Assembly (NCBI RefSeq): GCF_000174415.1
Contig: NZ_ACJM01000005.1
Location: 1-64,000 of the forward strand
Direction: 5' to 3'
Length of the DNA: 64,000 nucleotides
Source of the DNA: Dethiobacter alkaliphilus AHT 1
Lineage (GTDB): Bacteria; Bacillota; Dethiobacteria; Dethiobacterales; Dethiobacteraceae
Shown here: positions 1-64,000 of the stretch, piece after piece
How positions within the stretch are numbered: the first letter of the stretch is position 1
Layout of the letters: the number at the start of each line of letters is the position of its first letter
Translations under genes and position numbers: made by a program
The notes under the pieces: generated by a model
What the model was told of the DNA's origin: nothing
Seen by the model: only the letters and a program-made list of their open reading frames with translations
Databases searched by the model: none

Positions 1-2
1 AA

Positions 3-45
3 ACCACGGATTTTTTTGAACTCCCGTGGTTTTTTATTTTTTCTC
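3..45 (+). terminator. Rho-independent terminator at left edge
   Basis: ACCACGG pairs with CCGTGGT across a T-rich loop and is followed by a run of T. It presumably ends a gene left of the window. The right half of this sequence, TTTGAACT followed by CCCGTGGTTTTTT, recurs beyond the abi-like gene near 1168-1195. Confidence 0.6.
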
Positions 46-120
46 TATTTTTTTCATTTGTATGCCAATTTGTAGAGGTTGCCCATTATCAACGGCAAAT
101 ACAAAATCATGCATTGCTGG

Positions 121-149
121 TTGACAGAGCATCAGATTAGCTGTATGAT
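121..149 (+). promoter_or_regulatory. Sigma-A promoter of the abi-like gene
   Basis: A perfect TTGACA (121-126) lies exactly 17 bases before TATGAT (144-149). Transcription would start near 156, leaving a leader of about 67 nt before the ATG at 223. It is one of the best sigma-A matches in the window and suggests autonomous expression. Confidence 0.7.
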
Positions 150-222
150 GAAGTCAACAGAGCCCACCACGCCTCTTAACAATGCGGACCAGGGTGGGAC
201 ATTTTTATTTCTGGAGAAGATC

Positions 223-1101
223 ATGGGCAATAATAGTGAGAAGGCCAGGATCAAAAAGCCAACCACCTTTGGAGAGCAAGTCAATATATTAAAAAGCAGG
301 GGCTTGGCAATTAAAGATGAAGAGCGGGCTATAGAAACCCTTAGCAGAATAAATTATTATCGGCTAAGTGCATACATGCTTTCATATAAGGCCGATAATA
401 AGTTTTATGAAGGGGTATCATTTGACGATGTCTATAGTCTTTATGAGTTCGATAAAAAGCTACGCAGCATGATTATGGGCGTGTTGGAAACTATTGAAGT
501 TGCTTTTAGAACACATATTTCATATATAATCGCTCATAAATATGGGGCGACAGGCTACGAAAACCAGGAGAACTTTAGAAATACAACTCATCATAGTAAC
601 ATGATGCAAAAAATTAAAGAAGAAATAGAACGAAGTGATGAGGTTTTTGTACAGCACCACAAATCAGCTTACGAAGGAGTTTTCCCTGTTTGGGTTGTTA
701 TTGAACTGACTTCTTTTGGTCTGTTGTCAAAAATTTACAACAACATGAGAGACGATGATCAAAATAAAATAGCTGGCGATTACTATAATACAAAGGGTGA
801 GTATGTTAAGTCTTGGCTGTACGCTTTATCAGTTTTTAGAAATATTTGTGCGCACTACGGAAGATTATATGACAGGCGTCTAAAAATCACCCCAAAATTA
901 TTTAGGGGTGACATGAAAAAGGGGATAAAGAATGATACGGTATTTTCTGTACTTTTTATCACCGGTAGGTTGCTACGGAACAAAAGTGAGTGGAAGAATT
1001 TTGTGACAAACCTTACGGCTTTAATCGAGAATACCGAACAAGTAGACTTGAAATTGATGGGTTTTCCTGATAATTGGGAGGAAGTACTTAGAACAATATA
1101 G
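223..1101 (+). CDS. Abi_2 / AbiD-AbiF family HEPN protein
   Basis: 292-residue protein of the Abi_2 family, known from lactococcal abortive-infection systems (AbiD, AbiF). The family signature is visible: an N-terminal segment with INYYRLSAYM, a helical body, and RNICAHYGRLYDRR near the C-terminus. RNICAH is an R-x4-H motif as in HEPN-type RNases, so RNA cleavage during phage infection is a reasonable inference. The ATG at 223 follows GGAGA at 213-217; the frame is open from 79 but has no ribosome binding site there. The gene looks more AT-rich than its neighbours, has its own promoter, and is flanked by related terminator sequences. It is a single-gene cassette with no antitoxin or methylase beside it. 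Confidence 0.85.
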   Translation: MGNNSEKARIKKPTTFGEQVNILKSRGLAIKDEERAIETLSRINYYRLSAYMLSYKADNKFYEGVSFDDVYSLYEFDKKLRSMIMGVLETIEVAFRTHISYIIAHKYGATGYENQENFRNTTHHSNMMQKIKEEIERSDEVFVQHHKSAYEGVFPVWVVIELTSFGLLSKIYNNMRDDDQNKIAGDYYNTKGEYVKSWLYALSVFRNICAHYGRLYDRRLKITPKLFRGDMKKGIKNDTVFSVLFITGRLLRNKSEWKNFVTNLTALIENTEQVDLKLMGFPDNWEEVLRTI

Positions 1102-1161
1102 TTGCGTGAGATTATGGCCAATGGGTTTTCCTTCCGGCTCCATACAAATGCAGAAACCATG

Positions 1162-1195
1162 AGAGCTTTGAACTGCTCCCGTGGTTTTTTTATTT
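1162..1195 (+). terminator. Terminator downstream of abi-like gene
   Basis: ACCATGAGAG can pair with CTCCCGTGGT (one G-U pair, one mismatch), followed by seven T. It resembles the hairpin at the left edge of the window in both stem and tail. Confidence 0.55.
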
Positions 1196-1460
1196 CCCTG
1201 AACTCTTTGCTTTTCCACCCACCTTTCAAATTTGTTTGCAAGAATATTTTCCACAATAACAGAACGGTGGACTTTGTGTATCGGTACAGAAATGGCCGGC
1301 GTCAAAGCAGATTCTCCATTGTTGATGTCTTAGAGAAATAAAATGATTTTAAATGCCGGAGGATATGACCAGGATTGAAGATACGCCCTGCGGTACCGTC
1401 GGAATTGGCGGTGTTTTTTTGTTGTCAATTTGCCATACTAAGCGGTATGGGGGTGGGAAG
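1196..1460. other. Intergenic stretch without a supported gene
   Basis: Open frames here are short and match no family I recognise. Near 1395-1420 a weak hairpin (ACCG...CGGT) followed by seven T may be a terminator. It lies inside the upstream extension of the next reading frame, which argues against starting that gene before 1461. Confidence 0.4.
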
Positions 1461-1838
1461 ATGGCACGTGTTGTTTGCAGGGCAGTGTATTGTGCGCATA
1501 ATGTGGGCGGCGATTTTTGTAACGCCGCAGGAATCACCATAAATGAAAATAAGTCGGGTGAAGAAGAAACAGATTGTAGTACTTTTTTGCCAAGGGATTT
1601 TTCCGCATCGCTTTCTTCCATGGATAATGTAAACTATGCCGGCATGGTGGCCCGTGCTTTTAGCCGACTGCCGCTGGCTAATCCGGATGTAGAGTGTGAA
1701 GTGGATTACTGTGAATATCATAACGGAGATAAAGGTTGCGCAGCCGGAGAAATCCAGGTTCTAAGCGCCAATGCGCTTACCTCGGCGGAAACCTTTTGCG
1801 GCACGTACCGACCTAAATCGATAGGAGATTATAAATGA
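1461..1838 (+). CDS. DUF1540 cysteine-rich protein
   Basis: 125-residue protein with two cysteine-rich repeats of DUF1540 type. The first begins VVCRAVYCAHN with later cysteines before FLP. The second is VECEVDYCEYHNGDKGCAAG, ending in ETFCGTYRP. DUF1540 proteins are small, probably metal-binding, and common in spore-forming Firmicutes; their function is not established. The segment between the repeats, around ASLSSMDNVNYAGMVARAF, has no motif I know. The frame continues upstream, but the ATG at 1461 is preferred because the cysteine repeat begins right after it. The upstream region is G-rich (GGGGGTGGGAAG) rather than a classic Shine-Dalgarno sequence. Confidence 0.75.
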   Translation: MARVVCRAVYCAHNVGGDFCNAAGITINENKSGEEETDCSTFLPRDFSASLSSMDNVNYAGMVARAFSRLPLANPDVECEVDYCEYHNGDKGCAAGEIQVLSANALTSAETFCGTYRPKSIGDYK

Positions 1839-2070
1839 TAGAATTTTTTAAACTTTCCATTGTGAAATACTAGACAAAACATTGAGCCCATGTTATTATT
1901 AGAACAAGCACAGAGAATTACTAACAATAAGGTAGCGGTTTTTTATTTAGGATAAAATGTGAAGAAGGTAACAATCAGTACGTAGTTGCTTGAAAATTCA
2001 GAGGAATAAATATTTTAACAATAGGAAGAATAGTTGGGGGAAATACTACTGAGAAAGGGAGGTAAACAGC
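1839..2070. other. AT-rich intergenic region
   Basis: About 230 bases, strongly AT-rich, separating the DUF1540 gene from the small protein at 2071. I see no convincing sigma-A promoter. GAAAGGGAGG at 2053-2062 is the ribosome binding site of the next gene. Confidence 0.4.
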
Positions 2071-2214
2071 ATGGCAACCACTCAAATTCAAAGCCTTTCC
2101 GAAGCGAGGGATGAACTCCTCCGCGAGTTCATGCTAGCCTCAGGGAATTACAAAGCTGAGATTCTGGCAAAGATCATGGAATTAGATGAGCAAATTGAAC
2201 AGCGCCAAAACTGA
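2071..2214 (+). CDS. 47-residue helical protein, weakly Spo0E-like
   Basis: A short gene with a strong ribosome binding site (AAGGGAGGT, 2055-2063) and a dedicated terminator, so it is very likely expressed. The product begins MATTQIQSLSEARDELL. It is predicted as two helices joined by an ASGNYKAE turn, the second ending in IMELDEQIEQ. This layout and the ELD triplet recall Spo0E-like phosphatases, which act on Spo0A~P through a SQELD motif. The Ser and Gln of that motif are absent here, so the assignment is tentative. It could equally be an unrelated small coiled-coil protein. Confidence 0.6.
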   Translation: MATTQIQSLSEARDELLREFMLASGNYKAEILAKIMELDEQIEQRQN

Positions 2215-2215
2215 C

Positions 2216-2249
2216 AAAATGCCGACGATGCATAAATCGTCGGCATTTT
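2216..2249. terminator. Bidirectional terminator
   Basis: A perfect 14-bp stem AAAATGCCGACGAT / ATCGTCGGCATTTT around the loop gcataa. The T run on both strands lets it serve the small gene on the plus strand and the hydrolase gene on the minus strand. Confidence 0.9.
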
Positions 2250-2258
2250 GTGTTTCTG

Positions 2259-2927
2259 CTAAACCTGCACATCTTCGCCTGGATTTAAAACCAGGCAGCG
2301 GCTGGAGGTGTTTTTCTCCACCTTGTTTTTAAATTCCAGCGGATCGGCGGCAATCAGCGGCCAGGTATTGTAATGGAAGGGGATAACCGTATCTGCACCC
2401 ACGAACTTGGTGGCGTACACCGCATCATCAATGTCCATGGTGAAATTTCCGCCGATGGGGACTAAAAAGAGGTTAATGCGCTCTATTTCGCCCAGCAGTT
2501 TCATGTCACCAAACAGGCTGGTGTCTCCGGCAAAGTAAACAGTAAACTCACCGAAATTGAGGATGAAGCCGCAGGCATGACCTCCGGCAATGCCGGCTCC
2601 GTGAAAGGCCGGGGTGACACGGACATAACCAAATTCAAACTTTGTTTTTCCACCCACATGCATGGGATGTCCTTTGACATCCTCTTTTTCGCATTCCTGG
2701 ATAATTTCAAAGGTAGAAATTACTGTGGCTCCCGTTCTTTTGGCAATTTCAAATGTGTCCCCCAGATGGTCGGCATGGGCGTGGGAGACAAAGATGTAAT
2801 CTGCCTGCACTTCATCTGCTTTTACAGTAGCCTGTGGGTTATCGGTGATGAAGGGGTCAAAAAGATACGTTTTGCCGTTCTGCTCCAGTTGAAAGCAGGC
2901 GTGGCCGAGAAAGCGGACATTAGGCAT
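2259..2927 (-). CDS. UPF0173 metallo-beta-lactamase-fold hydrolase
   Basis: 222-residue metal-dependent hydrolase of the UPF0173 (YtkL-like) family. The metal-binding motif SHAHADH is at roughly residues 49-55, and later ligands are visible in AFHGAGIAGGHACG and YFAGDTSLFGDM. No signal peptide is present, so it is cytoplasmic. The natural substrate of the family is unknown. The length is typical. The ATG at 2927 is preceded on the minus strand by AGGAGGAAATGTA. It is transcribed alone and convergently to the small gene on its left. Confidence 0.9.
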   Translation of the reverse strand: MPNVRFLGHACFQLEQNGKTYLFDPFITDNPQATVKADEVQADYIFVSHAHADHLGDTFEIAKRTGATVISTFEIIQECEKEDVKGHPMHVGGKTKFEFGYVRVTPAFHGAGIAGGHACGFILNFGEFTVYFAGDTSLFGDMKLLGEIERINLFLVPIGGNFTMDIDDAVYATKFVGADTVIPFHYNTWPLIAADPLEFKNKVEKNTSSRCLVLNPGEDVQV

Positions 2928-3119
2928 TACATTTCCTCCTAATCTCTTTTTTGTATAGCATACTTTTGTTTGTCTGTATTATACCATTTTTAACCTGTGA
3001 GACAAGGAGAGGAAAATAAATGCAGGAATAATCAGACAAAATGACGAAATATCGCAAAGATGCTTAATGACTACCATGATTGCGTATGCTAATGATGATA
3101 AATGTGAGGAGGGATTTTT

Positions 3120-3992
3120 GTGGAAAAGGTTGATGTGGCCATTATCGGATGCGGTCCTGCCGGACTGTCTGCGGCGGTAAATGTAAAAGCGCGAAACCGA
3201 AGCGTATTGTTGGTGGGTCCCAAGCTTTGCAGCTCGGCGTTGCATAAGGCTCATAGGGTAAATAATTATCTGGGCATGCCCGGATTATCCGGTGATGAAC
3301 TGCGTAAGAGCTTTATTCGCCATGTACGGGAAATGGGTGTTGATATTACCCAGGTAAGTGTTTCAGGCATCTTTCCCATGGGAGATTCCTTTCAGCTGCA
3401 GGTCCAGGACGAGTTCTGGGAAGCCAGGACAGTTATTTTAACCACTGGAGTTTTTGCGGCTAAAAGCCTGCCCGGTGAAAACACATATGTGGGCAAAGGT
3501 ATCTCTTACTGCGGTACCTGTGACGCCATGTTCTACCGGGATAAAACCATTGCGGTGCTGGCTGATGACGTGGAGCATGAGGATGAAGTGCGCTTTTTAG
3601 CGGAAGTGGCCAAAAAGGTCTACTTCCTGCCCAAGTATGAGAAAACCGGTGAACTGCTGCCCAACGTGGAAGTCCTCCGTGATAAGGTAAAAGAGTTTCA
3701 GGGCGGTGAAAGAATGGAAACCCTGCTTTTGGCTGAAGGCGGGGAGCTAAATGTGGACGGAGCCTTTCTGCTAAAAGAGCAGATGCCCATGGCCCAGCTG
3801 GTAAACGGTTTGGAATTGGTTGAAAAGCATATTAAAGTTGATACCAATATGGCTACCAATATTCCCGGAGTTTTTGCCGCCGGAGATGTGGCGGGTAAGC
3901 CGTATCAGGTAGCCAAGGCTGTGGGGCAGGGTCAGCTGGCTGCATTAAGTGCGGTGGCCTATGTGGACAGCAAGAAAGGGGCGCCGGTTTAA
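3120..3992 (+). CDS. Thioredoxin-reductase-like flavoprotein lacking the NADPH motif
   Basis: 290-residue protein with the two-domain layout of low-Mr thioredoxin reductases. The FAD motif GCGPAG is at residues 10-15, the redox-active pair is C131-G-T-C134 in SYCGTCDAMF, and the C-terminal FAD motif GVFAAGDVAG is present. The central domain starts IAVLADDVEHEDEVRFLAE where NADPH-dependent enzymes have GGGDSAxEEA, and the HRRxxxR phosphate-binding motif is not visible. This is what is described for ferredoxin-dependent flavin thioredoxin reductases (FFTR) and related deeply branching forms in Clostridia. I infer ferredoxin or an unknown donor as reductant. The GTG start follows GAGGAGGG at 3106-3113. 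No thioredoxin gene is adjacent. Confidence 0.8.
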   Translation: MEKVDVAIIGCGPAGLSAAVNVKARNRSVLLVGPKLCSSALHKAHRVNNYLGMPGLSGDELRKSFIRHVREMGVDITQVSVSGIFPMGDSFQLQVQDEFWEARTVILTTGVFAAKSLPGENTYVGKGISYCGTCDAMFYRDKTIAVLADDVEHEDEVRFLAEVAKKVYFLPKYEKTGELLPNVEVLRDKVKEFQGGERMETLLLAEGGELNVDGAFLLKEQMPMAQLVNGLELVEKHIKVDTNMATNIPGVFAAGDVAGKPYQVAKAVGQGQLAALSAVAYVDSKKGAPV

Positions 3993-4136
3993 AAAATAAC
4001 GTTTTATTAATCCAACGACACCCGTATTCTGCGAGAATGGTAGTAGAATTTTCTGAAAGTGTGATTTGTGTCATGTTCCGGCACAAATGCCACAGGATAT
4101 AATGTAATTACATCAAAGAGGAAGGGTGATGGAGTG

Positions 4137-5027
4137 ATGGACGTTTCAATTGCTGATTTACGCAAAGCGTTTGAAGAAGTGGGTTATATTACCGATGAAC
4201 AGGTGATTATCACCGTTTATCTGTCTTTAAAGCTGGAAAAGCCGCTTCTCATTGAAGGAGCCCCCGGTGTGGGTAAGACGGAACTGGCGAAGGTGCTTTC
4301 CCAGGTGTTTGCCACAGACCTGATTCGTCTGCAGTGTTATGAAGGACTGGATGAAAATAAAGCGCTTTATGAATGGAATTATCAGCGGCAGCTGTTAAAG
4401 ATTCAGATTTCCAAAGAGACCGCCTGTACAGAGGACTTGGAACAGGATTTGTTTTCCCGGGAATATTTGCTGGAAAGGCCTTTGTTAAAAGCAATTCAGG
4501 CTGAGGAGAAGCCGGTTTTGCTGATTGACGAAATTGATAAGACCGACGAAGAGTTTGAAGCTTTTCTTTTTGAGGTTCTTTCTGATTTTCAGGTCTCAGT
4601 TCCCGAGTTGGGCACGCTGACTGCCAACCGGATCCCCATGGTGGTGTTGACCAGTAACAATGAGCGGGAGCTCTCCGATGGGTTGAAAAGGCGCTGTGTA
4701 TACCTGTATCTTGATTACCCCAGCGTGGAGCGGGAAATCGATATTATCCAGGCGCGTGTTCCCCAGTGCGGTGAAAAACTGGCCCACGAAATTGCCCGTG
4801 CCGTTTCGCTGGTGCGCAATGAACAGGAAATTAAGAAAAAGCCCTCCATTGCCGAGACGCTGGACTGGACCCGGGCGCTTTTGGCCATGGATAAGGATCG
4901 CTTAAACAAAAACGGTGTGGAGCAAACGCTGAACATGGTCCTGAAAACCAAAGGAGATATGGAGGCTTTCGAGAAAAAAATCGGAGCCGAACGCCTGGCG
5001 GAATATGCACGGTCGGATAAGGACTGA
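4137..5027 (+). CDS. MoxR-family AAA+ ATPase
   Basis: 296-residue AAA+ ATPase of the MoxR group, which works with VWA-domain partners as a chaperone in cofactor or metal-centre insertion. Walker A GAPGVGKT is at residues 41-48 and Walker B VLLIDE at about 127-132; VVLTSNNERELSDGLKRRC covers sensor 1 and the arginine finger. The ATG at 4137 follows AGGAAGGG; a GTG one codon earlier is possible. A TATAAT at 4098-4103 may be its -10 element, but no good -35 is seen. The stop is five bases before the VWA gene. The pair resembles CoxD/CoxE of carbon monoxide dehydrogenase clusters. Confidence 0.88.
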   Translation: MDVSIADLRKAFEEVGYITDEQVIITVYLSLKLEKPLLIEGAPGVGKTELAKVLSQVFATDLIRLQCYEGLDENKALYEWNYQRQLLKIQISKETACTEDLEQDLFSREYLLERPLLKAIQAEEKPVLLIDEIDKTDEEFEAFLFEVLSDFQVSVPELGTLTANRIPMVVLTSNNERELSDGLKRRCVYLYLDYPSVEREIDIIQARVPQCGEKLAHEIARAVSLVRNEQEIKKKPSIAETLDWTRALLAMDKDRLNKNGVEQTLNMVLKTKGDMEAFEKKIGAERLAEYARSDKD

Positions 5028-5032
5028 TTGCG

Positions 5033-6358
5033 ATGAAAAATTATCTGGAGATTAATGTGGTGCGCTTTATTCATCTGCTGCGCCATGCCGGTATCCGCAT
5101 TGGCAGCGGAGAGGTAATTGATGCCCTGCAGGCCCTGACGCTGATGGATTTATCCGACAGGGAAGCGGTGCGTGCCGCCCTTAAGGCAACGCTGGTGAAA
5201 CGGCCCGGTGAGCAGCAGGTGTTCGATAAAGCATTTGATATATTTTTTGCACCGCCGGAGATGCAACAGGAACGCCAGGCCGACTACCAGCAGAAACAGG
5301 AATACCGCCAGCAGATGCTGGATGAGGCCACCGAAGATCTGAGTTTTCAGGGAACTCCCATGGATATCTCCGACCAGGAGAAGACGGTGTATGCCAGCAT
5401 TCCCGAGCAGGATCGGGAAAAACTGCAGGACTATATTAACAAAACGGCGGGCGGCAAGAATGTGGAAGAGCATTTTCGCCCCTTATTGGAAAGTGTGGTC
5501 AAAGGGTCGCTGTCTTACTGGCGTAAGAACCTGCGCAACGAAATAGATTTGTCTGAAGCGCCCAAAACCGGCGATGAAGAACTGGACGCCATGGTTGAAG
5601 GGGTGGGTAGCGGCGGTGGCGACGGCTCTTTGTTGGAAGAAGACATGCAAAATATTGCCGATAAAGATGTTCCCCGGGCCCGTGCCTTAATCCGTAAACT
5701 GGCACGGCAGATGGTGGCGCGGATTAGCCGGCGCTACCGGCAGAGCAAAAAGCACAAGCAGCTTGATTTACGTAAAAGCATCCGTCATAATATCCGCTTC
5801 GGCGGCACCATGTTCCGTCTGCGCTACCGCAGCCGCCGGATACAAAAACCTAAAATTGTGCTGATTTGTGATGTTTCCGGGTCCATGGCCCGCTACGCCA
5901 GTTTCGTGATGCAGTTTATCTATGGTATTCATGATGTGGTGGGCAGTATTGAAAGTTTTGTCTTTTCCGAGGACGTGGAACGGGTAACCGGCTATTTCCA
6001 GCACGGCTCGGATTTTAACGCCACCATGCTGGAGGTAGTTAACCGCTCAACGGAATGGGGACGCGGCACTAACCTGGGAGCGTCACTGAAGTCTCTCAGG
6101 CAAAAATACCCGGATGCCCTGTCCGGCCAGAGCTATGTGCTCATTGTCAGTGATACAAAAACCATGGCTTTGGAAGACAGTGTGCAGGAATTGGAGCAAA
6201 TTAAAAGAATCGTTAAAGATGTCATCTGGCTCAACACACTGCCCGATGATGAATGGGACGGGAAATCTGTGCAAATGTTTCAGAAAATAGTGCGGATGTA
6301 TCCCTGCAATACGCTGTCTGATTTAGAAAAGGTCATGCGGCAAAAAATAATAGCCTAG
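5033..6358 (+). CDS. CoxE-like VWA domain protein
   Basis: 441-residue protein of the CoxE-like family. A helical N-terminal half contains a charged, Gln-rich stretch (about residues 80-105). A von Willebrand A domain follows, with MIDAS motif D280-V-S-G-S, and the second MIDAS Thr is probably in WGRGTNLGASL. Such proteins bind a divalent metal and partner with the MoxR ATPase. Here the two genes are five bases apart, and a CooC-type ATPase follows after 22 bases. The set probably forms one operon for maturing a metalloenzyme. No structural gene for such an enzyme lies in the window. Confidence 0.88.
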   Translation: MKNYLEINVVRFIHLLRHAGIRIGSGEVIDALQALTLMDLSDREAVRAALKATLVKRPGEQQVFDKAFDIFFAPPEMQQERQADYQQKQEYRQQMLDEATEDLSFQGTPMDISDQEKTVYASIPEQDREKLQDYINKTAGGKNVEEHFRPLLESVVKGSLSYWRKNLRNEIDLSEAPKTGDEELDAMVEGVGSGGGDGSLLEEDMQNIADKDVPRARALIRKLARQMVARISRRYRQSKKHKQLDLRKSIRHNIRFGGTMFRLRYRSRRIQKPKIVLICDVSGSMARYASFVMQFIYGIHDVVGSIESFVFSEDVERVTGYFQHGSDFNATMLEVVNRSTEWGRGTNLGASLKSLRQKYPDALSGQSYVLIVSDTKTMALEDSVQELEQIKRIVKDVIWLNTLPDDEWDGKSVQMFQKIVRMYPCNTLSDLEKVMRQKIIA

Positions 6359-6380
6359 GTACAGAACAGGAGGATGTAAC

Positions 6381-7133
6381 ATGAAACAGATTGCTATAGC
6401 CGGTAAGGGCGGTGTGGGCAAAACCACATTTACAGCGCTGATGCTGCGCCATATCCTAAAGAACAAGGCCAATAAAACAGTGCTGGCGGTGGATGCGGAC
6501 CCCAACGCCAACCTAAATGAAGCGCTGGGCCTGGAAGTGGAAGACACCATTTCCACCATGCTGGAAGAAACCAAAAAACCCGGTGCTATTCCCACCGGCA
6601 TGACAAAGGAAATGTTTATTGAATACAAACTGCAGCAGGCCTTGGTGGAAACTAAGAGTTACGACCTGTTGGTGATGGGTAATCCGCAGGGTTCCGGCTG
6701 CTACTGCTATCCCAATGACTTGTTGCGCAAACACCTGGAAACGCTGCGTGATAACTATGACTATGTAACTGTAGACAACGAAGCGGGCCTGGAGCATTTG
6801 AGCCGCCGCATCATCAATAACGTCCACACCCTGATTGTGGTCAGTGACGCTTCCGCCCGCAGTATTCGCTCTGCCGGCAGAGTTCATGAAATCGTAAAAA
6901 ATGTGAAACTGGACTTGGAGGAAATCGGCCTGGTGGTCACCAAAGTAACAGGCAATGAAATTGAAGACCTGCAGCCGGAAATCGATAAAACCGGTCTGAA
7001 GCTTTTGGGCACCGTGCCGCTGGATCCCCTGGTTGCCGAATATGATGTAAAGAGCAAGGCGCTGGTGGACCTGCCCGACGATGCACTATCGGTGCAGGCG
7101 GTGGAACAGATTTTAAATAAGATCAACCTGTAG
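6381..7133 (+). CDS. cooC: CooC-type nickel-insertion ATPase
   Basis: 250-residue MinD/NifH-fold ATPase. The deviant Walker A GKGGVGKTT is at residues 8-16, and the CooC signature C107-Y-C109 lies in GSGCYCYPND. In CO dehydrogenase systems CooC binds nickel at a dimer-bridging CxC site and uses ATP to help build the NiFeS C-cluster. DADPNANLNEALG is a typical switch segment. The ribosome binding site AGGAGG is seven bases upstream. It closes the moxR-coxE run and is followed by a terminator. CODH or CODH/acetyl-CoA synthase is the likely client, but its genes are not in this window. Confidence 0.88.
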   Translation: MKQIAIAGKGGVGKTTFTALMLRHILKNKANKTVLAVDADPNANLNEALGLEVEDTISTMLEETKKPGAIPTGMTKEMFIEYKLQQALVETKSYDLLVMGNPQGSGCYCYPNDLLRKHLETLRDNYDYVTVDNEAGLEHLSRRIINNVHTLIVVSDASARSIRSAGRVHEIVKNVKLDLEEIGLVVTKVTGNEIEDLQPEIDKTGLKLLGTVPLDPLVAEYDVKSKALVDLPDDALSVQAVEQILNKINL

Positions 7134-7143
7134 TTAGTACAGA

Positions 7144-7184
7144 TAAAGCCTCGCATTCCCCACTTTAGGGATGCGGGGCTTTTG
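7144..7184 (+). terminator. Terminator of the moxR-coxE-cooC run
   Basis: AAAGCCTCGCATTCCC pairs with GGGATGCGGGGCTTTT around a short loop, ending in T. It sits 10 bases after the cooC stop. Confidence 0.85.
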
Positions 7185-7240
7185 CTTGCATTTATTAAAA
7201 ATTGCTGACAAAAAGTAAATCGTGGAGGAAATCAATAGCT

Positions 7241-7316
7241 TTGATATGAAGACAAACATATATATTTTAGCTCTCTACCGCCGTCGCTTTGTAACTTGCA
7301 AAAGCGTTTTTATTTT
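7241..7316 (+). promoter_or_regulatory. Possible promoter and leader hairpin
   Basis: TTGATA (7241-7246) is 16 bases from TATTTT (7263-7268). Downstream, CGCTTT (7285-7290) pairs with AAAGCG (7301-7306) and is followed by TTTTTATTTTT, a short terminator-like hairpin just before the LysM-M23 gene. Both elements are weak, and attenuation is only a possibility. Confidence 0.35.
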
Positions 7317-7331
7317 TGAGGAGGTATACAA

Positions 7332-8420
7332 ATGAGGCGCAAAATTATTATGTTAATGCTATTGCCGGCGCTGATGTTGTTATTAGCCGGCTGTAATGAG
7401 ATTGAGGAAACCTTTGCAACGGATAGCCAGCCGCCAGGAATAAAAGAAGAAGAGACAAATTCCGGCGATGATTTAACGACTGAGGATGATGCGTCAGATG
7501 AGCAAGAAAATGCAAAAGAGGATGCAGAGAAAGAAGAGGAAACAGAGGGTAAGGAGGAAAAGGAGAGAGAAAGCATACCAGAAGACAGGGAGGAAGAAAT
7601 AGAATACAGAGTCAAAAAAGGAGACACCCTAACTAAAATTGCGGCCAGGTACCATGTTGAAACAGAGGCAATAATTAATAAAAATGAACTGCACAATCCC
7701 AATTTAATTAAGGCGGGAGAGTTGCTCGTAATACCACCGCCAGGGGTGGAAATACCTGTTCCTGATTCTCTGAAGAGGCAGAAAGCAGAACAACCTGCTT
7801 TGCGGGAGGGGGGCAATAAACCGGCAGAATTAGATTTTAAAAGAATGTCGGCAGCTCAGCTTATTAACGCGCTCTCATATATGAAAATGCCCATCAAGGG
7901 GGCAGCTGTAACCTCAGTAAACGGACAGTTACCTAATGCCCCACGTAGCTATCGTAACGGTGTGCATGAAGGGTTGGACTTTTACAATACTGCAGGAAAG
8001 TCTGTACGGGCGGTGGCGGATGGGAAAATAATCCGGGCTGATCATGACTTTAAAGAGATGACGCCAAAAGAGTATGATAAAGCCATAGAAAGGGCAATGG
8101 CAGCCAGTATTACCCCGGAGGAGATTTTGGACAAGCTGCGCGGAATGCAAGTTTGGATTGAACATAAGGATGGTGTAGTGACCAGATATTGTCACCTGGA
8201 TAGTATTTCTTCCGATGTGAAGGTCGGCCAAAGCGTAAGTCAGGGGCAAACAATTGGCAAGGTGGGCAACACAGGTACAAAAAACTCTGTGGTTGGGGAA
8301 AATTTAAGTGCCAGTGGTGCGCCGCATTTACATTTTGAAATCTGGTATCAAGGGGCTTTCCTGGGCCAGGGCCGTCCTTTAAGTGAAGTGCGCAAGATTT
8401 ATACGCAAGTTTTAAGGTAA
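7332..8420 (+). CDS. LysM-M23 family lipoprotein peptidase
   Basis: 362-residue exported lipoprotein. The signal peptide ends in lipobox LLAGC with Cys21 as the lipidated residue. A very acidic, Glu-rich linker follows (about residues 35-90), then a LysM domain beginning YRVKKGDTLTKIAARYHVE for peptidoglycan binding. The C-terminal M23 domain has zinc ligands in HEGLDF and HLHFE. An insertion rich in Glu and Lys (DFKEMTPKEYDKAIERAMAA) splits the M23 core. It probably cuts cell-wall peptide cross-links outside the membrane, perhaps in sporulation or growth. It is a single-gene unit between terminators, with an AGGAGG ribosome binding site. Confidence 0.88.
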   Translation: MRRKIIMLMLLPALMLLLAGCNEIEETFATDSQPPGIKEEETNSGDDLTTEDDASDEQENAKEDAEKEEETEGKEEKERESIPEDREEEIEYRVKKGDTLTKIAARYHVETEAIINKNELHNPNLIKAGELLVIPPPGVEIPVPDSLKRQKAEQPALREGGNKPAELDFKRMSAAQLINALSYMKMPIKGAAVTSVNGQLPNAPRSYRNGVHEGLDFYNTAGKSVRAVADGKIIRADHDFKEMTPKEYDKAIERAMAASITPEEILDKLRGMQVWIEHKDGVVTRYCHLDSISSDVKVGQSVSQGQTIGKVGNTGTKNSVVGENLSASGAPHLHFEIWYQGAFLGQGRPLSEVRKIYTQVLR

Positions 8421-8462
8421 ACCAGGAGCAAGGTAAGAAATAAGCACAAAAGGAGTCACCGC

Positions 8463-8495
8463 AAAAAACGACCGTCTCCAAATGAGGCGGTCGTC
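8463..8495. terminator. Terminator between convergent genes
   Basis: ACGACCGTCTC pairs with GAGGCGGTCGT around CAAAT. The six-base T tail is on the minus strand, so it mainly serves the UPF0126 gene; the hairpin can also stop plus-strand transcription. Confidence 0.75.
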
Positions 8496-8551
8496 TCTAT
8501 ATGCTTTAGTATTATAATCTAAAGCGCACAAAAAGCACCTTGTCTGTGAAG

Positions 8552-9154
8552 TTAATGGGGGCGCGGCAGCTTCCAGCCAAAACGAATGGCCAGCACCCGC
8601 AGGACTATGACCAGGAGGGTAGTGACAGCCATGGTAGCGTTTTGGGGTGCCTGCAGTGAATTTAAGGCCAGATAGGTTATGCCACCTAATATACAGCTCA
8701 CGGCATAAAAATCCCTGGTGAGCACAAAGGGAATTTCGCCGGCCAACACATCGCGGATCATGCCACCGGCTACTGCTGTGATGGTGCCCAGGATTACTGC
8801 ACTGGTGGCGGTAATATCCACCGACAAGGCTCGGGTCACACCAATGGTGACAAAGGTGCCCAGTCCCACCGCATCGGCCAGAAGGACAATGGACTTGATG
8901 CGCAGCAAGTACTCCACAAACAGGTAGGTAAAGAGGGAGCCGATAATTGCCACGTAAAAATAAACGTCCTGCCGAAAAACAAACGGTGGGAACTGCCCGA
9001 TTAGCACTTCGCGGAGAGTACCGCCGCCGATGGCCGTCACAGTGCCCAGGACAATTATGCCAAACAGATCCATATTTTTTTTGACTCCCACCATGGCACC
9101 GGATACGGCAAAGAAAAAGGTGCCGGCCATATCTAAAAAGAACAGTAAACCCAT
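8552..9154 (-). CDS. UPF0126 / TRIC-like membrane protein
   Basis: 200-residue membrane protein with about seven hydrophobic segments. It has two repeats of the UPF0126 domain, each with a glycine-rich motif followed by an R/D pair: GTVTAIGGGTLREVLIG and GTITAVAGGMIRDVLAGE. The family is related to trimeric intracellular cation (TRIC) channels, and bacterial members have been proposed to carry ions or small metabolites. The ATG at 9154 has AAGGAGAT upstream on its strand. The frame extends 25 codons further without a ribosome binding site, so the shorter start is chosen. It is a lone gene on the minus strand. Confidence 0.88.
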   Translation of the reverse strand: MGLLFFLDMAGTFFFAVSGAMVGVKKNMDLFGIIVLGTVTAIGGGTLREVLIGQFPPFVFRQDVYFYVAIIGSLFTYLFVEYLLRIKSIVLLADAVGLGTFVTIGVTRALSVDITATSAVILGTITAVAGGMIRDVLAGEIPFVLTRDFYAVSCILGGITYLALNSLQAPQNATMAVTTLLVIVLRVLAIRFGWKLPRPH

Positions 9155-9300
9155 AAAATCATCTCCTTGTGATTGAAAGAAATTCCTTTCTCTTTGTTGA
9201 AATTCCTGCCAAGGAGTATGTATTGGCAAAATGACACTAATAAATTTGTATTATTTGCCTTTTAAAGGTAAAATGAAAGGTGACTGTTTTGGAGGACATG

Positions 9301-9996
9301 ATGATTCATTATACATTTTTACCAACTGTACCGGGAGTATTTGTGCGCCGCTTAAACCGCTTTGTGGCTGAAGTGGAATATGGGGGTCAGTTATGGCAGG
9401 CCCATATAGCCACCTCAGGCAGGCTGGGAGAGCTGCTTGTGCCCGGTGCCGAAGTTTTGCTGGAGAAAAGTGCAAAAAAAAACAGGCGCACCGCTTATAG
9501 CTTGCGGGTTGTGCGTTATCAGGGGGTGTGGGTTTCCATCGATGCCCAGATTCCCAACCGGTTGGTGGCCAAAGGACTGCAGGAAGGACTCCTGCCGCCT
9601 TTTGCAGAGTGCGAATTTATTCGCAGTGAGCCCGCTTATGCCGGCGGACGGTTCGACTTTCTCCTCTCCGATGCGGGGCAGGCCACCTATGTGGAGGTCA
9701 AGTCGGTTACGCTGGTGGAAGAAAAGGTAGGTTTGTTTCCCGATGCTCCCACCGAGCGCGGTCGCCGTCATCTGCAGCATTTGGGGGAGTTGGCCAAAGG
9801 AGGCTGCCGCTGTGCGGTAATCTTTGTTATTCAGCGAGATGATGCGGAAGCCTTTACCCCTAATGAACGCACCGATCCGGCTTTTGCCGGGGAGTTGAGG
9901 CAGGCGGTTGCCCACGGTGTGGAAGCTTTTGCCTATCGCTGTCAGGTGCGTCCCGCCGGAATTACCCTGACGGAGTCTGTGCCTGTTTTAGTCTGA
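9301..9996 (+). CDS. sfsA: SfsA family DNA-binding / nuclease protein
   Basis: 231-residue SfsA (sugar fermentation stimulation) protein. The N-terminal OB-like part includes HIATSGRLGELLVPG. The C-terminal part has RFDFLL, YVEVKSVTL and FPDAPTERGRRHL, matching a restriction-endonuclease-like D...ExK core. Family members bind DNA and some cleave nucleic acid; the link to sugar metabolism is indirect. GGAGG at 9291-9295 favours the ATG at 9301 over the adjacent ATG at 9298 and a GTG at 9280. A phosphoribosyltransferase gene follows after 29 bases, probably in the same transcript. Confidence 0.9.
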   Translation: MIHYTFLPTVPGVFVRRLNRFVAEVEYGGQLWQAHIATSGRLGELLVPGAEVLLEKSAKKNRRTAYSLRVVRYQGVWVSIDAQIPNRLVAKGLQEGLLPPFAECEFIRSEPAYAGGRFDFLLSDAGQATYVEVKSVTLVEEKVGLFPDAPTERGRRHLQHLGELAKGGCRCAVIFVIQRDDAEAFTPNERTDPAFAGELRQAVAHGVEAFAYRCQVRPAGITLTESVPVLV

Positions 9997-10025
9997 AGAT
10001 TAACTTCTTTGCGGAGGTGCTGTGA

Positions 10026-10685
10026 GTGATAACCCGTTATCGCAATCGCCGGGAAGCCGGAGAAATTCTGGCCCGGGAACTTGAAGGCTATAAGAATTAC
10101 GACACAGTAATATATGCTGTGCCCAGAGGTGGTGTTCCTGTGGCGCTGCCGGTGGCAGATGCTTTGGATTCCCAGTTGGACCTTATTATCCCCCGGAAAA
10201 TTCCCGCTCCCCATCAGCCGGAAGTTGCCATCGGTGCGGTCTGCGAGGACGGAGAGGTGCTGTTGGACCCTTATTTGGTTCAGCGACTGGGAATTAGTGA
10301 TGAGTATATCAATGAAGCGGCAGCCCGTGAAGTGTCGGAAATCAAGAGGCGCCTGCAGGCTTACCGCGGCAAGCGACCCGTCACCGATTTGTCCGGGCGC
10401 ACAGCCATGGTTATTGATGACGGAGTTGCTACCGGTTTTACCATCACCGCCGCGCTGCAGTCCATCTCTCGCCGTGGTCCCAGGGAATTGGTCCTGGCCG
10501 TTCCCGTGGCCCCGCCGGATACGGTGGAGACTCTCTCTCAGGAAGTGGACCGTATTTATTGCCCGCTGCAGCCGGAAAATTTTTATGCTGTGGGCCAATT
10601 TTATGATGATTTCAACCAGTTGACAGATGACGAAATTAGTCGGATGCTGCAGAAAAGGGAAACGCAGTACCCGGGTCGAACGTAA
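10026..10685 (+). CDS. Phosphoribosyltransferase family protein
   Basis: 219-residue protein with a type I PRPP-binding motif, MVIDDGVATGFT, at about residues 128-139. The N-terminal flexible-loop region is AVPRGGVPVALPVADAL. It belongs to the predicted phosphoribosyltransferases often found beside hydrolases or dienelactone-hydrolase genes; the base acceptor is unknown. The GTG start follows GCGGAGGTG. It lies between sfsA and a beta-CASP nuclease, all co-directional with short gaps. Confidence 0.85.
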   Translation: MITRYRNRREAGEILARELEGYKNYDTVIYAVPRGGVPVALPVADALDSQLDLIIPRKIPAPHQPEVAIGAVCEDGEVLLDPYLVQRLGISDEYINEAAAREVSEIKRRLQAYRGKRPVTDLSGRTAMVIDDGVATGFTITAALQSISRRGPRELVLAVPVAPPDTVETLSQEVDRIYCPLQPENFYAVGQFYDDFNQLTDDEISRMLQKRETQYPGRT

Positions 10686-10728
10686 GATATAGAGAGAAAA
10701 GCCCCTGCTAGGGGAAATGGAGGCTAAA

Positions 10729-12324
10729 ATGAAACTTACATTTTGCGGAGGCGCCAGAACGGTGACCGGTTCCGCCTTTTTGCTGGAAGCGGCGGGGAAA
10801 AAGTTGCTCATCGATTGCGGCCTGTTTCAGGGAGGAAAACGCCTGCGGGCCAGAAACTTCAGTCAGTATCCATATAATCCTGCGGAAATAGATTATATTA
10901 TTTTGACCCATGCGCATATAGACCATTCGGGCCTGATTCCCCGCCTGGTAAAAGACGGCTTTCGCGGCCGAGTTTTGGCCACTCCGGCCACCACGGACCT
11001 GGCAAAAATAATGCTGCCCGACAGCGGCCACATTCAAATGATGGAGGCCGAGTGGACCAATCGCAAAAATAAACGGGCCGGGCGGCCTGAGGCTGACCCG
11101 CTGTATACTGTGGAAGATGCGGAAAAGGCACTTAACTATTTCGACAGTATCCCCTATTACCAGCAGGAAAATCTGTCAGAGGATATTATCCTTAAATTTT
11201 ATGATGCCGGCCATATTCTGGGCTCTGCCATTACCGAGCTGATAATTACCGAAAACGGTAAGCCGGAAACGGTGGTATTTACAGGTGATTTGGGCAAGTC
11301 AAATCAGCCCATTATCCGCGACCCCGATGTGCTGGAAGAGGCGGATTACCTGATTATTGAGGGAACTTACGGTACAAGGGATCATGAAGAGGAAGAGCAG
11401 AAGCTGGAAAAACTGCAAACCCTGATTCATGAGACGGTGAACAAGCAGGGTAACATTGTGGTACCATCCTTTGCGGTGGGGCGTACTCAGGAAATGCTCT
11501 ATTTTATGAGCCGGCTGATGCGCGACCATAAGATTCCCAACATTCCCATTTATATCGACAGTCCGCTGGCTATTTCCGCCACCGAGATTTTTTCCCGTCA
11601 TCCTGAATGTTTTGATTTGCAGATGCGCCAGCTTTTGCACAGCGGCCAGGATCCTTTCCATTTTCCCGAGGCCATATTCACACAAACTGCGGAAGAATCA
11701 CAAAAAATTAACCGTCTTCCCGGCGGGGCCATGATTATCTCCGCCAGCGGCATGGCCGATGCGGGACGGATCAAGCATCATCTCAAACACAACCTGTGGC
11801 GGGAGGAATCCACCGTGCTTTTCGTGGGTTACCAGGCCGAAGGGACATTAGGTCGCCGCATCCGGGAAGGGCGCAAAAAAGTAAAGATTTTTGGCGAAGA
11901 AATCATGGTTAGGGCCCGCATCGAGGCCATTGACGGGTTCAGTGCCCATGCAGACCGGACGGAACTTTTAAAATGGCTTGGCAAATTTCAGCAGATGCCC
12001 AAGCAGGTTATTCTGGTTCACGGTGAAGAAGACGTGCTGACGTCCTTCTCCGCTGAGATTGAAAAAAAATTCGAGGTCTCCACCTATATACCCAACTATA
12101 TGGAGACCATGGAATTAAAGCCTCTGCCCGAAGAAGTGGAAGACACTTCTCAGGTGATGGCCAAGTTGAAAGCGCGGGAGCTTTTGCGGGAGTGGCTGGA
12201 CTTTTCCGAGGAATTTACCTCCCGTCTGGAGCTGGCCCTGTTGGAAGAGGACGATGAAGAGCGGCTTATTCAGTTGGAAAAAGAGCTGGAATCCATCAAA
12301 GGTTGTTTGGTGGAAAACTTTTAA
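10729..12324 (+). CDS. Beta-CASP metallo-beta-lactamase RNase-like protein
   Basis: 531-residue MBL-fold protein with a beta-CASP domain and C-terminal RNA-specificity (RMMBL) segment. The metal motif HAHIDHSG is near residue 63, other MBL ligands lie in YDAGHILGSA and VVFTGDLGK, and the RMMBL part holds DGFSAHADRTEL and ILVHGEED. Homologues are often annotated as mRNA 3'-end processing-like exonucleases. A charged C-terminal helix (about residues 470-531) is extra. The ATG at 10729 has TGGAGG five bases upstream; an in-frame ATG at 10717 lies before that site and is less likely. fabZ follows after 21 bases. Confidence 0.88.
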   Translation: MKLTFCGGARTVTGSAFLLEAAGKKLLIDCGLFQGGKRLRARNFSQYPYNPAEIDYIILTHAHIDHSGLIPRLVKDGFRGRVLATPATTDLAKIMLPDSGHIQMMEAEWTNRKNKRAGRPEADPLYTVEDAEKALNYFDSIPYYQQENLSEDIILKFYDAGHILGSAITELIITENGKPETVVFTGDLGKSNQPIIRDPDVLEEADYLIIEGTYGTRDHEEEEQKLEKLQTLIHETVNKQGNIVVPSFAVGRTQEMLYFMSRLMRDHKIPNIPIYIDSPLAISATEIFSRHPECFDLQMRQLLHSGQDPFHFPEAIFTQTAEESQKINRLPGGAMIISASGMADAGRIKHHLKHNLWREESTVLFVGYQAEGTLGRRIREGRKKVKIFGEEIMVRARIEAIDGFSAHADRTELLKWLGKFQQMPKQVILVHGEEDVLTSFSAEIEKKFEVSTYIPNYMETMELKPLPEEVEDTSQVMAKLKARELLREWLDFSEEFTSRLELALLEEDDEERLIQLEKELESIKGCLVENF

Positions 12325-12345
12325 GTGCAGTTAAGGAGGAGTTTT

Positions 12346-12780
12346 ATGTCACAGGAGTGGGATATTCAGTCGGTTTTGCCCCACCGCTACCCTTTTTTGC
12401 TGGTGGATAAAATGTTGGATGTTGTGCCGGGCCAGTCGGCCAAAGGCATGAAGAATGTAACCATTAACGAGCCTTTTTTTCAGGGGCACTTTCCCGGCTA
12501 CCCGGTGATGCCCGGAGTGCTTATTGTGGAGGCCATGGCCCAGGTTGGCGCCTTTGCCATTCTCAGCATGGAGGGAAATGACGATAAGCTGGCGCTTTTT
12601 ACCGGCATTGACAACCTGCGTTTTAAAAAGCAGGTGGTACCCGGCGATACCCTGGTATTGGAGATGGAGATTCAGAAAATCCGCGGGCCGGTGGGCAAGG
12701 GGCGCGGCACAGCCACTGTGGAAGGCAAAGTGGTGGCCTCCGGCGATTTAATGTTTGCCTTGGTGGATAAGGAACAATAA
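12346..12780 (+). CDS. fabZ: 3-hydroxyacyl-ACP dehydratase FabZ
   Basis: 144-residue hot-dog-fold dehydratase of type II fatty-acid synthesis, removing water from 3-hydroxyacyl-ACP. Visible motifs are [13 protein letters not shown], the catalytic-His loop [14 protein letters not shown] and the catalytic Glu in VEAMAQ. The length is normal. AAGGAGG (12333-12339) fixes the ATG at 12346. It is separate from any other fab gene, downstream of the beta-CASP gene and upstream of the SAM riboswitch. Confidence 0.95.
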
Positions 12781-12788
12781 AAAAATAT

Positions 12789-12817
12789 TTGACAACCATA
12801 TCCATATCCTTTATTAT
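12789..12817 (+). promoter_or_regulatory. Sigma-A promoter of the metK riboswitch transcript
   Basis: Perfect TTGACA (12789-12794), 17-base spacer, TATTAT (12812-12817). Transcription would begin about 30 bases before the riboswitch aptamer. Confidence 0.8.
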
Positions 12818-12851
12818 TTAATCTGGAGCTTGTGAATAATACAATTAAATA

Positions 12852-13006
12852 CTCTTATCAAGAGAAGGTGGAGGGACTGGCCCGATGAAACCCGGCAACC
12901 GGACACGCGTCGCGGTGCTAATTCCAGCAGGGAGTGAAACCCTGATAGATAAGAGAGGTTACTTCTCAAATAAGAACCTCTTTCATCGAAAGAGGTTCTT
13001 TTATTT
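12852..13006 (+). promoter_or_regulatory. SAM-I (S-box) riboswitch with terminator
   Basis: The aptamer spans 12852-12955. P1 is CTCTTATC with GATAAGAG, and the conserved cores GATGAAACCCGGCAACC and GGTGCTAATTCCAGCAG are present. A terminator stem AAGAACCTCTTTC / GAAAGAGGTTCTT (12972-13000) followed by TTATTT comes next. AGAGGTT (12953-12959), at the 3' side of P1, can instead pair with AACCTCT in the terminator, giving the usual antiterminator. High SAM should therefore stop transcription of metK. Confidence 0.97.
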
Positions 13007-13058
13007 GTCTGCAGTGTAATTTTTGCACAATGAGTAAAACTAAACCAAGGGGGTATGA

Positions 13059-14258
13059 ATGATGGGCAAAAACTTTTTATTTACCTCGGAATCGGTCACC
13101 GAAGGGCATCCTGATAAAGTCTGTGACCAGATTTCCGATGCCATACTGGATGCTATCTTTGCGCAGGATCCTACAGCGCGGGTGGCGGCGGAGACTTCTG
13201 TAACCACCGGCCTGGTGTTGGTAGCGGGTGAAATCACCACATCCTGCTATGTGGACATTGCCAAAATTGTGCGTAAGACCGTAAAGGATATCGGGTATAC
13301 CCGGGCCAAATATGGTTTTGACGGCGATACCTGTGCTGTTTTAACCTCCATTGATGAACAGTCTCCGGACATTGCCATGGGTGTTGACCGTTGTTTTGAA
13401 GCCAAGGCGGGCAATTACTCCGAAGAAGAACTGGAAGCAATCGGAGCCGGTGACCAGGGCATGATGTTTGGCTATGCCTGTAATGAAACGCCGGAGCTGA
13501 TGCCCCTGCCCATTGCCATGGCTCACAAACTGGCGCGGCAGCTGGCAGCGGTGCGCAAAGACGGTACCTTCCCGTACCTTCGTCCCGATGGAAAAACTCA
13601 GGTGACGGTAAGATACGAGGACGGTAAGCCGGTGGGCATTGACACCATCGTAGTGTCTACCCAGCATCAGGAAGATGTGTCCCTGGATATCATTAAAAGA
13701 GATGTGTTGGAAGCGGTGGTACATAAAATTGTACCCGCAGAATACCTGAGCAAAGACACTCAGTACTATGTAAACCCCACAGGACGCTTTGTGGTGGGTG
13801 GCCCGCAGGGTGACGCCGGCCTCACCGGCCGGAAAATTATTGTGGATACTTACGGTGGTTATGCCCGCCATGGCGGCGGCGCGTTCTCCGGTAAGGATCC
13901 GACAAAAGTGGACCGTTCCGCCGCTTACGCAGCCCGTTATGTGGCTAAGAACGTGGTGGCCGCAGGCCTGGCCGATAAGTGTGAAGTTCAGCTGGCTTAT
14001 GCCATTGGTGTGGCCCGTCCCCTCTCCTTAATGGTGGAAACCTTCGGCACCGCCAAGATCGCCGAAGAAAAAATTGAAGCACTGATTAATCAGCACTTTG
14101 ATCTGCGTCCGGCAGCCATTATCCAAAACCTGGAGCTGCGCCGGCCCATTTACCAGCCCGTTGCCGCTTATGGCCATTTCGGCCGTGATGATTTGGACCT
14201 CCCCTGGGAAAAAACAGATAAAGCCGCTTTGCTTAAAGACGAAGCCGGCCTGAAGTAA
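13059..14258 (+). CDS. metK: S-adenosylmethionine synthase
   Basis: 399-residue MetK, forming S-adenosylmethionine from methionine and ATP. Signatures include [13 protein letters not shown] near the N-terminus, [12 protein letters not shown], and the glycine-rich loop [20 protein letters not shown]. The length and gene order are standard. AAGGGGG upstream allows ATG 13059 or the next codon, 13062. It is regulated by the SAM riboswitch directly upstream, so product feedback is expected. The gene ends at a shared bidirectional terminator. Confidence 0.97.
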
Positions 14259-14270
14259 AAACCGTATTTT

Positions 14271-14302
14271 AAAAGGGTGACGCATTTTGCGTCACCCTTT
14301 AA
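14271..14302. terminator. Bidirectional terminator after metK
   Basis: AAAGGGTGACGCA pairs perfectly with TGCGTCACCCTTT around a two-base loop. It serves metK (plus) and the lipoprotein gene (minus). Confidence 0.88.
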
Positions 14303-14709
14303 TCGTTTTCAGGCAGTTTATCAATGAAGCGCTCTACGGCTTCAATATCCAGTTGCGGTTCTAAAATTTCGTATTCTGTACCGTTAATTTCTAGTGGTTT
14401 TGCAAAGGTAATTTGAAAGGCCTTCTCACCGTTTTCGTAAAACTCCGCTGCCCACCGATCCTCTGTACGCTCCTGTTGATCGCTGCTTTCCTGCAGGACA
14501 AAGTCTTCCAGATACCCGGTGAATTCCCAGATCTTTAATCTGTCTTCCGTCACTATACTTTCACCGGACGTACTGTGGACAAAGACGATTTTTGTGATAC
14601 TTCCCAAATCGGTATCCGTAATTTCTTGTATGGTATTTTCCTGTGGGGTGCAACCCACAAGAAACAGGCTGCAGATGATAAACAATAGTATGTATTTTCT
14701 CAGAATCAA
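14299..14709 (-). CDS. Small predicted lipoprotein, unknown function
   Basis: 136-residue protein beginning MILRKYILLFIICSLFLVGC: a short signal peptide with lipobox LVGC, Cys20 being the lipidated residue. The mature part is acidic and contains IWEFTGYLEDFVLQ and FAKPLEINGTEYEIL, suggesting a beta-rich domain. I do not recognise the family. It is a single gene on the minus strand, convergent with metK. The start ATG at 14709 has a weak AGGGGCGG-type upstream site. Confidence 0.7.
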   Translation of the reverse strand: MILRKYILLFIICSLFLVGCTPQENTIQEITDTDLGSITKIVFVHSTSGESIVTEDRLKIWEFTGYLEDFVLQESSDQQERTEDRWAAEFYENGEKAFQITFAKPLEINGTEYEILEPQLDIEAVERFIDKLPEND

Positions 14710-14919
14710 TGCCGCCCCTCCCTACTGTATGAACAGTGCCGCTATATTATAGATGCATTTAAAGACAAAAAGGTTCCAGTGAATAACAAAAAATTTCCAA
14801 ATATATTTTGTGCCCTGGCAAAAAGCTGTTATATGTTTAGTAAAGTTAATTATAAAAATGCTGGTTTCCTACTTAGGGTGTCCAGTTATTATTTGTTGCC
14901 TGTTGCTAAGCAAACTCCT

Positions 14920-14938
14920 TATTTGTCGCGGACAAATA
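14920..14938. promoter_or_regulatory. Perfect 8-bp inverted repeat upstream of DUF1659 gene
   Basis: TATTTGTC and GACAAATA are exact inverted repeats separated by GCG. The size and symmetry suit a dimeric regulator's operator. It lies 56 bases before the DUF1659 start within 280 bases that otherwise hold no gene. Confidence 0.45.
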
Positions 14939-14993
14939 TTCCAATATATACTCACAATGCAAGATGATAAAGGCAAAAAGGGAGGTGAGCAAG

Positions 14994-15218
14994 ATGGCTG
15001 TGATTTTGGAAAAGAATTATTCACGCTGTCAGGTTACCCTGGAAAACGGCATTGACAACGAAGGCAATCCCATTTTTGTCAGCCGCACTTTCGGCAGAAT
15101 AGATCCGGAAACAACGCATCAGGATCTGTATGATGTGATGCAGGCTCTTTTGGAGCTGCAGGAGCTGCCGGTACGTGTTCTGCGGCGGTTGGATGACGGT
15201 GAACTGATTGTAGAGTAA
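14994..15218 (+). CDS. DUF1659 domain protein
   Basis: 74-residue protein matching DUF1659, a small family found in Bacilli and Clostridia next to DUF2922 genes. It begins MAVILEKNYSRCQVTLENG and continues with NPIFVSRTFGRIDPETTHQDLYDVMQALLELQ. The function is unknown. The ATG at 14994 has an excellent GGGAGGTGA (14980-14988). It is followed after 27 bases by the DUF2922 gene, its usual partner. Confidence 0.88.
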   Translation: MAVILEKNYSRCQVTLENGIDNEGNPIFVSRTFGRIDPETTHQDLYDVMQALLELQELPVRVLRRLDDGELIVE

Positions 15219-15245
15219 AAAAAGCGCTGTCAGAAAGGAGGTGAC

Positions 15246-15467
15246 GTGGTGGAAACCACTTTACAACTAATATTCAGAAATGAGGAAGGTTCACTGTTTA
15301 CCATCAACCTTCCTTTCCCCAAGGAAGACCTGACCGAAGCCCAGCTGGCCGCAGCCATGGATGAGGTTATCGCTAAAAACATCTTTCGCAGCACCGGCGG
15401 GCCCTTGGTGCAAAAGGTCCGGGTCAGAAAAACTGCCCGTGAAGTAACCGAGCTGGTCTCGTTTTAA
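15246..15467 (+). CDS. DUF2922 domain protein
   Basis: 73-residue protein of the DUF2922 family, beginning VETTLQLIFRNEEGS and including INLPFPKEDLTEAQLAAAMDEVI. Its function is unknown; it is nearly always paired with DUF1659. The start is one of two consecutive GTG codons (15246 or 15249) behind AGAAAGGAGGTGA. recD2 follows, about 106 bases downstream. Confidence 0.85.
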   Translation: MVETTLQLIFRNEEGSLFTINLPFPKEDLTEAQLAAAMDEVIAKNIFRSTGGPLVQKVRVRKTAREVTELVSF

Positions 15468-15573
15468 AATAATGAGCCCGAAAAACGGGAGGTCTGCCTC
15501 CCGTACATATGTTTGTTGCTACTGGGCAGGAGAACGACACTTCGTGTTGAATACATCAAGCGGAGGGGAAACA

Positions 15574-17748
15574 ATGCATTGTCTGGAAGGGACCCTGGAA
15601 CGAATTACATATTATAACGAAGAAACGCTGTTTTTGGTGGCGCGCCTGCGCTGTGCCGATGATGGCTTAAACACCATAATCGGTAATATGCCAAAGTTTG
15701 CAGTGGGTGAGCGACTTAAAGTGCAGGGCGACTGGTTCCAGCACAAAGAGTTCGGTCGCCAGTTTAAGGTGCAACAATACGAAGTTGTCCTGCCGCATAA
15801 TGAAAAAGGCATTGAGCGGTTTCTTGCCTCCGGTCTCATTAAAGGCGTGGGCCCTTCCACCGCGGAAAAAATCGTGGAGCATTTTGGAGTGGATGCTCTG
15901 GAGATAATTGAAAATGACCCGGGCAGGCTGTGTGAAGTTGAGGGAATCGGGGTAAAAAAGGCCGCCACTATTTCAGACAGTTTGGCGGAGCGTCAGGAAA
16001 TTATGAAAGTGATGACCTTTTTGCAAAGCTATGGCGTGACCATCGGTTTTGCTACCCGTATTTATCGTAAATACGGCGAGGAAACGGTGGCCCGGGTCAG
16101 TGAAAACCCCTATCGCCTGGCAGAAGATGTGTTTGGTGTGGGTTTTAAAACCGCAGATAAAATGGCTCTGGAGATGGGGATAACCGCCGACTCACCCCAC
16201 CGCATCCGGGCCGCACTGTTATATTTACTAAAAGAGGCACAGGATGAAGGCCATGTTTTCCTGCCACGGGACAGTTTGCTGGAAAAGACGGTGGAGGCAT
16301 TGTCCACCGGAGACAGTCCGCTGTCAACGGAATCGGTGCAGTCTCAACTGGAGAAGCTTTGCCAGGGCGGGCAGCTGATGCAGGAGGAATATGAGGGAGA
16401 GGCCGCGGTATACCAGGCTCCTTTATACTACGCTGAGCGTTATGTGGCTCAGCGCCTGCGGGAAATCGCTTCCTATCAGCTTTCTTTGGATACCGTTAAT
16501 CTGGGCAGGGTGGAGGCAGAGGGGATTAATCTGGCTCCCGCTCAAAAGCAGGCGGTGCAGCAGGCTCTGGACACCGGTTTATTAGTGGTCACCGGCGGCC
16601 CCGGTACAGGAAAAACCACCACCATCCGTTCTTTGCTGGCCCTTTTTCAGCAGCATGGGCTGGAGGTGATGCTGGCTGCACCCACGGGGCGGGCCACAAA
16701 AAGAATGACGGAAGCCACCGGAATGGAAGCTAAAACCATTCACCGGCTGCTGGAGTATGCCCAAACCGAAGGGGAGGGGTTTTCTTTCCAGCGCAATGAG
16801 GAGCGGCCGCTTAAAAGCCATGTGGTTATTGTGGATGAAGCGTCCATGGTTGATTTGCTGCTGTTTTACCATTTACTCAAAGCTATCCCCCCCGGTTGCA
16901 AGCTGATTCTGGTGGGTGATATGGACCAGCTGCCTTCGGTGGGCGCCGGTAACGTGCTGCGGGATATTATTAATTCTGAAGCGGTGCCGGTTGCTAAGCT
17001 GGACCGCATCTTTCGCCAGTCCGGCGAAAGTGCCATCATCAGCAATGCGCATCGCGTTAACCAGGGGGAAATGCCGCAGTTAAACGGGGAGGCCACCGAT
17101 TTTTTCTTCATCAATGAGAAAGACCCGGAACAGATTCTGGGCATGATTCTGGATTTATGCGGACGCCGCCTGCCCAAATATAAAAACAGCGATGCCATCG
17201 CCGATATTCAGGTGCTTTCCCCCATGCGACGCCACCTGCTGGGGGTTGATAACCTAAACGTCCACCTGCAGAAAACCCTGAATCCGCCGGCACCTTTTAA
17301 AACAGAGATGAAAGGCGGCGGCACCAACTTCCGCCTGGGCGACAAAGTAATGCAGATTCGCAATAATTACCAGAAAGAAGTGTTTAACGGCGATATCGGC
17401 TTTATTTCCTTTATCAACAAAGAGGACGGGGAAATGATCGTCCGTTTCCCCGATGTGGCCGGAGCGCGGGAGGTGATTTATGATCAGGCTGAACTGGACG
17501 AGCTGTCTTTGTCGTACGCGGTGTCTGTTCATAAAAGTCAGGGCAGCGAATATCCCATAGTAGTTCTACCGGTAGTTACACAACACTACATATTGTTACA
17601 GAGGAACCTACTTTACACAGCAATTACCCGTGCTAAGGAACTTGTTGTTTTGGTTGGAACAAAAAAAGCATTGGCTATCGCAGTAAAAAACAACAAGGTA
17701 GAGGCACGCTACACCAGGTTAGCGGCCAGGCTGGCCGAAAAGACTTAG
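15574..17748 (+). CDS. recD2: RecD2 family 5'-3' DNA helicase
   Basis: 724-residue SF1B helicase. The N-terminal region carries an OB-like part and two helix-hairpin-helix motifs, LIKGVGPSTAEKI and VEGIGVKKAATI. Walker A is GGPGTGKT (residues 341-348), motif II VIVDEASMVD, motif III LILVGDMDQLPSVGAG, and the C-terminal UvrD-like motif SYAVSVHKSQGSEYPIV. RecD2 enzymes act without RecBC in DNA repair and replication restart. The ATG at 15574 follows GCGGAGGGG; the frame extends 34 codons upstream without support. It is 17 bases from comFC, a common clostridial arrangement. Confidence 0.93.
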   Translation: MHCLEGTLERITYYNEETLFLVARLRCADDGLNTIIGNMPKFAVGERLKVQGDWFQHKEFGRQFKVQQYEVVLPHNEKGIERFLASGLIKGVGPSTAEKIVEHFGVDALEIIENDPGRLCEVEGIGVKKAATISDSLAERQEIMKVMTFLQSYGVTIGFATRIYRKYGEETVARVSENPYRLAEDVFGVGFKTADKMALEMGITADSPHRIRAALLYLLKEAQDEGHVFLPRDSLLEKTVEALSTGDSPLSTESVQSQLEKLCQGGQLMQEEYEGEAAVYQAPLYYAERYVAQRLREIASYQLSLDTVNLGRVEAEGINLAPAQKQAVQQALDTGLLVVTGGPGTGKTTTIRSLLALFQQHGLEVMLAAPTGRATKRMTEATGMEAKTIHRLLEYAQTEGEGFSFQRNEERPLKSHVVIVDEASMVDLLLFYHLLKAIPPGCKLILVGDMDQLPSVGAGNVLRDIINSEAVPVAKLDRIFRQSGESAIISNAHRVNQGEMPQLNGEATDFFFINEKDPEQILGMILDLCGRRLPKYKNSDAIADIQVLSPMRRHLLGVDNLNVHLQKTLNPPAPFKTEMKGGGTNFRLGDKVMQIRNNYQKEVFNGDIGFISFINKEDGEMIVRFPDVAGAREVIYDQAELDELSLSYAVSVHKSQGSEYPIVVLPVVTQHYILLQRNLLYTAITRAKELVVLVGTKKALAIAVKNNKVEARYTRLAARLAEKT

Positions 17749-17765
17749 TCTGGGAGGCGAAAATT

Positions 17766-18461
17766 TTGAGCTTGCTGACACCATTGTTAGATTTGTTGTT
17801 CCCGCCGCGCTGTATTTTCTGCCGCAGCCGTAATCATTTGGAAAACGAAATCGGTACCGTGTGTGACCCCTGTCTGGAAGAAGTCAGTGACCCCCAAAAT
17901 TGCTGCCGGCGGTGTGCCTATCCTCATGTTGGCCAGGCCGAAGTTTGCTCCGCCTGTGGAGACCGCGCTTTTTCGTTTTCCGCCGCCTGTTCCGTCAGCC
18001 TTTACAGAGGAAAACTAAAGAAAGCTATCCATAAATACAAGTATAAAGGTGGAAAGGATTTGGCGGGCCCGCTGGGGCAGTTAGTATCCCGGCAGGTAAG
18101 GCGCAGCCAATGGCCGGCGCTGGGGGCAGTGGTTCCGGTGCCGCTCCATCCAGATAAATTGTTGGAGCGGGGGTATGATCAGGCTCTGCTTTTGGCACAG
18201 GTAATTGGCGCGGAGTTGGAGCTGCCGGTGAAAAAAAGCCTCATCAGGACCAAATCCACAGATAGCCAGACAAAGCTGGGCGCAGCCCATCGTTGGAACA
18301 ACGTTGCCGGTGCCTTTGACACGGACCCGGACATTGAGCTGCCCAAACGGGTGTTGTTGGTTGATGATTTGCTCACCACAGGTGCCACCGCACATTTTGC
18401 GGGCCAGACACTCTTAAAAGCAGGGGTTGGCGAGGTTTATGTGGCCGTTGTGGGAAGATAG
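17766..18461 (+). CDS. comFC: ComF family phosphoribosyltransferase-like protein
   Basis: 231-residue ComF protein. The N-terminal zinc-ribbon-like part has CxxC pairs (CIFC, CDPC, CRRC, CSAC). The C-terminal phosphoribosyltransferase-like domain has VLLVDDLLTTGATAHFAGQ. Also seen are YKYKGGKDLAGPLG and VPVPLHPDKLLERGYDQA. ComFC is needed for transformation in competent Firmicutes, though its biochemical role is unsettled. The start is TTG behind TGGGAGGCG. comFA is not adjacent, so this may be a stand-alone copy co-transcribed with recD2. Confidence 0.9.
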   Translation: MSLLTPLLDLLFPPRCIFCRSRNHLENEIGTVCDPCLEEVSDPQNCCRRCAYPHVGQAEVCSACGDRAFSFSAACSVSLYRGKLKKAIHKYKYKGGKDLAGPLGQLVSRQVRRSQWPALGAVVPVPLHPDKLLERGYDQALLLAQVIGAELELPVKKSLIRTKSTDSQTKLGAAHRWNNVAGAFDTDPDIELPKRVLLVDDLLTTGATAHFAGQTLLKAGVGEVYVAVVGR

Positions 18462-18476
18462 TCACATTGACTTTTT

Positions 18477-18505
18477 TGCCAATTTATGATAAATTTATGC
18501 TGTGT
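18477..18505 (+). promoter_or_regulatory. Promoter of the cold-shock gene
   Basis: TTGACT (18477-18482), 17 bases, TAAATT (18500-18505). The transcript would have a leader of about 40 nt containing ATGCT...AGCAT, which can form a hairpin before the ribosome binding site. Confidence 0.55.
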
Positions 18506-18550
18506 TAATGCTTTTGCAGTAGCATAGTTTTATTTCAGGAGGAATGTAAA

Positions 18551-18748
18551 TTGCTCGGAAAAGTAAAGTGGTTTAACCAGGAAAAAGGGTACGGTTTCAT
18601 CGAAAGAGAAGACGGTGGGGATGTATTCGTTCATTATTCCGCAATTCAGCAGGAAGGCTTTAAATCTCTGGCTGAAGGGGAAGAAGTTGAATTTGAAATT
18701 GTTGAAGGCACCCGCGGACCGCAGGCAGCTAACGTTGTAAAACTGTAG
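18551..18748 (+). CDS. Cold-shock domain protein
   Basis: 65-residue cold-shock protein, a single OB-fold nucleic-acid chaperone. The RNP1 motif is KGYGFIE and RNP2 VFVHYSAI. The start codon is TTG with AGGAGGAATGTAAA upstream. It is transcribed alone from its own promoter to its own terminator. Typical Csp proteins melt RNA secondary structure and are often induced by cold or in stationary phase. Confidence 0.95.
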
Positions 18749-18779
18749 CCAGCGATGGCAGTGAAATTATATGAGGATA

Positions 18780-18811
18780 AAAAATCCCAAAGAAATTTGG
18801 GATTTTTTTAA
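18780..18811 (+). terminator. Terminator of the cold-shock gene
   Basis: AAAATCCCAAA pairs with TTTGGGATTTT around GAAA and ends in a T run. Confidence 0.9.
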
Positions 18812-18916
18812 TCCCCGCTTTTTCTTAAGTTATTTATCTTTTGTTAAGCTATTTTGGGCAGGATTTTTATAGACTAAAGGTTAATACTAGAAAAAAGCGG
18901 GAAGGAGATGAGCGAG

Positions 18917-19450
18917 ATGAAATTGATTCTACGCGGCAAAAATATTGAGGTGACCAACGCTTTAGAGGAGTATGTGAATAAACGGATTGGTAAAATAGAC
19001 AAGTATTTTGATGTTGATACAGAGGCACAGGTAACGCTTACTGTGGAGCACGGGATGCACAGAGTAGAAGTTACCGCTGCCATTGAGGGAATGATCCTGC
19101 GTGCGGAGGAAAGCACAGGTGATATGTATGCATCCATCGACAGTGTGGTGGATAAGTTGGAAAGGCAGATTGCCAAATATAAGACCCGCATAAACCGTAA
19201 AGCACGGCAGGGAGGCGGCATTAAAGCCATGAATGAACTGCCGCAGGTGGAAGATGAAGAAGAAGACTGGGATGTGGTGAAGACAAAACGCTTTGTGGTG
19301 AAGCCCATGCCGGTGGAGGAAGCAATTCTGCAGATGAATTTGCTGGGCCACGACTTCTTTGTCTTCATGAACGCCGATAATGAGGATGTTAATGTTATTT
19401 ACCGGCGTAAAGACGGCAAGTACGGCTTAATTGAACCGGCTCTCAAATAA
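18917..19450 (+). CDS. hpf: Ribosome hibernation promoting factor, long form
   Basis: 177-residue long HPF. The N-terminal RaiA/HPF domain (to about residue 95) starts MKLILRGKNIEVTNALEEYV. A linker rich in Glu follows, then the C-terminal dimerisation domain with TKRFVVKPMPVEEAILQM and NVIYRRKDGKYGLIEP. Long HPF dimerises 70S ribosomes into 100S particles in stationary phase. AAGGAG at 18902-18907 places the start at ATG 18917 rather than the ATG at 18908, which abuts that site. It is followed by a large terminator. Confidence 0.94.
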   Translation: MKLILRGKNIEVTNALEEYVNKRIGKIDKYFDVDTEAQVTLTVEHGMHRVEVTAAIEGMILRAEESTGDMYASIDSVVDKLERQIAKYKTRINRKARQGGGIKAMNELPQVEDEEEDWDVVKTKRFVVKPMPVEEAILQMNLLGHDFFVFMNADNEDVNVIYRRKDGKYGLIEPALK

Positions 19451-19460
19451 ACAATAAGGA

Positions 19461-19530
19461 AAGACACCCCTTGGTAGACACACGGCGGAAAAACCGTGTA
19501 GAATACTAAGGGGTGTTTCTTTTTTTCTAA
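19461..19530 (+). terminator. Long bipartite terminator after hpf
   Basis: An outer stem AAGACACCCCTTGGTA / TACTAAGGGGTGTTTCTT encloses an inner hairpin ACACGG...CCGTGT, then seven T. The outer stem alone is about 15 bp, longer than needed for a simple terminator. Confidence 0.8.
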
Positions 19531-19566
19531 AAACAGCGATGAAGTGATAACAGGGAGGTTTTGCAA

Positions 19567-20667
19567 ATGATAGATGTGGTGATTTTTGAAGGTAACGAAG
19601 CTCATAGCGCTGTGGAAGAGATGCTGATTTGTGCCCGGCGCGCAGCACTGCAGGATAATTTGGCCAAACTACTGTCTTTGCCCGAAGTGGGACGGGTGTT
19701 TTTGTCCACCAACCAGCCGGAGATTGCCGCCCTTGCCGGCAGTGAGGTACATATAGAGATGAATGAAGCGGCGCCGGCAGACTTTCATTTTGGCCGGGAA
19801 CTGCTGCGTTTGGTACAGAAGCATCAGATGCAGGCGGTGATATGCCTGGGGGGAGCGGCCCTGCCACTGGTACAACGGGAAGAATTGGCCGAAGCCTGCC
19901 GTCGCGTCCTGGAAAAGCAGGGTCGCTATGTCACCAATAATGTCCAGTCTGCAGACATGGTGGCTTTTAATCCCGCAGAGGTGCTGAGCCGGCATGAACT
20001 GCCTGCCACCGATAACGCCCTGGTTTTGCTTTTGCGCTATGATGCCCGTTTTGAGCAAAATCTGATGCCCACTACACTGGGAACCCAGTTTGATATTGAT
20101 ACACCATCAGATCTTTTGGTGCTAGCTGACTCCCCCTTCGGCGGGCCCCATTTGCGCAAAGCCCTTGATGAACTGCAGTTAGACACCACTGCTGTGAGAC
20201 GGCTCAAAGATGTTTTAAAAAGCAATTATCCCGACGTGGCCATGATTGGACGTATTGGCGCGCCGGCCATTGCCCGCATTAACCATAACTTTAAAGTGCG
20301 CCTGCGCATTTTTTCCGAGGAACGGGGCATGAAGGCCCTGGGACGGCTGGACAGAAATGAAGTGGTGTCGCTGTTGGGTTTTTGGCTGGAAGAAATAGGG
20401 CCGGACCGTTTCTTTTCCTATCTGGAACAAACGGTTGACGCCGCACTTATAGATACCCGGGTCCTGTTTGCCCATATGAAACAGCCCCTTAGCGATGCGG
20501 ACCGTTTTTATTCCGATCTGGGTGACTATGAAAAGGTGCAGAATCCCTTTGTCCGGGAATTTACCCGGGCTGCCACCCAAAGTAAAATACCAGTACTGTT
20601 AGGCGGCCATTCTCTGGTAACCGGCTGCATTTGGGCTTTCGTGGAAGAAATTGGCTGTATGATTTAG
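19567..20667 (+). CDS. Uncharacterised protein, possible NTP-transferase-like fold
   Basis: 366-residue soluble protein I cannot place with certainty. The first 180 residues alternate strands and helices (MIDVVIFEGN, VGRVFLSTNQPE, AVICLGGAALPLVQREE, YVTNNVQSADMVAF, GTQFDIDTPSDLLVLA). The DTPxDL-like ending recalls MobA-type nucleotidyltransferases, but the usual N-terminal GGxSxRMG loop is absent. The C-terminal half contains IGRIGAPAIARINHNFKVRLR and PVLLGGHSLVTGCIWAFVEEIG. GGGAGG eight bases upstream supports the ATG at 19567; an in-frame TTG is at 19561. A weak hairpin (TTCCTagttAGGAA) follows the stop. Confidence 0.7.
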   Translation: MIDVVIFEGNEAHSAVEEMLICARRAALQDNLAKLLSLPEVGRVFLSTNQPEIAALAGSEVHIEMNEAAPADFHFGRELLRLVQKHQMQAVICLGGAALPLVQREELAEACRRVLEKQGRYVTNNVQSADMVAFNPAEVLSRHELPATDNALVLLLRYDARFEQNLMPTTLGTQFDIDTPSDLLVLADSPFGGPHLRKALDELQLDTTAVRRLKDVLKSNYPDVAMIGRIGAPAIARINHNFKVRLRIFSEERGMKALGRLDRNEVVSLLGFWLEEIGPDRFFSYLEQTVDAALIDTRVLFAHMKQPLSDADRFYSDLGDYEKVQNPFVREFTRAATQSKIPVLLGGHSLVTGCIWAFVEEIGCMI

Positions 20668-20802
20668 AGCTAATTTTCCTAGTTAGGAAGGATTTTCACA
20701 TACTGGGTCGAAATATGGTTAGTAGTATTGAAATTTCTGCCAAATAAGTTTTAAATTTCGGGGGAGCACATCCAAAGTTCATACAGAGATGGAGGGGTTG
20801 AA

Positions 20803-21444
20803 TTGGCCGATGCTCCAAAGGAAATCAGGCTTGCTGAATGTGAGAACCTGATTAAACAGATACGCGATGTGATATCGGTAAATATTGTGCTCGGCGATAA
20901 TAAAGAAATCGAAGAGATTCATATCCTGGCGGAAGATACCAGAAACGCCAAACAATTGGTTCGGGATGTGGAAACTCTGCTTCGCGTCGAGTACGGGTTG
21001 GATCTTGATCATAAAAAAATATCCGTTGTTCAACTCAAAAACGAGCAAAAGCTTTTGCAGGACAAGCGTGTCAAATTTACAGCCATCCAGTATTCCCTGC
21101 AGGGGAGTCAGTTGGAAGCTCTGGTTGAACTTACCTCGGACAAGCGTTCCTGTCAGGGAAAAAGCTGCGGCGTAAATTCCAGTTCAAACCGGTTACGCCT
21201 CTTTGCCGAAGCTACCCTTAATGCGCTCAATGATTTTCTGGATTCCGGCACCACCGTGTTTCTTGAAGATGTGGTGCAATACCCAATGGGGAGGCGCAAC
21301 ATGATTTCCGCCGCCCTTACATATATGCAGGGTCCCAGCGAAGAGTATCTGGTGGGCAGCGCCCTGATTAAACAGGATGAAAAAGAAGCGGTGGTCAGAG
21401 CCACCCTCGATGCCATCAACAGACGCATTCCTATTGATATTTGA
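20803..21444 (+). CDS. Uncharacterised conserved protein upstream of HD-GYP gene
   Basis: 213-residue soluble protein with no family I recognise. It seems to be built of two alpha/beta halves. The first has NIVLGDNKEIEEIHILAEDT, resembling a small ferredoxin-like or ACT-like fold. The second has TTVFLEDVVQYPMGRRNMI and AVVRATLDAINRR. A middle segment contains two cysteines (SCQGKSCG). The TTG start follows GGAGGGG at 20791-20797. It lies just upstream of the structured micro-ORF locus and the HD-GYP gene, but shared transcription is uncertain. Confidence 0.7.
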   Translation: MADAPKEIRLAECENLIKQIRDVISVNIVLGDNKEIEEIHILAEDTRNAKQLVRDVETLLRVEYGLDLDHKKISVVQLKNEQKLLQDKRVKFTAIQYSLQGSQLEALVELTSDKRSCQGKSCGVNSSSNRLRLFAEATLNALNDFLDSGTTVFLEDVVQYPMGRRNMISAALTYMQGPSEEYLVGSALIKQDEKEAVVRATLDAINRRIPIDI

Positions 21445-21457
21445 CATTTATCATAGC

Positions 21458-21668
21458 AAAAAAAAGGGACCGACACTCTCCTTTAACCCCGAGCGAAGCG
21501 GTTTACCTGCCGTCATCTAGCGGACCACGGTAGAGGAAACCGTAAAGGGGGCTTTCTCAATGGCAAAAGTTATCCGTGCTATCGTAGCGCTGGCGACTCT
21601 CGTACTTGCTGGTGGTGCTGCTTTTAAGTGGTTCTAAAACCTTACTAAGAAGTCGGTCCTTTTTTTAT
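21458..21668 (+). ncRNA. Structured locus enclosed by long inverted repeat, with micro-ORF
   Basis: AAAAAAAGGGACCGAC (21459-21474) and GTCGGTCCTTTTTTT (21652-21666) are inverted repeats with one extra G, so the 3' arm is also a terminator tail. Inside, CTCCTTT (21478-21484) pairs with AAAGGGG (21544-21550), the ribosome binding site of a 25-codon gene. Between them CGGTTT/AAACCG and TGCCGT/ACGGTA form a further stem with a 13-base apical loop. The layout fits a regulatory leader or structured RNA. It matches no riboswitch class I know. Confidence 0.55.
21560..21637 (+). CDS. 25-residue hydrophobic micro-protein
   Basis: A very short gene beginning MAKVIRAIVALATLVLAGG and ending AAFKWF: one membrane-spanning helix with a Lys/Arg start and an aromatic end. 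AAAGGGGG (21544-21551) nine bases before the ATG is a good ribosome binding site, although it can pair with CTCCTTT upstream. The size and composition resemble type I toxin peptides or small membrane regulators, but I recognise no family. It is bounded by the long inverted repeat described for 21458-21668, and the HD-GYP gene starts 46 bases after its stop. Confidence 0.55.
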   Translation: MAKVIRAIVALATLVLAGGAAFKWF

Positions 21669-21683
21669 ATTTTGGAAGAGATT

Positions 21684-22937
21684 ATGTCATTTAAAGAAGA
21701 GCCACTTCAAATCAAAATATATATACTTTTCGTAACTTTGATAGGGCTAATTGTATTATATTCAGATCGCCCTGATTTTAGAGAGCTTGGCTTGCACTTT
21801 TTCTTGTTTGTAATCCTGTATATTATATTAGAGCACCTCGACGTACCTATTCCTCGCGGCCAAGGTTATGTATCGGTTAGCTATGCAATCAGCCTTGCAA
21901 TGTTAATCATTTTTGGCCCTACAGCAGCAGCCTGGGGAAGTGCTGCACTTATTTTCCACGTTAGAACATTTAAATTTTTCCGCACTAAACTTCACCGGAT
22001 GATTTTTAATGCTGCACAGATGGCTATTGCAACAAGAGTTGCTGGTGAAATTTTTGTCTTACTGGGTGGAACGGTTGGAAACATCTCTTTATCTATTGAT
22101 CTGCTGCCAATCACAATTAGTGTTTTTATATATCTTTTAGCGAACACTATGCTGGTAATGACCGTAATTTCTTTATCGGAGAAGCGGTCATTTCTTGGCG
22201 TCTGGTTGACCAGTTTTAGCTGGTCTGTGCCCAACCTTCTGGCAACTGCTTCTTTAGGTATCCTGATTGCTGCTGTACATCTTAACATAGGTTTTTACGG
22301 AGTCTTGATGCTATTAATACCGTTGATGGTTGCACGACACACATTTATTATGTATATTGACATGCGCAACCAATACATCAGCACTATTAAAGCATTAACC
22401 AAGGCCATCGACGCCAAAGATCATTATACTCACGGTCATTCGGAGCGGGTGGCACAATACACCGTACAGATTGCTCAGGAGTTAAAACTGCCGGAAGACT
22501 TTGTAGAGAAACTGGAGTACCTGGCATTAATGCATGATATCGGTAAAATCGGTATTCCGGAGCAGATTCTCAATAAGCCCAGCCGGTTGTCTGATGATGA
22601 ATTTGATCTGGTACGGTCCCACTCGGCAGTGGGGGCGGAGATTATCAGTAATATTAAATTTATCGGTGAGCATGCCGATATTGTGCGCCATCATCATGAA
22701 CGCATCGACGGACGTGGCTATCCTGATAACCTGCCGGGGGATAAAATGTCACTGGGAGCAAAGATTGTGGGTGTGGCCGATGCTTTCGATGCCATGACTT
22801 CGGAACGCATCTACAGTAATCCCATGAGTAAGCAGGAAGCTGTGGCCGAGCTGCGGCGCTGCTGTAATACTCAGTTTTGCGAACAGGTGGTTAATGCTTT
22901 TGTTAAAGTTTTGCGGCGCAGGGGGGAAATCGAGTGA
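21684..22937 (+). CDS. Membrane-anchored HD-GYP phosphodiesterase
   Basis: 417-residue protein. Residues 1-220 form about six hydrophobic helices of an integral sensory region. The C-terminal HD-GYP domain follows HTFIMYIDMRNQY. It has HSERVAQYT, H284-D285 in LMHDIGKIGIPE, HHHERIDGRG, and the signature G345-Y346-P347. HD-GYP enzymes hydrolyse cyclic di-GMP. The ATG at 21684 is chosen with GGAAGAG just upstream; an open extension upstream overlaps the micro-ORF. The DUF5317 gene starts in a 4-base overlap, so translation is coupled. A c-di-GMP riboswitch lies 16 kb downstream. Confidence 0.9.
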   Translation: MSFKEEPLQIKIYILFVTLIGLIVLYSDRPDFRELGLHFFLFVILYIILEHLDVPIPRGQGYVSVSYAISLAMLIIFGPTAAAWGSAALIFHVRTFKFFRTKLHRMIFNAAQMAIATRVAGEIFVLLGGTVGNISLSIDLLPITISVFIYLLANTMLVMTVISLSEKRSFLGVWLTSFSWSVPNLLATASLGILIAAVHLNIGFYGVLMLLIPLMVARHTFIMYIDMRNQYISTIKALTKAIDAKDHYTHGHSERVAQYTVQIAQELKLPEDFVEKLEYLALMHDIGKIGIPEQILNKPSRLSDDEFDLVRSHSAVGAEIISNIKFIGEHADIVRHHHERIDGRGYPDNLPGDKMSLGAKIVGVADAFDAMTSERIYSNPMSKQEAVAELRRCCNTQFCEQVVNAFVKVLRRRGEIE

Positions 22938-23479
22938 TTGTCCTGGGAATTCTCCTGGCTGTGGTGGTAGGCCTACTGCGAGGGGGGAAACTGGCGCGGC
23001 TGGGTGATGTTAGCCTGAAAGCCATGCCTTTGGTGTGGGTGGCATTAGTGATGCGGGCCTTGGTGGGTGTGGTGGAGAATGCAGGTTTTACCTATGCACC
23101 GGGACTGCAAATTGCAGCCTATATCCTTTTTTTCTATGCGGTTTGGCTTAATCTGGCTCAGCCCGGGATTAAACTGTTTGGGCTGGGGAGCCTGCTGAAT
23201 TTTGTGGTGATTGCGGCCAACGGGGGCAGAATGCCGGTTTCCGCTGATGCCATTGCTGCGGCGGGCGGTAGCGGTACCCCTACGGGAACCCATGTTTTGC
23301 TGACGGAAGGAACACGACTCTGGTTTTTAGCTGATGTGATTGCCCTGCCAAGGATCTCGCCGGTGGCGCAGGTAATCAGTGTGGGTGATATCCTGATTGT
23401 GATGGGTGTGTTTCTTTTTATCCAGCGGCGGATGGTGGGAGAGGAAGAGCCTGCCGTACTTGTATCAGCCAAGAAATAA
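22934..23479 (+). CDS. DUF5317 membrane protein
   Basis: 181-residue membrane protein with about five hydrophobic segments, matching DUF5317. It contains NGGRMPVSADAIAAAGG in a loop and LTEGTRLWFLADVIALP. The function is unknown. The GTG start overlaps the HD-GYP stop by four bases (GTGA), so the two proteins are probably made together. A terminator follows 25 bases after the stop. Confidence 0.82.
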   Translation: MIVLGILLAVVVGLLRGGKLARLGDVSLKAMPLVWVALVMRALVGVVENAGFTYAPGLQIAAYILFFYAVWLNLAQPGIKLFGLGSLLNFVVIAANGGRMPVSADAIAAAGGSGTPTGTHVLLTEGTRLWFLADVIALPRISPVAQVISVGDILIVMGVFLFIQRRMVGEEEPAVLVSAKK

Positions 23480-23503
23480 TGGTAAAATAACGGTGGATTC
23501 TGC

Positions 23504-23529
23504 AAAGGAACCGAAAGGTTCCTTTTATT
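23504..23529 (+). terminator. Terminator after DUF5317 gene
   Basis: AAAGGAACC pairs with GGTTCCTTT around GAAA, followed by TATT. It directly abuts repeat copy 1. Confidence 0.85.
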
Positions 23530-23630
23530 GTACCGGTAGGAAATTAAAACGCTTCGCAGTTTGCGAAGCTGCTAAGGAAACCGGTATGGAAAAGCGCGCG
23601 TTGAGGGAACTTAATAAGCGCGCCTTTCTT
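23530..23630 (+). repeat. Three-hairpin dispersed repeat, copy 1
   Basis: 101-nt element. Stem 1 TACCGGT / ACCGGTA encloses stem 2 CTTCGCA / TGCGAAG and the conserved CTGCTAAGG. Stem 3 is GCGCGC / GCGCGC with a loop starting TTGAGGGAAC, ending CTTTCTT. It begins where the preceding terminator ends and stops 26 bases before secA. Related copies lie at 34372-34467 and 47725-47823. Confidence 0.85.
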
Positions 23631-23656
23631 AATTATACAAAAATGGAGGGTATTGC

Positions 23657-26506
23657 ATGCGCGGCCTCATAGCTAAAATTATTGGTGATCCCAATCAACG
23701 GGAACTGAAAAAATTAAATCCCATTGTGGAAAAAGTGAATAGTTTTGATGAGCAAATGCGGGCTTTGGCTGATGATGAGCTTCGCAATAAGACCACCGAG
23801 TTTAAACAGCGGCTGGATGAGAGGGTGGCGGGTCTGCGAGAGAAGGTTGAACAAGAGCGTTCACAGCTTTCTCCCAATGCGGATGCCACTGAACGCCGGG
23901 TGCTGGAAGAGGCGGAGAAAGAGCTGTATCAGGCGGAGCAGGACGTGCTGTGGGAGATTCTGCCTGAAGCCTATGCGGTGGTGCGGGAAGCGGGCAGCCG
24001 GGTTCTGGGCATGCGTCACTTTGATGTGCAGGTGCTGGGCGGTATTGTGCTGCACCAGGGCCGGATATCGGAGATGAAAACCGGTGAAGGTAAGACACTG
24101 GTGGCCACGCTCCCGGCGTATTTGAATGCCCTTACCGGACGCGGCGTTCATATTATTACGGTTAACGACTATCTGGCCAGCCGGGACAGGGAATGGATGG
24201 GGCCTCTGTATGAATTCCTGGGCCTTTCGGTGGGCTTGATTGTGCATGGTTTGGATCCGGTGCAGCGCAGGGAATCCTATGCGGCGGATATTACTTATGG
24301 GACCAACAATGAGTTCGGTTTTGATTATCTCCGGGATAACATGGTGTTGTACCGGGAGCAGCTGGTGCAAAGGCCGCTGCATTATACCATTGTGGACGAA
24401 GTGGACAGTATTCTGATTGATGAGGCCCGAACTCCGCTGATTATTTCCGGGCAGATGAAAGACGATAAACAGGAAGAGGATTATTCCCGGGTTGACAGCG
24501 CTGTGAGCCGTCTGAAAGAAGAAACTCACTTCACCGTGGATGAGAAGGCTCATTCTGTGGTGCTCACCGAAGAGGGGGAGGAAAAGGTTGAATCCCTTTT
24601 GGGTGAACGGGGCTTGTACGGTGAAGAGGATATAGTCTATGAAGAGGTGGAAGAAGAGCAGGCGCAGGGAAGCCAGGAGGCGGAGCGCCGTAATATAATC
24701 AAAAAGAAAGTGGAAAATGCCCTGAAGGCATATGGCCTGATGAAACGTGACCGCAATTATGTGGTTAAAGACGGGCAGATTATTATCGTGGATGAATTTA
24801 CCGGCCGGCTGATGTACGGCCGGCGCTACAGCGACGGCTTGCATCAGGCCATTGAAGCCAAGGAAAAGGTGAAAGTGGCCAAGGAAAGCATGACGCTGGC
24901 TTCCATTACTTTTCAGAATTACTTCCGCATGTACAGTAAACTGGCGGGGATGACCGGTACCGCCAGGACTGAGGAAGCGGAATTCCAGGCGATTTACGGC
25001 ATGGACGTGGTGGAGATACCCACCAACAAGCCCATGATCCGTCAGGATTTGCCGGATGCCATTTATAAAACGGAAAAGGGTAAATTCCGCTGGGTTGTGG
25101 AGGAGATTGTGGAGCGCCACAATACCGGTCAGCCCCTTTTGGTGGGGACCATCTCCATTGAAACTTCCGAAGATCTGAGCCGTATGCTGCAAAAGCGCGG
25201 TATTGCCCATGAAGTGCTAAACGCCAAACAGCATGACCGGGAAGCTAAAATTGTCGCTCAGGCCGGGCGGCTTGGTGCGGTGACCATTGCCACCAACATG
25301 GCGGGCCGTGGTACAGACATTGTGCTGGGCGGAAATCACGAGTCCCTGGCAGAAGATGAATTCCGCAGCGAGAAGGGCATGCATATTGAAGATTTAATGA
25401 CCAGCGATGAAGTTGATGAGGCGGCAAAAGAAGCGGCCCGTAAACGGTTTGGTGAACTGCTTGAAAAATATGAGCGGGAAACCAAGGCGGAGCGGGAAAA
25501 AGTTGTGGCTGCCGGCGGACTGCATATTATTGGTACGGAGCGCCATGAATCGCGGCGGATTGATAACCAGCTGCGAGGACGTTCCGGACGTCAGGGTGAC
25601 GCCGGTTCCAGTCAGTTTTATATCTCCCTAGAAGATGACCTGATGCGCCTCTTCGGTGGCGATAATATCTTTGGTGTAATGGAGAAGCTGGGGCTGGATG
25701 AGGATACCCAGATTGACCATCCATTGATTACCCGGGCCATCGAAACGGCGCAGAAGAAAGTGGAAGCGCGTAACTTTGATATCCGCAAGCACATTCTGGA
25801 ATACGACGATGTGATAAATGAGCAGCGGGAAGTAATTTACAGCCAGCGCCGCCGTGTTCTGGAAGGAGAGAACCTGCGGGATACGGTGATGGAGTGGGTT
25901 CCGGAGCTAATTGATGATGCCATCGCTCATTATGCCAGCGAGCAGGTTTACGAAGATGAATGGGATCTGGCCGGCCTATTGGAGTGGGCCGAGGCAGTCT
26001 TTCTGCCGCCCAGGCACTTTGCGGTCAGTGATCTGCAGGAGAAAAACCGTGATGAGATACGCGAGATGCTTTTGCAGGCAGCCTTTGATTTCTATAGTGA
26101 ACGGGAAGAAAAAATAGGTGCGGAACTCATGCGTGAAGCGGAGCGTGTGGTTATTCTGCGGGCGGTGGACACCAAATGGATGAATCATATTGATGCCATG
26201 GATGACCTGCGTCATGGCGTGGGCCTGCGGGCTTACGGACAGCGTAATCCGCTGGTTGAATACAAATACGAAGCTTATGAAATGTTCAATGAAATGATCC
26301 GCTCCCTGAAAGAAGAAGCAGTGGGCAGGTTATACCGTGTTGAGGTGAAGGCGCCGCCGAAGCGTCAGGCTGTGGCGGTTACCAATGAAACTCCGCCCAG
26401 TGATGGTACGGCGGTGCATGGCCCGGCAAAGTCTGATAAAGTGGGCCGCAATGCACCATGCCCCTGTGGTAGCGGTAAAAAGCATAAAAAATGTTGTGGG
26501 AAGTAG
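23657..26506 (+). CDS. secA: Protein translocase ATPase SecA
   Basis: 949-residue SecA, the motor that drives preproteins through SecYEG. Walker A lies in MKTGEGKT (M140-T147), the DEAD-type motif in [15 protein letters not shown], and later helicase motifs include [12 protein letters not shown] and [16 protein letters not shown]. The C-terminus carries the zinc-binding SEC-C tail [13 protein letters not shown]. At 949 residues it is longer than the Bacillus subtilis protein (841). Part of the difference is an acidic insertion of about 60 residues between VLGGN and [15 protein letters not shown]. The ATG at 23657 follows GGAGGG. prfB follows after eight bases, a classic secA-prfB pair. Confidence 0.97.
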
Positions 26507-26514
26507 GTGTCAGA

Positions 26515-27625
26515 ATGTCTTCCGAACTAAAGGAGATGTATCAGCAGTTTCGCGAGCGTCTGAACGAAATGAGGGGGTCTCTTTGACGCTGCCAACAAAC
26601 AGCAGGAAATAGAAAAACTGACAAAAGAATCGTCTCAGCCTGAATTCTGGAACAACTCGGAGCAGGCGCAAAAGACTATTCAGAAGTTAAAAGCACTGCG
26701 CGACGATGTGGAGCCTCTGGAAAATGTCCGCCGTAAGTTGGATGATCTGGAGGTAACCATGACCCTGGCAGAGGATGAAGGGGATAAGGAACTGTGGGTG
26801 GATGCGGAGCAGGTGGCAGCAGAACTGGCTGCCGAAATGGACAAGCTGGAATTGGCTGTACTGTTTCGTGGCCGGTATGATGCCAACAACGCCATCATTG
26901 CCATTCATCCCGGAGCCGGCGGGACCGAGTCGCAGGACTGGGCCAACATGCTGCTTAGGATGTATACCCGCTGGGCGGAACGGAGAAATTATCAGGTAGA
27001 GGTTCTTGATTTGTTGCCCGGTGATGAAGCGGGGATTAAGAGTGCCACGCTCCTGATTAAAGGCCGTAATGCTTATGGTTTTCTGAAGGCGGAACGCGGT
27101 GTTCACCGGTTGGTCCGTATTTCTCCCTTTGATGCCGCCAGTCGGCGCCACACATCTTTTGCGTCCCTTGACGTGCTGCCCGAGGTGGAAGAAGGGGACA
27201 GTGGAATTGAGATTTCTCCCGATGATCTAAAAATTGATACCTACCGGGCCAGCGGGGCCGGGGGGCAGCATGTTAATACCACCGATTCTGCAGTGCGGAT
27301 TACCCACATTCCCACCGGGACTGTGGTACAGTGTCAGAATGAGCGTTCCCAACATTCTAACCGCGACAGGGCCATGAAGATTCTCAAGGCCCGCCTGGCG
27401 GACCTCTATCAGCGGCAGCAGGCAGAAGAGCTGAGTAACCTGCGCGGTGAGCAGAAGGAAATTGCCTGGGGGAGCCAGATTCGCTCCTATGTATTCCAGC
27501 CGTACACCATGGTTAAGGACCATCGGACCGGGGTGGAAGTGGGGAACATTAACGCCGTAATGGACGGAGATCTTGATGAACTGATAGAATCCTACCTGCG
27601 TCAGACTGCCGGCGAGAACGGTTAG
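26515..27625 (+). CDS. prfB: Peptide chain release factor 2 with programmed frameshift
   Basis: RF2 is encoded in two frames joined by a +1 shift. The first frame starts ATG 26515 and reaches an in-frame TGA at 26584-26586 in CTT TGA C. It is preceded by the internal Shine-Dalgarno-like AGGGGG (26572-26577), the canonical autoregulatory signal. Reading resumes with GAC at 26585. The product has 369 residues, the normal RF2 size. The tripeptide S-P-F (in RISPFDAASRRHTS) specifies UGA recognition, and GGQ at 249-251 is the catalytic motif. When RF2 is scarce, pausing at TGA favours the shift and more RF2 is made. It is not a pseudogene. Confidence 0.97.
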
Positions 27626-27641
27626 ACTGGAGGGTGTGCGT

Positions 27642-28487
27642 GTGTCCAGGTTTCAGATTATAAGGGAATATACCGGTGTTTTACTTGGTACCGCAGTGGT
27701 GGCCGCTGCATTTCAGATGTTTCTTATTCCCAATCAGATTGCGGCCGGCGGCATTAGCGGCCTGGGTGTAATCCTTTTTCATCTGCTGGGTTTACCGATG
27801 GGTATAACAATTTTTTTGTTAAACCTGCCGTTATTTCTGTTATCAGCAAAACTTTTTGGTTGGAAATTTATTGTCCGCGGCTTGTTTGGCGCGGTTTCTC
27901 TTTCTTTAATGGTGGAATTATTGGTTTTTTTGCCGCGGGTTACCGAGGACTTGCTGCTGGCTTCTTTGTACGGCGGCATTCTGATGGGTGTAGGTATTGC
28001 CCTGGTTTTTGGAGCAAGGGGTTCCACCGGCGGTACGGTGTTGGCTGCTCAGGTGCTGAACAAACTGTTTGGCTTCACCATGGGGCAAAGCCTGCTCAGT
28101 GTGGATTTTTTGGTGGTGACTCTGGCCGGTATTGTCTTTAACCTGGAGTTGGCCATGTATGCGCTGATTTCACTTTTTGTCACCAGCCGGGTGATTGACC
28201 TGGTGCAGGAAGGTATCAGCAACAGCAAGGCGACCCTGATTATTTCCAGTCATACCGAGGCTATAACGGAGCGTATCCTGCGTGACCTGGACCGTGGCGC
28301 CACCATACTCACCGGTAAGGGCGCTTATACCAAAGAAGACCGGGACATGGTACTTACCGTGGTTTCCCAGTCGGAAGTGCCCCGGCTAAAAAACATTGTC
28401 CACGAAGTGGACGAACGAGCCTTTGTTATCGTTGGCAACGCCCAGGACGTTCTAGGCGAAGGATTCAGACCCGGCCCCGAAAGCTAA
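27642..28487 (+). CDS. YitT family membrane protein
   Basis: 281-residue protein with five to six N-terminal membrane helices (YitT_membrane, about residues 10-190) and a C-terminal cytoplasmic DUF2179 domain containing RDLDRGATILTGKGAYT and HEVDERAFVIVGNAQDVLGEGF. The role of the family is unknown. Glycine-rich NQIAAGGISGLG and GARGSTGGTVLAAQ are conserved signatures. The GTG at 27642 is seven bases from GGAGGG; a GTG at 27636 is too close. It is 16 bases after prfB, probably in the same transcript. Confidence 0.9.
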   Translation: MSRFQIIREYTGVLLGTAVVAAAFQMFLIPNQIAAGGISGLGVILFHLLGLPMGITIFLLNLPLFLLSAKLFGWKFIVRGLFGAVSLSLMVELLVFLPRVTEDLLLASLYGGILMGVGIALVFGARGSTGGTVLAAQVLNKLFGFTMGQSLLSVDFLVVTLAGIVFNLELAMYALISLFVTSRVIDLVQEGISNSKATLIISSHTEAITERILRDLDRGATILTGKGAYTKEDRDMVLTVVSQSEVPRLKNIVHEVDERAFVIVGNAQDVLGEGFRPGPES

Positions 28488-28490
28488 TCT

Positions 28491-28536
28491 GAGACAAAGG
28501 GGACCCTCTGCGAGGACAGGCAGGTGATTTTGTCTC
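28491..28536 (-). repeat. ACCTG-core palindrome, variant (a)
   Basis: GAGACAAA and TTTGTCTC are 8-bp inverted arms. Read on the minus strand the element starts GAGACAAAATCACCTG, exactly like the palindrome at 38093, but has an additional 17 or so bases in the loop. Confidence 0.55.
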
Positions 28537-28541
28537 ATTAT

Positions 28542-28577
28542 AAAGAGCAGTCTGGAAATATGCCAGACTGCTCTTTT
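28542..28577 (+). terminator. Terminator after the secA-prfB-yitT run
   Basis: AAAGAGCAGTCTGG pairs with CCAGACTGCTCTTT around a six-base loop, ending in T. Stem of about 14 bp. Confidence 0.85.
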
Positions 28578-28635
28578 AGAAGACACAAGGGGTTAGCTTT
28601 TTAGTTAAGCAAAGGAACTGATTCTCCCAGTAAGC

Positions 28636-28666
28636 ATGGGACAGTTGACCTGTCCCCGTGTCCCAT
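28636..28666. repeat. ACCTGTCCC palindrome (b)
   Basis: Arms ATGGGACA and TGTCCCAT enclose a loop that contains GACCTGTCCCC. One of five small palindromes in the window with the same ACCTG-type loop and different arms. Confidence 0.6.
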
Positions 28667-28675
28667 TTTGACAGC

Positions 28676-28713
28676 AAAAAGCGCAATCTGCTGCATGCAG
28701 ACTGCGCTTTTTT
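28676..28713. terminator. Bidirectional terminator before korB 3' end
   Basis: AAAAAGCGCA..TCTGC pairs with GCAGA..TGCGCTTTTTT around TGCAT. T runs occur on both strands. It is the likely end of the minus-strand oxidoreductase operon. Confidence 0.8.
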
Positions 28714-28724
28714 GAGAATGAATT

Positions 28725-28754
28725 GTGGACAAATAAACCTGTCCCTCTGTCCAC
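28725..28754. repeat. ACCTGTCCC palindrome (c)
   Basis: Arms GTGGACA and TGTCCAC enclose aataaACCTGTCCCTC. Nearly identical to the palindrome at 38058. Confidence 0.65.
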
Positions 28755-28763
28755 GCTTTTCCG

Positions 28764-29612
28764 TTAGAGGAATTCGTCCTGGAGGGAGGAGAGGTCGGCG
28801 GGGTTAAAGGGGCGGGTGGCCAGGGGTTCGCCCCGGAGAGTGGGGAAGTGAGATTCAAAGGTTTCGTGAGGGACGTTGTAGAAGATGCCCAGTGGTATTT
28901 CGTCGCCCCACTGTCGGGCCAGCTCCATGGCTGCCTGCCAGTTTTGTGGGTCATGGTTTTCCGGGTGGTAAACCCGTTCTTTGTACCAGCCGTATGTGTT
29001 TAGTTTGTTGAAAGAGACGCAGGGCTGCAGGATGTCGATTAGCGCGTATCCGGGGAACTGGATGGCCTGCTTCATGGTTTCTTTTAAGTGGTCCTTTTCT
29101 CCGGAAAAACAACGGGCCATAAAGCCGGCTCCCATCACCAGGGCGGTGGAAAGGGGGTTAAAGGGAGGCAGGATATTACCGGCGGTCTGGACCTTGGTTT
29201 TCATGCCGGTCTCGCTGGTGGGACTGGCCTGCCCTTTGGTGAGGCCGTAGATCTGGTTATTGTGGACGAAATGGGCAATGTCCGGGTTGCGCCGGATATT
29301 ATGGATAAAGTGGTTGCCTCCTTCTCCGTAGGTGTCGCCGTCACCGGATTCTACGATAACTTTCAGGGATGTGTTGGCTACCCGGGCGCCGATGGCCGGG
29401 GGCAGTGCGCGGCCGTGCAGGCCGTTAAAGCCGTTGACCTTGATATAATGGGGCATTTTTGCCGCCTGGCCGATGCCGGAGCACAAAAGGACCTGATGAT
29501 GGGGCAGTTCTAATTCTGCCAGCGCCGCCGCCAGTGCTTCCCGAATGGCAAAGTTGCCGCAGCCGGGACACCAGGCGGTTTCGTTAATAAGATAATCTTT
29601 GGCATTACACAT
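28764..29612 (-). CDS. 2-oxoacid:ferredoxin oxidoreductase, beta subunit
   Basis: 282-residue thiamine-diphosphate-binding subunit of the KorB/PorB type. An N-terminal WCPGCGN motif and the TPP/Mg motif in ESGDGDTYGEGGNHFIHN are present, with HNNQIYGLTKGQASPTS further on. With the alpha subunit it oxidises a 2-oxoacid plus CoA to an acyl-CoA, reducing ferredoxin. 2-Oxoglutarate is the most likely substrate by resemblance to KorAB, but this cannot be fixed from sequence alone. The ATG at 29612 is preceded by GGGAGGTG on the minus strand. It overlaps the alpha gene by eight bases, implying coupled translation. Confidence 0.9.
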   Translation of the reverse strand: MCNAKDYLINETAWCPGCGNFAIREALAAALAELELPHHQVLLCSGIGQAAKMPHYIKVNGFNGLHGRALPPAIGARVANTSLKVIVESGDGDTYGEGGNHFIHNIRRNPDIAHFVHNNQIYGLTKGQASPTSETGMKTKVQTAGNILPPFNPLSTALVMGAGFMARCFSGEKDHLKETMKQAIQFPGYALIDILQPCVSFNKLNTYGWYKERVYHPENHDPQNWQAAMELARQWGDEIPLGIFYNVPHETFESHFPTLRGEPLATRPFNPADLSSLQDEFL

Positions 29613-31293
29613 CTTTTTGCACCTCCCTGACAATTTCGGAGGCCATAAAGGGCCTGCCGTTAAATTTGAGGATTTCCCGGTCTACTTTCAGGCCGGTTTC
29701 GCGACGCAGGAGGGCTGCAAACTGGCCGGTGGCATTGTTTTCCACACAAATTCTCTGTTTAAAGCGGGGAAAGAGTGACTTGATCTGGGCGCAGCGCAGC
29801 GGCCAAAGGTCGGCAAAATGCAGGTGTGTGACCTGTTGTCCTGTCTTGCTGAGCAGCTGTCGGGCTTCCTGCAGGGCACCGTATGTGGAGCCCCAGCCAA
29901 TTAGCAGTATGTCGCCACTTTTCTCCCCTGTTATTTTGGGTTCATCCATCTCAGCGGCCAGCAGGGCCGTTTTTTTCATTCTTTTCCTCACCATTCTGGT
30001 GCGTGTTTCGGCGTCTTCGATAATGTTACCGTTTTCGTCGTGCTCGTCACTGTCGGCCAATACCGTTTCTCCGGCAAACTGGCCTGGCAGTGCCCGGGGG
30101 GAGATGCCGTTTTCTGTGATGCGGTAGCGCTGATAGGGTTTTTTCAGGTTATCTTCGCTCACCAGATGCCTTCTGTAGCATAGCTTGGAGAAATCAAAGG
30201 GTGGGATGGAGCGGGCGGTGTCACCGAAATCCTGGTCTGAGAGGAAGATGACCGGTGTTTGGTATTTCTCCGCCAGGTCAAAAGCTTTATTTAGCCGGTA
30301 GAAGGCATCTTCGGCATGGGTGGCGCTAAGAATGGCGCGCGGGAATTCACCGTGTCCCCCGTGGAGGGCAAATTCCAAATCACCCTGCTCGGTGCGGGTG
30401 GGCAGGCCGGTGGCCGGTCCGGGGCGCATGGCCAACGCAATTACCAAAGGTGTTTCCGTCATGCCGGCCAGGGAGAGTCCTTCCACCATCAAAGCAAACC
30501 CGCCGCCTGAGGTGCAGGTCATGGCCCGGGCCCCGGTAAAAGAAGCTCCCAGGGCCATGTTGATGGCGGCAATTTCATCTTCGGCCTGCTCAACCACCAC
30601 GTCATGGGAGTCCTGTTTGCCGGCCAGATAGGTCATGATGCCGGTGGACGGAGTCATGGGATAAGCGGAAAGGAAGCGGCAGCCGCTGGCTAGCGCCGCC
30701 ATTCCCAGTGTTGAGTTGCCGTCCAGGAAAAGTTGCTTGCCTCTCTCCTGTTTATCCGGCAGGGTCAAGCAGGTCTCACATTGTTTGCCCGCCTCCTGGT
30801 GGCCCGCTTTCAGGGCCAGGATGTTCTTCCCCGCCAGTTCTTTGCCAAAGGTTTCAGTTAATAGCTCTTCCGTTTCTGTTGTTTGCAGTCCCAGCAGTGC
30901 CAGGGTCGCTCCTACGGCAACGGTGTTGGCCATAATCTTATTGCCTGCATCTTTAGCCAGTTTCTCCAACTGCACCGCCACTTGGTTGTCATTCTTGTTT
31001 TCAGGGGTAAATTCTTCCGGGTCAAAAATAATCCGTCCATTGTCGGCCAGGTCTGCACTGTGGATCTGGTAGGCCTCTTCATTTAAGGCCACCAGGAGGT
31101 TAATTGGGCCGTCGGCCGTCCAGGGCGTTTTTCTGCCGATGCGCAGGCGCGTGAAATTGTGTCCGCCGCGCACTCTTGACATATAGTCCTTGGCGCTCAG
31201 TACGCCATATCCTGTCCGTACCAGCGCTTTGCCCAGCAGCTGGGCAATGGTCTCCATGCCCTGGCCTGCGGCACCGCCAATCAGGATGTTCAT
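29605..31293 (-). CDS. 2-oxoacid:ferredoxin oxidoreductase, fused gamma-alpha subunit
   Basis: 562-residue protein joining a gamma domain with an alpha pyrimidine-binding domain. The gamma domain is at about residues 1-190 (GGAAGQGMETIAQLLG, SRVRGGHNFTRLRIG). The alpha part includes DGNSTLGMAALASGCRFLSAYPMTPST, QAEDEIAAINMALGAS and TSGGGFALMVEGLSLAG. This is the layout of KorA/VorB-like two-subunit enzymes, which draw on a separate ferredoxin. AAAGGAGGAACAG precedes the ATG on the minus strand. It is the first gene of the two-gene operon. Confidence 0.9.
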   Translation of the reverse strand: MNILIGGAAGQGMETIAQLLGKALVRTGYGVLSAKDYMSRVRGGHNFTRLRIGRKTPWTADGPINLLVALNEEAYQIHSADLADNGRIIFDPEEFTPENKNDNQVAVQLEKLAKDAGNKIMANTVAVGATLALLGLQTTETEELLTETFGKELAGKNILALKAGHQEAGKQCETCLTLPDKQERGKQLFLDGNSTLGMAALASGCRFLSAYPMTPSTGIMTYLAGKQDSHDVVVEQAEDEIAAINMALGASFTGARAMTCTSGGGFALMVEGLSLAGMTETPLVIALAMRPGPATGLPTRTEQGDLEFALHGGHGEFPRAILSATHAEDAFYRLNKAFDLAEKYQTPVIFLSDQDFGDTARSIPPFDFSKLCYRRHLVSEDNLKKPYQRYRITENGISPRALPGQFAGETVLADSDEHDENGNIIEDAETRTRMVRKRMKKTALLAAEMDEPKITGEKSGDILLIGWGSTYGALQEARQLLSKTGQQVTHLHFADLWPLRCAQIKSLFPRFKQRICVENNATGQFAALLRRETGLKVDREILKFNGRPFMASEIVREVQKDV

Positions 31294-31543
31294 ATCTGTT
31301 CCTCCTTTGTTTTTCTATCTTACTGTATTTTCTTCTGTCCGGCAGGCAAAAACTCCTTTGTGGAAAGGGAAGTCAGATACGCCAACACTTGAGGGGATTT
31401 TACAAAAAATATACAAAAAAAGTGGCGCAGGTAAAAGGTTTTTCTAGATTGCTGTCGAAATTATGTTAAGTGTTTATTAGGAAGTTTAAGATTTTGTTAA
31501 GCTAAACCCAATGTTAAAGCAGGAATGGAGTGACCAGGACAAA

Positions 31544-32233
31544 ATGATTGAAGTTCAACGCGTTTCCATGGCCTACCCAAACGGCGTGTCAGCGTTGAAA
31601 AACATAAACGTCTGTATTGAGCGTGGAGAGTTTGTTTTTGTAGTGGGGGAAAGCGGCGCAGGGAAATCAACGCTAATCCGCTTAATGTGCCGTGAGTTTT
31701 TGCCCACTTCAGGCAGTATCAGAGTACAGGGCCGGGACATCACCCGGCTAAAACGCAGGGAAGTACCGCTGTTTCGGCGCAATGTAGGTGTGGTCTTTCA
31801 GGATTTCAGACTGTTGAACAATCGCAGTGTATATGACAATGTGGCCTTTGCCATGCAGGTTATCGGTGCTCCTGGCCGTGAAGTCCGGCGTCGTGTGCCC
31901 GAGGCCCTGGAGGTAGTGGGCATATCCCACAAGGCAAAAATGAAGCCGCAGGAGCTTTCCGGCGGTGAACAGCAGCGTGTTTGCCTGGCGCGGGCTATTG
32001 TGAATCAGCCCACATTGATTATTGCCGATGAACCCACCGGAAACTTGGATCCCAAGACATCCACCGGCATTATGGATGCATTAAAAAATATTAATATTCG
32101 TGGCACCACCATTGTTATGGCTACCCATGACAAGGATATTGTGGATACCATGAGGCAGAGGGTTCTTGTGCTAAGCAATGGCAACATTGTGCGGGACGAA
32201 AAGAGAGGAGTATACTGCCAGCATGCTAATTAG
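31544..32233 (+). CDS. ftsE: Cell division ATP-binding protein FtsE
   Basis: 229-residue ABC ATPase. Walker A is GESGAGKST, the ABC signature LSGGEQQR, and Walker B LIIADEPTGNLDP. With FtsX it forms a membrane complex that activates peptidoglycan hydrolases during division or elongation. The ATG at 31544 gives the usual FtsE length and has AGGA upstream; an in-frame ATG at 31511 would add 11 residues. The end overlaps ftsX by 11 bases. The ftsE-ftsX-EnvC-like order is as expected for this module. Confidence 0.95.
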   Translation: MIEVQRVSMAYPNGVSALKNINVCIERGEFVFVVGESGAGKSTLIRLMCREFLPTSGSIRVQGRDITRLKRREVPLFRRNVGVVFQDFRLLNNRSVYDNVAFAMQVIGAPGREVRRRVPEALEVVGISHKAKMKPQELSGGEQQRVCLARAIVNQPTLIIADEPTGNLDPKTSTGIMDALKNINIRGTTIVMATHDKDIVDTMRQRVLVLSNGNIVRDEKRGVYCQHAN

Positions 32234-33104
32234 AAACTTTATATATTACATCAAAGAAGCGTTCAGCAGCATTTTTCGCAACGGCTGGATGAGCTTTGCC
32301 TCAGTGGGCGTTGTGACGGTAACCCTGTTTATTTTGGGCAGTTTTCTGCTGTTGAATATTAACGTGGAGCATTTGGCGGAAGATATCAAGGATCAGGTGG
32401 AGATTATCGCTTATGTGGATGAGGAATTATCCACCCGTCAAGTGGATTCGCTGCGGGTTCAGGTAATTCAGCTTGAACAGGTGGAGGAAGTCCGCTTCGT
32501 GGGCAAAGACGAAGCGCTGTACCGCCTGCGGGACCAACTGGGCGATCTGGTGGAAGGGTATGAGGATGACCGAAATCCGCTCCGTGATTCTTTTGAAGTC
32601 CGCACCATTATTCCGGAAGATATTCCGGCGGTGGCGGCACAGTTGGAGAGAATGCAGGGTATTGCCCGGGTGGACTACGGCACGGAAGTGGTGGAGCGGC
32701 TCTTTATGTTTACCGGTACCATCAGGTGGGTGGGGATGGCCTTTATGACCGGGTTGGCGCTGACGGCCATGTTCCTGATTGCCAACACCATCAAACTCAC
32801 CGTAAATGCCCGCTCCAAGGAAATCATGATTATGAAGTATGTGGGGGCCACGGAATGGTTTGTGCGCTGGCCCTTCCTGATAGAAGGGGTATTATTGGGG
32901 TTTTTGGGTGCCTTGATGCCCACGCTGGTGCTGGTGTTTGTGTACGGCGAAGTGGTGGCGTGGACAAGCCTCAATCTGTATTTTTTACCGTTGGTAGCTC
33001 CGGAAGTTATTATCAGTGAACTGGCGAAACTGTTGCTCCTGTTGGGGACCGCCATCGGCGGAATGGGCAGCCTGGTTTCTATGCGCAGGTTCCTGAAAGT
33101 TTAA
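32223..33104 (+). CDS. ftsX: Cell division protein FtsX
   Basis: 293-residue membrane protein with four helices: one near residues 20-45 (FASVGVVTVTLFILGSFLLL), a large extracellular domain (about 46-165), then three helices toward the C-terminus. FtsX couples FtsE ATP hydrolysis to hydrolase activation outside the cell. The ATG at 32223 has GAGGAG upstream within ftsE. The next gene, an EnvC-like protein, is the likely extracellular target and starts 17 bases downstream. Confidence 0.94.
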   Translation: MLIRNFIYYIKEAFSSIFRNGWMSFASVGVVTVTLFILGSFLLLNINVEHLAEDIKDQVEIIAYVDEELSTRQVDSLRVQVIQLEQVEEVRFVGKDEALYRLRDQLGDLVEGYEDDRNPLRDSFEVRTIIPEDIPAVAAQLERMQGIARVDYGTEVVERLFMFTGTIRWVGMAFMTGLALTAMFLIANTIKLTVNARSKEIMIMKYVGATEWFVRWPFLIEGVLLGFLGALMPTLVLVFVYGEVVAWTSLNLYFLPLVAPEVIISELAKLLLLLGTAIGGMGSLVSMRRFLKV

Positions 33105-33121
33105 GTGCGGGAGGGATGGAA

Positions 33122-34327
33122 TTGTCGAAGGTAAAAGCGGGAATCGTTTTGCTGTTGGTGGTGCTGTTGTTGGGCACCGGTATTCTGCCGGTCTTTGCCA
33201 ATCAGATTAGTGATAAGCAGCAGGAACTTGATTCCGTCCGCGGGGGCATTGATGATCAGAAGAAAGAGCTGCAGCAGAACAAAGAGGAACAGGAGCGGGT
33301 AGAAAGGGAAATCCGCCGCCTGGAGGCCGAAACCAGGGTTATTCAGGCCGAATTGCGCTCCATTGGCAACCAGATCAGTGCCACGGAGGCCGAGATTGAG
33401 AAGATAGTGGCGGAACTGGCCGACGCTGAAGCAAGCATTAAGGAAATGGATCAGGTCATGGCGGTGCGCTTGCGGGCCATGCATGAAAACGGCGCCGTCA
33501 GTTACCTGGATGTGCTGTTTAGCAGCTCCTCCTTTGGCGAGTTTCTAACCCGCTACAATGATTTACAGCTAATTATCGCGGAAGATAAGGCCATTCTAAC
33601 CGAGTTACGGGAAGAACGGGCCCGGATTGTGGCGATGAAAGAGGAGCTGGAAGGCCGGCGCCAGGAACTGGAACTGTTACGTCGGGAGAATATTGCCAAG
33701 CGTACTGATTTGGAAAAGAAGCAGGCCGAACAGCAACGACTGGCATCAGCTTTAGAAGAGGCTTTTCGGGAAATGGATGAAGCTGTAAGCTCCATGGAAG
33801 CGGAAGCTAAACAGCTGGAAGAAACCATTAAGCAGCTGCAGGCTGCCGCTGCCCGGGCCAGTGCACCTGCTTCCCGCGGTACGGGACAAATGGTCTGGCC
33901 CGTGCCGGAATATGGTCCGGCATGGATTACTTCCCGCTTCGGGACACGCGTTAATCCCATAACCGGGGCTCCCGGAGCATGGCATGGTGGTGTGGATATA
34001 GCCATACCGCACAGCCGGTATCCCCGTAACCGAAGCGGAGCTCCCGTTAATACGGTGGCTGCCGATTCAGGGGTAGCGTACATATTCCCGGATCAGTTTC
34101 CGGGACAACGGAGGGGCTATGGAAACCTGGTAATTGTTGACCACGGAGGCGGTGTTGCCACAGCCTACGCACACCTGGCCCGTTTCCACGTCAGCAACGG
34201 GGAAACGGTAGGGCGTGGGCAACCCTTAGGGGTAATAGGTTCCACAGGCGCTTCTACCGGACCGCATCTGCATTTTGAAGTTCGGATAAACGGCGAGAGG
34301 GTCAATCCACTGCCATATATTCAATAG
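33122..34327 (+). CDS. EnvC-like murein hydrolase activator (coiled coil + M23)
   Basis: About 401 residues. A signal peptide (SKVKAGIVLLLVVLLLGTG) precedes two long coiled coils (about residues 30-110 and 145-245, rich in Glu, Gln, Arg) and a C-terminal M23/LytM domain with AWHGGVDIA and PHLHFEVRI. In other bacteria such proteins bind FtsX through the coiled coil and activate or perform peptidoglycan cleavage. Both HxxxD and HxH zinc ligands are present, so it may itself be an active endopeptidase. TTG at 33122, six bases after GGGAGGG, is preferred over the ATG at 33116, which touches that site. Confidence 0.88.
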   Translation: MSKVKAGIVLLLVVLLLGTGILPVFANQISDKQQELDSVRGGIDDQKKELQQNKEEQERVEREIRRLEAETRVIQAELRSIGNQISATEAEIEKIVAELADAEASIKEMDQVMAVRLRAMHENGAVSYLDVLFSSSSFGEFLTRYNDLQLIIAEDKAILTELREERARIVAMKEELEGRRQELELLRRENIAKRTDLEKKQAEQQRLASALEEAFREMDEAVSSMEAEAKQLEETIKQLQAAAARASAPASRGTGQMVWPVPEYGPAWITSRFGTRVNPITGAPGAWHGGVDIAIPHSRYPRNRSGAPVNTVAADSGVAYIFPDQFPGQRRGYGNLVIVDHGGGVATAYAHLARFHVSNGETVGRGQPLGVIGSTGASTGPHLHFEVRINGERVNPLPYIQ

Positions 34328-34338
34328 CATAGACTTGT

Positions 34339-34370
34339 GAACGCACCTTGCACTGGGGTGCGTTCTTGTT
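34339..34370 (+). terminator. Terminator of the ftsEX-EnvC module
   Basis: GAACGCACC pairs with GGGTGCGTTC (one G bulge) and is followed by TTGTTTG. Repeat copy 2 begins two bases after it. Confidence 0.85.
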
Positions 34371-34371
34371 T

Positions 34372-34467
34372 GTACTGCCAGCATTATAAAGCTTCGGAGA
34401 TAGCGAAGCTGCTAATGTGGCAGTACAAAAGCGCGCGCTGAGGAAACCGAAAGAGTGCGCCTTTCTT
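34372..34467 (+). repeat. Three-hairpin dispersed repeat, copy 2
   Basis: 96-nt element. Stem 1 GTACTGCCA / TGGCAGTAC, stem 2 GCTTCG / CGAAGC followed by TGCTAATG, stem 3 GCGCGC / GTGCGC with loop start CTGAGGAAAC, ending CTTTCTT. Stem 1 differs from copies 1 and 3 on both sides, keeping pairing. It lies between a terminator and the ctpA promoter. Confidence 0.85.
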
Positions 34468-34493
34468 GTCAGATATTGCGGTGGAATCTACAG

Positions 34494-34522
34494 TAGAAAA
34501 AAACGCGTGATAGGTTTATAAT
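34494..34522 (+). promoter_or_regulatory. Promoter of ctpA
   Basis: TAGAAA (34494-34499), 17-base spacer, perfect TATAAT (34517-34522). It lies 27 bases after repeat copy 2 and about 40 bases before the gene. Confidence 0.6.
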
Positions 34523-34560
34523 GATAATTAGGGCGAATTTCATTTATTCATTCTAAGTCT

Positions 34561-36036
34561 GTGTTAGTGACTGAAAAAACTAGGCTGAAAGTTGGTGTCT
34601 TTAGTTTGAAAAGACGAATCATAATTATGCTGGCTGTGGCGCTGGTTCTCAGTAATCTGATTACCTATCGCGCTACCCGGAATGCCTATCGCTGGCCTGT
34701 GAACATGCCTCCCGCTGCTGAGGAAAACGGTGACGATAACGTTGCTGAGGAGAAGTCCGCAGAATTGGCAGCTTTTTTGGAAGTGTTGTCCATTCTGGAA
34801 GACCGCTACCTTGATGAGGTTTCGCAGGAAGAGCTGTTAACGGCGGCGATTCAGGGGATGGTGGAATCGCTGGACGATCCCCAGACCAGCTTTTTGGATC
34901 CCTCCCACTGGGAAGAGATGATGATCACCATTGACGGTTCTTTTTCCGGAATTGGCGTGGAAATCAACTCAGTGGACGATTATATTACCATTATTTCACC
35001 CATCAGAAATACTCCGGGTGAGCGCGCCGGCTTGTTGGCCGGTGACCGCATCGTGGAGGTAGACGGGGAAGATATTGTAGGTATTACCACCATGGAAGCG
35101 GTCCAGCTGATGCGCGGTCCGGAAGGGACACCGGTCACCATCACAGTGGAACGGGACGGGGTGGATGAACCCATTACCGTAGAAATTATCCGGGAGAGTA
35201 TCATGCTGCCCAGCGTCTTTCCCAAGATGTTGGAGTCGGGCATCGGCTATATTGAAGTGACCAACTTTGATGAGCATACCGGGGAAACTTTCCGCGAAGC
35301 TCTGTTGGAGTTGGAAACGGAGGATATGGGTGGCTTGATTCTCGATTTGCGGGATAATCCCGGCGGTTTGCTCAATGAAGCGGTAAAAATTGCCCGGGAG
35401 TTATTGCCGGCCGGACCCATTACCCACATGGTGGACCGGGACGGAGAAATTCTGGAAACGTACCAGTCCTTCGGAACAGAAAAACCATATCCCATAGTTG
35501 TGCTGGTTAACGGTGCCAGTGCTTCCGCCTCAGAAATTATTGCCGGCGCTTTCCAGGATACCGGTACCGCCACAGTGGTGGGTACAAAGACCTACGGCAA
35601 GGCAACGGTACAGCATCTGGAAGGCTTGGCCAACAGCACTGGATTGCGCTATACCGTGGCCAAGTACCAGACGCCCAATGGCCGGGACATTAACGAAGTG
35701 GGCCTGGAGCCGGATGTAGAGGTGGAACTGCCTGACGAGCTGCGCGTGCTTTTTCATCGGGTGGCCAGAGACCTGAAGCCCGGCGATGAGGACATGAATG
35801 TCCAGTTCCTGCAGCAGATGCTTAAGAGTCTGGATTATAATGTTAATGATACCGGTGTCTACGACAGCGCCACCGAGCGGGCCGTCCGTTCTTTCCAGAA
35901 CGAACACGGTTTAAATGCTACCGGTGAGCTGAATCTGGAGACCCGCACCCAACTAAATGAAGAAATAGACCGATTGCTGGAAGAAAACGATACTCAGATG
36001 CAAAAAGCGGTGGAAGTTATCCTGGAAAAAATGTAG
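34561..36036 (+). CDS. Carboxy-terminal processing protease (S41) with PG-binding domain
   Basis: Up to 491 residues. An N-terminal membrane anchor (IIIMLAVALVLSNLI) comes first, then a helical part and a PDZ domain (about residues 120-205, with SPIRNTPGERAGLLAGDRI). The S41 protease core has SASASE at S320-S324 and the Lys of the dyad in TYGKATVQ (K347). A C-terminal peptidoglycan-binding domain (about 410-475) has VQFLQQMLKSLDYNV. The protease acts outside the membrane, like CtpA/CtpB. The start is uncertain: GTG 34561 or TTG 34606, neither with a strong ribosome binding site. A MinJ-like gene follows after 15 bases, as near Bacillus ctpB. Confidence 0.9.
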   Translation: MLVTEKTRLKVGVFSLKRRIIIMLAVALVLSNLITYRATRNAYRWPVNMPPAAEENGDDNVAEEKSAELAAFLEVLSILEDRYLDEVSQEELLTAAIQGMVESLDDPQTSFLDPSHWEEMMITIDGSFSGIGVEINSVDDYITIISPIRNTPGERAGLLAGDRIVEVDGEDIVGITTMEAVQLMRGPEGTPVTITVERDGVDEPITVEIIRESIMLPSVFPKMLESGIGYIEVTNFDEHTGETFREALLELETEDMGGLILDLRDNPGGLLNEAVKIARELLPAGPITHMVDRDGEILETYQSFGTEKPYPIVVLVNGASASASEIIAGAFQDTGTATVVGTKTYGKATVQHLEGLANSTGLRYTVAKYQTPNGRDINEVGLEPDVEVELPDELRVLFHRVARDLKPGDEDMNVQFLQQMLKSLDYNVNDTGVYDSATERAVRSFQNEHGLNATGELNLETRTQLNEEIDRLLEENDTQMQKAVEVILEKM

Positions 36037-36051
36037 CGAGGGAGTGGGCAG

Positions 36052-37362
36052 ATGGAGTTTATGCAGATCGTCCGTCTGTTTCTGGGCACCTATGCCATGT
36101 TTCCGCTAAACATCCTGTTTTGGATAGTGGTTTTACTGATTACCTCTCAATACAGAAGGGTGGCCCGCAATGAAGCTCAACTGTTGGGGCGGGCGAAATA
36201 TCCTGTAGGGTGGCAGGTAGCCTATTCCGCCGTTTTTGGCTTGGCGGGCGGACTGTTGGCCAGTGCTTTGCTGGTGTTTTTCGGAATTTCTCTGATAGAA
36301 ATCGGCATCTTCCCCTTTGTCTGGCCCTTGGCCATCATCCTGATGCTGGTCCATCCCCGGTACCTGTGCTTTGCTTATGCCGGTGGTTTGGTGGGTTTTG
36401 CTTCCGCACTGCTGCGAATAATGTCTGCTCACTGGCCGGCACTGATCCAGGGTGACGGATTCCTGGCCGAGTTGTTGGCTCAGCTAGCCGGCCTCCATAT
36501 TCCGGGTTTGCTGGTTTTAATCGGCATACTTCACCTTACGGAGAGTTTCCTTATTGCCGTGAGTGGACACCTTTTCCCCAGCCCACTGTATATTAAAACC
36601 GACCATGGTGTGGTGGGCGGTTTTTCGCTACAAAAATTCTGGCCCCTGCCATTGGTGGGGTTGGTGGCCATGGTGGTTACTATGGAAGCCGCTGATGCGG
36701 CCATTGGGGCGGCACGTATGCCTCAGTGGTGGCCACTGCTTTCCAGCGGCTCCGTGCCCGGCCCGGGAGAGACGCTGATGTATATGTTGATGCCCATTGT
36801 GGCCGGACTGGGTTACGGCGATATGGCTGTCTCCACTCCGCCCCGGGAAAAAAGTAAACAATCTGCGGTTAATCTCGGCCTCTACAGCGTGGTTCTCATC
36901 GCCGTGGCCTTTGCCGCTTTTTATGAGCCGCTGGTGATGATTCCCGCCGCCCTGTTTGCTCCCTTTGGCCACGAATTTTTAATCATGCGCAACAATCAGC
37001 GGGAGTTTTCCAGGCAGCCTTTGTTTGTGGCACCGGACAAAGGGGTGAAGGTGATGGATGTTTTTCCCGGTTCTCCGGCGGAAAAGGCAGGCCTGCAGCC
37101 CCATGATGTTATTCTTGCCATGAACCGGTTTGCGGTCCATGATACAGCCATGTACAAAAATCTGCTGGCCATGGCCGGACCCGACCTGGAGCTGGAAATC
37201 ATGCGGGACGGACTGCGCCATACCGTGGATATACCCGGCCCGGACCCGGGCATTATTCCGGTGCCGGACCGATTCACCCCGGCTTATGCGGAAATAAACC
37301 ACAATCATTTTTTCTCCGCCCTGGGAGAAAAAATACAAAAGTTAAGAACAGCGGAAAAATAG
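36052..37362 (+). CDS. MinJ-like membrane protein with PDZ domain
   Basis: 436-residue protein with roughly eight hydrophobic segments in the first 310 residues and a C-terminal PDZ domain (about residues 325-400) containing VMDVFPGSPAEKAGLQPHDVI. In Bacillus subtilis MinJ, also a polytopic PDZ protein encoded near ctpB, links DivIVA to MinD at division sites. The order here (ctpA, then this gene) and the architecture support a MinJ-like role, but this is inference and the DivIVA-interacting part cannot be judged. The ATG at 36052 follows GGGAGTGGGCAG. A terminator follows the stop. Confidence 0.78.
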   Translation: MEFMQIVRLFLGTYAMFPLNILFWIVVLLITSQYRRVARNEAQLLGRAKYPVGWQVAYSAVFGLAGGLLASALLVFFGISLIEIGIFPFVWPLAIILMLVHPRYLCFAYAGGLVGFASALLRIMSAHWPALIQGDGFLAELLAQLAGLHIPGLLVLIGILHLTESFLIAVSGHLFPSPLYIKTDHGVVGGFSLQKFWPLPLVGLVAMVVTMEAADAAIGAARMPQWWPLLSSGSVPGPGETLMYMLMPIVAGLGYGDMAVSTPPREKSKQSAVNLGLYSVVLIAVAFAAFYEPLVMIPAALFAPFGHEFLIMRNNQREFSRQPLFVAPDKGVKVMDVFPGSPAEKAGLQPHDVILAMNRFAVHDTAMYKNLLAMAGPDLELEIMRDGLRHTVDIPGPDPGIIPVPDRFTPAYAEINHNHFFSALGEKIQKLRTAEK

Positions 37363-37388
37363 GCGGCGCATCCGTCTATTTTTTTATT
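37358..37388 (+). terminator. Terminator after MinJ-like gene
   Basis: AATAGGCGG pairs with CCGTCTATT around CGCAT (one G-U pair), then seven T. Confidence 0.85.
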
Positions 37389-37421
37389 GTTGGGAAAAAA
37401 TAACGCCGGGAGGTGTTTATT

Positions 37422-37709
37422 ATGCCCGAAGGTAGCGAAAAGAAGTTATTGGAGATGCAGAACCTGCTTAAGCAGCTAACGCTGCGTCAGGCCGAAACCA
37501 ACAAGCAGATACTACGGTCGCTGCAGCAGACCAATGCCGCTTTGCTGGAAGCACAGCAGCTTTTGCAGGCGGACTTGAAGTTTCATGAAGGTTTAAGCAA
37601 GTCTGGGGATTTTCAGGCTTTAAAAGATGCGGAGTGGCCGGTTTCCTTACAGGAGCTGGATACGCAAATTCCGCCCTGGCGGTTGGCCAAGCCGCCGGAG
37701 CTGCAGTAA
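37422..37709 (+). CDS. Small coiled-coil protein, unknown
   Basis: 95-residue protein, mostly one amphipathic helix rich in Leu and Gln (KKLLEMQNLLKQLTLRQAET, then NAALLEAQQLLQADLKF), followed by a proline-containing tail (PVSLQELDTQIPPWRL). I recognise no family. A clear GGGAGGTG ribosome binding site (37408-37415) supports ATG 37422. It stands alone between the MinJ-like gene's terminator and the promoter of the c-di-GMP riboswitch. Confidence 0.65.
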   Translation: MPEGSEKKLLEMQNLLKQLTLRQAETNKQILRSLQQTNAALLEAQQLLQADLKFHEGLSKSGDFQALKDAEWPVSLQELDTQIPPWRLAKPPELQ

Positions 37710-37739
37710 ATTTTGCGGACAGGCATTATCTGGCATAGC

Positions 37740-37768
37740 TTGACAAAAAATGCAGCCTGTGATAATCT
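37740..37768 (+). promoter_or_regulatory. Promoter of the c-di-GMP riboswitch transcript
   Basis: Perfect TTGACA (37740-37745), 17-base spacer, TAATCT (37763-37768). Transcription would begin about 10-15 bases before the aptamer. Confidence 0.75.
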
Positions 37769-37784
37769 GAACGATAAAATGACA

Positions 37785-37925
37785 TTCGCTCAGGGCAAAC
37801 CTGTTGAAAGGCAGGGACGCAAAGCCAAGGGTCTAACACTGCAAAGCAGTCATGACAGCCGGTTGCCGAAGGAACGCCTGTTTAGGCCTGCTTTCCGCAC
37901 CGGAAGGACAGGTCTTTAAATTTTC
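37785..37925 (+). promoter_or_regulatory. c-di-GMP-I (GEMM) riboswitch with terminator
   Basis: The aptamer (about 37785-37875) shows the GEMM-I core: AGGGCAAACCTG, GAAAGGCAGGGACGCAAAGCC, GGGTCTAA and AGCCGGTTGCCGAAGG. A hairpin follows with AGGCCTG / CAGGTCT and CCG/CGG (37884-37914), then TTTAAATTTT, which looks like an expression-platform terminator. A second terminator is at 37948-37973. No reading frame of convincing size lies between it and uvrB at 38213. Confidence 0.9.
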
Positions 37926-37947
37926 TAACATAAATCTCCTCTTCACT

Positions 37948-37973
37948 AAACTGTGGCCTCACAGTTTTTTTTT
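37948..37973 (+). terminator. Second terminator behind the c-di-GMP riboswitch
   Basis: AAACTGTG pairs with CACAGTTT around GCCT, followed by nine T in all. Confidence 0.85.
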
Positions 37974-38057
37974 GTGTGCAAATCGTGCAAATCGGGGACG
38001 GACCTTTTTTCGCATTTAGTGTGCAATTTCTTGCAAGGAGGCGTCTTCTCCAACGGT

Positions 38058-38087
38058 GTGGACAGAAAAACCTGTCCCTCTGTCCAC
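38058..38087. repeat. ACCTGTCCC palindrome (d)
   Basis: Arms GTGGACA and TGTCCAC enclose gaaaaACCTGTCCCTC. It differs from the palindrome at 28725 by two bases in the loop. Confidence 0.65.
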
Positions 38088-38092
38088 GAAAA

Positions 38093-38125
38093 GTGAGACA
38101 AAATCACCTGTCCCCTTTGTCTCAC
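38093..38125. repeat. ACCTGTCCC palindrome (e)
   Basis: Arms GTGAGACAAA and TTTGTCTCAC enclose atcACCTGTCCCC. It is five bases from palindrome (d), in tandem. Confidence 0.65.
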
Positions 38126-38136
38126 CTTGTTCGGGG

Positions 38137-38167
38137 TGGTCAAAAATCGACATGTTTGTGGTATAAT
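38137..38167 (+). promoter_or_regulatory. Likely promoter of uvrBAC
   Basis: An extended -10 TGGTATAAT (TATAAT at 38162-38167) lies 45 bases before uvrB. The -35 is poor (GGTCAA region). A partial DinR/LexA-like CGACATGTTTG overlaps the spacer but does not match the CGAAC-N4-GTTCG consensus, so SOS control is unproven. Confidence 0.5.
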
Positions 38168-38212
38168 AGTTATGTTTACTTGTATGAGGAAAATTTATAA
38201 GGAGCAGGATAG

Positions 38213-40204
38213 ATGACACGGTTTCAGATTAAAAGTGAGTTTGGCCCGCAGGGCGATCAGCCCAAGGCCATTGAGGAGCTGACGGAGGGGCTGAAAAAAG
38301 GCTTTCGGCACCAGACTCTGTTGGGGGTCACCGGTTCAGGTAAAACCTTTACCATGGCCAATATTATTGAAAAAGTGCAGCGGCCCACGTTGGTAATTGC
38401 ACATAATAAAACGCTGGCGGCTCAGCTGTGCAGCGAGTTTCGTGATTTTTTCCCCGACAATGCCGTGGAGTACTTTGTCAGTTATTATGATTACTACCAG
38501 CCGGAGGCGTATATCCCCCAGTCCGATACTTATATCGAAAAGGATTCGGCCATTAATGATGAAATTGAAAAGTTGCGCCACTCAGCCACCAGTGCGCTGT
38601 TTGAGCGCCGCGATGTTATTATTGTGGCCAGTGTGTCCTGCATCTACGGCCTGGGCTCCCCGGATGAATACCGAGAGCATGTGGTTTCGCTGCGGGTGGG
38701 GATGGAAAAGAGCAGGGACGAGATTGTCAAGCAGCTGGTGTCCATCCAGTTTGAACGCAACGACGTGCAGCTGGAGCGCAGCCGTTTCCGGGTGCGCGGC
38801 GATGTGCTGGAGATTTTCCCCGCCTCGTCTACGGAGAAAGCGGTGCGGGTGGAGTTTTTCGGTGATGAAATAGAGCGGATCCGGGAGATAGATACGCTGA
38901 CCGGTGAAATTCTTGGTGAGCGGCAGCATATTGCTATTTTCCCCGCTTCCCACTTTGTCACTTCCCGGGATACGCTGGAAGCGGCCATGGTTGATATCCG
39001 GTCGGAGTTGGAGGTGCGGCTGCAGGAGCTGCGCAGCAGGGATAAACTGCTGGAAGCCCAGCGGCTGGAGCAGCGGACCAACTATGATTTGGAGATGATG
39101 AACGAAATCGGGTTTTGCACCGGCATCGAAAACTATTCACGCCACATGGACCGGCGGCCTGCAGGCAGCCGTCCCCATACGCTGATAGATTATTTTCCGG
39201 AGGATTTTCTGCTGTTTATAGATGAGTCGCACCAAACCATTCCCCAGGTCCGGGGGATGTACGCCGGGGACCGCTCCCGTAAGGAGACGCTGGTGGAGCA
39301 CGGCTTCCGCCTTCCTTCGGCGCTGGATAACCGCCCCCTGATTTTCCATGAGTTTGAGGAGCTGGTGAATCAGGCGGTATATGTTTCTGCCACGCCGGGC
39401 CCCTACGAGCAGGAACACAGTCAACAGGTGGTGGAGCAGATTATCCGGCCCACCGGCCTAATTGACCCGGAGATTATTATGCGTCCCGTAAAAGGACAGA
39501 TTGATGATCTGTACGGTGAAATCCGCCTCCGGGCTGAGGCCAATGAGCGGGTGCTGGTCACCACGCTGACCAAACGGATGGCGGAGGACTTAACCGAGTA
39601 TTATAAGGAATTGGGCGTGCGGGTCCGTTACCTGCACTCGGAAATTAACACCCTGGAGCGGATGGAAATTATCCGTGATTTGCGCCTGGGTGAGTTTGAT
39701 GTACTGGTGGGTATTAACCTGCTGCGGGAAGGGCTGGATTTGCCCGAGGTTTCCCTGGTGGCCATTTTAGATGCCGATAAAGAAGGCTTCCTCAGGGCGG
39801 AGCGTTCCCTGATTCAGACCATTGGCCGGGCGGCCCGTAACGTCCACGGCACCGTGATTATGTATGCCGATAAAGTAACCGATTCCATGCAAAAGGCCAT
39901 GGATGAAACAGAACGGCGCCGTCAGATTCAGATGGAATTTAACCGGGAGCACAATATTACACCTGCTACTATTAAAAAGGCGGTGCGTGCCGTAATTGAA
40001 GCCACCCAGGTGGCAGAAGAGGCGCTCTCCGACTATGTGGATAAAGACAGCCCGGCAGAGCTGAGCCCGGCGGAACGTAAGAAGACAATTGCCAAGCTGG
40101 AAAAGGAAATGAAAAAAGCAGCCAAGGAGCTGGATTTTGAACAGGCTGCCCACCTGCGCGATATGATTGCAGCGCTGCGAAAAACAGGAATAGAGGAGAA
40201 ATAA
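38213..40204 (+). CDS. uvrB: Excinuclease ABC subunit B
   Basis: 663-residue UvrB, the central helicase-like subunit of nucleotide excision repair, which verifies damage after loading by UvrA and recruits UvrC. Walker A is GVTGSGKT, the beta-hairpin region [12 protein letters not shown], helicase motifs [10 protein letters not shown] and [12 protein letters not shown]. The C-terminal UVR domain ([14 protein letters not shown]) contacts UvrC. The ATG at 38213 follows AAGGAGCAGGATAG. It begins a tight operon; uvrA starts with no gap after the stop codon. Confidence 0.97.
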
Positions 40205-43033
40205 ATGATTCAGGATAAGATTTTAATTAAAGGGGCCCGGGAACATAACCTGGCCAATATTGATGTGGAAATCCCGCGCAACCGGTTGGTTGTGATTACC
40301 GGTGTGTCCGGTTCAGGGAAATCTTCCCTGGCTTTTGATACGGTCTATGCCGAAGGGCAGCGCCGCTATGTGGAATCTTTGTCCGCTTATGCCCGGCAGT
40401 TTCTGGGACAGATGGATAAGCCGGATGTGGACTATATTGAGGGGCTCTCACCGGCAATTTCCATTGACCAGAAAACTACCTCCCGCAACCCGCGCTCCAC
40501 GGTGGGTACGGTGACGGAAATATATGACTACCTGCGGCTGTTGTTTGCCCGCATCGGCCGGCCCCACTGCCCCCACTGTGAGATCCAGATTGCCCAGCAA
40601 ACGGTGGAGCAGATGGTGGACAGGATAATGACCATGCCGGAGCGCACCAAAATTCAGGTGTTGGCGCCGCTGGTACGGGGCCGTAAAGGTGAATACAGCA
40701 AACTGTTCCAGGATGCCCGGGCCGACGGCTTTGTCCGGGTGCGGGTGGACGGTGAGCTGCGTGACTTGGATGAAGAAATTACTTTGGATAAAAACAAAAA
40801 GCATAACATCGAAATTGTTGTAGACCGTCTGGTAATCAAGGAAGGGCTGGAACCGCGGCTGGCCGATTCGCTGGAAACTTCACTGAATTACGGTGGAGGA
40901 CTGGTGATAATCGACGTTATTGACGGGGAGGAAATTCTCTTTTCCTCGGCTTTTGCCTGCCCGCAGTGCGGTTTTTCCTTTGAAGAGTTGTCTCCGCGGA
41001 TGTTTTCTTTTAACAGTCCGTACGGAGCATGCGCGCCGTGCACCGGCCTGGGCAGCAAGGCAGAAATTGACCCGGATCTGGTAATTCCCGACAAACGGCG
41101 TACTTTAAGAGAAGGGGCCATCGCTCCCTGGAAATCAGGCACACAGGGTTATTATCAGCAGCTACTGGAGACGGCGGCCAAGCATTTTGAAATCGATATG
41201 GACAAACCCTTTGCCTCACTGCCTAAAAAGCAGCAGAAACTGCTCTTATGGGGAGCAAAGGAGCGGATTCCCTTTAGCTATACAGATGCTCACGGCCGTT
41301 TGCATCAATATAACCTGCGCTTTGAAGGGGTTGTCCCCAATCTGGAGCGGCGCTACCGGGAGAGCACCTCGGAGCAGGTTCGTGAAGACCTGGAAAGTTA
41401 TATGTCCCATACGCCCTGCCCGGAATGCGGCGGCAGCCGGCTGAAGGCTGCCAGCCTGGCGGTGACGGTGGGGGAGAAAAACATCGCCGAAGTAACGTCC
41501 CTCACCGTGCATGCGGCGCGGGAATATATAGGCAGCCTGGAGTTATCGGAGAAGGAACAGCAGATTGGCCGCCTGGTGATCAAGGAAATTGAAGAGCGGC
41601 TTGGCTTTCTCTTAAATGTGGGTTTGGAGTACCTGACGCTGGACCGTGCCGCCGGCACCCTGTCCGGTGGCGAGGCACAGCGCATCCGCCTGGCCACCCA
41701 GATTGGCTCCAGTCTCACCGGAGTGCTCTATATCCTGGATGAGCCCAGCATCGGCTTGCACCAGCGCGACAACGAGCGGTTGATTAAAACTTTGGAGCGT
41801 TTACGGGATCTGGGCAACACTGTGATTGTGGTGGAGCACGATGAAGAGACCATTGAACGCGCCGACCATATTCTTGATATCGGTCCCGGTGCCGGTGCCT
41901 GGGGCGGCCGGGTGGTGGCCGCCGGGCCGGTGGAGGAGATTAAAAAAGTTCCCGAATCGGTGACCGGGCAGTATCTGAGCGGCAGAAAAGCCATTCATGT
42001 ACCTGATAAACGGCGGGAGCCCAACGGTAAGTGGCTGGAAGTCCAGGGCGCCAAGGCCCATAACTTAAAAGACCTTAGTGTGCCCATTCCTCTTGGTGTG
42101 CTGACCTGTGTCACCGGAGTTTCCGGCTCCGGGAAAAGCACCCTGATTAATGAGATTCTTTACCGGCGGCTGGCACTGGAGTTGCACCGCGGTCGGCAGA
42201 AACCGGCGGACCATGATGAGCTTTTGGGGCTTGAGCATCTGGATAAGGTAATTGATGTGGACCAGTCACCCATCGGGCGTACGCCGCGTTCCAACCCCGC
42301 CACCTATACCGGTGTTTTTGATTATATCCGGGAGCTGTTTTCCCGCACCTCCGAGGGGCGGGCCCGCGGCTACATGCCTGGACGCTTCAGCTTTAACGTT
42401 AAGGGTGGCCGCTGCGAAGCCTGCCGCGGTGACGGCATTTTGCGCATCGAGATGCATTTTCTGCCCGATGTTTATGTGCCCTGCGAAGTATGCCGCGGCA
42501 AACGTTACAACCGGGAAACTCTGGAGATCCGTTATAAGGGCAAAAACATCGCCGATGTGCTGGCCATGACGGTGACCGAAGCGCTGGAGTTTTTTGATGC
42601 CATTCCCCGCATTAAACGCAAACTGCAGACACTCTACGATGTGGGACTGGGCTACATTCGCCTGGGACAGCCTGCACCCACCCTCTCCGGCGGAGAGGCG
42701 CAGCGTGTAAAGCTGGCCACCGAACTTTCCCGCCGCAGTACGGGCAAAACCCTCTATATTCTGGACGAACCCACCACCGGCCTGCACAGCGATGATATCA
42801 GCAAACTTTTGACCATCCTGGACCGGCTGGTGGATAACGGTGACAGTGTTTTGGTCATTGAGCATAACCTGGATGTGATTAAGCGCGCCGATTATCTGAT
42901 TGATCTGGGGCCCGAAGGCGGGGATGCCGGCGGTAGGATTGTGGCCAGCGGCACCCCCGAAGAGGTGGCTCAGGTGGCGGAATCGCACACCGGACGGTTT
43001 TTACAGAAAGTCCTGGCTAGGGCCCAGGAGTAG
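40205..43033 (+). CDS. uvrA: Excinuclease ABC subunit A
   Basis: 942-residue UvrA, the dimeric ATPase that finds DNA lesions and delivers UvrB. There are two ABC modules, each with Walker A ([12 protein letters not shown] and [12 protein letters not shown]) and signature motifs (TLSGGEAQR twice). Zinc-finger cysteines are visible in CPQCGFSF...CAPCTGLG and CEACRGDG...CEVCRGKR. The length is typical. Its ATG follows the uvrB stop directly, with GAGGAGAAATA as ribosome binding site at the uvrB end. uvrC follows after 11 bases. Confidence 0.98.
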
Positions 43034-43044
43034 CGGAGGCATGT

Positions 43045-44907
43045 ATGACTGAGAAAGATACTATCCAGGATAAACTGGCGCGGCTGCCGCGCCGCCCCGG
43101 TGTCTATCTGATGAAAGATCAGCGGGGCAAGATTATTTACGTTGGCAAGGCGGTGGATCTGAGACAGCGGGTCCGCTCCTATTTTCAGTCTGCCCAGAAA
43201 CTCTCACCCAAGGTGCGGGCCCTGGTGGAGAAGATTGCCGACCTGGACTACACGGTGACGGACACCGAAGTGGAAGCGCTGATTCTGGAGAGCAATCTGA
43301 TTAAAGAGTACAAGCCCCGTTACAATATCGATTTAAAAGATGATAAACATTACCCCTATCTCCGTGTTACGGTGCAGGAGCCATTCCCCCGCATCCATGT
43401 GGCCCGGCGGGTGGAAAAGGACGGTGCCCGTTATTTCGGCCCCTATACCAACGCCGGGGCGGTACGGGAGACAATCCGTCTCATCAGGCGGTTGTTTCCG
43501 CTGCGGCACTGCCGCGGGCCGGTGGATCCGGCCAAGTCCGGGCGCCCCTGCCTGAACCGCCATATCGACCGCTGTTTGGCTCCCTGTGACGGAGAAGTGG
43601 GTGAAGAAGAGTACCGCAAGCTGGTGGATGAAGTGCTGCTGTTTCTGGAGGGAAAGCAGGACCGGCTGCTGCATGAACTTGCAGCCCGGATGGAAGAGGC
43701 GGCACAAAACCTGGAATTTGAGAAGGCTGCCCGGCTGCGCGACCAGTACCAGGCGGTGGAGGCTATCCGGGAGAAACAAAAAATCGCCCTCACAGAAGGG
43801 GGCGACCGCGATATTATTGCGCTGGCCGCCGGGGAAGATCTGGGCTGCGCCCAGCTTTTTGCGGTGCGGGGCGGTAAGCTGACCGGCAGGGAGCATTTTT
43901 TGCTGACTAATCCCACCGGTGAGGATGAGGCGGAAATGTTGGCCGCTTTTTTGCGCCGCTATTACACCCATGCCGGGGAGATTCCGCCGGAAATTCTTCT
44001 TTCCGGGGAGATACCCGATGCAGCTCTGTTGGAGGAGTGGCTGCGGGGTAAAAGAGGCGGACGGGTCCGTATCCATGTGCCGCAGCGCGGAGCAAAAAAA
44101 GATCTGGCGCGTATGGCGCTGGACAATGCTGCCATGTTTTTGGAGCAGGAAGTGCTGCGTCAGCGAGCCAGGGATCCCCAGGCAGCGCTGCGTGCCCTGA
44201 CCGAAGCACTGTCTCTGGAAGAGCCTCCCTGCCGCATTGAAGGGTATGATATTTCCCATCTGCACGGAGAGGGTACGGTGGCGGCCATGGTAGTCTTTGA
44301 AAACGGAGTGGCAAAGCCGTCTGATTACCGGCGGTTTCGCGTCCGTAGCGTAGATAAGCCCGATGATTATGCATCCATGCGGGAAACACTCTCCCGGCGT
44401 TTTGCCCGTCTGGCGGCACTGCGGGATGCCGGTGAGCCCCCGGAGAACATGGAAGATCCGTTTTTGTTGGTGCCGGATTTGATTCTCATTGATGGCGGCA
44501 TCGGACAGCTTAATGCGGCCCGGCAAGCCATGGAGGAGGCCGGCTATAACGATGTGCCCATGATCTCTTTGGCCAAGGAAGAAGAACTGGTTTTTGTCAC
44601 CGGCCGCCGTGAGCCGCTGCGCCTGCCACGCAATAGTGCTGCGCTGCAGCTTCTGCAGCGGGTGCGGGATGAGGCTCACCGCTTTGTCATCACCTATCAG
44701 CGCAAACGCCGGCCAGGGGTCCGGGGATCGCTTTTGCTGGATGTGCCGGGGATTGGTGAGGCACGCAGAAAAGCTCTGCTAAAACATTTTGGCAGTATTG
44801 CCGAAATGCGCAGAGCTTCCGTTGAACAGTTGGCTGAGGTGGAGGGCATGAATGAAGCTGTTGCCGCCACCCTGTATGAGTATCTCCGTGAAGAGGACCG
44901 GACTTAA
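43045..44907 (+). CDS. uvrC: Excinuclease ABC subunit C
   Basis: 620-residue UvrC, the dual-incision nuclease of excision repair. The N-terminal GIY-YIG domain begins PRRPGVYLMKDQRGKIIYVG and makes the 3' cut. The UVR domain (EEAAQNLEFEKAARLRDQY) follows, then an RNase H-like domain (PCRIEGYDISHLHGEGTVAA, DLILIDGGIGQLNAA) for the 5' cut, and a C-terminal helix-hairpin-helix (VPGIGEARRKALLKHFGS). Complete and last in uvrBAC. Its 3' end overlaps the convergent HExxH gene by four bases with no visible terminator between them. Confidence 0.97.
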   Translation: MTEKDTIQDKLARLPRRPGVYLMKDQRGKIIYVGKAVDLRQRVRSYFQSAQKLSPKVRALVEKIADLDYTVTDTEVEALILESNLIKEYKPRYNIDLKDDKHYPYLRVTVQEPFPRIHVARRVEKDGARYFGPYTNAGAVRETIRLIRRLFPLRHCRGPVDPAKSGRPCLNRHIDRCLAPCDGEVGEEEYRKLVDEVLLFLEGKQDRLLHELAARMEEAAQNLEFEKAARLRDQYQAVEAIREKQKIALTEGGDRDIIALAAGEDLGCAQLFAVRGGKLTGREHFLLTNPTGEDEAEMLAAFLRRYYTHAGEIPPEILLSGEIPDAALLEEWLRGKRGGRVRIHVPQRGAKKDLARMALDNAAMFLEQEVLRQRARDPQAALRALTEALSLEEPPCRIEGYDISHLHGEGTVAAMVVFENGVAKPSDYRRFRVRSVDKPDDYASMRETLSRRFARLAALRDAGEPPENMEDPFLLVPDLILIDGGIGQLNAARQAMEEAGYNDVPMISLAKEEELVFVTGRREPLRLPRNSAALQLLQRVRDEAHRFVITYQRKRRPGVRGSLLLDVPGIGEARRKALLKHFGSIAEMRRASVEQLAEVEGMNEAVAATLYEYLREEDRT

Positions 44908-45617
44908 ACCGGGGTGAGATGTTTTCTGGCAAAACCATTGGCAAACTGTTCCGCCATTTGCCGCCGGCTGGCGTTATCTGGCTGCAGTTTGTTGTTTTGT
45001 TTGCCGGCATAAACCACGTGACCCAGTTCATGCAGCAGGCAGTGCAGTTGCCGCTGGGGGGTAAAATCGGTGGCCCCGCAGACAATGGAGTGTGAAGGGT
45101 AGAGATAATAGGCTGGATCCGGCATTTCATAATCCAGGCAGTAGATATGCAGGGGATGCTCACCCAACAGCATTTTGCTGCTTAAGCCCTGTCTCTCCAT
45201 TATTTTTAAGGCGCGGATCACTATTTCCTCAGGAGGCGCTTTTTTTTCCAGGCATAAATGAAAGCCGGCAAAAAAGAAATATTCATGAGCCAGGCGTACA
45301 CAGGTCTGCTGAAAAACCCTGTCCAGATCATGCAGTAAGCATTGTCGTGCAGGCAGTACCGATAGTAGCTGACGAATCACAAACAGCCGGGCGCCTTCCC
45401 GTCCTGCGGCAAAAAAAACGGGCTTCTTGGCCGACGGGGCAGTATTCATTAATTCCTGCCATACGCCGCGCAGCTCTTCCCGTTCCAGCGCCAGTAACTC
45501 CAGGCCATATTCGCTGTCGGTGGCTCCTTCCTGCAGTGTTTCCAGGATATCAAGCACATAATCTGCGGCCCATTGTACCGGCTCCGCAGTAAAAATTGTT
45601 TTGCTTCCTGTTAACAT
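44904..45617 (-). CDS. HExxH zinc-peptidase-like protein, unknown
   Basis: 237-residue protein with HELGH at residues 196-200 and a candidate third ligand Glu at about 223 (MAEQFANGFA), the pattern of ImmA/IrrE-type and related gluzincin peptidases. The long N-terminal region is mostly helical (VQWAADYVLDILETLQEG, LPARQCLLHDLDRVFQQ) and I recognise no family in it. No signal peptide is present. GGGAGGGTC precedes the ATG at 45617 on the minus strand. No XRE-type repressor is adjacent, which argues against a mobile-element ImmA role. Confidence 0.7.
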   Translation of the reverse strand: MLTGSKTIFTAEPVQWAADYVLDILETLQEGATDSEYGLELLALEREELRGVWQELMNTAPSAKKPVFFAAGREGARLFVIRQLLSVLPARQCLLHDLDRVFQQTCVRLAHEYFFFAGFHLCLEKKAPPEEIVIRALKIMERQGLSSKMLLGEHPLHIYCLDYEMPDPAYYLYPSHSIVCGATDFTPQRQLHCLLHELGHVVYAGKQNNKLQPDNASRRQMAEQFANGFARKHLTPV

Positions 45618-45802
45618 ATTGACCCTCCCAAAAAGCTTGCATTCTCTTCTTAGTATTCAGGTTCGGGCCCAAAATATGTCCGTAATAATCGGCAAATCAG
45701 GGTTTATCCGGTAATGTTTAGCAATTAAAAGGGATTTTGCTTGTTGTGTCGAATTGAAGTATTGTTACAAAGCACGCTTATTACATAACCGAGGTGAGAA
45801 AT
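45618..45802. other. Divergent intergenic region
   Basis: 185 bases between the divergent HExxH and YvlD-like genes. It must carry both promoters, but none stands out. A single TGTCGAA (near 45748), the Spo0A-box heptamer, is present; one such match is weak evidence. Confidence 0.35.
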
Positions 45803-46147
45803 GTGCGGGGTTTTATTTGGCGTTGGATTCTCAATGCGATTGCGCTTTATTTAACAGCGCAGATTATAACCGGAATTACGCTGGACGGTTTTGCCGCAGT
45901 TGTGGTGGCTGCATTGGTCTGGGGCTTTGTCAATTCGGTAATACGCCCGGTGGTGAATTTGATTGCCCTGCCCATCACCATATTGACCGTGGGGCTCTTT
46001 ACTTTGGTTATTAACGGCTTTTTGTTGTGGCTTGTTGCCGAAGCGGTGACCGGATTCTATGTGGACGGGATTTTGATGGGCATTGCCGGTGCGCTGCTGC
46101 TATCTATCATCAGTAGTGTGCTCAGTGCAGTTTTTGATGAAAAGTAG
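45803..46147 (+). CDS. YvlD-like (phage holin family 4) membrane protein
   Basis: 114-residue protein with four hydrophobic segments, matching the Mycobacteriophage-holin / YvlD family. Typical pieces are TGITLDGFAAVVVAALVWGFVN, RPVVNLIALPITILTVG and VDGILMGIAGALLLSIISS. Bacillus YvlD contributes to envelope-stress resistance; the name holin reflects domain similarity, not a lysis role here. The GTG at 45803 is six bases from GAGGTGA; a GTG at 45794 overlaps that site. Single gene, followed by a terminator. Confidence 0.85.
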   Translation: MRGFIWRWILNAIALYLTAQIITGITLDGFAAVVVAALVWGFVNSVIRPVVNLIALPITILTVGLFTLVINGFLLWLVAEAVTGFYVDGILMGIAGALLLSIISSVLSAVFDEK

Positions 46148-46169
46148 AGAACTGAATAGTCTGTTGATA

Positions 46170-46202
46170 TAAAAGAGGCACGCCGCCGGCGTGCCTTTTA
46201 CT
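46170..46202. terminator. Bidirectional terminator
   Basis: AAAAGAGGCACGCC pairs with GGCGTGCCTTTT (with a GA bulge). A/T tails on both sides serve the YvlD-like gene (plus) and the histidine kinase gene (minus). Confidence 0.85.
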
Positions 46203-46222
46203 TCTTACTTTAAGATGTTTCA

Positions 46223-47623
46223 TTAGTTGTACGGAATCTGCAGCCTGGTTAAAGTGCCGTTTTGTTTGCTGCTTTGTATTTCAATGTCGGCGCCGATTTG
46301 TTCGGATCTGTCCATGATATTTTGCAGACCACTGCGCCGCTGTTTGGCAGGCAAGCCGATGCCGTTATCGGAAACTTCCAGGATGAGATGTTGGGGATGA
46401 AAGACCAGGGAAACGGCTGCCTTGGTGGCTTTGCTGTGCCGGGCAATATTAGTCAAAAGCTCCTGAACGATAAAATAGATCTGCTCTTTATGTTGCGAAC
46501 TTAATTTTTCATTCCGGGAGTCATGAATGCGCACTTCCACCGGCAGTTTATGCTGGTCCTTGAACTCTTCCACCATGCCCAGAACAATTTCTTTAACGGA
46601 AAGCTCGCCAAATGTGGTAGACTGCATATCCATGATGTAGTGTCGTATTTCCGTATTGATTTCATCCAGGCGCTGATTGCCTTTGGCGATGATGTCGGCA
46701 GCTTTTGCCGGATTTACCGTGGTCAGGTGTTTGGCGGTGTCCATGGAGAGTCCCACCGCATAAATTCCCTGAAGAATTCCGTCATGCATATCGCGGCGAA
46801 TGCGCTGCCTTTCCCGCAAAATGGCATAACTCTGCTGGGTTTCGATTAGTTCCTGGCGATATTCATAATTAAAAATTGCCGTCAGGCGAATGACAAAATA
46901 AGAAATTACTGCAACAATTGTGGCCCGATAGACTGCCACCGGAAAACCGGTGAGACTAAACAGGTTTTGAATGTTGAGCCGGTTGGCGGGGAAAAACGGT
47001 GCCTGGGGCACAATCAAACCGGCAAAGACGGCATAAAGGGCAAACATTACCGCCGTCCAGCGCAGATGGCCAAACACGCTGGGCTGGCCCAGGGAGGCCA
47101 GATCATCCCGCTGCAGCCAGATGCCATAGGCGGCCAGAGCCGAACCGGGGAAGGCAAAAGCATAACGGGAAACAATGTCGGCCAGCAGATACCATTGATT
47201 AATGTCCGGCAACTGCATCAAATGCGGGTAGACAATAAGGCCGGTAAACCAGAGGAAACCTGCAATTTTGGGAATCCACAGGATTTGCTCCGGCAAATCC
47301 AGCGTATCCACACACAGCTTGACGCCGAAGTACAATAAAAAGACAAAGGAAAAACCAATTAGGTTTGCCTCAATCAGGTGCATGGCGGCAATAGCGGCGT
47401 CACTGCTGTACCTCTCCGCAATGGGAATAAAAACATGGCCCCATTCCGAGATGCCGTGAACGATGCCAAAGATGGCCAGATAATTAAAGGATCTGGACAG
47501 AATCAGCGAGCTTTTTTTCTCATTTTGCAGAGCAATGGCAAACCCCATCATAAAAAAAACCAGGCCATAAATAAAGTACACCAGCTTGATGTTTGCCTGA
47601 AAGAATAAATATATGGATTCCAT
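46223..47623 (-). CDS. Orphan sensor histidine kinase (HisKA_3 type)
   Basis: 466-residue kinase. The N-terminal 250 residues hold about seven hydrophobic helices forming a membrane sensor. The dimerisation/phosphoacceptor part has RQRIRRDMHDGILQGIYAVG with the His in DMHDG, as in NarX/DesK/LiaS kinases. The ATPase domain has the N box QELLTNIARHSKATKA and G box VSDNGIGLP. The first residues HISEWGHVF and the His/Trp-containing helices give no obvious ligand. No response regulator gene is adjacent on either side, so the partner lies elsewhere. It is a single gene on the minus strand. Confidence 0.88.
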   Translation of the reverse strand: MESIYLFFQANIKLVYFIYGLVFFMMGFAIALQNEKKSSLILSRSFNYLAIFGIVHGISEWGHVFIPIAERYSSDAAIAAMHLIEANLIGFSFVFLLYFGVKLCVDTLDLPEQILWIPKIAGFLWFTGLIVYPHLMQLPDINQWYLLADIVSRYAFAFPGSALAAYGIWLQRDDLASLGQPSVFGHLRWTAVMFALYAVFAGLIVPQAPFFPANRLNIQNLFSLTGFPVAVYRATIVAVISYFVIRLTAIFNYEYRQELIETQQSYAILRERQRIRRDMHDGILQGIYAVGLSMDTAKHLTTVNPAKAADIIAKGNQRLDEINTEIRHYIMDMQSTTFGELSVKEIVLGMVEEFKDQHKLPVEVRIHDSRNEKLSSQHKEQIYFIVQELLTNIARHSKATKAAVSLVFHPQHLILEVSDNGIGLPAKQRRSGLQNIMDRSEQIGADIEIQSSKQNGTLTRLQIPYN

Positions 47624-47724
47624 TTATGCCGACCCCTATAGTTGTATTTTTTTCAACAAAGTGTGCAACGCTTTCTGCTATATTCTAGCTTTTATAGTTA
47701 ATTCCTGCAGGAAAACTTTTGCTT
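47624..47724. other. Intergenic, upstream of histidine kinase
   Basis: AT-rich, probably holding the kinase promoter on the minus strand. TTCCTGCAGGAA (47702-47713) is a perfect 12-bp palindrome. A related but longer one, TCCTGC-A-GCAGGA, occurs upstream of gap at 56692-56704. Confidence 0.35.
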
Positions 47725-47823
47725 GCACTGGTAGAAATTATAACGCTTCGCAATTTGCGAAGTTGCTAAGGTAACCAGTATTGAAAGCACGCGTTGAGGG
47801 CACAGAATAAGCGTGACTTTCTT
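47725..47823 (+). repeat. Three-hairpin dispersed repeat, copy 3
   Basis: 99-nt element. Stem 1 CACTGGT / ACCAGTAT, stem 2 CTTCGCA / TGCGAAG then TTGCTAAGG, stem 3 CACGC / GCGTG with loop start GTTGAGGGCAC, ending CTTTCTT and a long T run. The stem 3 bases differ from copy 1 on both arms while pairing is kept. It lies between the kinase and the HAD phosphatase gene. Confidence 0.85.
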
Positions 47824-47928
47824 ATTTTTTTTACAGAGCAACTGGAAAAAACATGGGGATGCGTGATATGATAATAAAGCTGACAGTCTTTATGCCTGAG
47901 AGCTTCTGTTGGCAATGAGGTGATGTGG

Positions 47929-48750
47929 TTGACATTTAAACTATTGGCTTTGGATCTGGACGATACCTTACTGGGCGATGACTTTTTAATCTCGCCCCAG
48001 AACCGGCACGCCATACGCCAGGCAGCAAAACATGGTGTCCTGGTGACGCTGGCTACGGGGAGAATGTTTCGTTCGGCGGTGCCTTTTGCCCGGGAATTGC
48101 AGATTGACCTGCCCCTGATAACCTATCACGGTGCTTTAATTCGCACTGCCGGAGGAGAAGATACCCTTTATCACCGGCCGGTACCGCTTAATCTGGCGCA
48201 GGAAATGGCGGAGCTGGCGGCAGAAGAGAATCTGCATCTTAATGCCTATATTAACGATGAACTGTTTGTGGCCCAGGAAAATGAGCTGTCCCGCTATTAT
48301 CAGAACCTGGCCAAGGTGAAGGTGACGGCGGTCGGCGATTTGGCTGAGTTTCTACATACACCACCCACCAAGCTCACCATTATAAACCGGGACGGCTGGC
48401 TGGACGGCATAAAAGACAGGATTCTGGAGCAGTATGGAGATGAGTTGTCCATTACCATTTCCCGGCCGCATTTTCTGGAGATTACCGACCGTTTGGCCAC
48501 CAAAGGCCAGGCGCTACGGTTTTTGGCGGAAAAACATAATATCCCGCAGGCTGAAGTGGCGGCGGTGGGAGACAGTTTTAATGATCTGGATATGATAATT
48601 TATGCCGGCATGGGCGTGGCGGTGGCAAACGCCCGCGAAGAAGTAAAAGCGGTGGCCGATATTATCACCTCCGCCAATACGGAGCATGGAGTGGCAGATT
48701 TTATATATAAGTATCTTTTCGACGGTGAGGAAGGTGGTCGCCATGGATGA
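47929..48750 (+). CDS. Cof-type HAD phosphatase
   Basis: About 273 residues. HAD superfamily, Cof/YwpJ subgroup. Motif I is LDLDDTLLGDD (nucleophile Asp followed by Asp), motif II TLATGR, motif III Lys in TKGQALRFLAEKH, motif IV AVGDSFNDLDMI. Such enzymes dephosphorylate sugar phosphates, FMN or pyridoxal phosphate with broad specificity. GAGGTG (47917-47922) best fits the TTG at 47929; ATG 47923 or GTG 47920 would add two or three residues. It overlaps the next gene by eight bases. Confidence 0.88.
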   Translation: MTFKLLALDLDDTLLGDDFLISPQNRHAIRQAAKHGVLVTLATGRMFRSAVPFARELQIDLPLITYHGALIRTAGGEDTLYHRPVPLNLAQEMAELAAEENLHLNAYINDELFVAQENELSRYYQNLAKVKVTAVGDLAEFLHTPPTKLTIINRDGWLDGIKDRILEQYGDELSITISRPHFLEITDRLATKGQALRFLAEKHNIPQAEVAAVGDSFNDLDMIIYAGMGVAVANAREEVKAVADIITSANTEHGVADFIYKYLFDGEEGGRHG

Positions 48751-49753
48751 AAAACAAATCAGGGACCGGGCCCGGGAAAAAATGCAGGGATACTGCCGCG
48801 TGTGTCCGCAATGCAACGGTAAAGCCTGCGCCGGTGAAGTTCCCGGCATGGGCGGCCTGCTTACCGGTTCTGCCTTCATAAACAATATCGAATCGTTGGC
48901 AATGTATCACATCAATTTGCGCACCATGCATCAGATTGATGAGCCGGACACCACACTTAAAATGTTCAATCATACCTTTTCCAGTCCCATCTTTGTGGCA
49001 CCGCTGACCGGAGCGTCTTATAATATGGGTGGGGCACTGACGGAAGCGGAGTTTGTCTCCTGTTTGACTGAGGGAGCAAAGGAGGCCGGTTCACTGGCCT
49101 TTACCGGCGACGGTGCAGAAGATGAAATTTACACCGCAGGGCTGGATGCCCTCCGGTCAACGGGATTGGGGATTCCCATTATCAAGCCCCGCTCCATGGA
49201 TTCCATTAAGGAGCGGATTGGTCAGGCCGAAGCAGCCGGTGCGGTGGCGGTGGGTATTGATATCGACGGCGCCGGCCTGGTGACCATGGCCATGAAAGGC
49301 CATCCGGTGGGGCCCAAGACTTTTTATCAATTGCGTGAACTAAAGAGCTTTACCAAGCTCCCCTTGATTCTAAAAGGTATTATGACTGTTCAGGAAGCTG
49401 AAATGGCGGTGGAAATGGGTGCGGAAGCCATTGTTGTTTCCAACCACGGAGGCCGGGTCCTGGACGGTACCCCCGGCGTGGCCGATGTGCTGCCGGAAAT
49501 AGTGGAGCGGGTGAAAGGTGAAATTTTCGTTTTTGCCGATGGTGGTGTGCGCAACGGCATTGATGCCCTGAAAATGCTTGCCCTGGGAGCCAATGCGGTG
49601 CTGGTGGGACGCCCGTCGATTTGGTCTGCTTTTGGCGGCGGAGCGGAAGGTGTGGGGCAAATGCTGGAGAAAATGACAGCACAGCTGCGCCACGGCATGC
49701 TGATGACCGGATGTGTCAACCTTAAAGCAATTGACTATCATGTTATATACTGA
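48743..49753 (+). CDS. FMN-dependent alpha-hydroxy-acid oxidase/dehydrogenase family
   Basis: 336-residue TIM-barrel flavoprotein of the LldD family. FMN and substrate motifs are visible: FTGDGAEDE, IIKPRSMDS, LILKGIMTVQEAEMA, the catalytic His in VSNHGGRVLDGTPG, and FADGGVRNGIDALKMLALGA with LVGRP. Family members oxidise L-lactate or similar 2-hydroxyacids. The N-terminus holds four close cysteines, C18, C21, C24 and C29, before a glycine-rich stretch, which is not part of the classical enzymes and could bind metal or an iron-sulphur cluster. The ATG at 48743 has GAGGAAGGTGG upstream. It is coupled to the HAD gene by overlap. Confidence 0.88.
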   Translation: MDEKQIRDRAREKMQGYCRVCPQCNGKACAGEVPGMGGLLTGSAFINNIESLAMYHINLRTMHQIDEPDTTLKMFNHTFSSPIFVAPLTGASYNMGGALTEAEFVSCLTEGAKEAGSLAFTGDGAEDEIYTAGLDALRSTGLGIPIIKPRSMDSIKERIGQAEAAGAVAVGIDIDGAGLVTMAMKGHPVGPKTFYQLRELKSFTKLPLILKGIMTVQEAEMAVEMGAEAIVVSNHGGRVLDGTPGVADVLPEIVERVKGEIFVFADGGVRNGIDALKMLALGANAVLVGRPSIWSAFGGGAEGVGQMLEKMTAQLRHGMLMTGCVNLKAIDYHVIY

Positions 49754-49771
49754 TGAGGTGTATTTTCTGTA

Positions 49772-50512
49772 ATGAAGATTCTTGCTGATTTGCATGTCCA
49801 TACATTGGCCAGCGGGCATGCGTACAGTACCATTGAAGAAACTGCCAAAGCGGCGGCGGCCAAAGGTTTGGAAATGATAGCCATCACTGATCACGGGCCG
49901 GCTATGCCCGGCGGCCCCCACCAGTACTATTTCGGCAACATGCGGGTTTTGCCGCCTGAGATTCATGGCGTGGAAATTTTGCGGGGTGCCGAGGTCAATA
50001 TTCTGGACGAGCAAGGTTCGTTGGATTTGAAGGAATACTATTTAAAGAGGCTCGATATAGTGCTGGCCGGGTTGCATAATGTCTGTATGGAGCCCCTTTG
50101 CCAAAAGAAGAACACCAAAGCTCTGGTAAATGCGCTGCAAAACCCCTATGTGGACATCATAGTCCATCCCGGCAATCCGGACTTCCCCATTGAGATGGAA
50201 AAGGTGGTCCAAACAGCAAAGCAGCAGAATAAAGCTCTGGAAATTAACAACAGTTCGTTTCTGGTCCGCAAGGGAAGCAGGAAGCCCTGCCGGGAAATTG
50301 CCCGCCTGGCCAGAGAATACGGTATTCTGGTATCTATAAGCAGTGACTCCCACTTCTCCGGAAATGTGGGTGAGCTGGACCTGGCGGTGGAAGTGGCACT
50401 GGATGCCGGGATTCCCGCTGAAAATATCCTGAACATAAACGGGGACCGTGTCCGCCGTTTTCTGGCCCGACGAGGCAAAAGACGGTTTGTTTCCCAAAGC
50501 GACGGAAAGTAG
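49772..50512 (+). CDS. PHP-domain phosphatase-like protein 1
   Basis: 246-residue PHP protein of the YcdX-like group, expected to be a trinuclear-metal phosphoesterase. Metal motifs are DLHVHTLASGHAYST, AITDHGP, the Glu of GAEVNI, GLHN, VHPGNPDF and SDSHFSGNVGEL. The substrate is unknown. Its start is 18 bases after the FMN-enzyme stop; GATGAGGTG serves as ribosome binding site. The Crp-type regulator begins right after its stop, and a second PHP gene follows that regulator. Confidence 0.88.
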   Translation: MKILADLHVHTLASGHAYSTIEETAKAAAAKGLEMIAITDHGPAMPGGPHQYYFGNMRVLPPEIHGVEILRGAEVNILDEQGSLDLKEYYLKRLDIVLAGLHNVCMEPLCQKKNTKALVNALQNPYVDIIVHPGNPDFPIEMEKVVQTAKQQNKALEINNSSFLVRKGSRKPCREIARLAREYGILVSISSDSHFSGNVGELDLAVEVALDAGIPAENILNINGDRVRRFLARRGKRRFVSQSDGK

Positions 50513-51202
50513 GTGGCGGCACTGAATAAGAATGTGGAATATCTGAAGAAGGTTCCTTTTTTCGAAGGTCTGAGCGAAGAGGACCTGGGAATGGTGGCCG
50601 CTGTAATGATTGAACGCTCATATGCCAAAGGCTCGGTTCTCTTTATGGAGGGAGAACAGGGGGAGGCATTATTTGTAATCCGGCAGGGGCGGGTGAAAAT
50701 CTCCAAGTCTACCGCCGACGGACGGGAACAGATTTTGCATATGCTAAAAGACGGTGACATCTTCGCCGAAGTGGTTCTCTTTGACCGCGGGCCATATCCG
50801 GCCACGGCGGAAGCGGTGGAAGACACACAGTGTTGGCTTTTGCGCAGTGCGGATATGGAAAAACTGATGCAGAGCCATCCGCTCTTGGCCATTAAATTGC
50901 TGCGCGTAATGAGCAAACGTTTACGCCAGGCGCAGCTTTTGGTGCGTGATTTAGCTCTGCACGATGCTTATGGCCGGATGGCTGGCCTGCTGCTGCGTTT
51001 TGCCAGGCGTGAGGGGAAGCAGACCAAAGACGGCATCGTGCTGGAGTTGGATCTTACCCGTCAGGAAATGGCCAGCATGATTGGGACCTCCCGCGAAACT
51101 GTGGCCCGTATTTTGAGCCGCTTTCAGAAAGACGGTGTTTTGACCCTTGATAAACAGCGGATTGTGCTGCTTGATGAAGAAAAACTCCGTGAATGGACTT
51201 AA
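50513..51202 (+). CDS. Crp/Fnr family transcriptional regulator
   Basis: 229-residue regulator. The N-terminal cyclic-nucleotide-binding-fold domain has FMEGEQGEALFVIRQGRVKI and LKDGDIFAEVVLFDRGPYPATAEA. The C-terminal winged helix-turn-helix has LTRQEMASMIGTSRETVARILSRF. The Fnr-type N-terminal cysteine cluster is absent, so oxygen sensing by an iron-sulphur cluster is unlikely; the effector is unknown. The GTG start follows the PHP1 stop immediately with only a weak upstream site, suggesting translation by reinitiation. Its place between two PHP genes suggests they may be linked functionally. Confidence 0.88.
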   Translation: MAALNKNVEYLKKVPFFEGLSEEDLGMVAAVMIERSYAKGSVLFMEGEQGEALFVIRQGRVKISKSTADGREQILHMLKDGDIFAEVVLFDRGPYPATAEAVEDTQCWLLRSADMEKLMQSHPLLAIKLLRVMSKRLRQAQLLVRDLALHDAYGRMAGLLLRFARREGKQTKDGIVLELDLTRQEMASMIGTSRETVARILSRFQKDGVLTLDKQRIVLLDEEKLREWT

Positions 51203-51240
51203 TTTGGGCACACTACCTATAAGGAGGTGCCTTTTTTGTT

Positions 51241-52005
51241 ATGAAAGTTATAGCAGATTATCATACCCATACCAGATACAGCCATGGTAAGGGCAGTATT
51301 AAGGATAACGTAGAGGCTGCCGTTAAACGGGGCCTGTCCACGCTGGCCATTGCCGACCACGGTCCCGGCCATTTCTTTATTGGCATTGGCGGTGTACAGG
51401 CTTTTTACCGCATGCAAAAAGAAGTGGCCTCGCTGCGGCGCAAATATCCAAAACTGGAAATCCTGTTAGGCGTGGAGGCCAATATCGTGGATACCGACGG
51501 AACCATTGATGTGCCCACCACCATGCTGCGGGAATTGGATATTCTGTTGGTGGGGTATCACAAATTGGTTAAGGTAAAAAGCTTTGACGGCTTTAAGCAG
51601 ATGGCGCAAAATTTCTTGGCCGGTTGGACGGGAAGAAGTTCGTCCAGGTTGAGACAAATTAATACCGACGCCATTGTGGCAGCGGTGAAACGTTATCCCA
51701 TCGATATTATTACGCATCCCGGTTTACAGGTGGACATAGATACGGTGGCGCTGGCCCGTGCCTGCCATCAGCAGAATACTTTCCTGGAGATTAACAGCTC
51801 CTACGGAGAAGAACTGGATCCCTTTATTAAAGCAGCCATGCCCACAGGCGTCCGTTTTGTTATTAACAGTGACGCCCATGAGCCCGGGCGGGTGGGGGAT
51901 TTTGCCGCAGCGTACAAGCTGGTGGAGCGGCTCAATATTCCGCGGGAGCGTATTGTCAATCTGGAAGGCAATCTGTCGCAAAAAAGCAGGACTTTAGGCG
52001 CCTGA
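51241..52005 (+). CDS. PHP-domain phosphatase-like protein 2
   Basis: 254-residue PHP protein related to the one at 49772. Motifs are DYHTHTRYSHGKGS, AIADHGPGH, GVEANIVD, VGYHK, ITHPGLQVD and NSDAHEPGRVGDF. It differs in having an insertion around VKSFDGFKQMAQNFLAGW. The ribosome binding site AAGGAGGTG lies about 13 bases before ATG 51241, slightly far. rapZ follows after 38 bases, so this gene may lead the rapZ-yvcK-whiA transcript. Confidence 0.87.
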   Translation: MKVIADYHTHTRYSHGKGSIKDNVEAAVKRGLSTLAIADHGPGHFFIGIGGVQAFYRMQKEVASLRRKYPKLEILLGVEANIVDTDGTIDVPTTMLRELDILLVGYHKLVKVKSFDGFKQMAQNFLAGWTGRSSSRLRQINTDAIVAAVKRYPIDIITHPGLQVDIDTVALARACHQQNTFLEINSSYGEELDPFIKAAMPTGVRFVINSDAHEPGRVGDFAAAYKLVERLNIPRERIVNLEGNLSQKSRTLGA

Positions 52006-52043
52006 AACGGAACTAGTATTTAGCTTGGAATGGAGGGAGATCT

Positions 52044-52910
52044 GTGGAAAATATCCGGTTTGTCATTATTACCGGGCTGTCGGGGGCAGGCAAAAGTCAG
52101 GCCATGCGCAGCTTCGAAGATTTGGGATATTTCTGTATTGACAATTTGCCGCCGATGCTAATCCCCAAGTTTGCCGAGCTGGCTGCCCAGTCAGAAGGTA
52201 AAATAAACCGGATTGCTCTGGTATCGGATATCCGGGGGGGCGAATTTTTCACCAGTCTCCTGGAAGCGCTGCAGGCCTTGGAGGATATCGGGTTTGATTA
52301 TGAAATTCTTTTCCTGGAATCGGACCAAGATGTTTTAATCAGGCGTTTTAAAGAAACAAGGAGACGCCATCCTCTGGCTTCCCTGGGCAGTATTCTGGAG
52401 GGTATCAAGGAAGAAACCAACCGGCTGGCCATGATTCGCAGTAAGGCAGATAAGATTATTGATACCACCGCCTTGACCCCCCAGCAGCTAAAAGAAGAAA
52501 TCACTTCGTTATATGCACCGGACAGCGAACAGGAGAATATACTGATAACGTTAGTAGCCTTCGGTTTCAAGTATGGCGTCCCGCTGGATGCCGACCTGGT
52601 TTTCGACGTTCGTTTTTTGCCTAATCCGCATTATGTTGAACATTTGCGTCCGCTCACGGGCAATAACGAAGAAGTGAAAGAATATGTCTGGAAGTGGACA
52701 ATTACCCACAAATTTTTTCAAAAGCTTGTGGACATGATTCAGTTTCTTGTGCCCTGTTATATCAAAGAGGGCAAGCCGCAATTGGTAATAGCCATCGGCT
52801 GTACCGGCGGCAAGCACCGGTCGGTATCTATGGTCAATGAACTGGGGAAGATCCTCAGCGGCAAGAATTATCGTGTGATTAAAGAGTATCGGGATATTGA
52901 CAAAGCTTAG
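52044..52910 (+). CDS. rapZ: Nucleotide-binding protein RapZ/YvcJ
   Basis: 288-residue RapZ family protein. Walker A is ITGLSGAGKS near the N-terminus, and the conserved C-terminal part contains FGFKYGVPLDADLVFDVRFLPNP and IGCTGGKHRSVSM. In Enterobacteria RapZ controls glmS mRNA; in Bacillus YvcJ is a GTP/ATP-hydrolysing protein linked to competence. The GTG start follows GGAGGGAGATCT. It is followed after 11 bases by yvcK and then whiA, the widely conserved Firmicutes/Actinobacteria trio. Confidence 0.95.
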   Translation: MENIRFVIITGLSGAGKSQAMRSFEDLGYFCIDNLPPMLIPKFAELAAQSEGKINRIALVSDIRGGEFFTSLLEALQALEDIGFDYEILFLESDQDVLIRRFKETRRRHPLASLGSILEGIKEETNRLAMIRSKADKIIDTTALTPQQLKEEITSLYAPDSEQENILITLVAFGFKYGVPLDADLVFDVRFLPNPHYVEHLRPLTGNNEEVKEYVWKWTITHKFFQKLVDMIQFLVPCYIKEGKPQLVIAIGCTGGKHRSVSMVNELGKILSGKNYRVIKEYRDIDKA

Positions 52911-52921
52911 GAGACGAGATT

Positions 52922-54031
52922 ATGCAAATTCGCGATTTTTTCCTGGGCCTTGCACTGGGCAGTGCCGCTTTTATTTTTCCCAGACTGCGAAATCTGGGCC
53001 GTCACAAATCCGCCCGCAAGGAAGCACAGCTTTGGGAAGAGCTCTATAAGGACTATTGCCGTGAGAACGGACCGCTGATTACCTCCATCGGAGGCGGGAC
53101 CGGCTTGTCCACCCTCTTGCGCGGTTTAAAAGCGTACAGTTCCAATTTGTCCGCCATTGTGGCTGTAACCGATGACGGTGGCAGTTCGGGGCGCCTGCGT
53201 GAAAACTTAGGTATGCTGCCCCCCGGTGATATTCGCAATTGTCTTTTGGCACTGGCTAATACCGAGCCGCTTTTAGAAAGGGTATTTCAATACCGTTTTG
53301 CCAACGGTGAAGGTTTGGAAGGTCACAACCTGGGCAATTTGTTTTTGGCTGCTCTGACAGAAGAGTTCGGCTTTGAAGAAGCGGTGGTTGCCGCCAGCCG
53401 GGTTCTGGCCGTTAAGGGGCAGGTATTGCCGGTAACCCTGGATAAACTGGACCTGGTGGCCCGTTTAGACGACGGACGCCTAATCCGGGGCGAAAGCCGT
53501 ATCCCCGAAGAGCAGGGCAAAATTGAGCGCCTGCACTTGGAGCCGGATACCTCACAAATCTATCCCGGCGCCGCCAGGGCCATTGCCGATGCAGAAATTG
53601 TGGTGATTGGGCCGGGGAGCCTTTACACCAGCGTGCTGGCCAACCTGCTTGTGCCGGGAGTGGCAGAAGCGCTGCGGGAAAGTAAGGCCAAGAAAATTTA
53701 TATCTGTAACGTAATGACCCAACCGGGTGAAACCGATGACTATACTGCCGCCGATCACCTGCAGGCCATTTATGACCACGTTGGTCCGGGCCTGGTTGAC
53801 ATGGTGGTGGTCAATGATAATCTGGATATTCCCGACCCGCTTTTGGAAAAGTACGCCAACGATGGGGCGGTGCCCGTTGTTCCGGATAAAGACCGGCTAC
53901 GGCAGATGGATGTGGATGTGCAAACTGCCGCACTGATTTCCCATGAAGCATTAGTACGGCATGACCAGGATGCGCTGGCAAGAAAAATAATTTCCCAGGC
54001 CCAAGCAATGCGTAAAAAACGGAAACGGTAG
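52922..54031 (+). CDS. yvcK: YvcK/CofD-like gluconeogenesis factor
   Basis: 369-residue protein. A short N-terminal hydrophobic segment (FFLGLALGSAAFIF) precedes the CofD-like Rossmann domain with SIGGGTGLSTLLRGLK and VTDDGGSSGRLREN. Other conserved parts are GHNLGNLFLAAL and VVIGPGSLYTSVLANLL. In Bacillus YvcK (GlmR) binds UDP-N-acetylglucosamine and links carbon metabolism to cell-wall synthesis. The hydrophobic N-terminus suggests membrane association. The ATG at 52922 has AGGAGACGAG upstream. Confidence 0.94.
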   Translation: MQIRDFFLGLALGSAAFIFPRLRNLGRHKSARKEAQLWEELYKDYCRENGPLITSIGGGTGLSTLLRGLKAYSSNLSAIVAVTDDGGSSGRLRENLGMLPPGDIRNCLLALANTEPLLERVFQYRFANGEGLEGHNLGNLFLAALTEEFGFEEAVVAASRVLAVKGQVLPVTLDKLDLVARLDDGRLIRGESRIPEEQGKIERLHLEPDTSQIYPGAARAIADAEIVVIGPGSLYTSVLANLLVPGVAEALRESKAKKIYICNVMTQPGETDDYTAADHLQAIYDHVGPGLVDMVVVNDNLDIPDPLLEKYANDGAVPVVPDKDRLRQMDVDVQTAALISHEALVRHDQDALARKIISQAQAMRKKRKR

Positions 54032-54084
54032 CAAGGGTCCTAAACTGCTGACACGTATACTTCGCCGTGAAAGAGGTGTACAGT

Positions 54085-55020
54085 ATGACATACGCACTGC
54101 AGACAAAAAATGAACTGTCCCGCAAAGAGTTGGGTGATTCCTGCTGTCAGGTGGCGGAATTAACCGCTTTTATCCGACTCAGCGGTAATGTCCAGATTAG
54201 CGGCAAACGCCTGACATTAAATGTTGTTACCTCTAACCCTGCCGTGGCACGTCGTATTTTTCAGTTATTTAAGCAGATTTTCAATCTGAATTCAGAGCTT
54301 TTGGTGCGTAAGAAAATCCGCCTGCGAAAAAACAATATCTATCTGATACGCATCTCCGAGCCCGGTGGAGTCCGCCAGGTACTGACCCGCCTGGGATTAA
54401 TGAGGGAAGGCGCCTTGGTGCAGGAACTTAATGAGCAAATTCGCAGGAAAAAATGCTGCCGACGGGCCTATCTGCGCGGAGCGTTTCTGGCCGCCGGATC
54501 CGTGTCCAATCCGGAAAACTCCTATCATCTGGAAATATACACTGATTATCAGCACCAGGCAGAGGAACTGGTGGAGATGATGAAAACTTTCGGTGCCCAT
54601 GCCAAAGTAACAACCCGCAAAAACGGTTTTTTGGCCTACTTAAAAGACAGTGAGCAAATTGTGGCCTTTTTAAATGTGATCGGTGCCCACTCGGCGCTCT
54701 TAAATTTTGAAAATGTGCGCATCCTGAAAGATATACGTAACCGTATTAACCGCCTGATTAATTTTGAAACGGCCAATGTAAACAAAACGGTGGAAGCAGC
54801 GGTTAAGCAGGCGGAGAGCATCCGTGCCATCAACGATACCATCGGCCTTGACTCTCTGGATCCGCCGCTTAGGCAGCTGGCCAGGCTGCGCATCGAACAT
54901 CCAGAAGCCAGTCTGCAGGAGCTGGGAGAGATGCTGGATCCCCCTTTGGGGAAATCAGGTGTAAATCATCGCATGCGTAAAATAGAGAAGATGGCTCAAA
55001 ATTTAGGTAAAAAAAGATAA
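54085..55020 (+). CDS. whiA: WhiA DNA-binding protein
   Basis: 311-residue WhiA. The N-terminal LAGLIDADG-like domains include RRAYLRGAFLAAGSVSNPE. The C-terminal helix-turn-helix has HPEASLQELGEMLDPPLGKSGVNHRMRKI. WhiA controls sporulation in Streptomyces and influences division and chromosome segregation in Bacillus. The ATG at 54085 follows AGAGGTGT by six bases; GTG 54067 would place this site inside the gene. Last gene of rapZ-yvcK-whiA. No HPr/Crh gene follows, unlike in Bacillus. Confidence 0.94.
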   Translation: MTYALQTKNELSRKELGDSCCQVAELTAFIRLSGNVQISGKRLTLNVVTSNPAVARRIFQLFKQIFNLNSELLVRKKIRLRKNNIYLIRISEPGGVRQVLTRLGLMREGALVQELNEQIRRKKCCRRAYLRGAFLAAGSVSNPENSYHLEIYTDYQHQAEELVEMMKTFGAHAKVTTRKNGFLAYLKDSEQIVAFLNVIGAHSALLNFENVRILKDIRNRINRLINFETANVNKTVEAAVKQAESIRAINDTIGLDSLDPPLRQLARLRIEHPEASLQELGEMLDPPLGKSGVNHRMRKIEKMAQNLGKKR

Positions 55021-55070
55021 TTGTAAGAATTTTCTGTCATAAAGTTGGCAGGAATTTTGCAATGCATGGA

Positions 55071-55110
55071 GAAACTGTACTTAAGCTGATGCTTTGTACA
55101 GTTTCTTTTT
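55071..55110 (+). terminator. Terminator after whiA
   Basis: GAAACTGTAC pairs with GTACAGTTTC around a 15-base loop, followed by TTTTT. Confidence 0.85.
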
Positions 55111-55185
55111 ATGTCTTGTCATCATCGTCCCGGGCGAGCATAGGATATATTACAACTTTTCATTAAATGTAAGGGAGTTACCGTT

Positions 55186-56580
55186 ATGCGGATGTCCTAC
55201 CACCTTAAATTGGAACAAACTCAAAAGCTTGTGATGACTCCGGAATTGCAGCAAGCCATTACTCTGCTGCAGTATTCGGCGTTGGAACTGCAGACATATG
55301 TCCAGAATCAATTATTGGAAAATCCGGTCCTGGAAATTGATGAGAGCGAGGATACGGAAAAAAAGACCGATGAGTCTGTGGAAGAGCCTGTGCAGGAAAA
55401 AGACTCCATTGACTGGGAGGAGTATCTGAAAGATGAGGGCATGGAGCCCATGACATCCTTTACCATTCGCCAGAATGAAGATGCTCCCGGGTTTGATTAT
55501 TATCTCAGCAATGAGCCGACGTTGCAGGAACACCTGCTTTTCCAGCTGGGCCTGTGCAGCCTGACGCCTACCGAGAAACATATCGGCGAGTTTATCATCG
55601 GCAACCTGGATCAGCACGGTTATCTGAAAGGTGATTTTAAAGAGCTGGCCATGCTAATTGGTGCGGAGCCGCGCGAGATATTGGGTGTTCTGGAAGTAAT
55701 TCAAAAGTTCGACCCCGTTGGTGTGGGCGCCAGGGATTTACAGGAATGCCTCTTGCTGCAGATTCAGGAACACAATAGCCCTCATCCTTTAGCCAAGCCC
55801 ATTGTCCGTACTCATCTTGCCGACGTAGCCGATAATAAAATAAAAAAAATAGCCTCCGAATTGCGGGCCGGCGCTACCGACGTGCAGGCGGCGGTAGATT
55901 TTATCCGTACATTGGATCCCAAACCGGGGAGGCTGGCGGGAGACGTTGGTGATGTGCGTTATGTTGTCCCCGATGTGGTGGTGGAAAAAGTGGACGGCGA
56001 ATATGTGGTTATCGTAAATGAGCAAAATATTCCACGTCTGGCCGTTAATCCTTATTATCGCTCCCTATTGGGCAAGGACAGTGAATCGGTGACCTCCACT
56101 TTTATTAAAACAAGGCTTGACTCAGCCCTTTGGCTTTTAAAAAGTATAGAACAGCGGCGGATTACCGTTTATCGCGTTACCGAATGTATTACACGTATCC
56201 AGCGGGATTTCTTTGATCAGGGCATTAAACATTTACGTCCCATGACGCTGCGCCAGATTGCCGATGAAATAGGCGTACATGAATCCACCGTCAGCCGGGC
56301 TACCTCCAATAAATTTGTGCAGACTCCGCGGGGCCTGTTCCCACTGAAGTTTTTCTTTGCCTCCGGTGTGGATGATTACCATGGAACCGCCGTTTCTTCC
56401 GAGTCTATAAAATGCCACCTGAAAGAATTAATAGAAGCGGAAAATGTGCAGCGGCCTCTAAGTGATCAAAAGCTGATGGAGCTGTTGTCAAAGCGGGGCA
56501 TTGTGGTTTCCCGCAGAACCGTTGCTAAGTACAGGGAAGAAATGTCCATCCCCTCTTCCAATAAGCGAAAACGCCTGTAA
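55186..56580 (+). CDS. rpoN: RNA polymerase sigma-54 factor
   Basis: 464-residue sigma-54. Region I is Gln/Leu-rich (KLEQTQKLVMTPELQQAITL), followed by an acidic region II, the core-binding region, the helix-turn-helix (MTLRQIADEIGVHESTVSRAT) and the RpoN box near the C-terminus (SRRTVAKYRE, Ser in place of the common Ala). It needs enhancer-binding activators; none is encoded nearby. AAGGGAG lies nine bases before ATG 55186; ATG 55192 is an alternative. In many Firmicutes rpoN lies just before cggR-gap; here gap follows directly after a terminator. Confidence 0.95.
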   Translation: MRMSYHLKLEQTQKLVMTPELQQAITLLQYSALELQTYVQNQLLENPVLEIDESEDTEKKTDESVEEPVQEKDSIDWEEYLKDEGMEPMTSFTIRQNEDAPGFDYYLSNEPTLQEHLLFQLGLCSLTPTEKHIGEFIIGNLDQHGYLKGDFKELAMLIGAEPREILGVLEVIQKFDPVGVGARDLQECLLLQIQEHNSPHPLAKPIVRTHLADVADNKIKKIASELRAGATDVQAAVDFIRTLDPKPGRLAGDVGDVRYVVPDVVVEKVDGEYVVIVNEQNIPRLAVNPYYRSLLGKDSESVTSTFIKTRLDSALWLLKSIEQRRITVYRVTECITRIQRDFFDQGIKHLRPMTLRQIADEIGVHESTVSRATSNKFVQTPRGLFPLKFFFASGVDDYHGTAVSSESIKCHLKELIEAENVQRPLSDQKLMELLSKRGIVVSRRTVAKYREEMSIPSSNKRKRL

Positions 56581-56589
56581 TTAAGGCAT

Positions 56590-56625
56590 AAGCAGGGCGT
56601 CAAAGCGGCGCCCTGCTTCTTTATT
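56590..56625 (+). terminator. Terminator after rpoN
   Basis: AAGCAGGGCG pairs with CGCCCTGCTT and is followed by CTTTATTTATT. Confidence 0.88.
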
Positions 56626-56845
56626 TATTAACGGGGTCATTTTTCCGTTTTATAAGGTATACAAATTATTAAAATAGAGTATGCAATTTAATCCTGCAGC
56701 AGGAATTTATGCACAATTCGCGAAATAAAGTAGAGCGACTTTCGCCAACAGGCGAACTTTTTGTTGTTCTAAGGCGATTTGCGTCAAAATTGTCCCAATA
56801 CACTTTATAAACAGACAGACAAATATTTAGCGGGAGGGAATTAAG
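56626..56845 (+). promoter_or_regulatory. Upstream region of the glycolytic operon
   Basis: AT-rich leader. TCCTGC-A-GCAGGA (56692-56704) is a perfect inverted repeat, operator-like. TTCGCC-aaca-GGCGAA (56741-56756) followed by CTTTTTGTTG is a terminator-like hairpin. A promoter may lie around TTGCGT (56773) and TATAAA near 56800, but spacing is poor. GGGAGGGAATTAAG precedes gap. Confidence 0.4.
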
Positions 56846-57853
56846 ATGACAGTAAAAATTGGTGTAAACGGCTTTGGCAGAATCGGCCGCGCCTGCATCC
56901 GCATTGCAGAAGAACATCCTGATGTGGAAGTGGTGGCGTTTAACAGCACTCGGGATCCGGAGATGCTGGCCCATTTGCTAAAATATGATTCTTTATACGG
57001 GCGCACTTCCTACGATGTGCAGGCTGCAGACGGAGCGTTAATCATTAACGGCCGGGAAGTGAAAATTCTGGCGGACCGTGACCCGTCTAAGCTGAACTGG
57101 GGAGACCACGGTGTAGACATCGTGGTGGAAGCAACGGGAGCATTCCGGGATGCTCAGGAGGCAGGCCACCATCTTGGCGGCAGCGCCAAAAAAGTAATTA
57201 TTACCGCACCGGGCAAAAATGAAGATTATACCATTGTTATGGGCGTTAACGAAGAAGATTATAACCCGGAAAAGCACCATATTATTTCCAACGCCTCCTG
57301 CACCACAAATTGTCTGGCCCCGGTTTGTAAAGTATTAGACAATGAATTTGGTTTTGTAAAAGGTTTAATGACCACCATTCATGCATATACTAACGATCAG
57401 CGGATTTTGGATTTAACACACAAAGACCTGCGTCGTGCCAGAGCCGCAGGCCTCTCCATGATTCCCACCACCACCGGTGCGGCCCGTGCCGTATCCGTGG
57501 TTCTGCCCGGCATTAAAGGCAAAATTGACGGCTTTGCCGTTCGTGTGCCCACCCCCACGGTATCGCTGGTGGATTTGGTGGCTGAGCTTGACAGCAAGGT
57601 TACCGCTGAGGATGTAAACAACGCTTTCCGCCGTGCGGCCCAAGGGCCCATGCAAGGCGTTCTGGGCATTTCCGATGAGCCGCTGGTTTCTGTGGATTAC
57701 AAAGGGGATCCACGCTCCAGCGTAGTTGATGCTCTGTCCACCATGGTTATCCAGGATAATATGGTTAAAGTTGTTTCCTGGTATGATAACGAATGGGCTT
57801 ATGCCTACCGCGTCATTGACCTTGCCGCATATCTGAGCCAAAAAGGCTTATAG
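56846..57853 (+). CDS. gap: Glyceraldehyde-3-phosphate dehydrogenase, type I
   Basis: 335-residue GAPDH, oxidatively phosphorylating glyceraldehyde-3-phosphate with NAD(P). The Rossmann motif GVNGFGRIGR is at residues 6-15 and the catalytic Cys152 lies in NASCTTNC; HAYTNDQRILD and the phosphate-binding PTTTGAARAV are present. N32-S33 following VVAF replaces the Asp of typical NAD-specific forms; cofactor preference is therefore not certain. It opens gap-pgk-tpiA-gpmI-eno, all with short gaps or overlaps. The usual regulator gene cggR is absent upstream. Confidence 0.96.
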   Translation: MTVKIGVNGFGRIGRACIRIAEEHPDVEVVAFNSTRDPEMLAHLLKYDSLYGRTSYDVQAADGALIINGREVKILADRDPSKLNWGDHGVDIVVEATGAFRDAQEAGHHLGGSAKKVIITAPGKNEDYTIVMGVNEEDYNPEKHHIISNASCTTNCLAPVCKVLDNEFGFVKGLMTTIHAYTNDQRILDLTHKDLRRARAAGLSMIPTTTGAARAVSVVLPGIKGKIDGFAVRVPTPTVSLVDLVAELDSKVTAEDVNNAFRRAAQGPMQGVLGISDEPLVSVDYKGDPRSSVVDALSTMVIQDNMVKVVSWYDNEWAYAYRVIDLAAYLSQKGL

Positions 57854-57887
57854 ACATTGCCGTCTACCTTAGTGGAGGTGTGCTTTC

Positions 57888-59072
57888 TTGACAAAAAAAT
57901 CAATAAAAGATATCAAATTATCAGGAATGCGGGCTTTTACCCGTGTGGATTTTAATGTGCCCAGAAAAGAAGACGGGACAATTACAGATGATACCAAAAT
58001 CCGCGCAGCGCTGCCTACCATCCGCTACCTTTTGGAGCAGGGAGCGGCGGTGATTCTGGCCAGCCATCTGGGACGCCCCAAGGGTAAAGTAAATGAGGCT
58101 CTGCGCTTGGACAGCGTGGCGCAAAAGCTCAGTGACCTTTTGGAGATGGAAGTGACCAAAACATCTGAAGTGGTGGGGGAGGAAGTAACACGCGCCGCCG
58201 GTGAACTGAAGCCGGGCAGCGTCCTGCTATTAGAAAATGTTCGTTTCCATCCCGGCGAAGAAAAAAATGATTCAGAATTGGCCAAAGCTTATGCAGAGTT
58301 GGCCGATGTTTTTGTGTCCGATGCCTTCGGCACGGCCCACCGGGCCCATGCTTCCAATTCCGGGGTAGCTCAATATATCCCCGCAGTAGCCGGCCTTTTG
58401 ATGATTACTGAGATTGAAAACCTGACAAAAAGCCTGCATAGCCCCACGCGTCCCGTGGTGGCCATCGTAGGGGGCAGTAAAATTGCCGATAAAATCGGTG
58501 TGCTCAACACCTTTTTGAAAACGGCTGATTCTCTTCTTTTAGGGGGCGGTATGGCCAACACCTTTTTGCGGGCCAAAGACCATAACATGGGCCGGTCCCT
58601 GTTGGAAGAAGATAAATTAGCAGATGCCGCAGAAATTATGCGGGAGGCCGCAAACCACGATGTTAACCTTTGTTTGCCGGTGGACTTTATTGTGGCGGAT
58701 AAAGTGGATGAGGCGGCGCAGGCAGAGACGGTAACGGTGGAATCTGTTCCCGCAGATAAAATGGCGCTGGATATCGGACCGCAGACAAGGAAAATATATA
58801 AAGACCTGATAAGTAAGGCCGGCACAGTAATCTGGAACGGGCCAATCGGTGTTTTTGAAATTGATAAGTTTGCCGAAGGGACCATAGATGTAGCCCGGGC
58901 CATAGCCGAGTCCGAAGCTTTCTCCATCATCGGCGGAGGAGATGTGGTGGCAGCGGTGGAAAAAGCCGGTGTGGCCCAGGATATTTCCCATCTTTCCACC
59001 GGCGGCGGAGCTACTCTGGAATTCTGGGAAGGCAAAGAACTGCCAGGGATTGCAGTGTTGCAGGATAAGTAG
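57888..59072 (+). CDS. pgk: Phosphoglycerate kinase
   Basis: 394-residue PGK, transferring phosphate from 1,3-bisphosphoglycerate to ADP. Motifs include RVDFNVPRKEDGTITDDT (substrate-binding N-terminal domain), SHLGRPKG, LLLENVRFHPGEE, and the nucleotide-binding C-terminal WNGPIGVFE and GGGDVVAAVEKAG. The start is TTG with GGAGGTG ten bases upstream. It is 34 bases after gap. Confidence 0.96.
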   Translation: MTKKSIKDIKLSGMRAFTRVDFNVPRKEDGTITDDTKIRAALPTIRYLLEQGAAVILASHLGRPKGKVNEALRLDSVAQKLSDLLEMEVTKTSEVVGEEVTRAAGELKPGSVLLLENVRFHPGEEKNDSELAKAYAELADVFVSDAFGTAHRAHASNSGVAQYIPAVAGLLMITEIENLTKSLHSPTRPVVAIVGGSKIADKIGVLNTFLKTADSLLLGGGMANTFLRAKDHNMGRSLLEEDKLADAAEIMREAANHDVNLCLPVDFIVADKVDEAAQAETVTVESVPADKMALDIGPQTRKIYKDLISKAGTVIWNGPIGVFEIDKFAEGTIDVARAIAESEAFSIIGGGDVVAAVEKAGVAQDISHLSTGGGATLEFWEGKELPGIAVLQDK

Positions 59073-59091
59073 AATCAGGAAGGGGTTTGGT

Positions 59092-59859
59092 ATGCGGATA
59101 CCCATTATCGCAGCAAACTGGAAAATGCACAAAGACAGCCAAGAGGCAGTGGATTTTGTGGAAAGTTTGGGCGAACAGCTCAGAGCGGATTCAGTGGAGG
59201 CGGTGGTTTGCCCTCCGCACCCCCTGTTGGGCATTATTGCAGAACCATGCCGTACATACGGGCTAAAACTCGGTGCACAGAACATGTACTGGGAAGAAGC
59301 CGGCGCGTTTACCGGGGAGGTATCTCCCCTGCTTTTAAAAGATATTGGTGTGCATTATGTAATTGTGGGACACTCGGAGCGACGCCAGCTTTTTGGCGAG
59401 ACCGACCAGCACGTGGCCCGGAAGGCAAAGGCGGCCTTTGCCCATGATCTTACCCCCATCATCTGCGTGGGTGAGACCCAGCAAGAGCGTCAGAGCGGCC
59501 AGACCATGTCGGTGATTAGCGAACAGGTAACCGTGGCTCTCACCGGTCTGGACCCGTCCCAGGCACGCAAAGCTGTCATTGCCTATGAACCGGTCTGGGC
59601 CATTGGTAGCGGACAGGCTGCCACCGGCACCGATGCGGCCCAGGTAGCTCAGCACATTCGTAAAGTTCTGGGAGAAATGTTTAGCCTGAAGCTGGCCCGT
59701 GATGTTCGCATTCAATACGGTGGCAGTGTCAAGCCGGATAATATCCAGGAATTTATGCGGGAGCCTGAAATCGACGGCGCCCTGGTAGGCGGTGCCAGCC
59801 TTGATGCGGATTTATTTGCCGGAATTGTTCACAACGCCCTGGGAGCGGCTGTATCATGA
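59092..59859 (+). CDS. tpiA: Triosephosphate isomerase
   Basis: 255-residue TIM-barrel isomerase. AANWKMHK carries the catalytic Lys, GHSERR the catalytic His, AYEPVWAIGSG the catalytic Glu, and IQYGGSVKPDN the phosphate-binding loop. The ATG at 59092 follows AGGAAGGGG. The reading frame is open far upstream inside pgk, which is only overlap without coding value. Its end overlaps gpmI by four bases (ATGA). Confidence 0.96.
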   Translation: MRIPIIAANWKMHKDSQEAVDFVESLGEQLRADSVEAVVCPPHPLLGIIAEPCRTYGLKLGAQNMYWEEAGAFTGEVSPLLLKDIGVHYVIVGHSERRQLFGETDQHVARKAKAAFAHDLTPIICVGETQQERQSGQTMSVISEQVTVALTGLDPSQARKAVIAYEPVWAIGSGQAATGTDAAQVAQHIRKVLGEMFSLKLARDVRIQYGGSVKPDNIQEFMREPEIDGALVGGASLDADLFAGIVHNALGAAVS

Positions 59860-61415
59860 GCCGCCCCAGGCCTTTGGTTTTAATTGTTCTCGATGGTTGG
59901 GGCCTGGGACGCAAGCGCATCGGTAACGCCATTTATCAGGCTAAAACGCCTTTTTTCCATAGCCTGCAGGAGGACTATTCCGTAGCCCGCCTGAAAGCCA
60001 GCGGCGAAGCCGTGGGCCTGCCGGAAGGACAGATGGGCAACTCGGAGGTAGGCCATTTAAATATCGGAGCAGGCCGTATCGTCTATCAGGAGCTGACCCG
60101 CATCAGCAAATCCATCGAAGACGGCGATTTTTTTGAAAATAAGGAACTGCTGGCAGCCATCCGGCACGTAAAGAACAAAGGGTCTGCGCTGCACCTTTTA
60201 GGCCTGCTTTCCGACGGCGGTGTACACAGTCACAATACACACCTGTATGCCCTGCTGGAGCTGGCCAAAAGCCAGAATGTGGACAAGGTCTATGTTCACG
60301 CGGTGCTGGACGGCCGCGACGTAGGTCCCACCAGTGCCGAGGAATATCTGTCTGCACTGGAAGATAAAATAAGTGACATCGGTGTGGGTAAAGTGGCCAC
60401 CGTATCAGGCCGCTATTTTACCATGGACAGAGATAAGCGGTGGGAACGGGTGGAGCGTGCCTACCGCTCCATGGTTTACGGCACTGGGGAAGCGGCAGCA
60501 ACTTCGCTGCATGCCCTGGAAAATGCTTATGAACATGGGGAAACAGATGAATTTGTGGCACCCACGGTTATTCTCGAGGATGATGGCCAACCCGTGGCCA
60601 CCATCGGTGACGACGATGCGGTGATTTTTTTTAACTTTCGCCCGGACCGGGCCAGGCAAATTACCCGCACTTTTACCGATTCAGACTTTGCAGGCTTTGA
60701 GCGTGGTGAATCTGCGCCTTATCCCTATTTTGTCTGCATGACCCAATACGATGAGCGCATTGATGCCCCGGTGGCCTTTCCGCCCGACCATCCCACAGAC
60801 ACCCTGGGTGAGGTCTTGGCCGCAGCGGGCCTGAAACAGCTGCGTATTGCAGAGACGGAAAAATACGCCCACGTCACTTTCTTTTTCAGCGGAGGGGAAG
60901 AAAAGTGCTTTGACGGGGAAGAGCGGATTCTTATTCCTTCACCCAAGGTACCTACATACAACCTGCAGCCGGAGATGAGTGCCCCGGAGGTTACCGACCG
61001 TCTGCTGGAGGAAATCGCCGCCGACAAGTTCGACGTGGTGATTATTAATTATGCCAATCCCGATATGGTAGGCCATACCGGTGTGTTGGAAGCGGCGGTT
61101 AAAGCGGTGGAAACGGTGGACAGCTGTCTGAGCAGAGTTGTTCCCGCCGTTTTGGAGAAAGGCGGAGTGGCCATTGTGACCGCAGACCACGGTAATGCGG
61201 AACAGATGACTTCAGGCCGCAATAACCGGACCTTTACTGCCCACACACCAAATCCGGTTCCCTTTATCCTGGCGGCAAAAGATTATCGCCTGAAGAAACA
61301 GGGAATTCTGGCTGATGTGGCTCCCACCGTTTTGGATATACTAAATCTGGAAACGCCAGCGGAAATGACCGGTTCTTCATTATTGATCCGGGCAGATAAC
61401 AGGAAAAAGAAATAG
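59856..61415 (+). CDS. gpmI: Phosphoglycerate mutase, cofactor-independent
   Basis: 519-residue two-domain mutase that needs Mn2+. Metal and phosphoserine motifs are VLDGWGLG, the nucleophile Ser in GNSEVGHLNIGAGR, GLLSDGGVHSH, DGRDVGPTSA, FNFRPDRARQ, and the C-terminal VTADHGNAEQM. Length 519 is normal. Translation is coupled to tpiA through the ATGA overlap. eno starts 12 bases later. Confidence 0.96.
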   Translation: MSRPRPLVLIVLDGWGLGRKRIGNAIYQAKTPFFHSLQEDYSVARLKASGEAVGLPEGQMGNSEVGHLNIGAGRIVYQELTRISKSIEDGDFFENKELLAAIRHVKNKGSALHLLGLLSDGGVHSHNTHLYALLELAKSQNVDKVYVHAVLDGRDVGPTSAEEYLSALEDKISDIGVGKVATVSGRYFTMDRDKRWERVERAYRSMVYGTGEAAATSLHALENAYEHGETDEFVAPTVILEDDGQPVATIGDDDAVIFFNFRPDRARQITRTFTDSDFAGFERGESAPYPYFVCMTQYDERIDAPVAFPPDHPTDTLGEVLAAAGLKQLRIAETEKYAHVTFFFSGGEEKCFDGEERILIPSPKVPTYNLQPEMSAPEVTDRLLEEIAADKFDVVIINYANPDMVGHTGVLEAAVKAVETVDSCLSRVVPAVLEKGGVAIVTADHGNAEQMTSGRNNRTFTAHTPNPVPFILAAKDYRLKKQGILADVAPTVLDILNLETPAEMTGSSLLIRADNRKKK

Positions 61416-62711
<1,296 letters not shown>

Positions 62712-62718
62712 ACGTTTG

Positions 62719-62747
62719 TTGTCTTTTCCAAATCGGTGTGTTAAAAT
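62719..62747 (+). promoter_or_regulatory. Promoter of secG
   Basis: TTGTCT (62719-62724), 17-base spacer, TAAAAT (62742-62747). The transcript leader includes a hairpin TGACCC-cttgt-GGGTCA (62760-62776) without a T tail. A second TTGACA at 62800-62805 has no good -10. Confidence 0.5.
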
Positions 62748-62845
62748 ATCTTTATGACTTGACCCCTTGTGGGTCAGGAATAATTATTTCCTTAATATTT
62801 TGACAATTTGTTTTGTAAAGCTCCATTAAAAGGAGGTGTCGTCGC

Positions 62846-63076
62846 ATGGAAGTAGTATTGAATCTGGTTTATTTAGTAGCCGCCATCGGTATGATTGCAT
62901 CTGTACTTATGCAATCCGGCAAGTCTGCAGGAATGTCAGGTGCTTTTGGTGGTGGAGGAGCACAGTCCGCATTTGGCAAGAAAAAGGGCGTTGATGATTT
63001 TCTGTCCAAACTAACCATTGTTTTTGCGGTCCTGTTTATGGTACTGGCCATCGTGCTGACATCATTGAGTGCTTAG
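62846..63076 (+). CDS. secG: Preprotein translocase subunit SecG
   Basis: 76-residue membrane protein with two helices: residues about 3-22 (VLNLVYLVAAIGMIASVLMQ) and 52-74. The glycine-rich loop between them contains SGAFGGGGAQSAFGKKKG, as in SecG. It assists SecYEG-SecA protein export. AAAAGGAGGTGTCGTCGC is the ribosome binding region. The pyrophosphatase gene follows after 57 bases. Confidence 0.95.
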   Translation: MEVVLNLVYLVAAIGMIASVLMQSGKSAGMSGAFGGGGAQSAFGKKKGVDDFLSKLTIVFAVLFMVLAIVLTSLSA

Positions 63077-63133
63077 CCCGGCTGCCGGGATAAGAGACAC
63101 ATATATTTTTAAACAGAAGGAGGAGTAAAAAGA

Positions 63134-64000
63134 ATGGACAATCTGTTGTACTTAGCCCCTGTCGCTGGGATAGTGGGCCTGCTGTTCGCCTTTTACCTGA
63201 CATCCAGAGTAAACAGTGCGGACCCCGGTAATGACCGGATGAAGGAAATCTCCGAAGCTATCCATGAAGGTGCCATGGCTTTCCTAAGCCGCGAATACCG
63301 CGCACTCTTCATCTTCGTCATTATCCTTTTCTTCGTTATCACATTTGCTATTGACCTTAGCACAGCCATCGCTTATGTGGTTGGTTCCGTAGCTTCAGGT
63401 CTGGCCGGCTTTATCGGCATGAGTATTGCCACCAGAGCCAACGTGCGCACAACTAATGCGGCGCAGACAGGTACCAACGAAGCACTGACCGTGGCTTTCT
63501 CCGGTGGTGCGGTTATGGGTCTTTCCGTAGTAGGCTTGGGTCTGCTGGGGTTAGGCGTTCTGTACATCATCTTTGGAGACGCTCAGGTTCTTACCGGTTA
63601 CGCTCTGGGCGCCAGCTCCATTGCGCTGTTCGCCCGTGTTGGCGGCGGTATCTACACCAAAGCTGCCGACGTAGGTGCCGACCTGGTTGGTAAGGTTGAA
63701 GCGGGTATCCCGGAAGATGATCCCCGTAACCCCGCCGTTATCGCCGACAACGTAGGCGACAACGTAGGTGACGTGGCCGGTATGGGTGCCGACCTGTTCG
63801 AATCTTATGTGGGTTCCATCATTGCTGCCATGACCATCGGTATCGTGGCCTTTGGTATTGACGGTGTACTGTTACCCATGTTGGTAGCATCCACCGGTAT
63901 TGTTGCCGCTATCATCGGTACGTTTTTTGTTAAGGCCAAGGAAGGCGCCAACCTTTCCGCAGCTCTGGAGCGCGGCACCTGGGTCGCAGGCGGCCTGGTT
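63134..64000 (+). CDS. hppA: Membrane-bound ion-pumping pyrophosphatase, N-terminal part
   Basis: The first 289 codons of a membrane pyrophosphatase, open at the window edge. It begins [18 protein letters not shown] and has several membrane helices. The catalytic loops include [18 protein letters not shown] (Mg-PPi binding) and [20 protein letters not shown], with ADLFESY following. These enzymes use pyrophosphate hydrolysis to pump H+ or Na+. Whether this one is K+-dependent, and which ion it moves, depends on residues beyond the window. AGGAGGAGTAAAAAG precedes the ATG. Confidence 0.95.

Follow-up and report, generated by a model that had tools for sequence, protein, structure and literature searches.

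A conserved structured RNA around a predicted membrane microprotein gene, associated with MASE9/HD-GYP phosphodiesterase genes in Dethiobacter alkaliphilus and its relatives

The type I toxin mRNAs of the AapA/IsoA and hok/Sok systems encode a short hydrophobic peptide, mask its Shine-Dalgarno (SD) sequence and pair their ends over a long range (PMC6733600). In odc1 (uORF-25-1) and other uORF motif RNAs, a structured leader holds the ribosome binding site in a stem and is followed by a short conserved ORF (PMC8632094, PMC11109978). The locus described here, found in a 64,000-nt stretch of the Dethiobacter alkaliphilus AHT 1 genome (hereafter the window), shows likenesses to both. As in the toxin mRNAs, a short hydrophobic peptide is encoded behind an SD masked by upstream elements and the transcript ends can pair; as in the uORF motifs, a structured leader with the ribosome binding site in a stem and a short conserved ORF precede a fixed main gene. 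However, unlike AapA or hok, the unit is single-copy, lies within an operon, occurs across phyla and is tied to an HD-GYP gene; its end stem encloses the gene without itself masking the SD, and no antisense RNA is known. It also differs from odc1 and the other uORF motifs in structure, peptide, hosts and neighbour, and carries an extra conserved stem that closes around the ORF. No described family for the unit was found in the open-access papers searched, which is not proof of novelty; the texts listed there for the string AGCGGAGCGG are all unrelated, and no relevant MASE9 paper was found.

In the whole unit (21459-21666, plus strand, like all the features below), a 15-bp long-range stem surrounds a 25-codon ORF with its structured leader. 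The unit is preceded by a gene encoding an uncharacterised 213-aa protein (20803-21444; hereafter the DUF gene). The 5' arm of the stem, AAAAAAAGGGACCGAC, lies at 21459-21474, and the 3' arm with its U-tract, GTCGGTCCTTTTTTT, at 21652-21666, 14 nt past the stop codon of the ORF. The arms are separated by 177 nt and form 15 contiguous pairs, including one G-U, as expected from the inverted repeat that an earlier note on this DNA had placed around the locus. The same note put the locus just before an HD-GYP gene; indeed, the downstream gene starts at 21684 and ends at 22937, and its product, a c-di-GMP phosphodiesterase, combines MASE9 (Pfam, 5e-10) and HD-GYP (HD_5, 7.7e-35) domains, with HDIGK and HHE..DGRGYP visible in its sequence.

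The 25-residue hydrophobic peptide that had been proposed from the letters alone (MAKVIRAIVALATLVLAGGAAFKWF, 21560-21637) belongs to a set of 80 homologous CDS of 19-32 aa, which share a basic N-terminus, a hydrophobic helix and a small-residue motif, LAGGA, often followed by a tryptophan. Differences between these CDS fall at codon positions 1, 2 and 3 in proportions of 31, 14 and 55%, and pN/pS is 0.33. The peptide is therefore very likely translated and selected as a protein, and selection appears to keep charge, helix, GGA and terminal W across phyla, not particular codons. The net charge ranges from +1 to +5, any acidic residue being found in only 3 of the 80 peptides, and a strongly hydrophobic 15-residue stretch is present in 74 of them. 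The microprotein is thus predicted to be cationic and in most cases membrane-spanning. Of the six peptides whose hydrophobic stretch is weak, five come from one group (f25: L068, L071, L072, L075 and L080), whose 19-20 aa products, for example VKKVMRIVARLLSGGSNYIW, are devoid of the LAGGA membrane segment; they may bind the membrane as amphipathic helices instead. As these loci, in which the arms of the enclosing stem are a G-run and a C-run, keep both the leader RNA and the HD-GYP gene, the membrane anchor does not seem indispensable. A scan of 22 of the peptides against Pfam and NCBIfam gave nothing significant. MgtS, AcrZ and CydX are small regulatory membrane proteins that act by binding a larger partner in the membrane. 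Like them, the microprotein is a predicted single-helix peptide within the range of about 20-50 residues, and an action on a larger membrane protein is proposed here; unlike them, it matches no family, and its proposed partner is an HD-GYP phosphodiesterase.

A BLASTN search with the 215-nt unit recovered the element from most genomes of the family to which the window belongs. A covariance model built from 22 leaders (R1) gave essentially one match per genome across the phylum; a broader one (R2), run on a phylum-wide sample of 398 genomes from 271 genera, detected the RNA in 53 of the genomes and 43 of the genera, again with one match per genome. A public genome collection was also scanned with the upstream 213-aa protein, which yielded 452 relatives, of which 80 loci were kept. 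Carriers and relatives include Dethiobacter MAGs, Geosporobacter, Alkaliphilus, Carboxydocella, Desulfosporosinus, Thermincola and Symbiobacterium, as well as MAGs labelled Armatimonadota and Actinomycetota. Peptide and leader, of which the earlier note had allowed that neither might be conserved, are thus clearly both conserved. All the strong model matches that were checked sit between the DUF and HD-GYP genes. Two model matches that have neither neighbour (G113, locus L085, and G183, locus L195) were set aside as false positives. Two other loci, L089 and L090, have no peptide or motif array and were rejected likewise. Among 25 further R2 loci, 24 have both neighbours, and a recognisable peptide was obtained automatically in 23 of these 24.

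The element is strictly associated with the HD-GYP gene. This gene lies directly downstream of the 213-aa gene's locus in 62 of the 80 loci, and the element is present in all 62, 59 of them by model or located CDS and three (L148, L154 and L159) by eye. Conversely, only four loci with the upstream gene and enough sequence lack the HD-GYP gene (L114, L134, L146 and L165), and the element is found in none of them; in L114, the upstream gene runs straight into secA, HD-GYP gene and element both being absent. For independent loci, an assumption that does not hold here, the chance of such a split would be about 1e-6; Fisher's test on the automatic calls alone gives p = 5e-5. Since the element is missing exactly where the HD-GYP gene is missing, the two probably work together. 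Five loci from several lineages (L130, L127, L132, L136 and L153) have two consecutive HD-GYP-like ORFs past the element.

This distribution bears on the proposal, made in the earlier note, that the locus resembles a type I toxin mRNA, in which an antisense RNA and the pairing of the ends would keep a toxic membrane peptide silent. The anatomy is indeed that of AapA-type mRNAs, with a hidden SD, paired ends and a short, hydrophobic and cationic peptide (PMC6733600), but the unit is found as a single copy at a fixed operon position across the sampled families and other phyla, and gave no match among plasmids and phages, whereas a patchy, multi-copy or mobile distribution is typical of type I toxins. 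Furthermore, the antisense promoter-like site does not exceed chance expectation, and its -10 box overlaps the start of the HD-GYP gene, where the sequence of relatives is different. The locus is therefore unlikely to encode a classical type I toxin, and the probability left to this reading is very small. A mobile element or MITE-like repeat was also considered and rejected: the unit has a single genomic copy and is syntenic, and its structure is kept through covariation, not through an unchanged sequence.

The 218-nt unit folds at -71.4 kcal/mol (z -2.7), lower than 199 of 200 shuffles, and the hairpin formed by CGGTTT/AAACCG and TGCCGT/ACGGTA, already named in the earlier note, belongs to the minimum-energy fold. 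The leader alone has an unremarkable folding energy (z -0.9), so the case for its structure rests on comparative evidence. Three helices can be delineated. P1 joins the SD to CCCC or its substitutes; in the window, CCCC (21487-21490) pairs with positions 21547-21550 of the SD AAAGGGGG (21544-21551). P2 (21498-21543) pairs GCGGUU (21498-21503) with AACCGU (21538-21543), and P3 (21506-21535) is a hairpin, CCUGCCG/CGGUAG-A-G, with a bulged A at 21534. In an alignment of 72 distinct leaders, which was fitted to the model and so favours structure and in which one or two rows are doubtful, 92% of pair cells are standard, both sides have changed in 15 of 16 pairs, and the covariation scores of P1, P2 and P3 were reached by none of 500 shuffles. 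An independent alignment (A4) has 98% of cells paired and five doubly changed pairs, against 2.1 in shuffled alignments. Both sides of P1 have changed in four of its four pairs, with 87% of cells paired in the 72 distinct sequences; all seven pairs of P3 covary, with 97.6% of cells paired and the bulged A conserved. P2 is mostly conserved within the family and covaries in the wider set. In one subgroup (f3), P2 is not obvious and the CCCC of P1 is absent.

The earlier note had proposed that the leader hides the ribosome binding site through CTCCTTT (21478-21484). This stretch can pair with AAAGGGG, but relatives lose the pairing, and the conserved partner is the CCCC at 21487-21490, immediately 5' of AGCGAAGCG. 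The masking itself is supported by the covariation of P1. Moreover, shuffling the 5' part of the leader makes the SD more accessible in 65 of 80 loci (mean 0.26 in the native leaders vs 0.37 in the shuffled ones), the occlusion being a shift and not absolute (median rank 0.28). Desulfosporosinus-type leaders have lost P3, and their SD is covered by an unrelated helix (GCGGU..AACC with GGUUUACCGC) that adjoins AGCGAAGCG repeats. On this comparative evidence, the leader is a conserved structured RNA predicted to pair the SD.

The invariant nucleotides of the leader are dominated by AGCG. In the first 29 aligned leaders, AGCG.AGCG and the AGCGG of the loop are invariant, and the A that follows AGCGG is nearly so. 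These correspond in the window to AGCGAAGCG (21492-21500), which reads AGCGRAGCG in relatives and is present in that form in 67 of 80 loci, and to UAGCGGA in the apical loop (21518-21524). A 140-nt leader contains AGCG 3.85 times on average and a shuffled one 0.65 times; single leaders have one to six copies, at variable spacing. The combination AGCGRAGCG...AGCGGA is found once in the window (0.01 expected) and once in the genome.

The leader could be a riboswitch that senses a small molecule or a second messenger: its fold is compact and covaries, it has nucleotides that are both invariant and unpaired, and it is directly linked to the SD. Like the c-di-GMP-I and c-di-GMP-II riboswitches, it is a structured RNA beside a gene of c-di-GMP metabolism, here a c-di-GMP phosphodiesterase gene, and a c-di-GMP-I riboswitch exists elsewhere in the window. 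However, neither c-di-GMP model matches at the microprotein locus. More generally, none of the 4227 families of Rfam 15 has a covariance-model match at the locus in the window and 15 relatives; even at loose thresholds no known riboswitch emerged, Flavo-1 reaching 12.6 bits for a cut-off of 42. The gene that goes with the RNA is also always the same single one. The number and spacing of the AGCG copies vary, and one lineage has retained the AGCGAAGCG repeats alone with a new SD helix. Since the motifs vary in copy number and survive replacement of the leader, they look more like protein-binding sites than like a ligand pocket, and a riboswitch is improbable. Two riboswitches lie above the Rfam cut-off in the window: the c-di-GMP-I riboswitch just mentioned, at 37784-37870, away from the microprotein locus, and a SAM riboswitch at 12852-12955.

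A known protein that could read such sites is CsrA, which would control the leader at GGA-containing motifs near the occluded SD, as in other CsrA-regulated leaders. GGA is indeed found in UAGCGGA and often in AGCGGAGCG, and csrA is present in 22 of 30 RNA-bearing genomes. It was not found, however, in the other 8 of these 30 carriers, some of which are about 97-98% complete. In addition, the first motif is often of the GAA type (AGCGAAGCG, including in the window) and hence without GGA, and the invariant part consists of AGCG half-sites, not of ANGGA. Control by CsrA fits these data poorly and is quite improbable.

The enclosing stem was the second structural element proposed in the earlier note, as a closed domain with paired ends, and it is found well beyond the window. 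At the window locus, the shuffle test gives p<=0.005, and of the 66 loci to which it was applied, 60 have a stem at p<=0.05. The median score of an arm with its own partner is 33.5, against 19.0 when partners are swapped between loci. The same stem column holds GC, AT, TA or CG pairs in different loci, and entire arms diverge together, as in GGGGGGGC/GCCCCCCC and TTGAAGCCGGCAG/CTGCCGGCTTCAA. The stem is thus conserved by compensatory change. Its 3' arm usually starts about 2-30 nt from the stop codon of the peptide. That this arm acts as a terminator, as had also been suggested, holds in part: a U-tract follows it in the family of the window, and a T5 run past the stop is found in 34 of 80 loci (9.1 expected) but is absent in 46. 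A terminator role is therefore plausible in those lineages, not in general. No conserved promoter was seen on either strand. A stand-alone transcript with its own promoter was considered, but relatives such as L039 and L046 have lost or altered the TTGACA-like sequence ahead of the 5' arm, which makes read-through from the upstream gene more likely; some relatives have the arm right behind the stop codon of that gene.

These features also suggest an attenuator, in which translation of the short ORF would act only in cis by deciding whether the enclosing stem forms; the stem would stop transcription or isolate the start of the HD-GYP gene, and the peptide would have no function after synthesis. 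The proximity of the stop codon to the 3' arm (14 nt in the window), the U-tract of the family with its overall enrichment, and the position of a conserved ORF ahead of the same main gene in the checked loci all agree with it; no stall motif was recognised. However, more than half of the loci have no T5, there is no run of regulatory codons, and selection bears on amino-acid chemistry across phyla rather than on particular codons. An attenuator is therefore rather unlikely, while keeping some credit.

The favoured reading, which has about an even chance of being right, combines a translation-repressing leader, AGCG motifs read by a factor, and a microprotein partnering the HD-GYP enzyme. We infer from the comparisons above the translational repression, the trans-acting factor and its nature, the insertion of the peptide into the membrane, and the partnership with the enzyme, be it physical or functional. 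In the resting state, the leader would be folded with its SD paired and the ends of the unit would form the closing stem, so that the peptide would not be made; in those lineages where a U-tract follows, transcription could also stop at the stem, ahead of the HD-GYP gene. A trans-acting factor, presumably an RNA-binding protein (a small ligand being less likely), would read AGCG(G/A)AGCG and UAGCGGA and shift this balance. The product would be a cationic single-helix membrane microprotein working with the adjoining MASE9/HD-GYP phosphodiesterase, for example by binding the membrane sensor of the enzyme.

The 213-aa protein encoded upstream has no match above cut-off in Pfam or NCBIfam, but is widespread, its 452 relatives being spread over several phyla. 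In its AlphaFold model (pLDDT 87), a beta-alpha-beta part at the N-terminus is followed by a (beta3-alpha)2 part; this predicted C-terminal half resembles the regulatory domain of LeuA (E 2e-6, TM 0.42), and the model also gives weaker matches to dsRBD and PUR repeats. In Thermincola (L125, 3001-4492, and L079), the 213-aa gene is tandemly duplicated and the RNA is found only after the second copy, beside the HD-GYP gene. A 368-aa ORF (19561-20667), located between a raiA-like gene and the 213-aa gene, has no Pfam or NCBIfam match.

A bolder version of the favoured reading can be put forward tentatively, its probability being around one in a few: the unit would be a new class of regulatory RNA in at least three phyla, its AGCG(G/A)AGCG motif would be read by a novel RNA-binding protein, conceivably the 213-aa product, and the microprotein that it switches on would be an obligatory regulatory subunit of the MASE9/HD-GYP enzyme. 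The locus itself would add a phylum-spanning RNA family and a microprotein family, neither of them in Rfam, Pfam or NCBIfam, and provides a candidate regulator for the membrane HD-GYP enzymes, a large group about which little is understood. It is unusual for a conserved stem to close around a whole short gene within an operon, and this would offer a testable gating model for the production of tiny membrane proteins.
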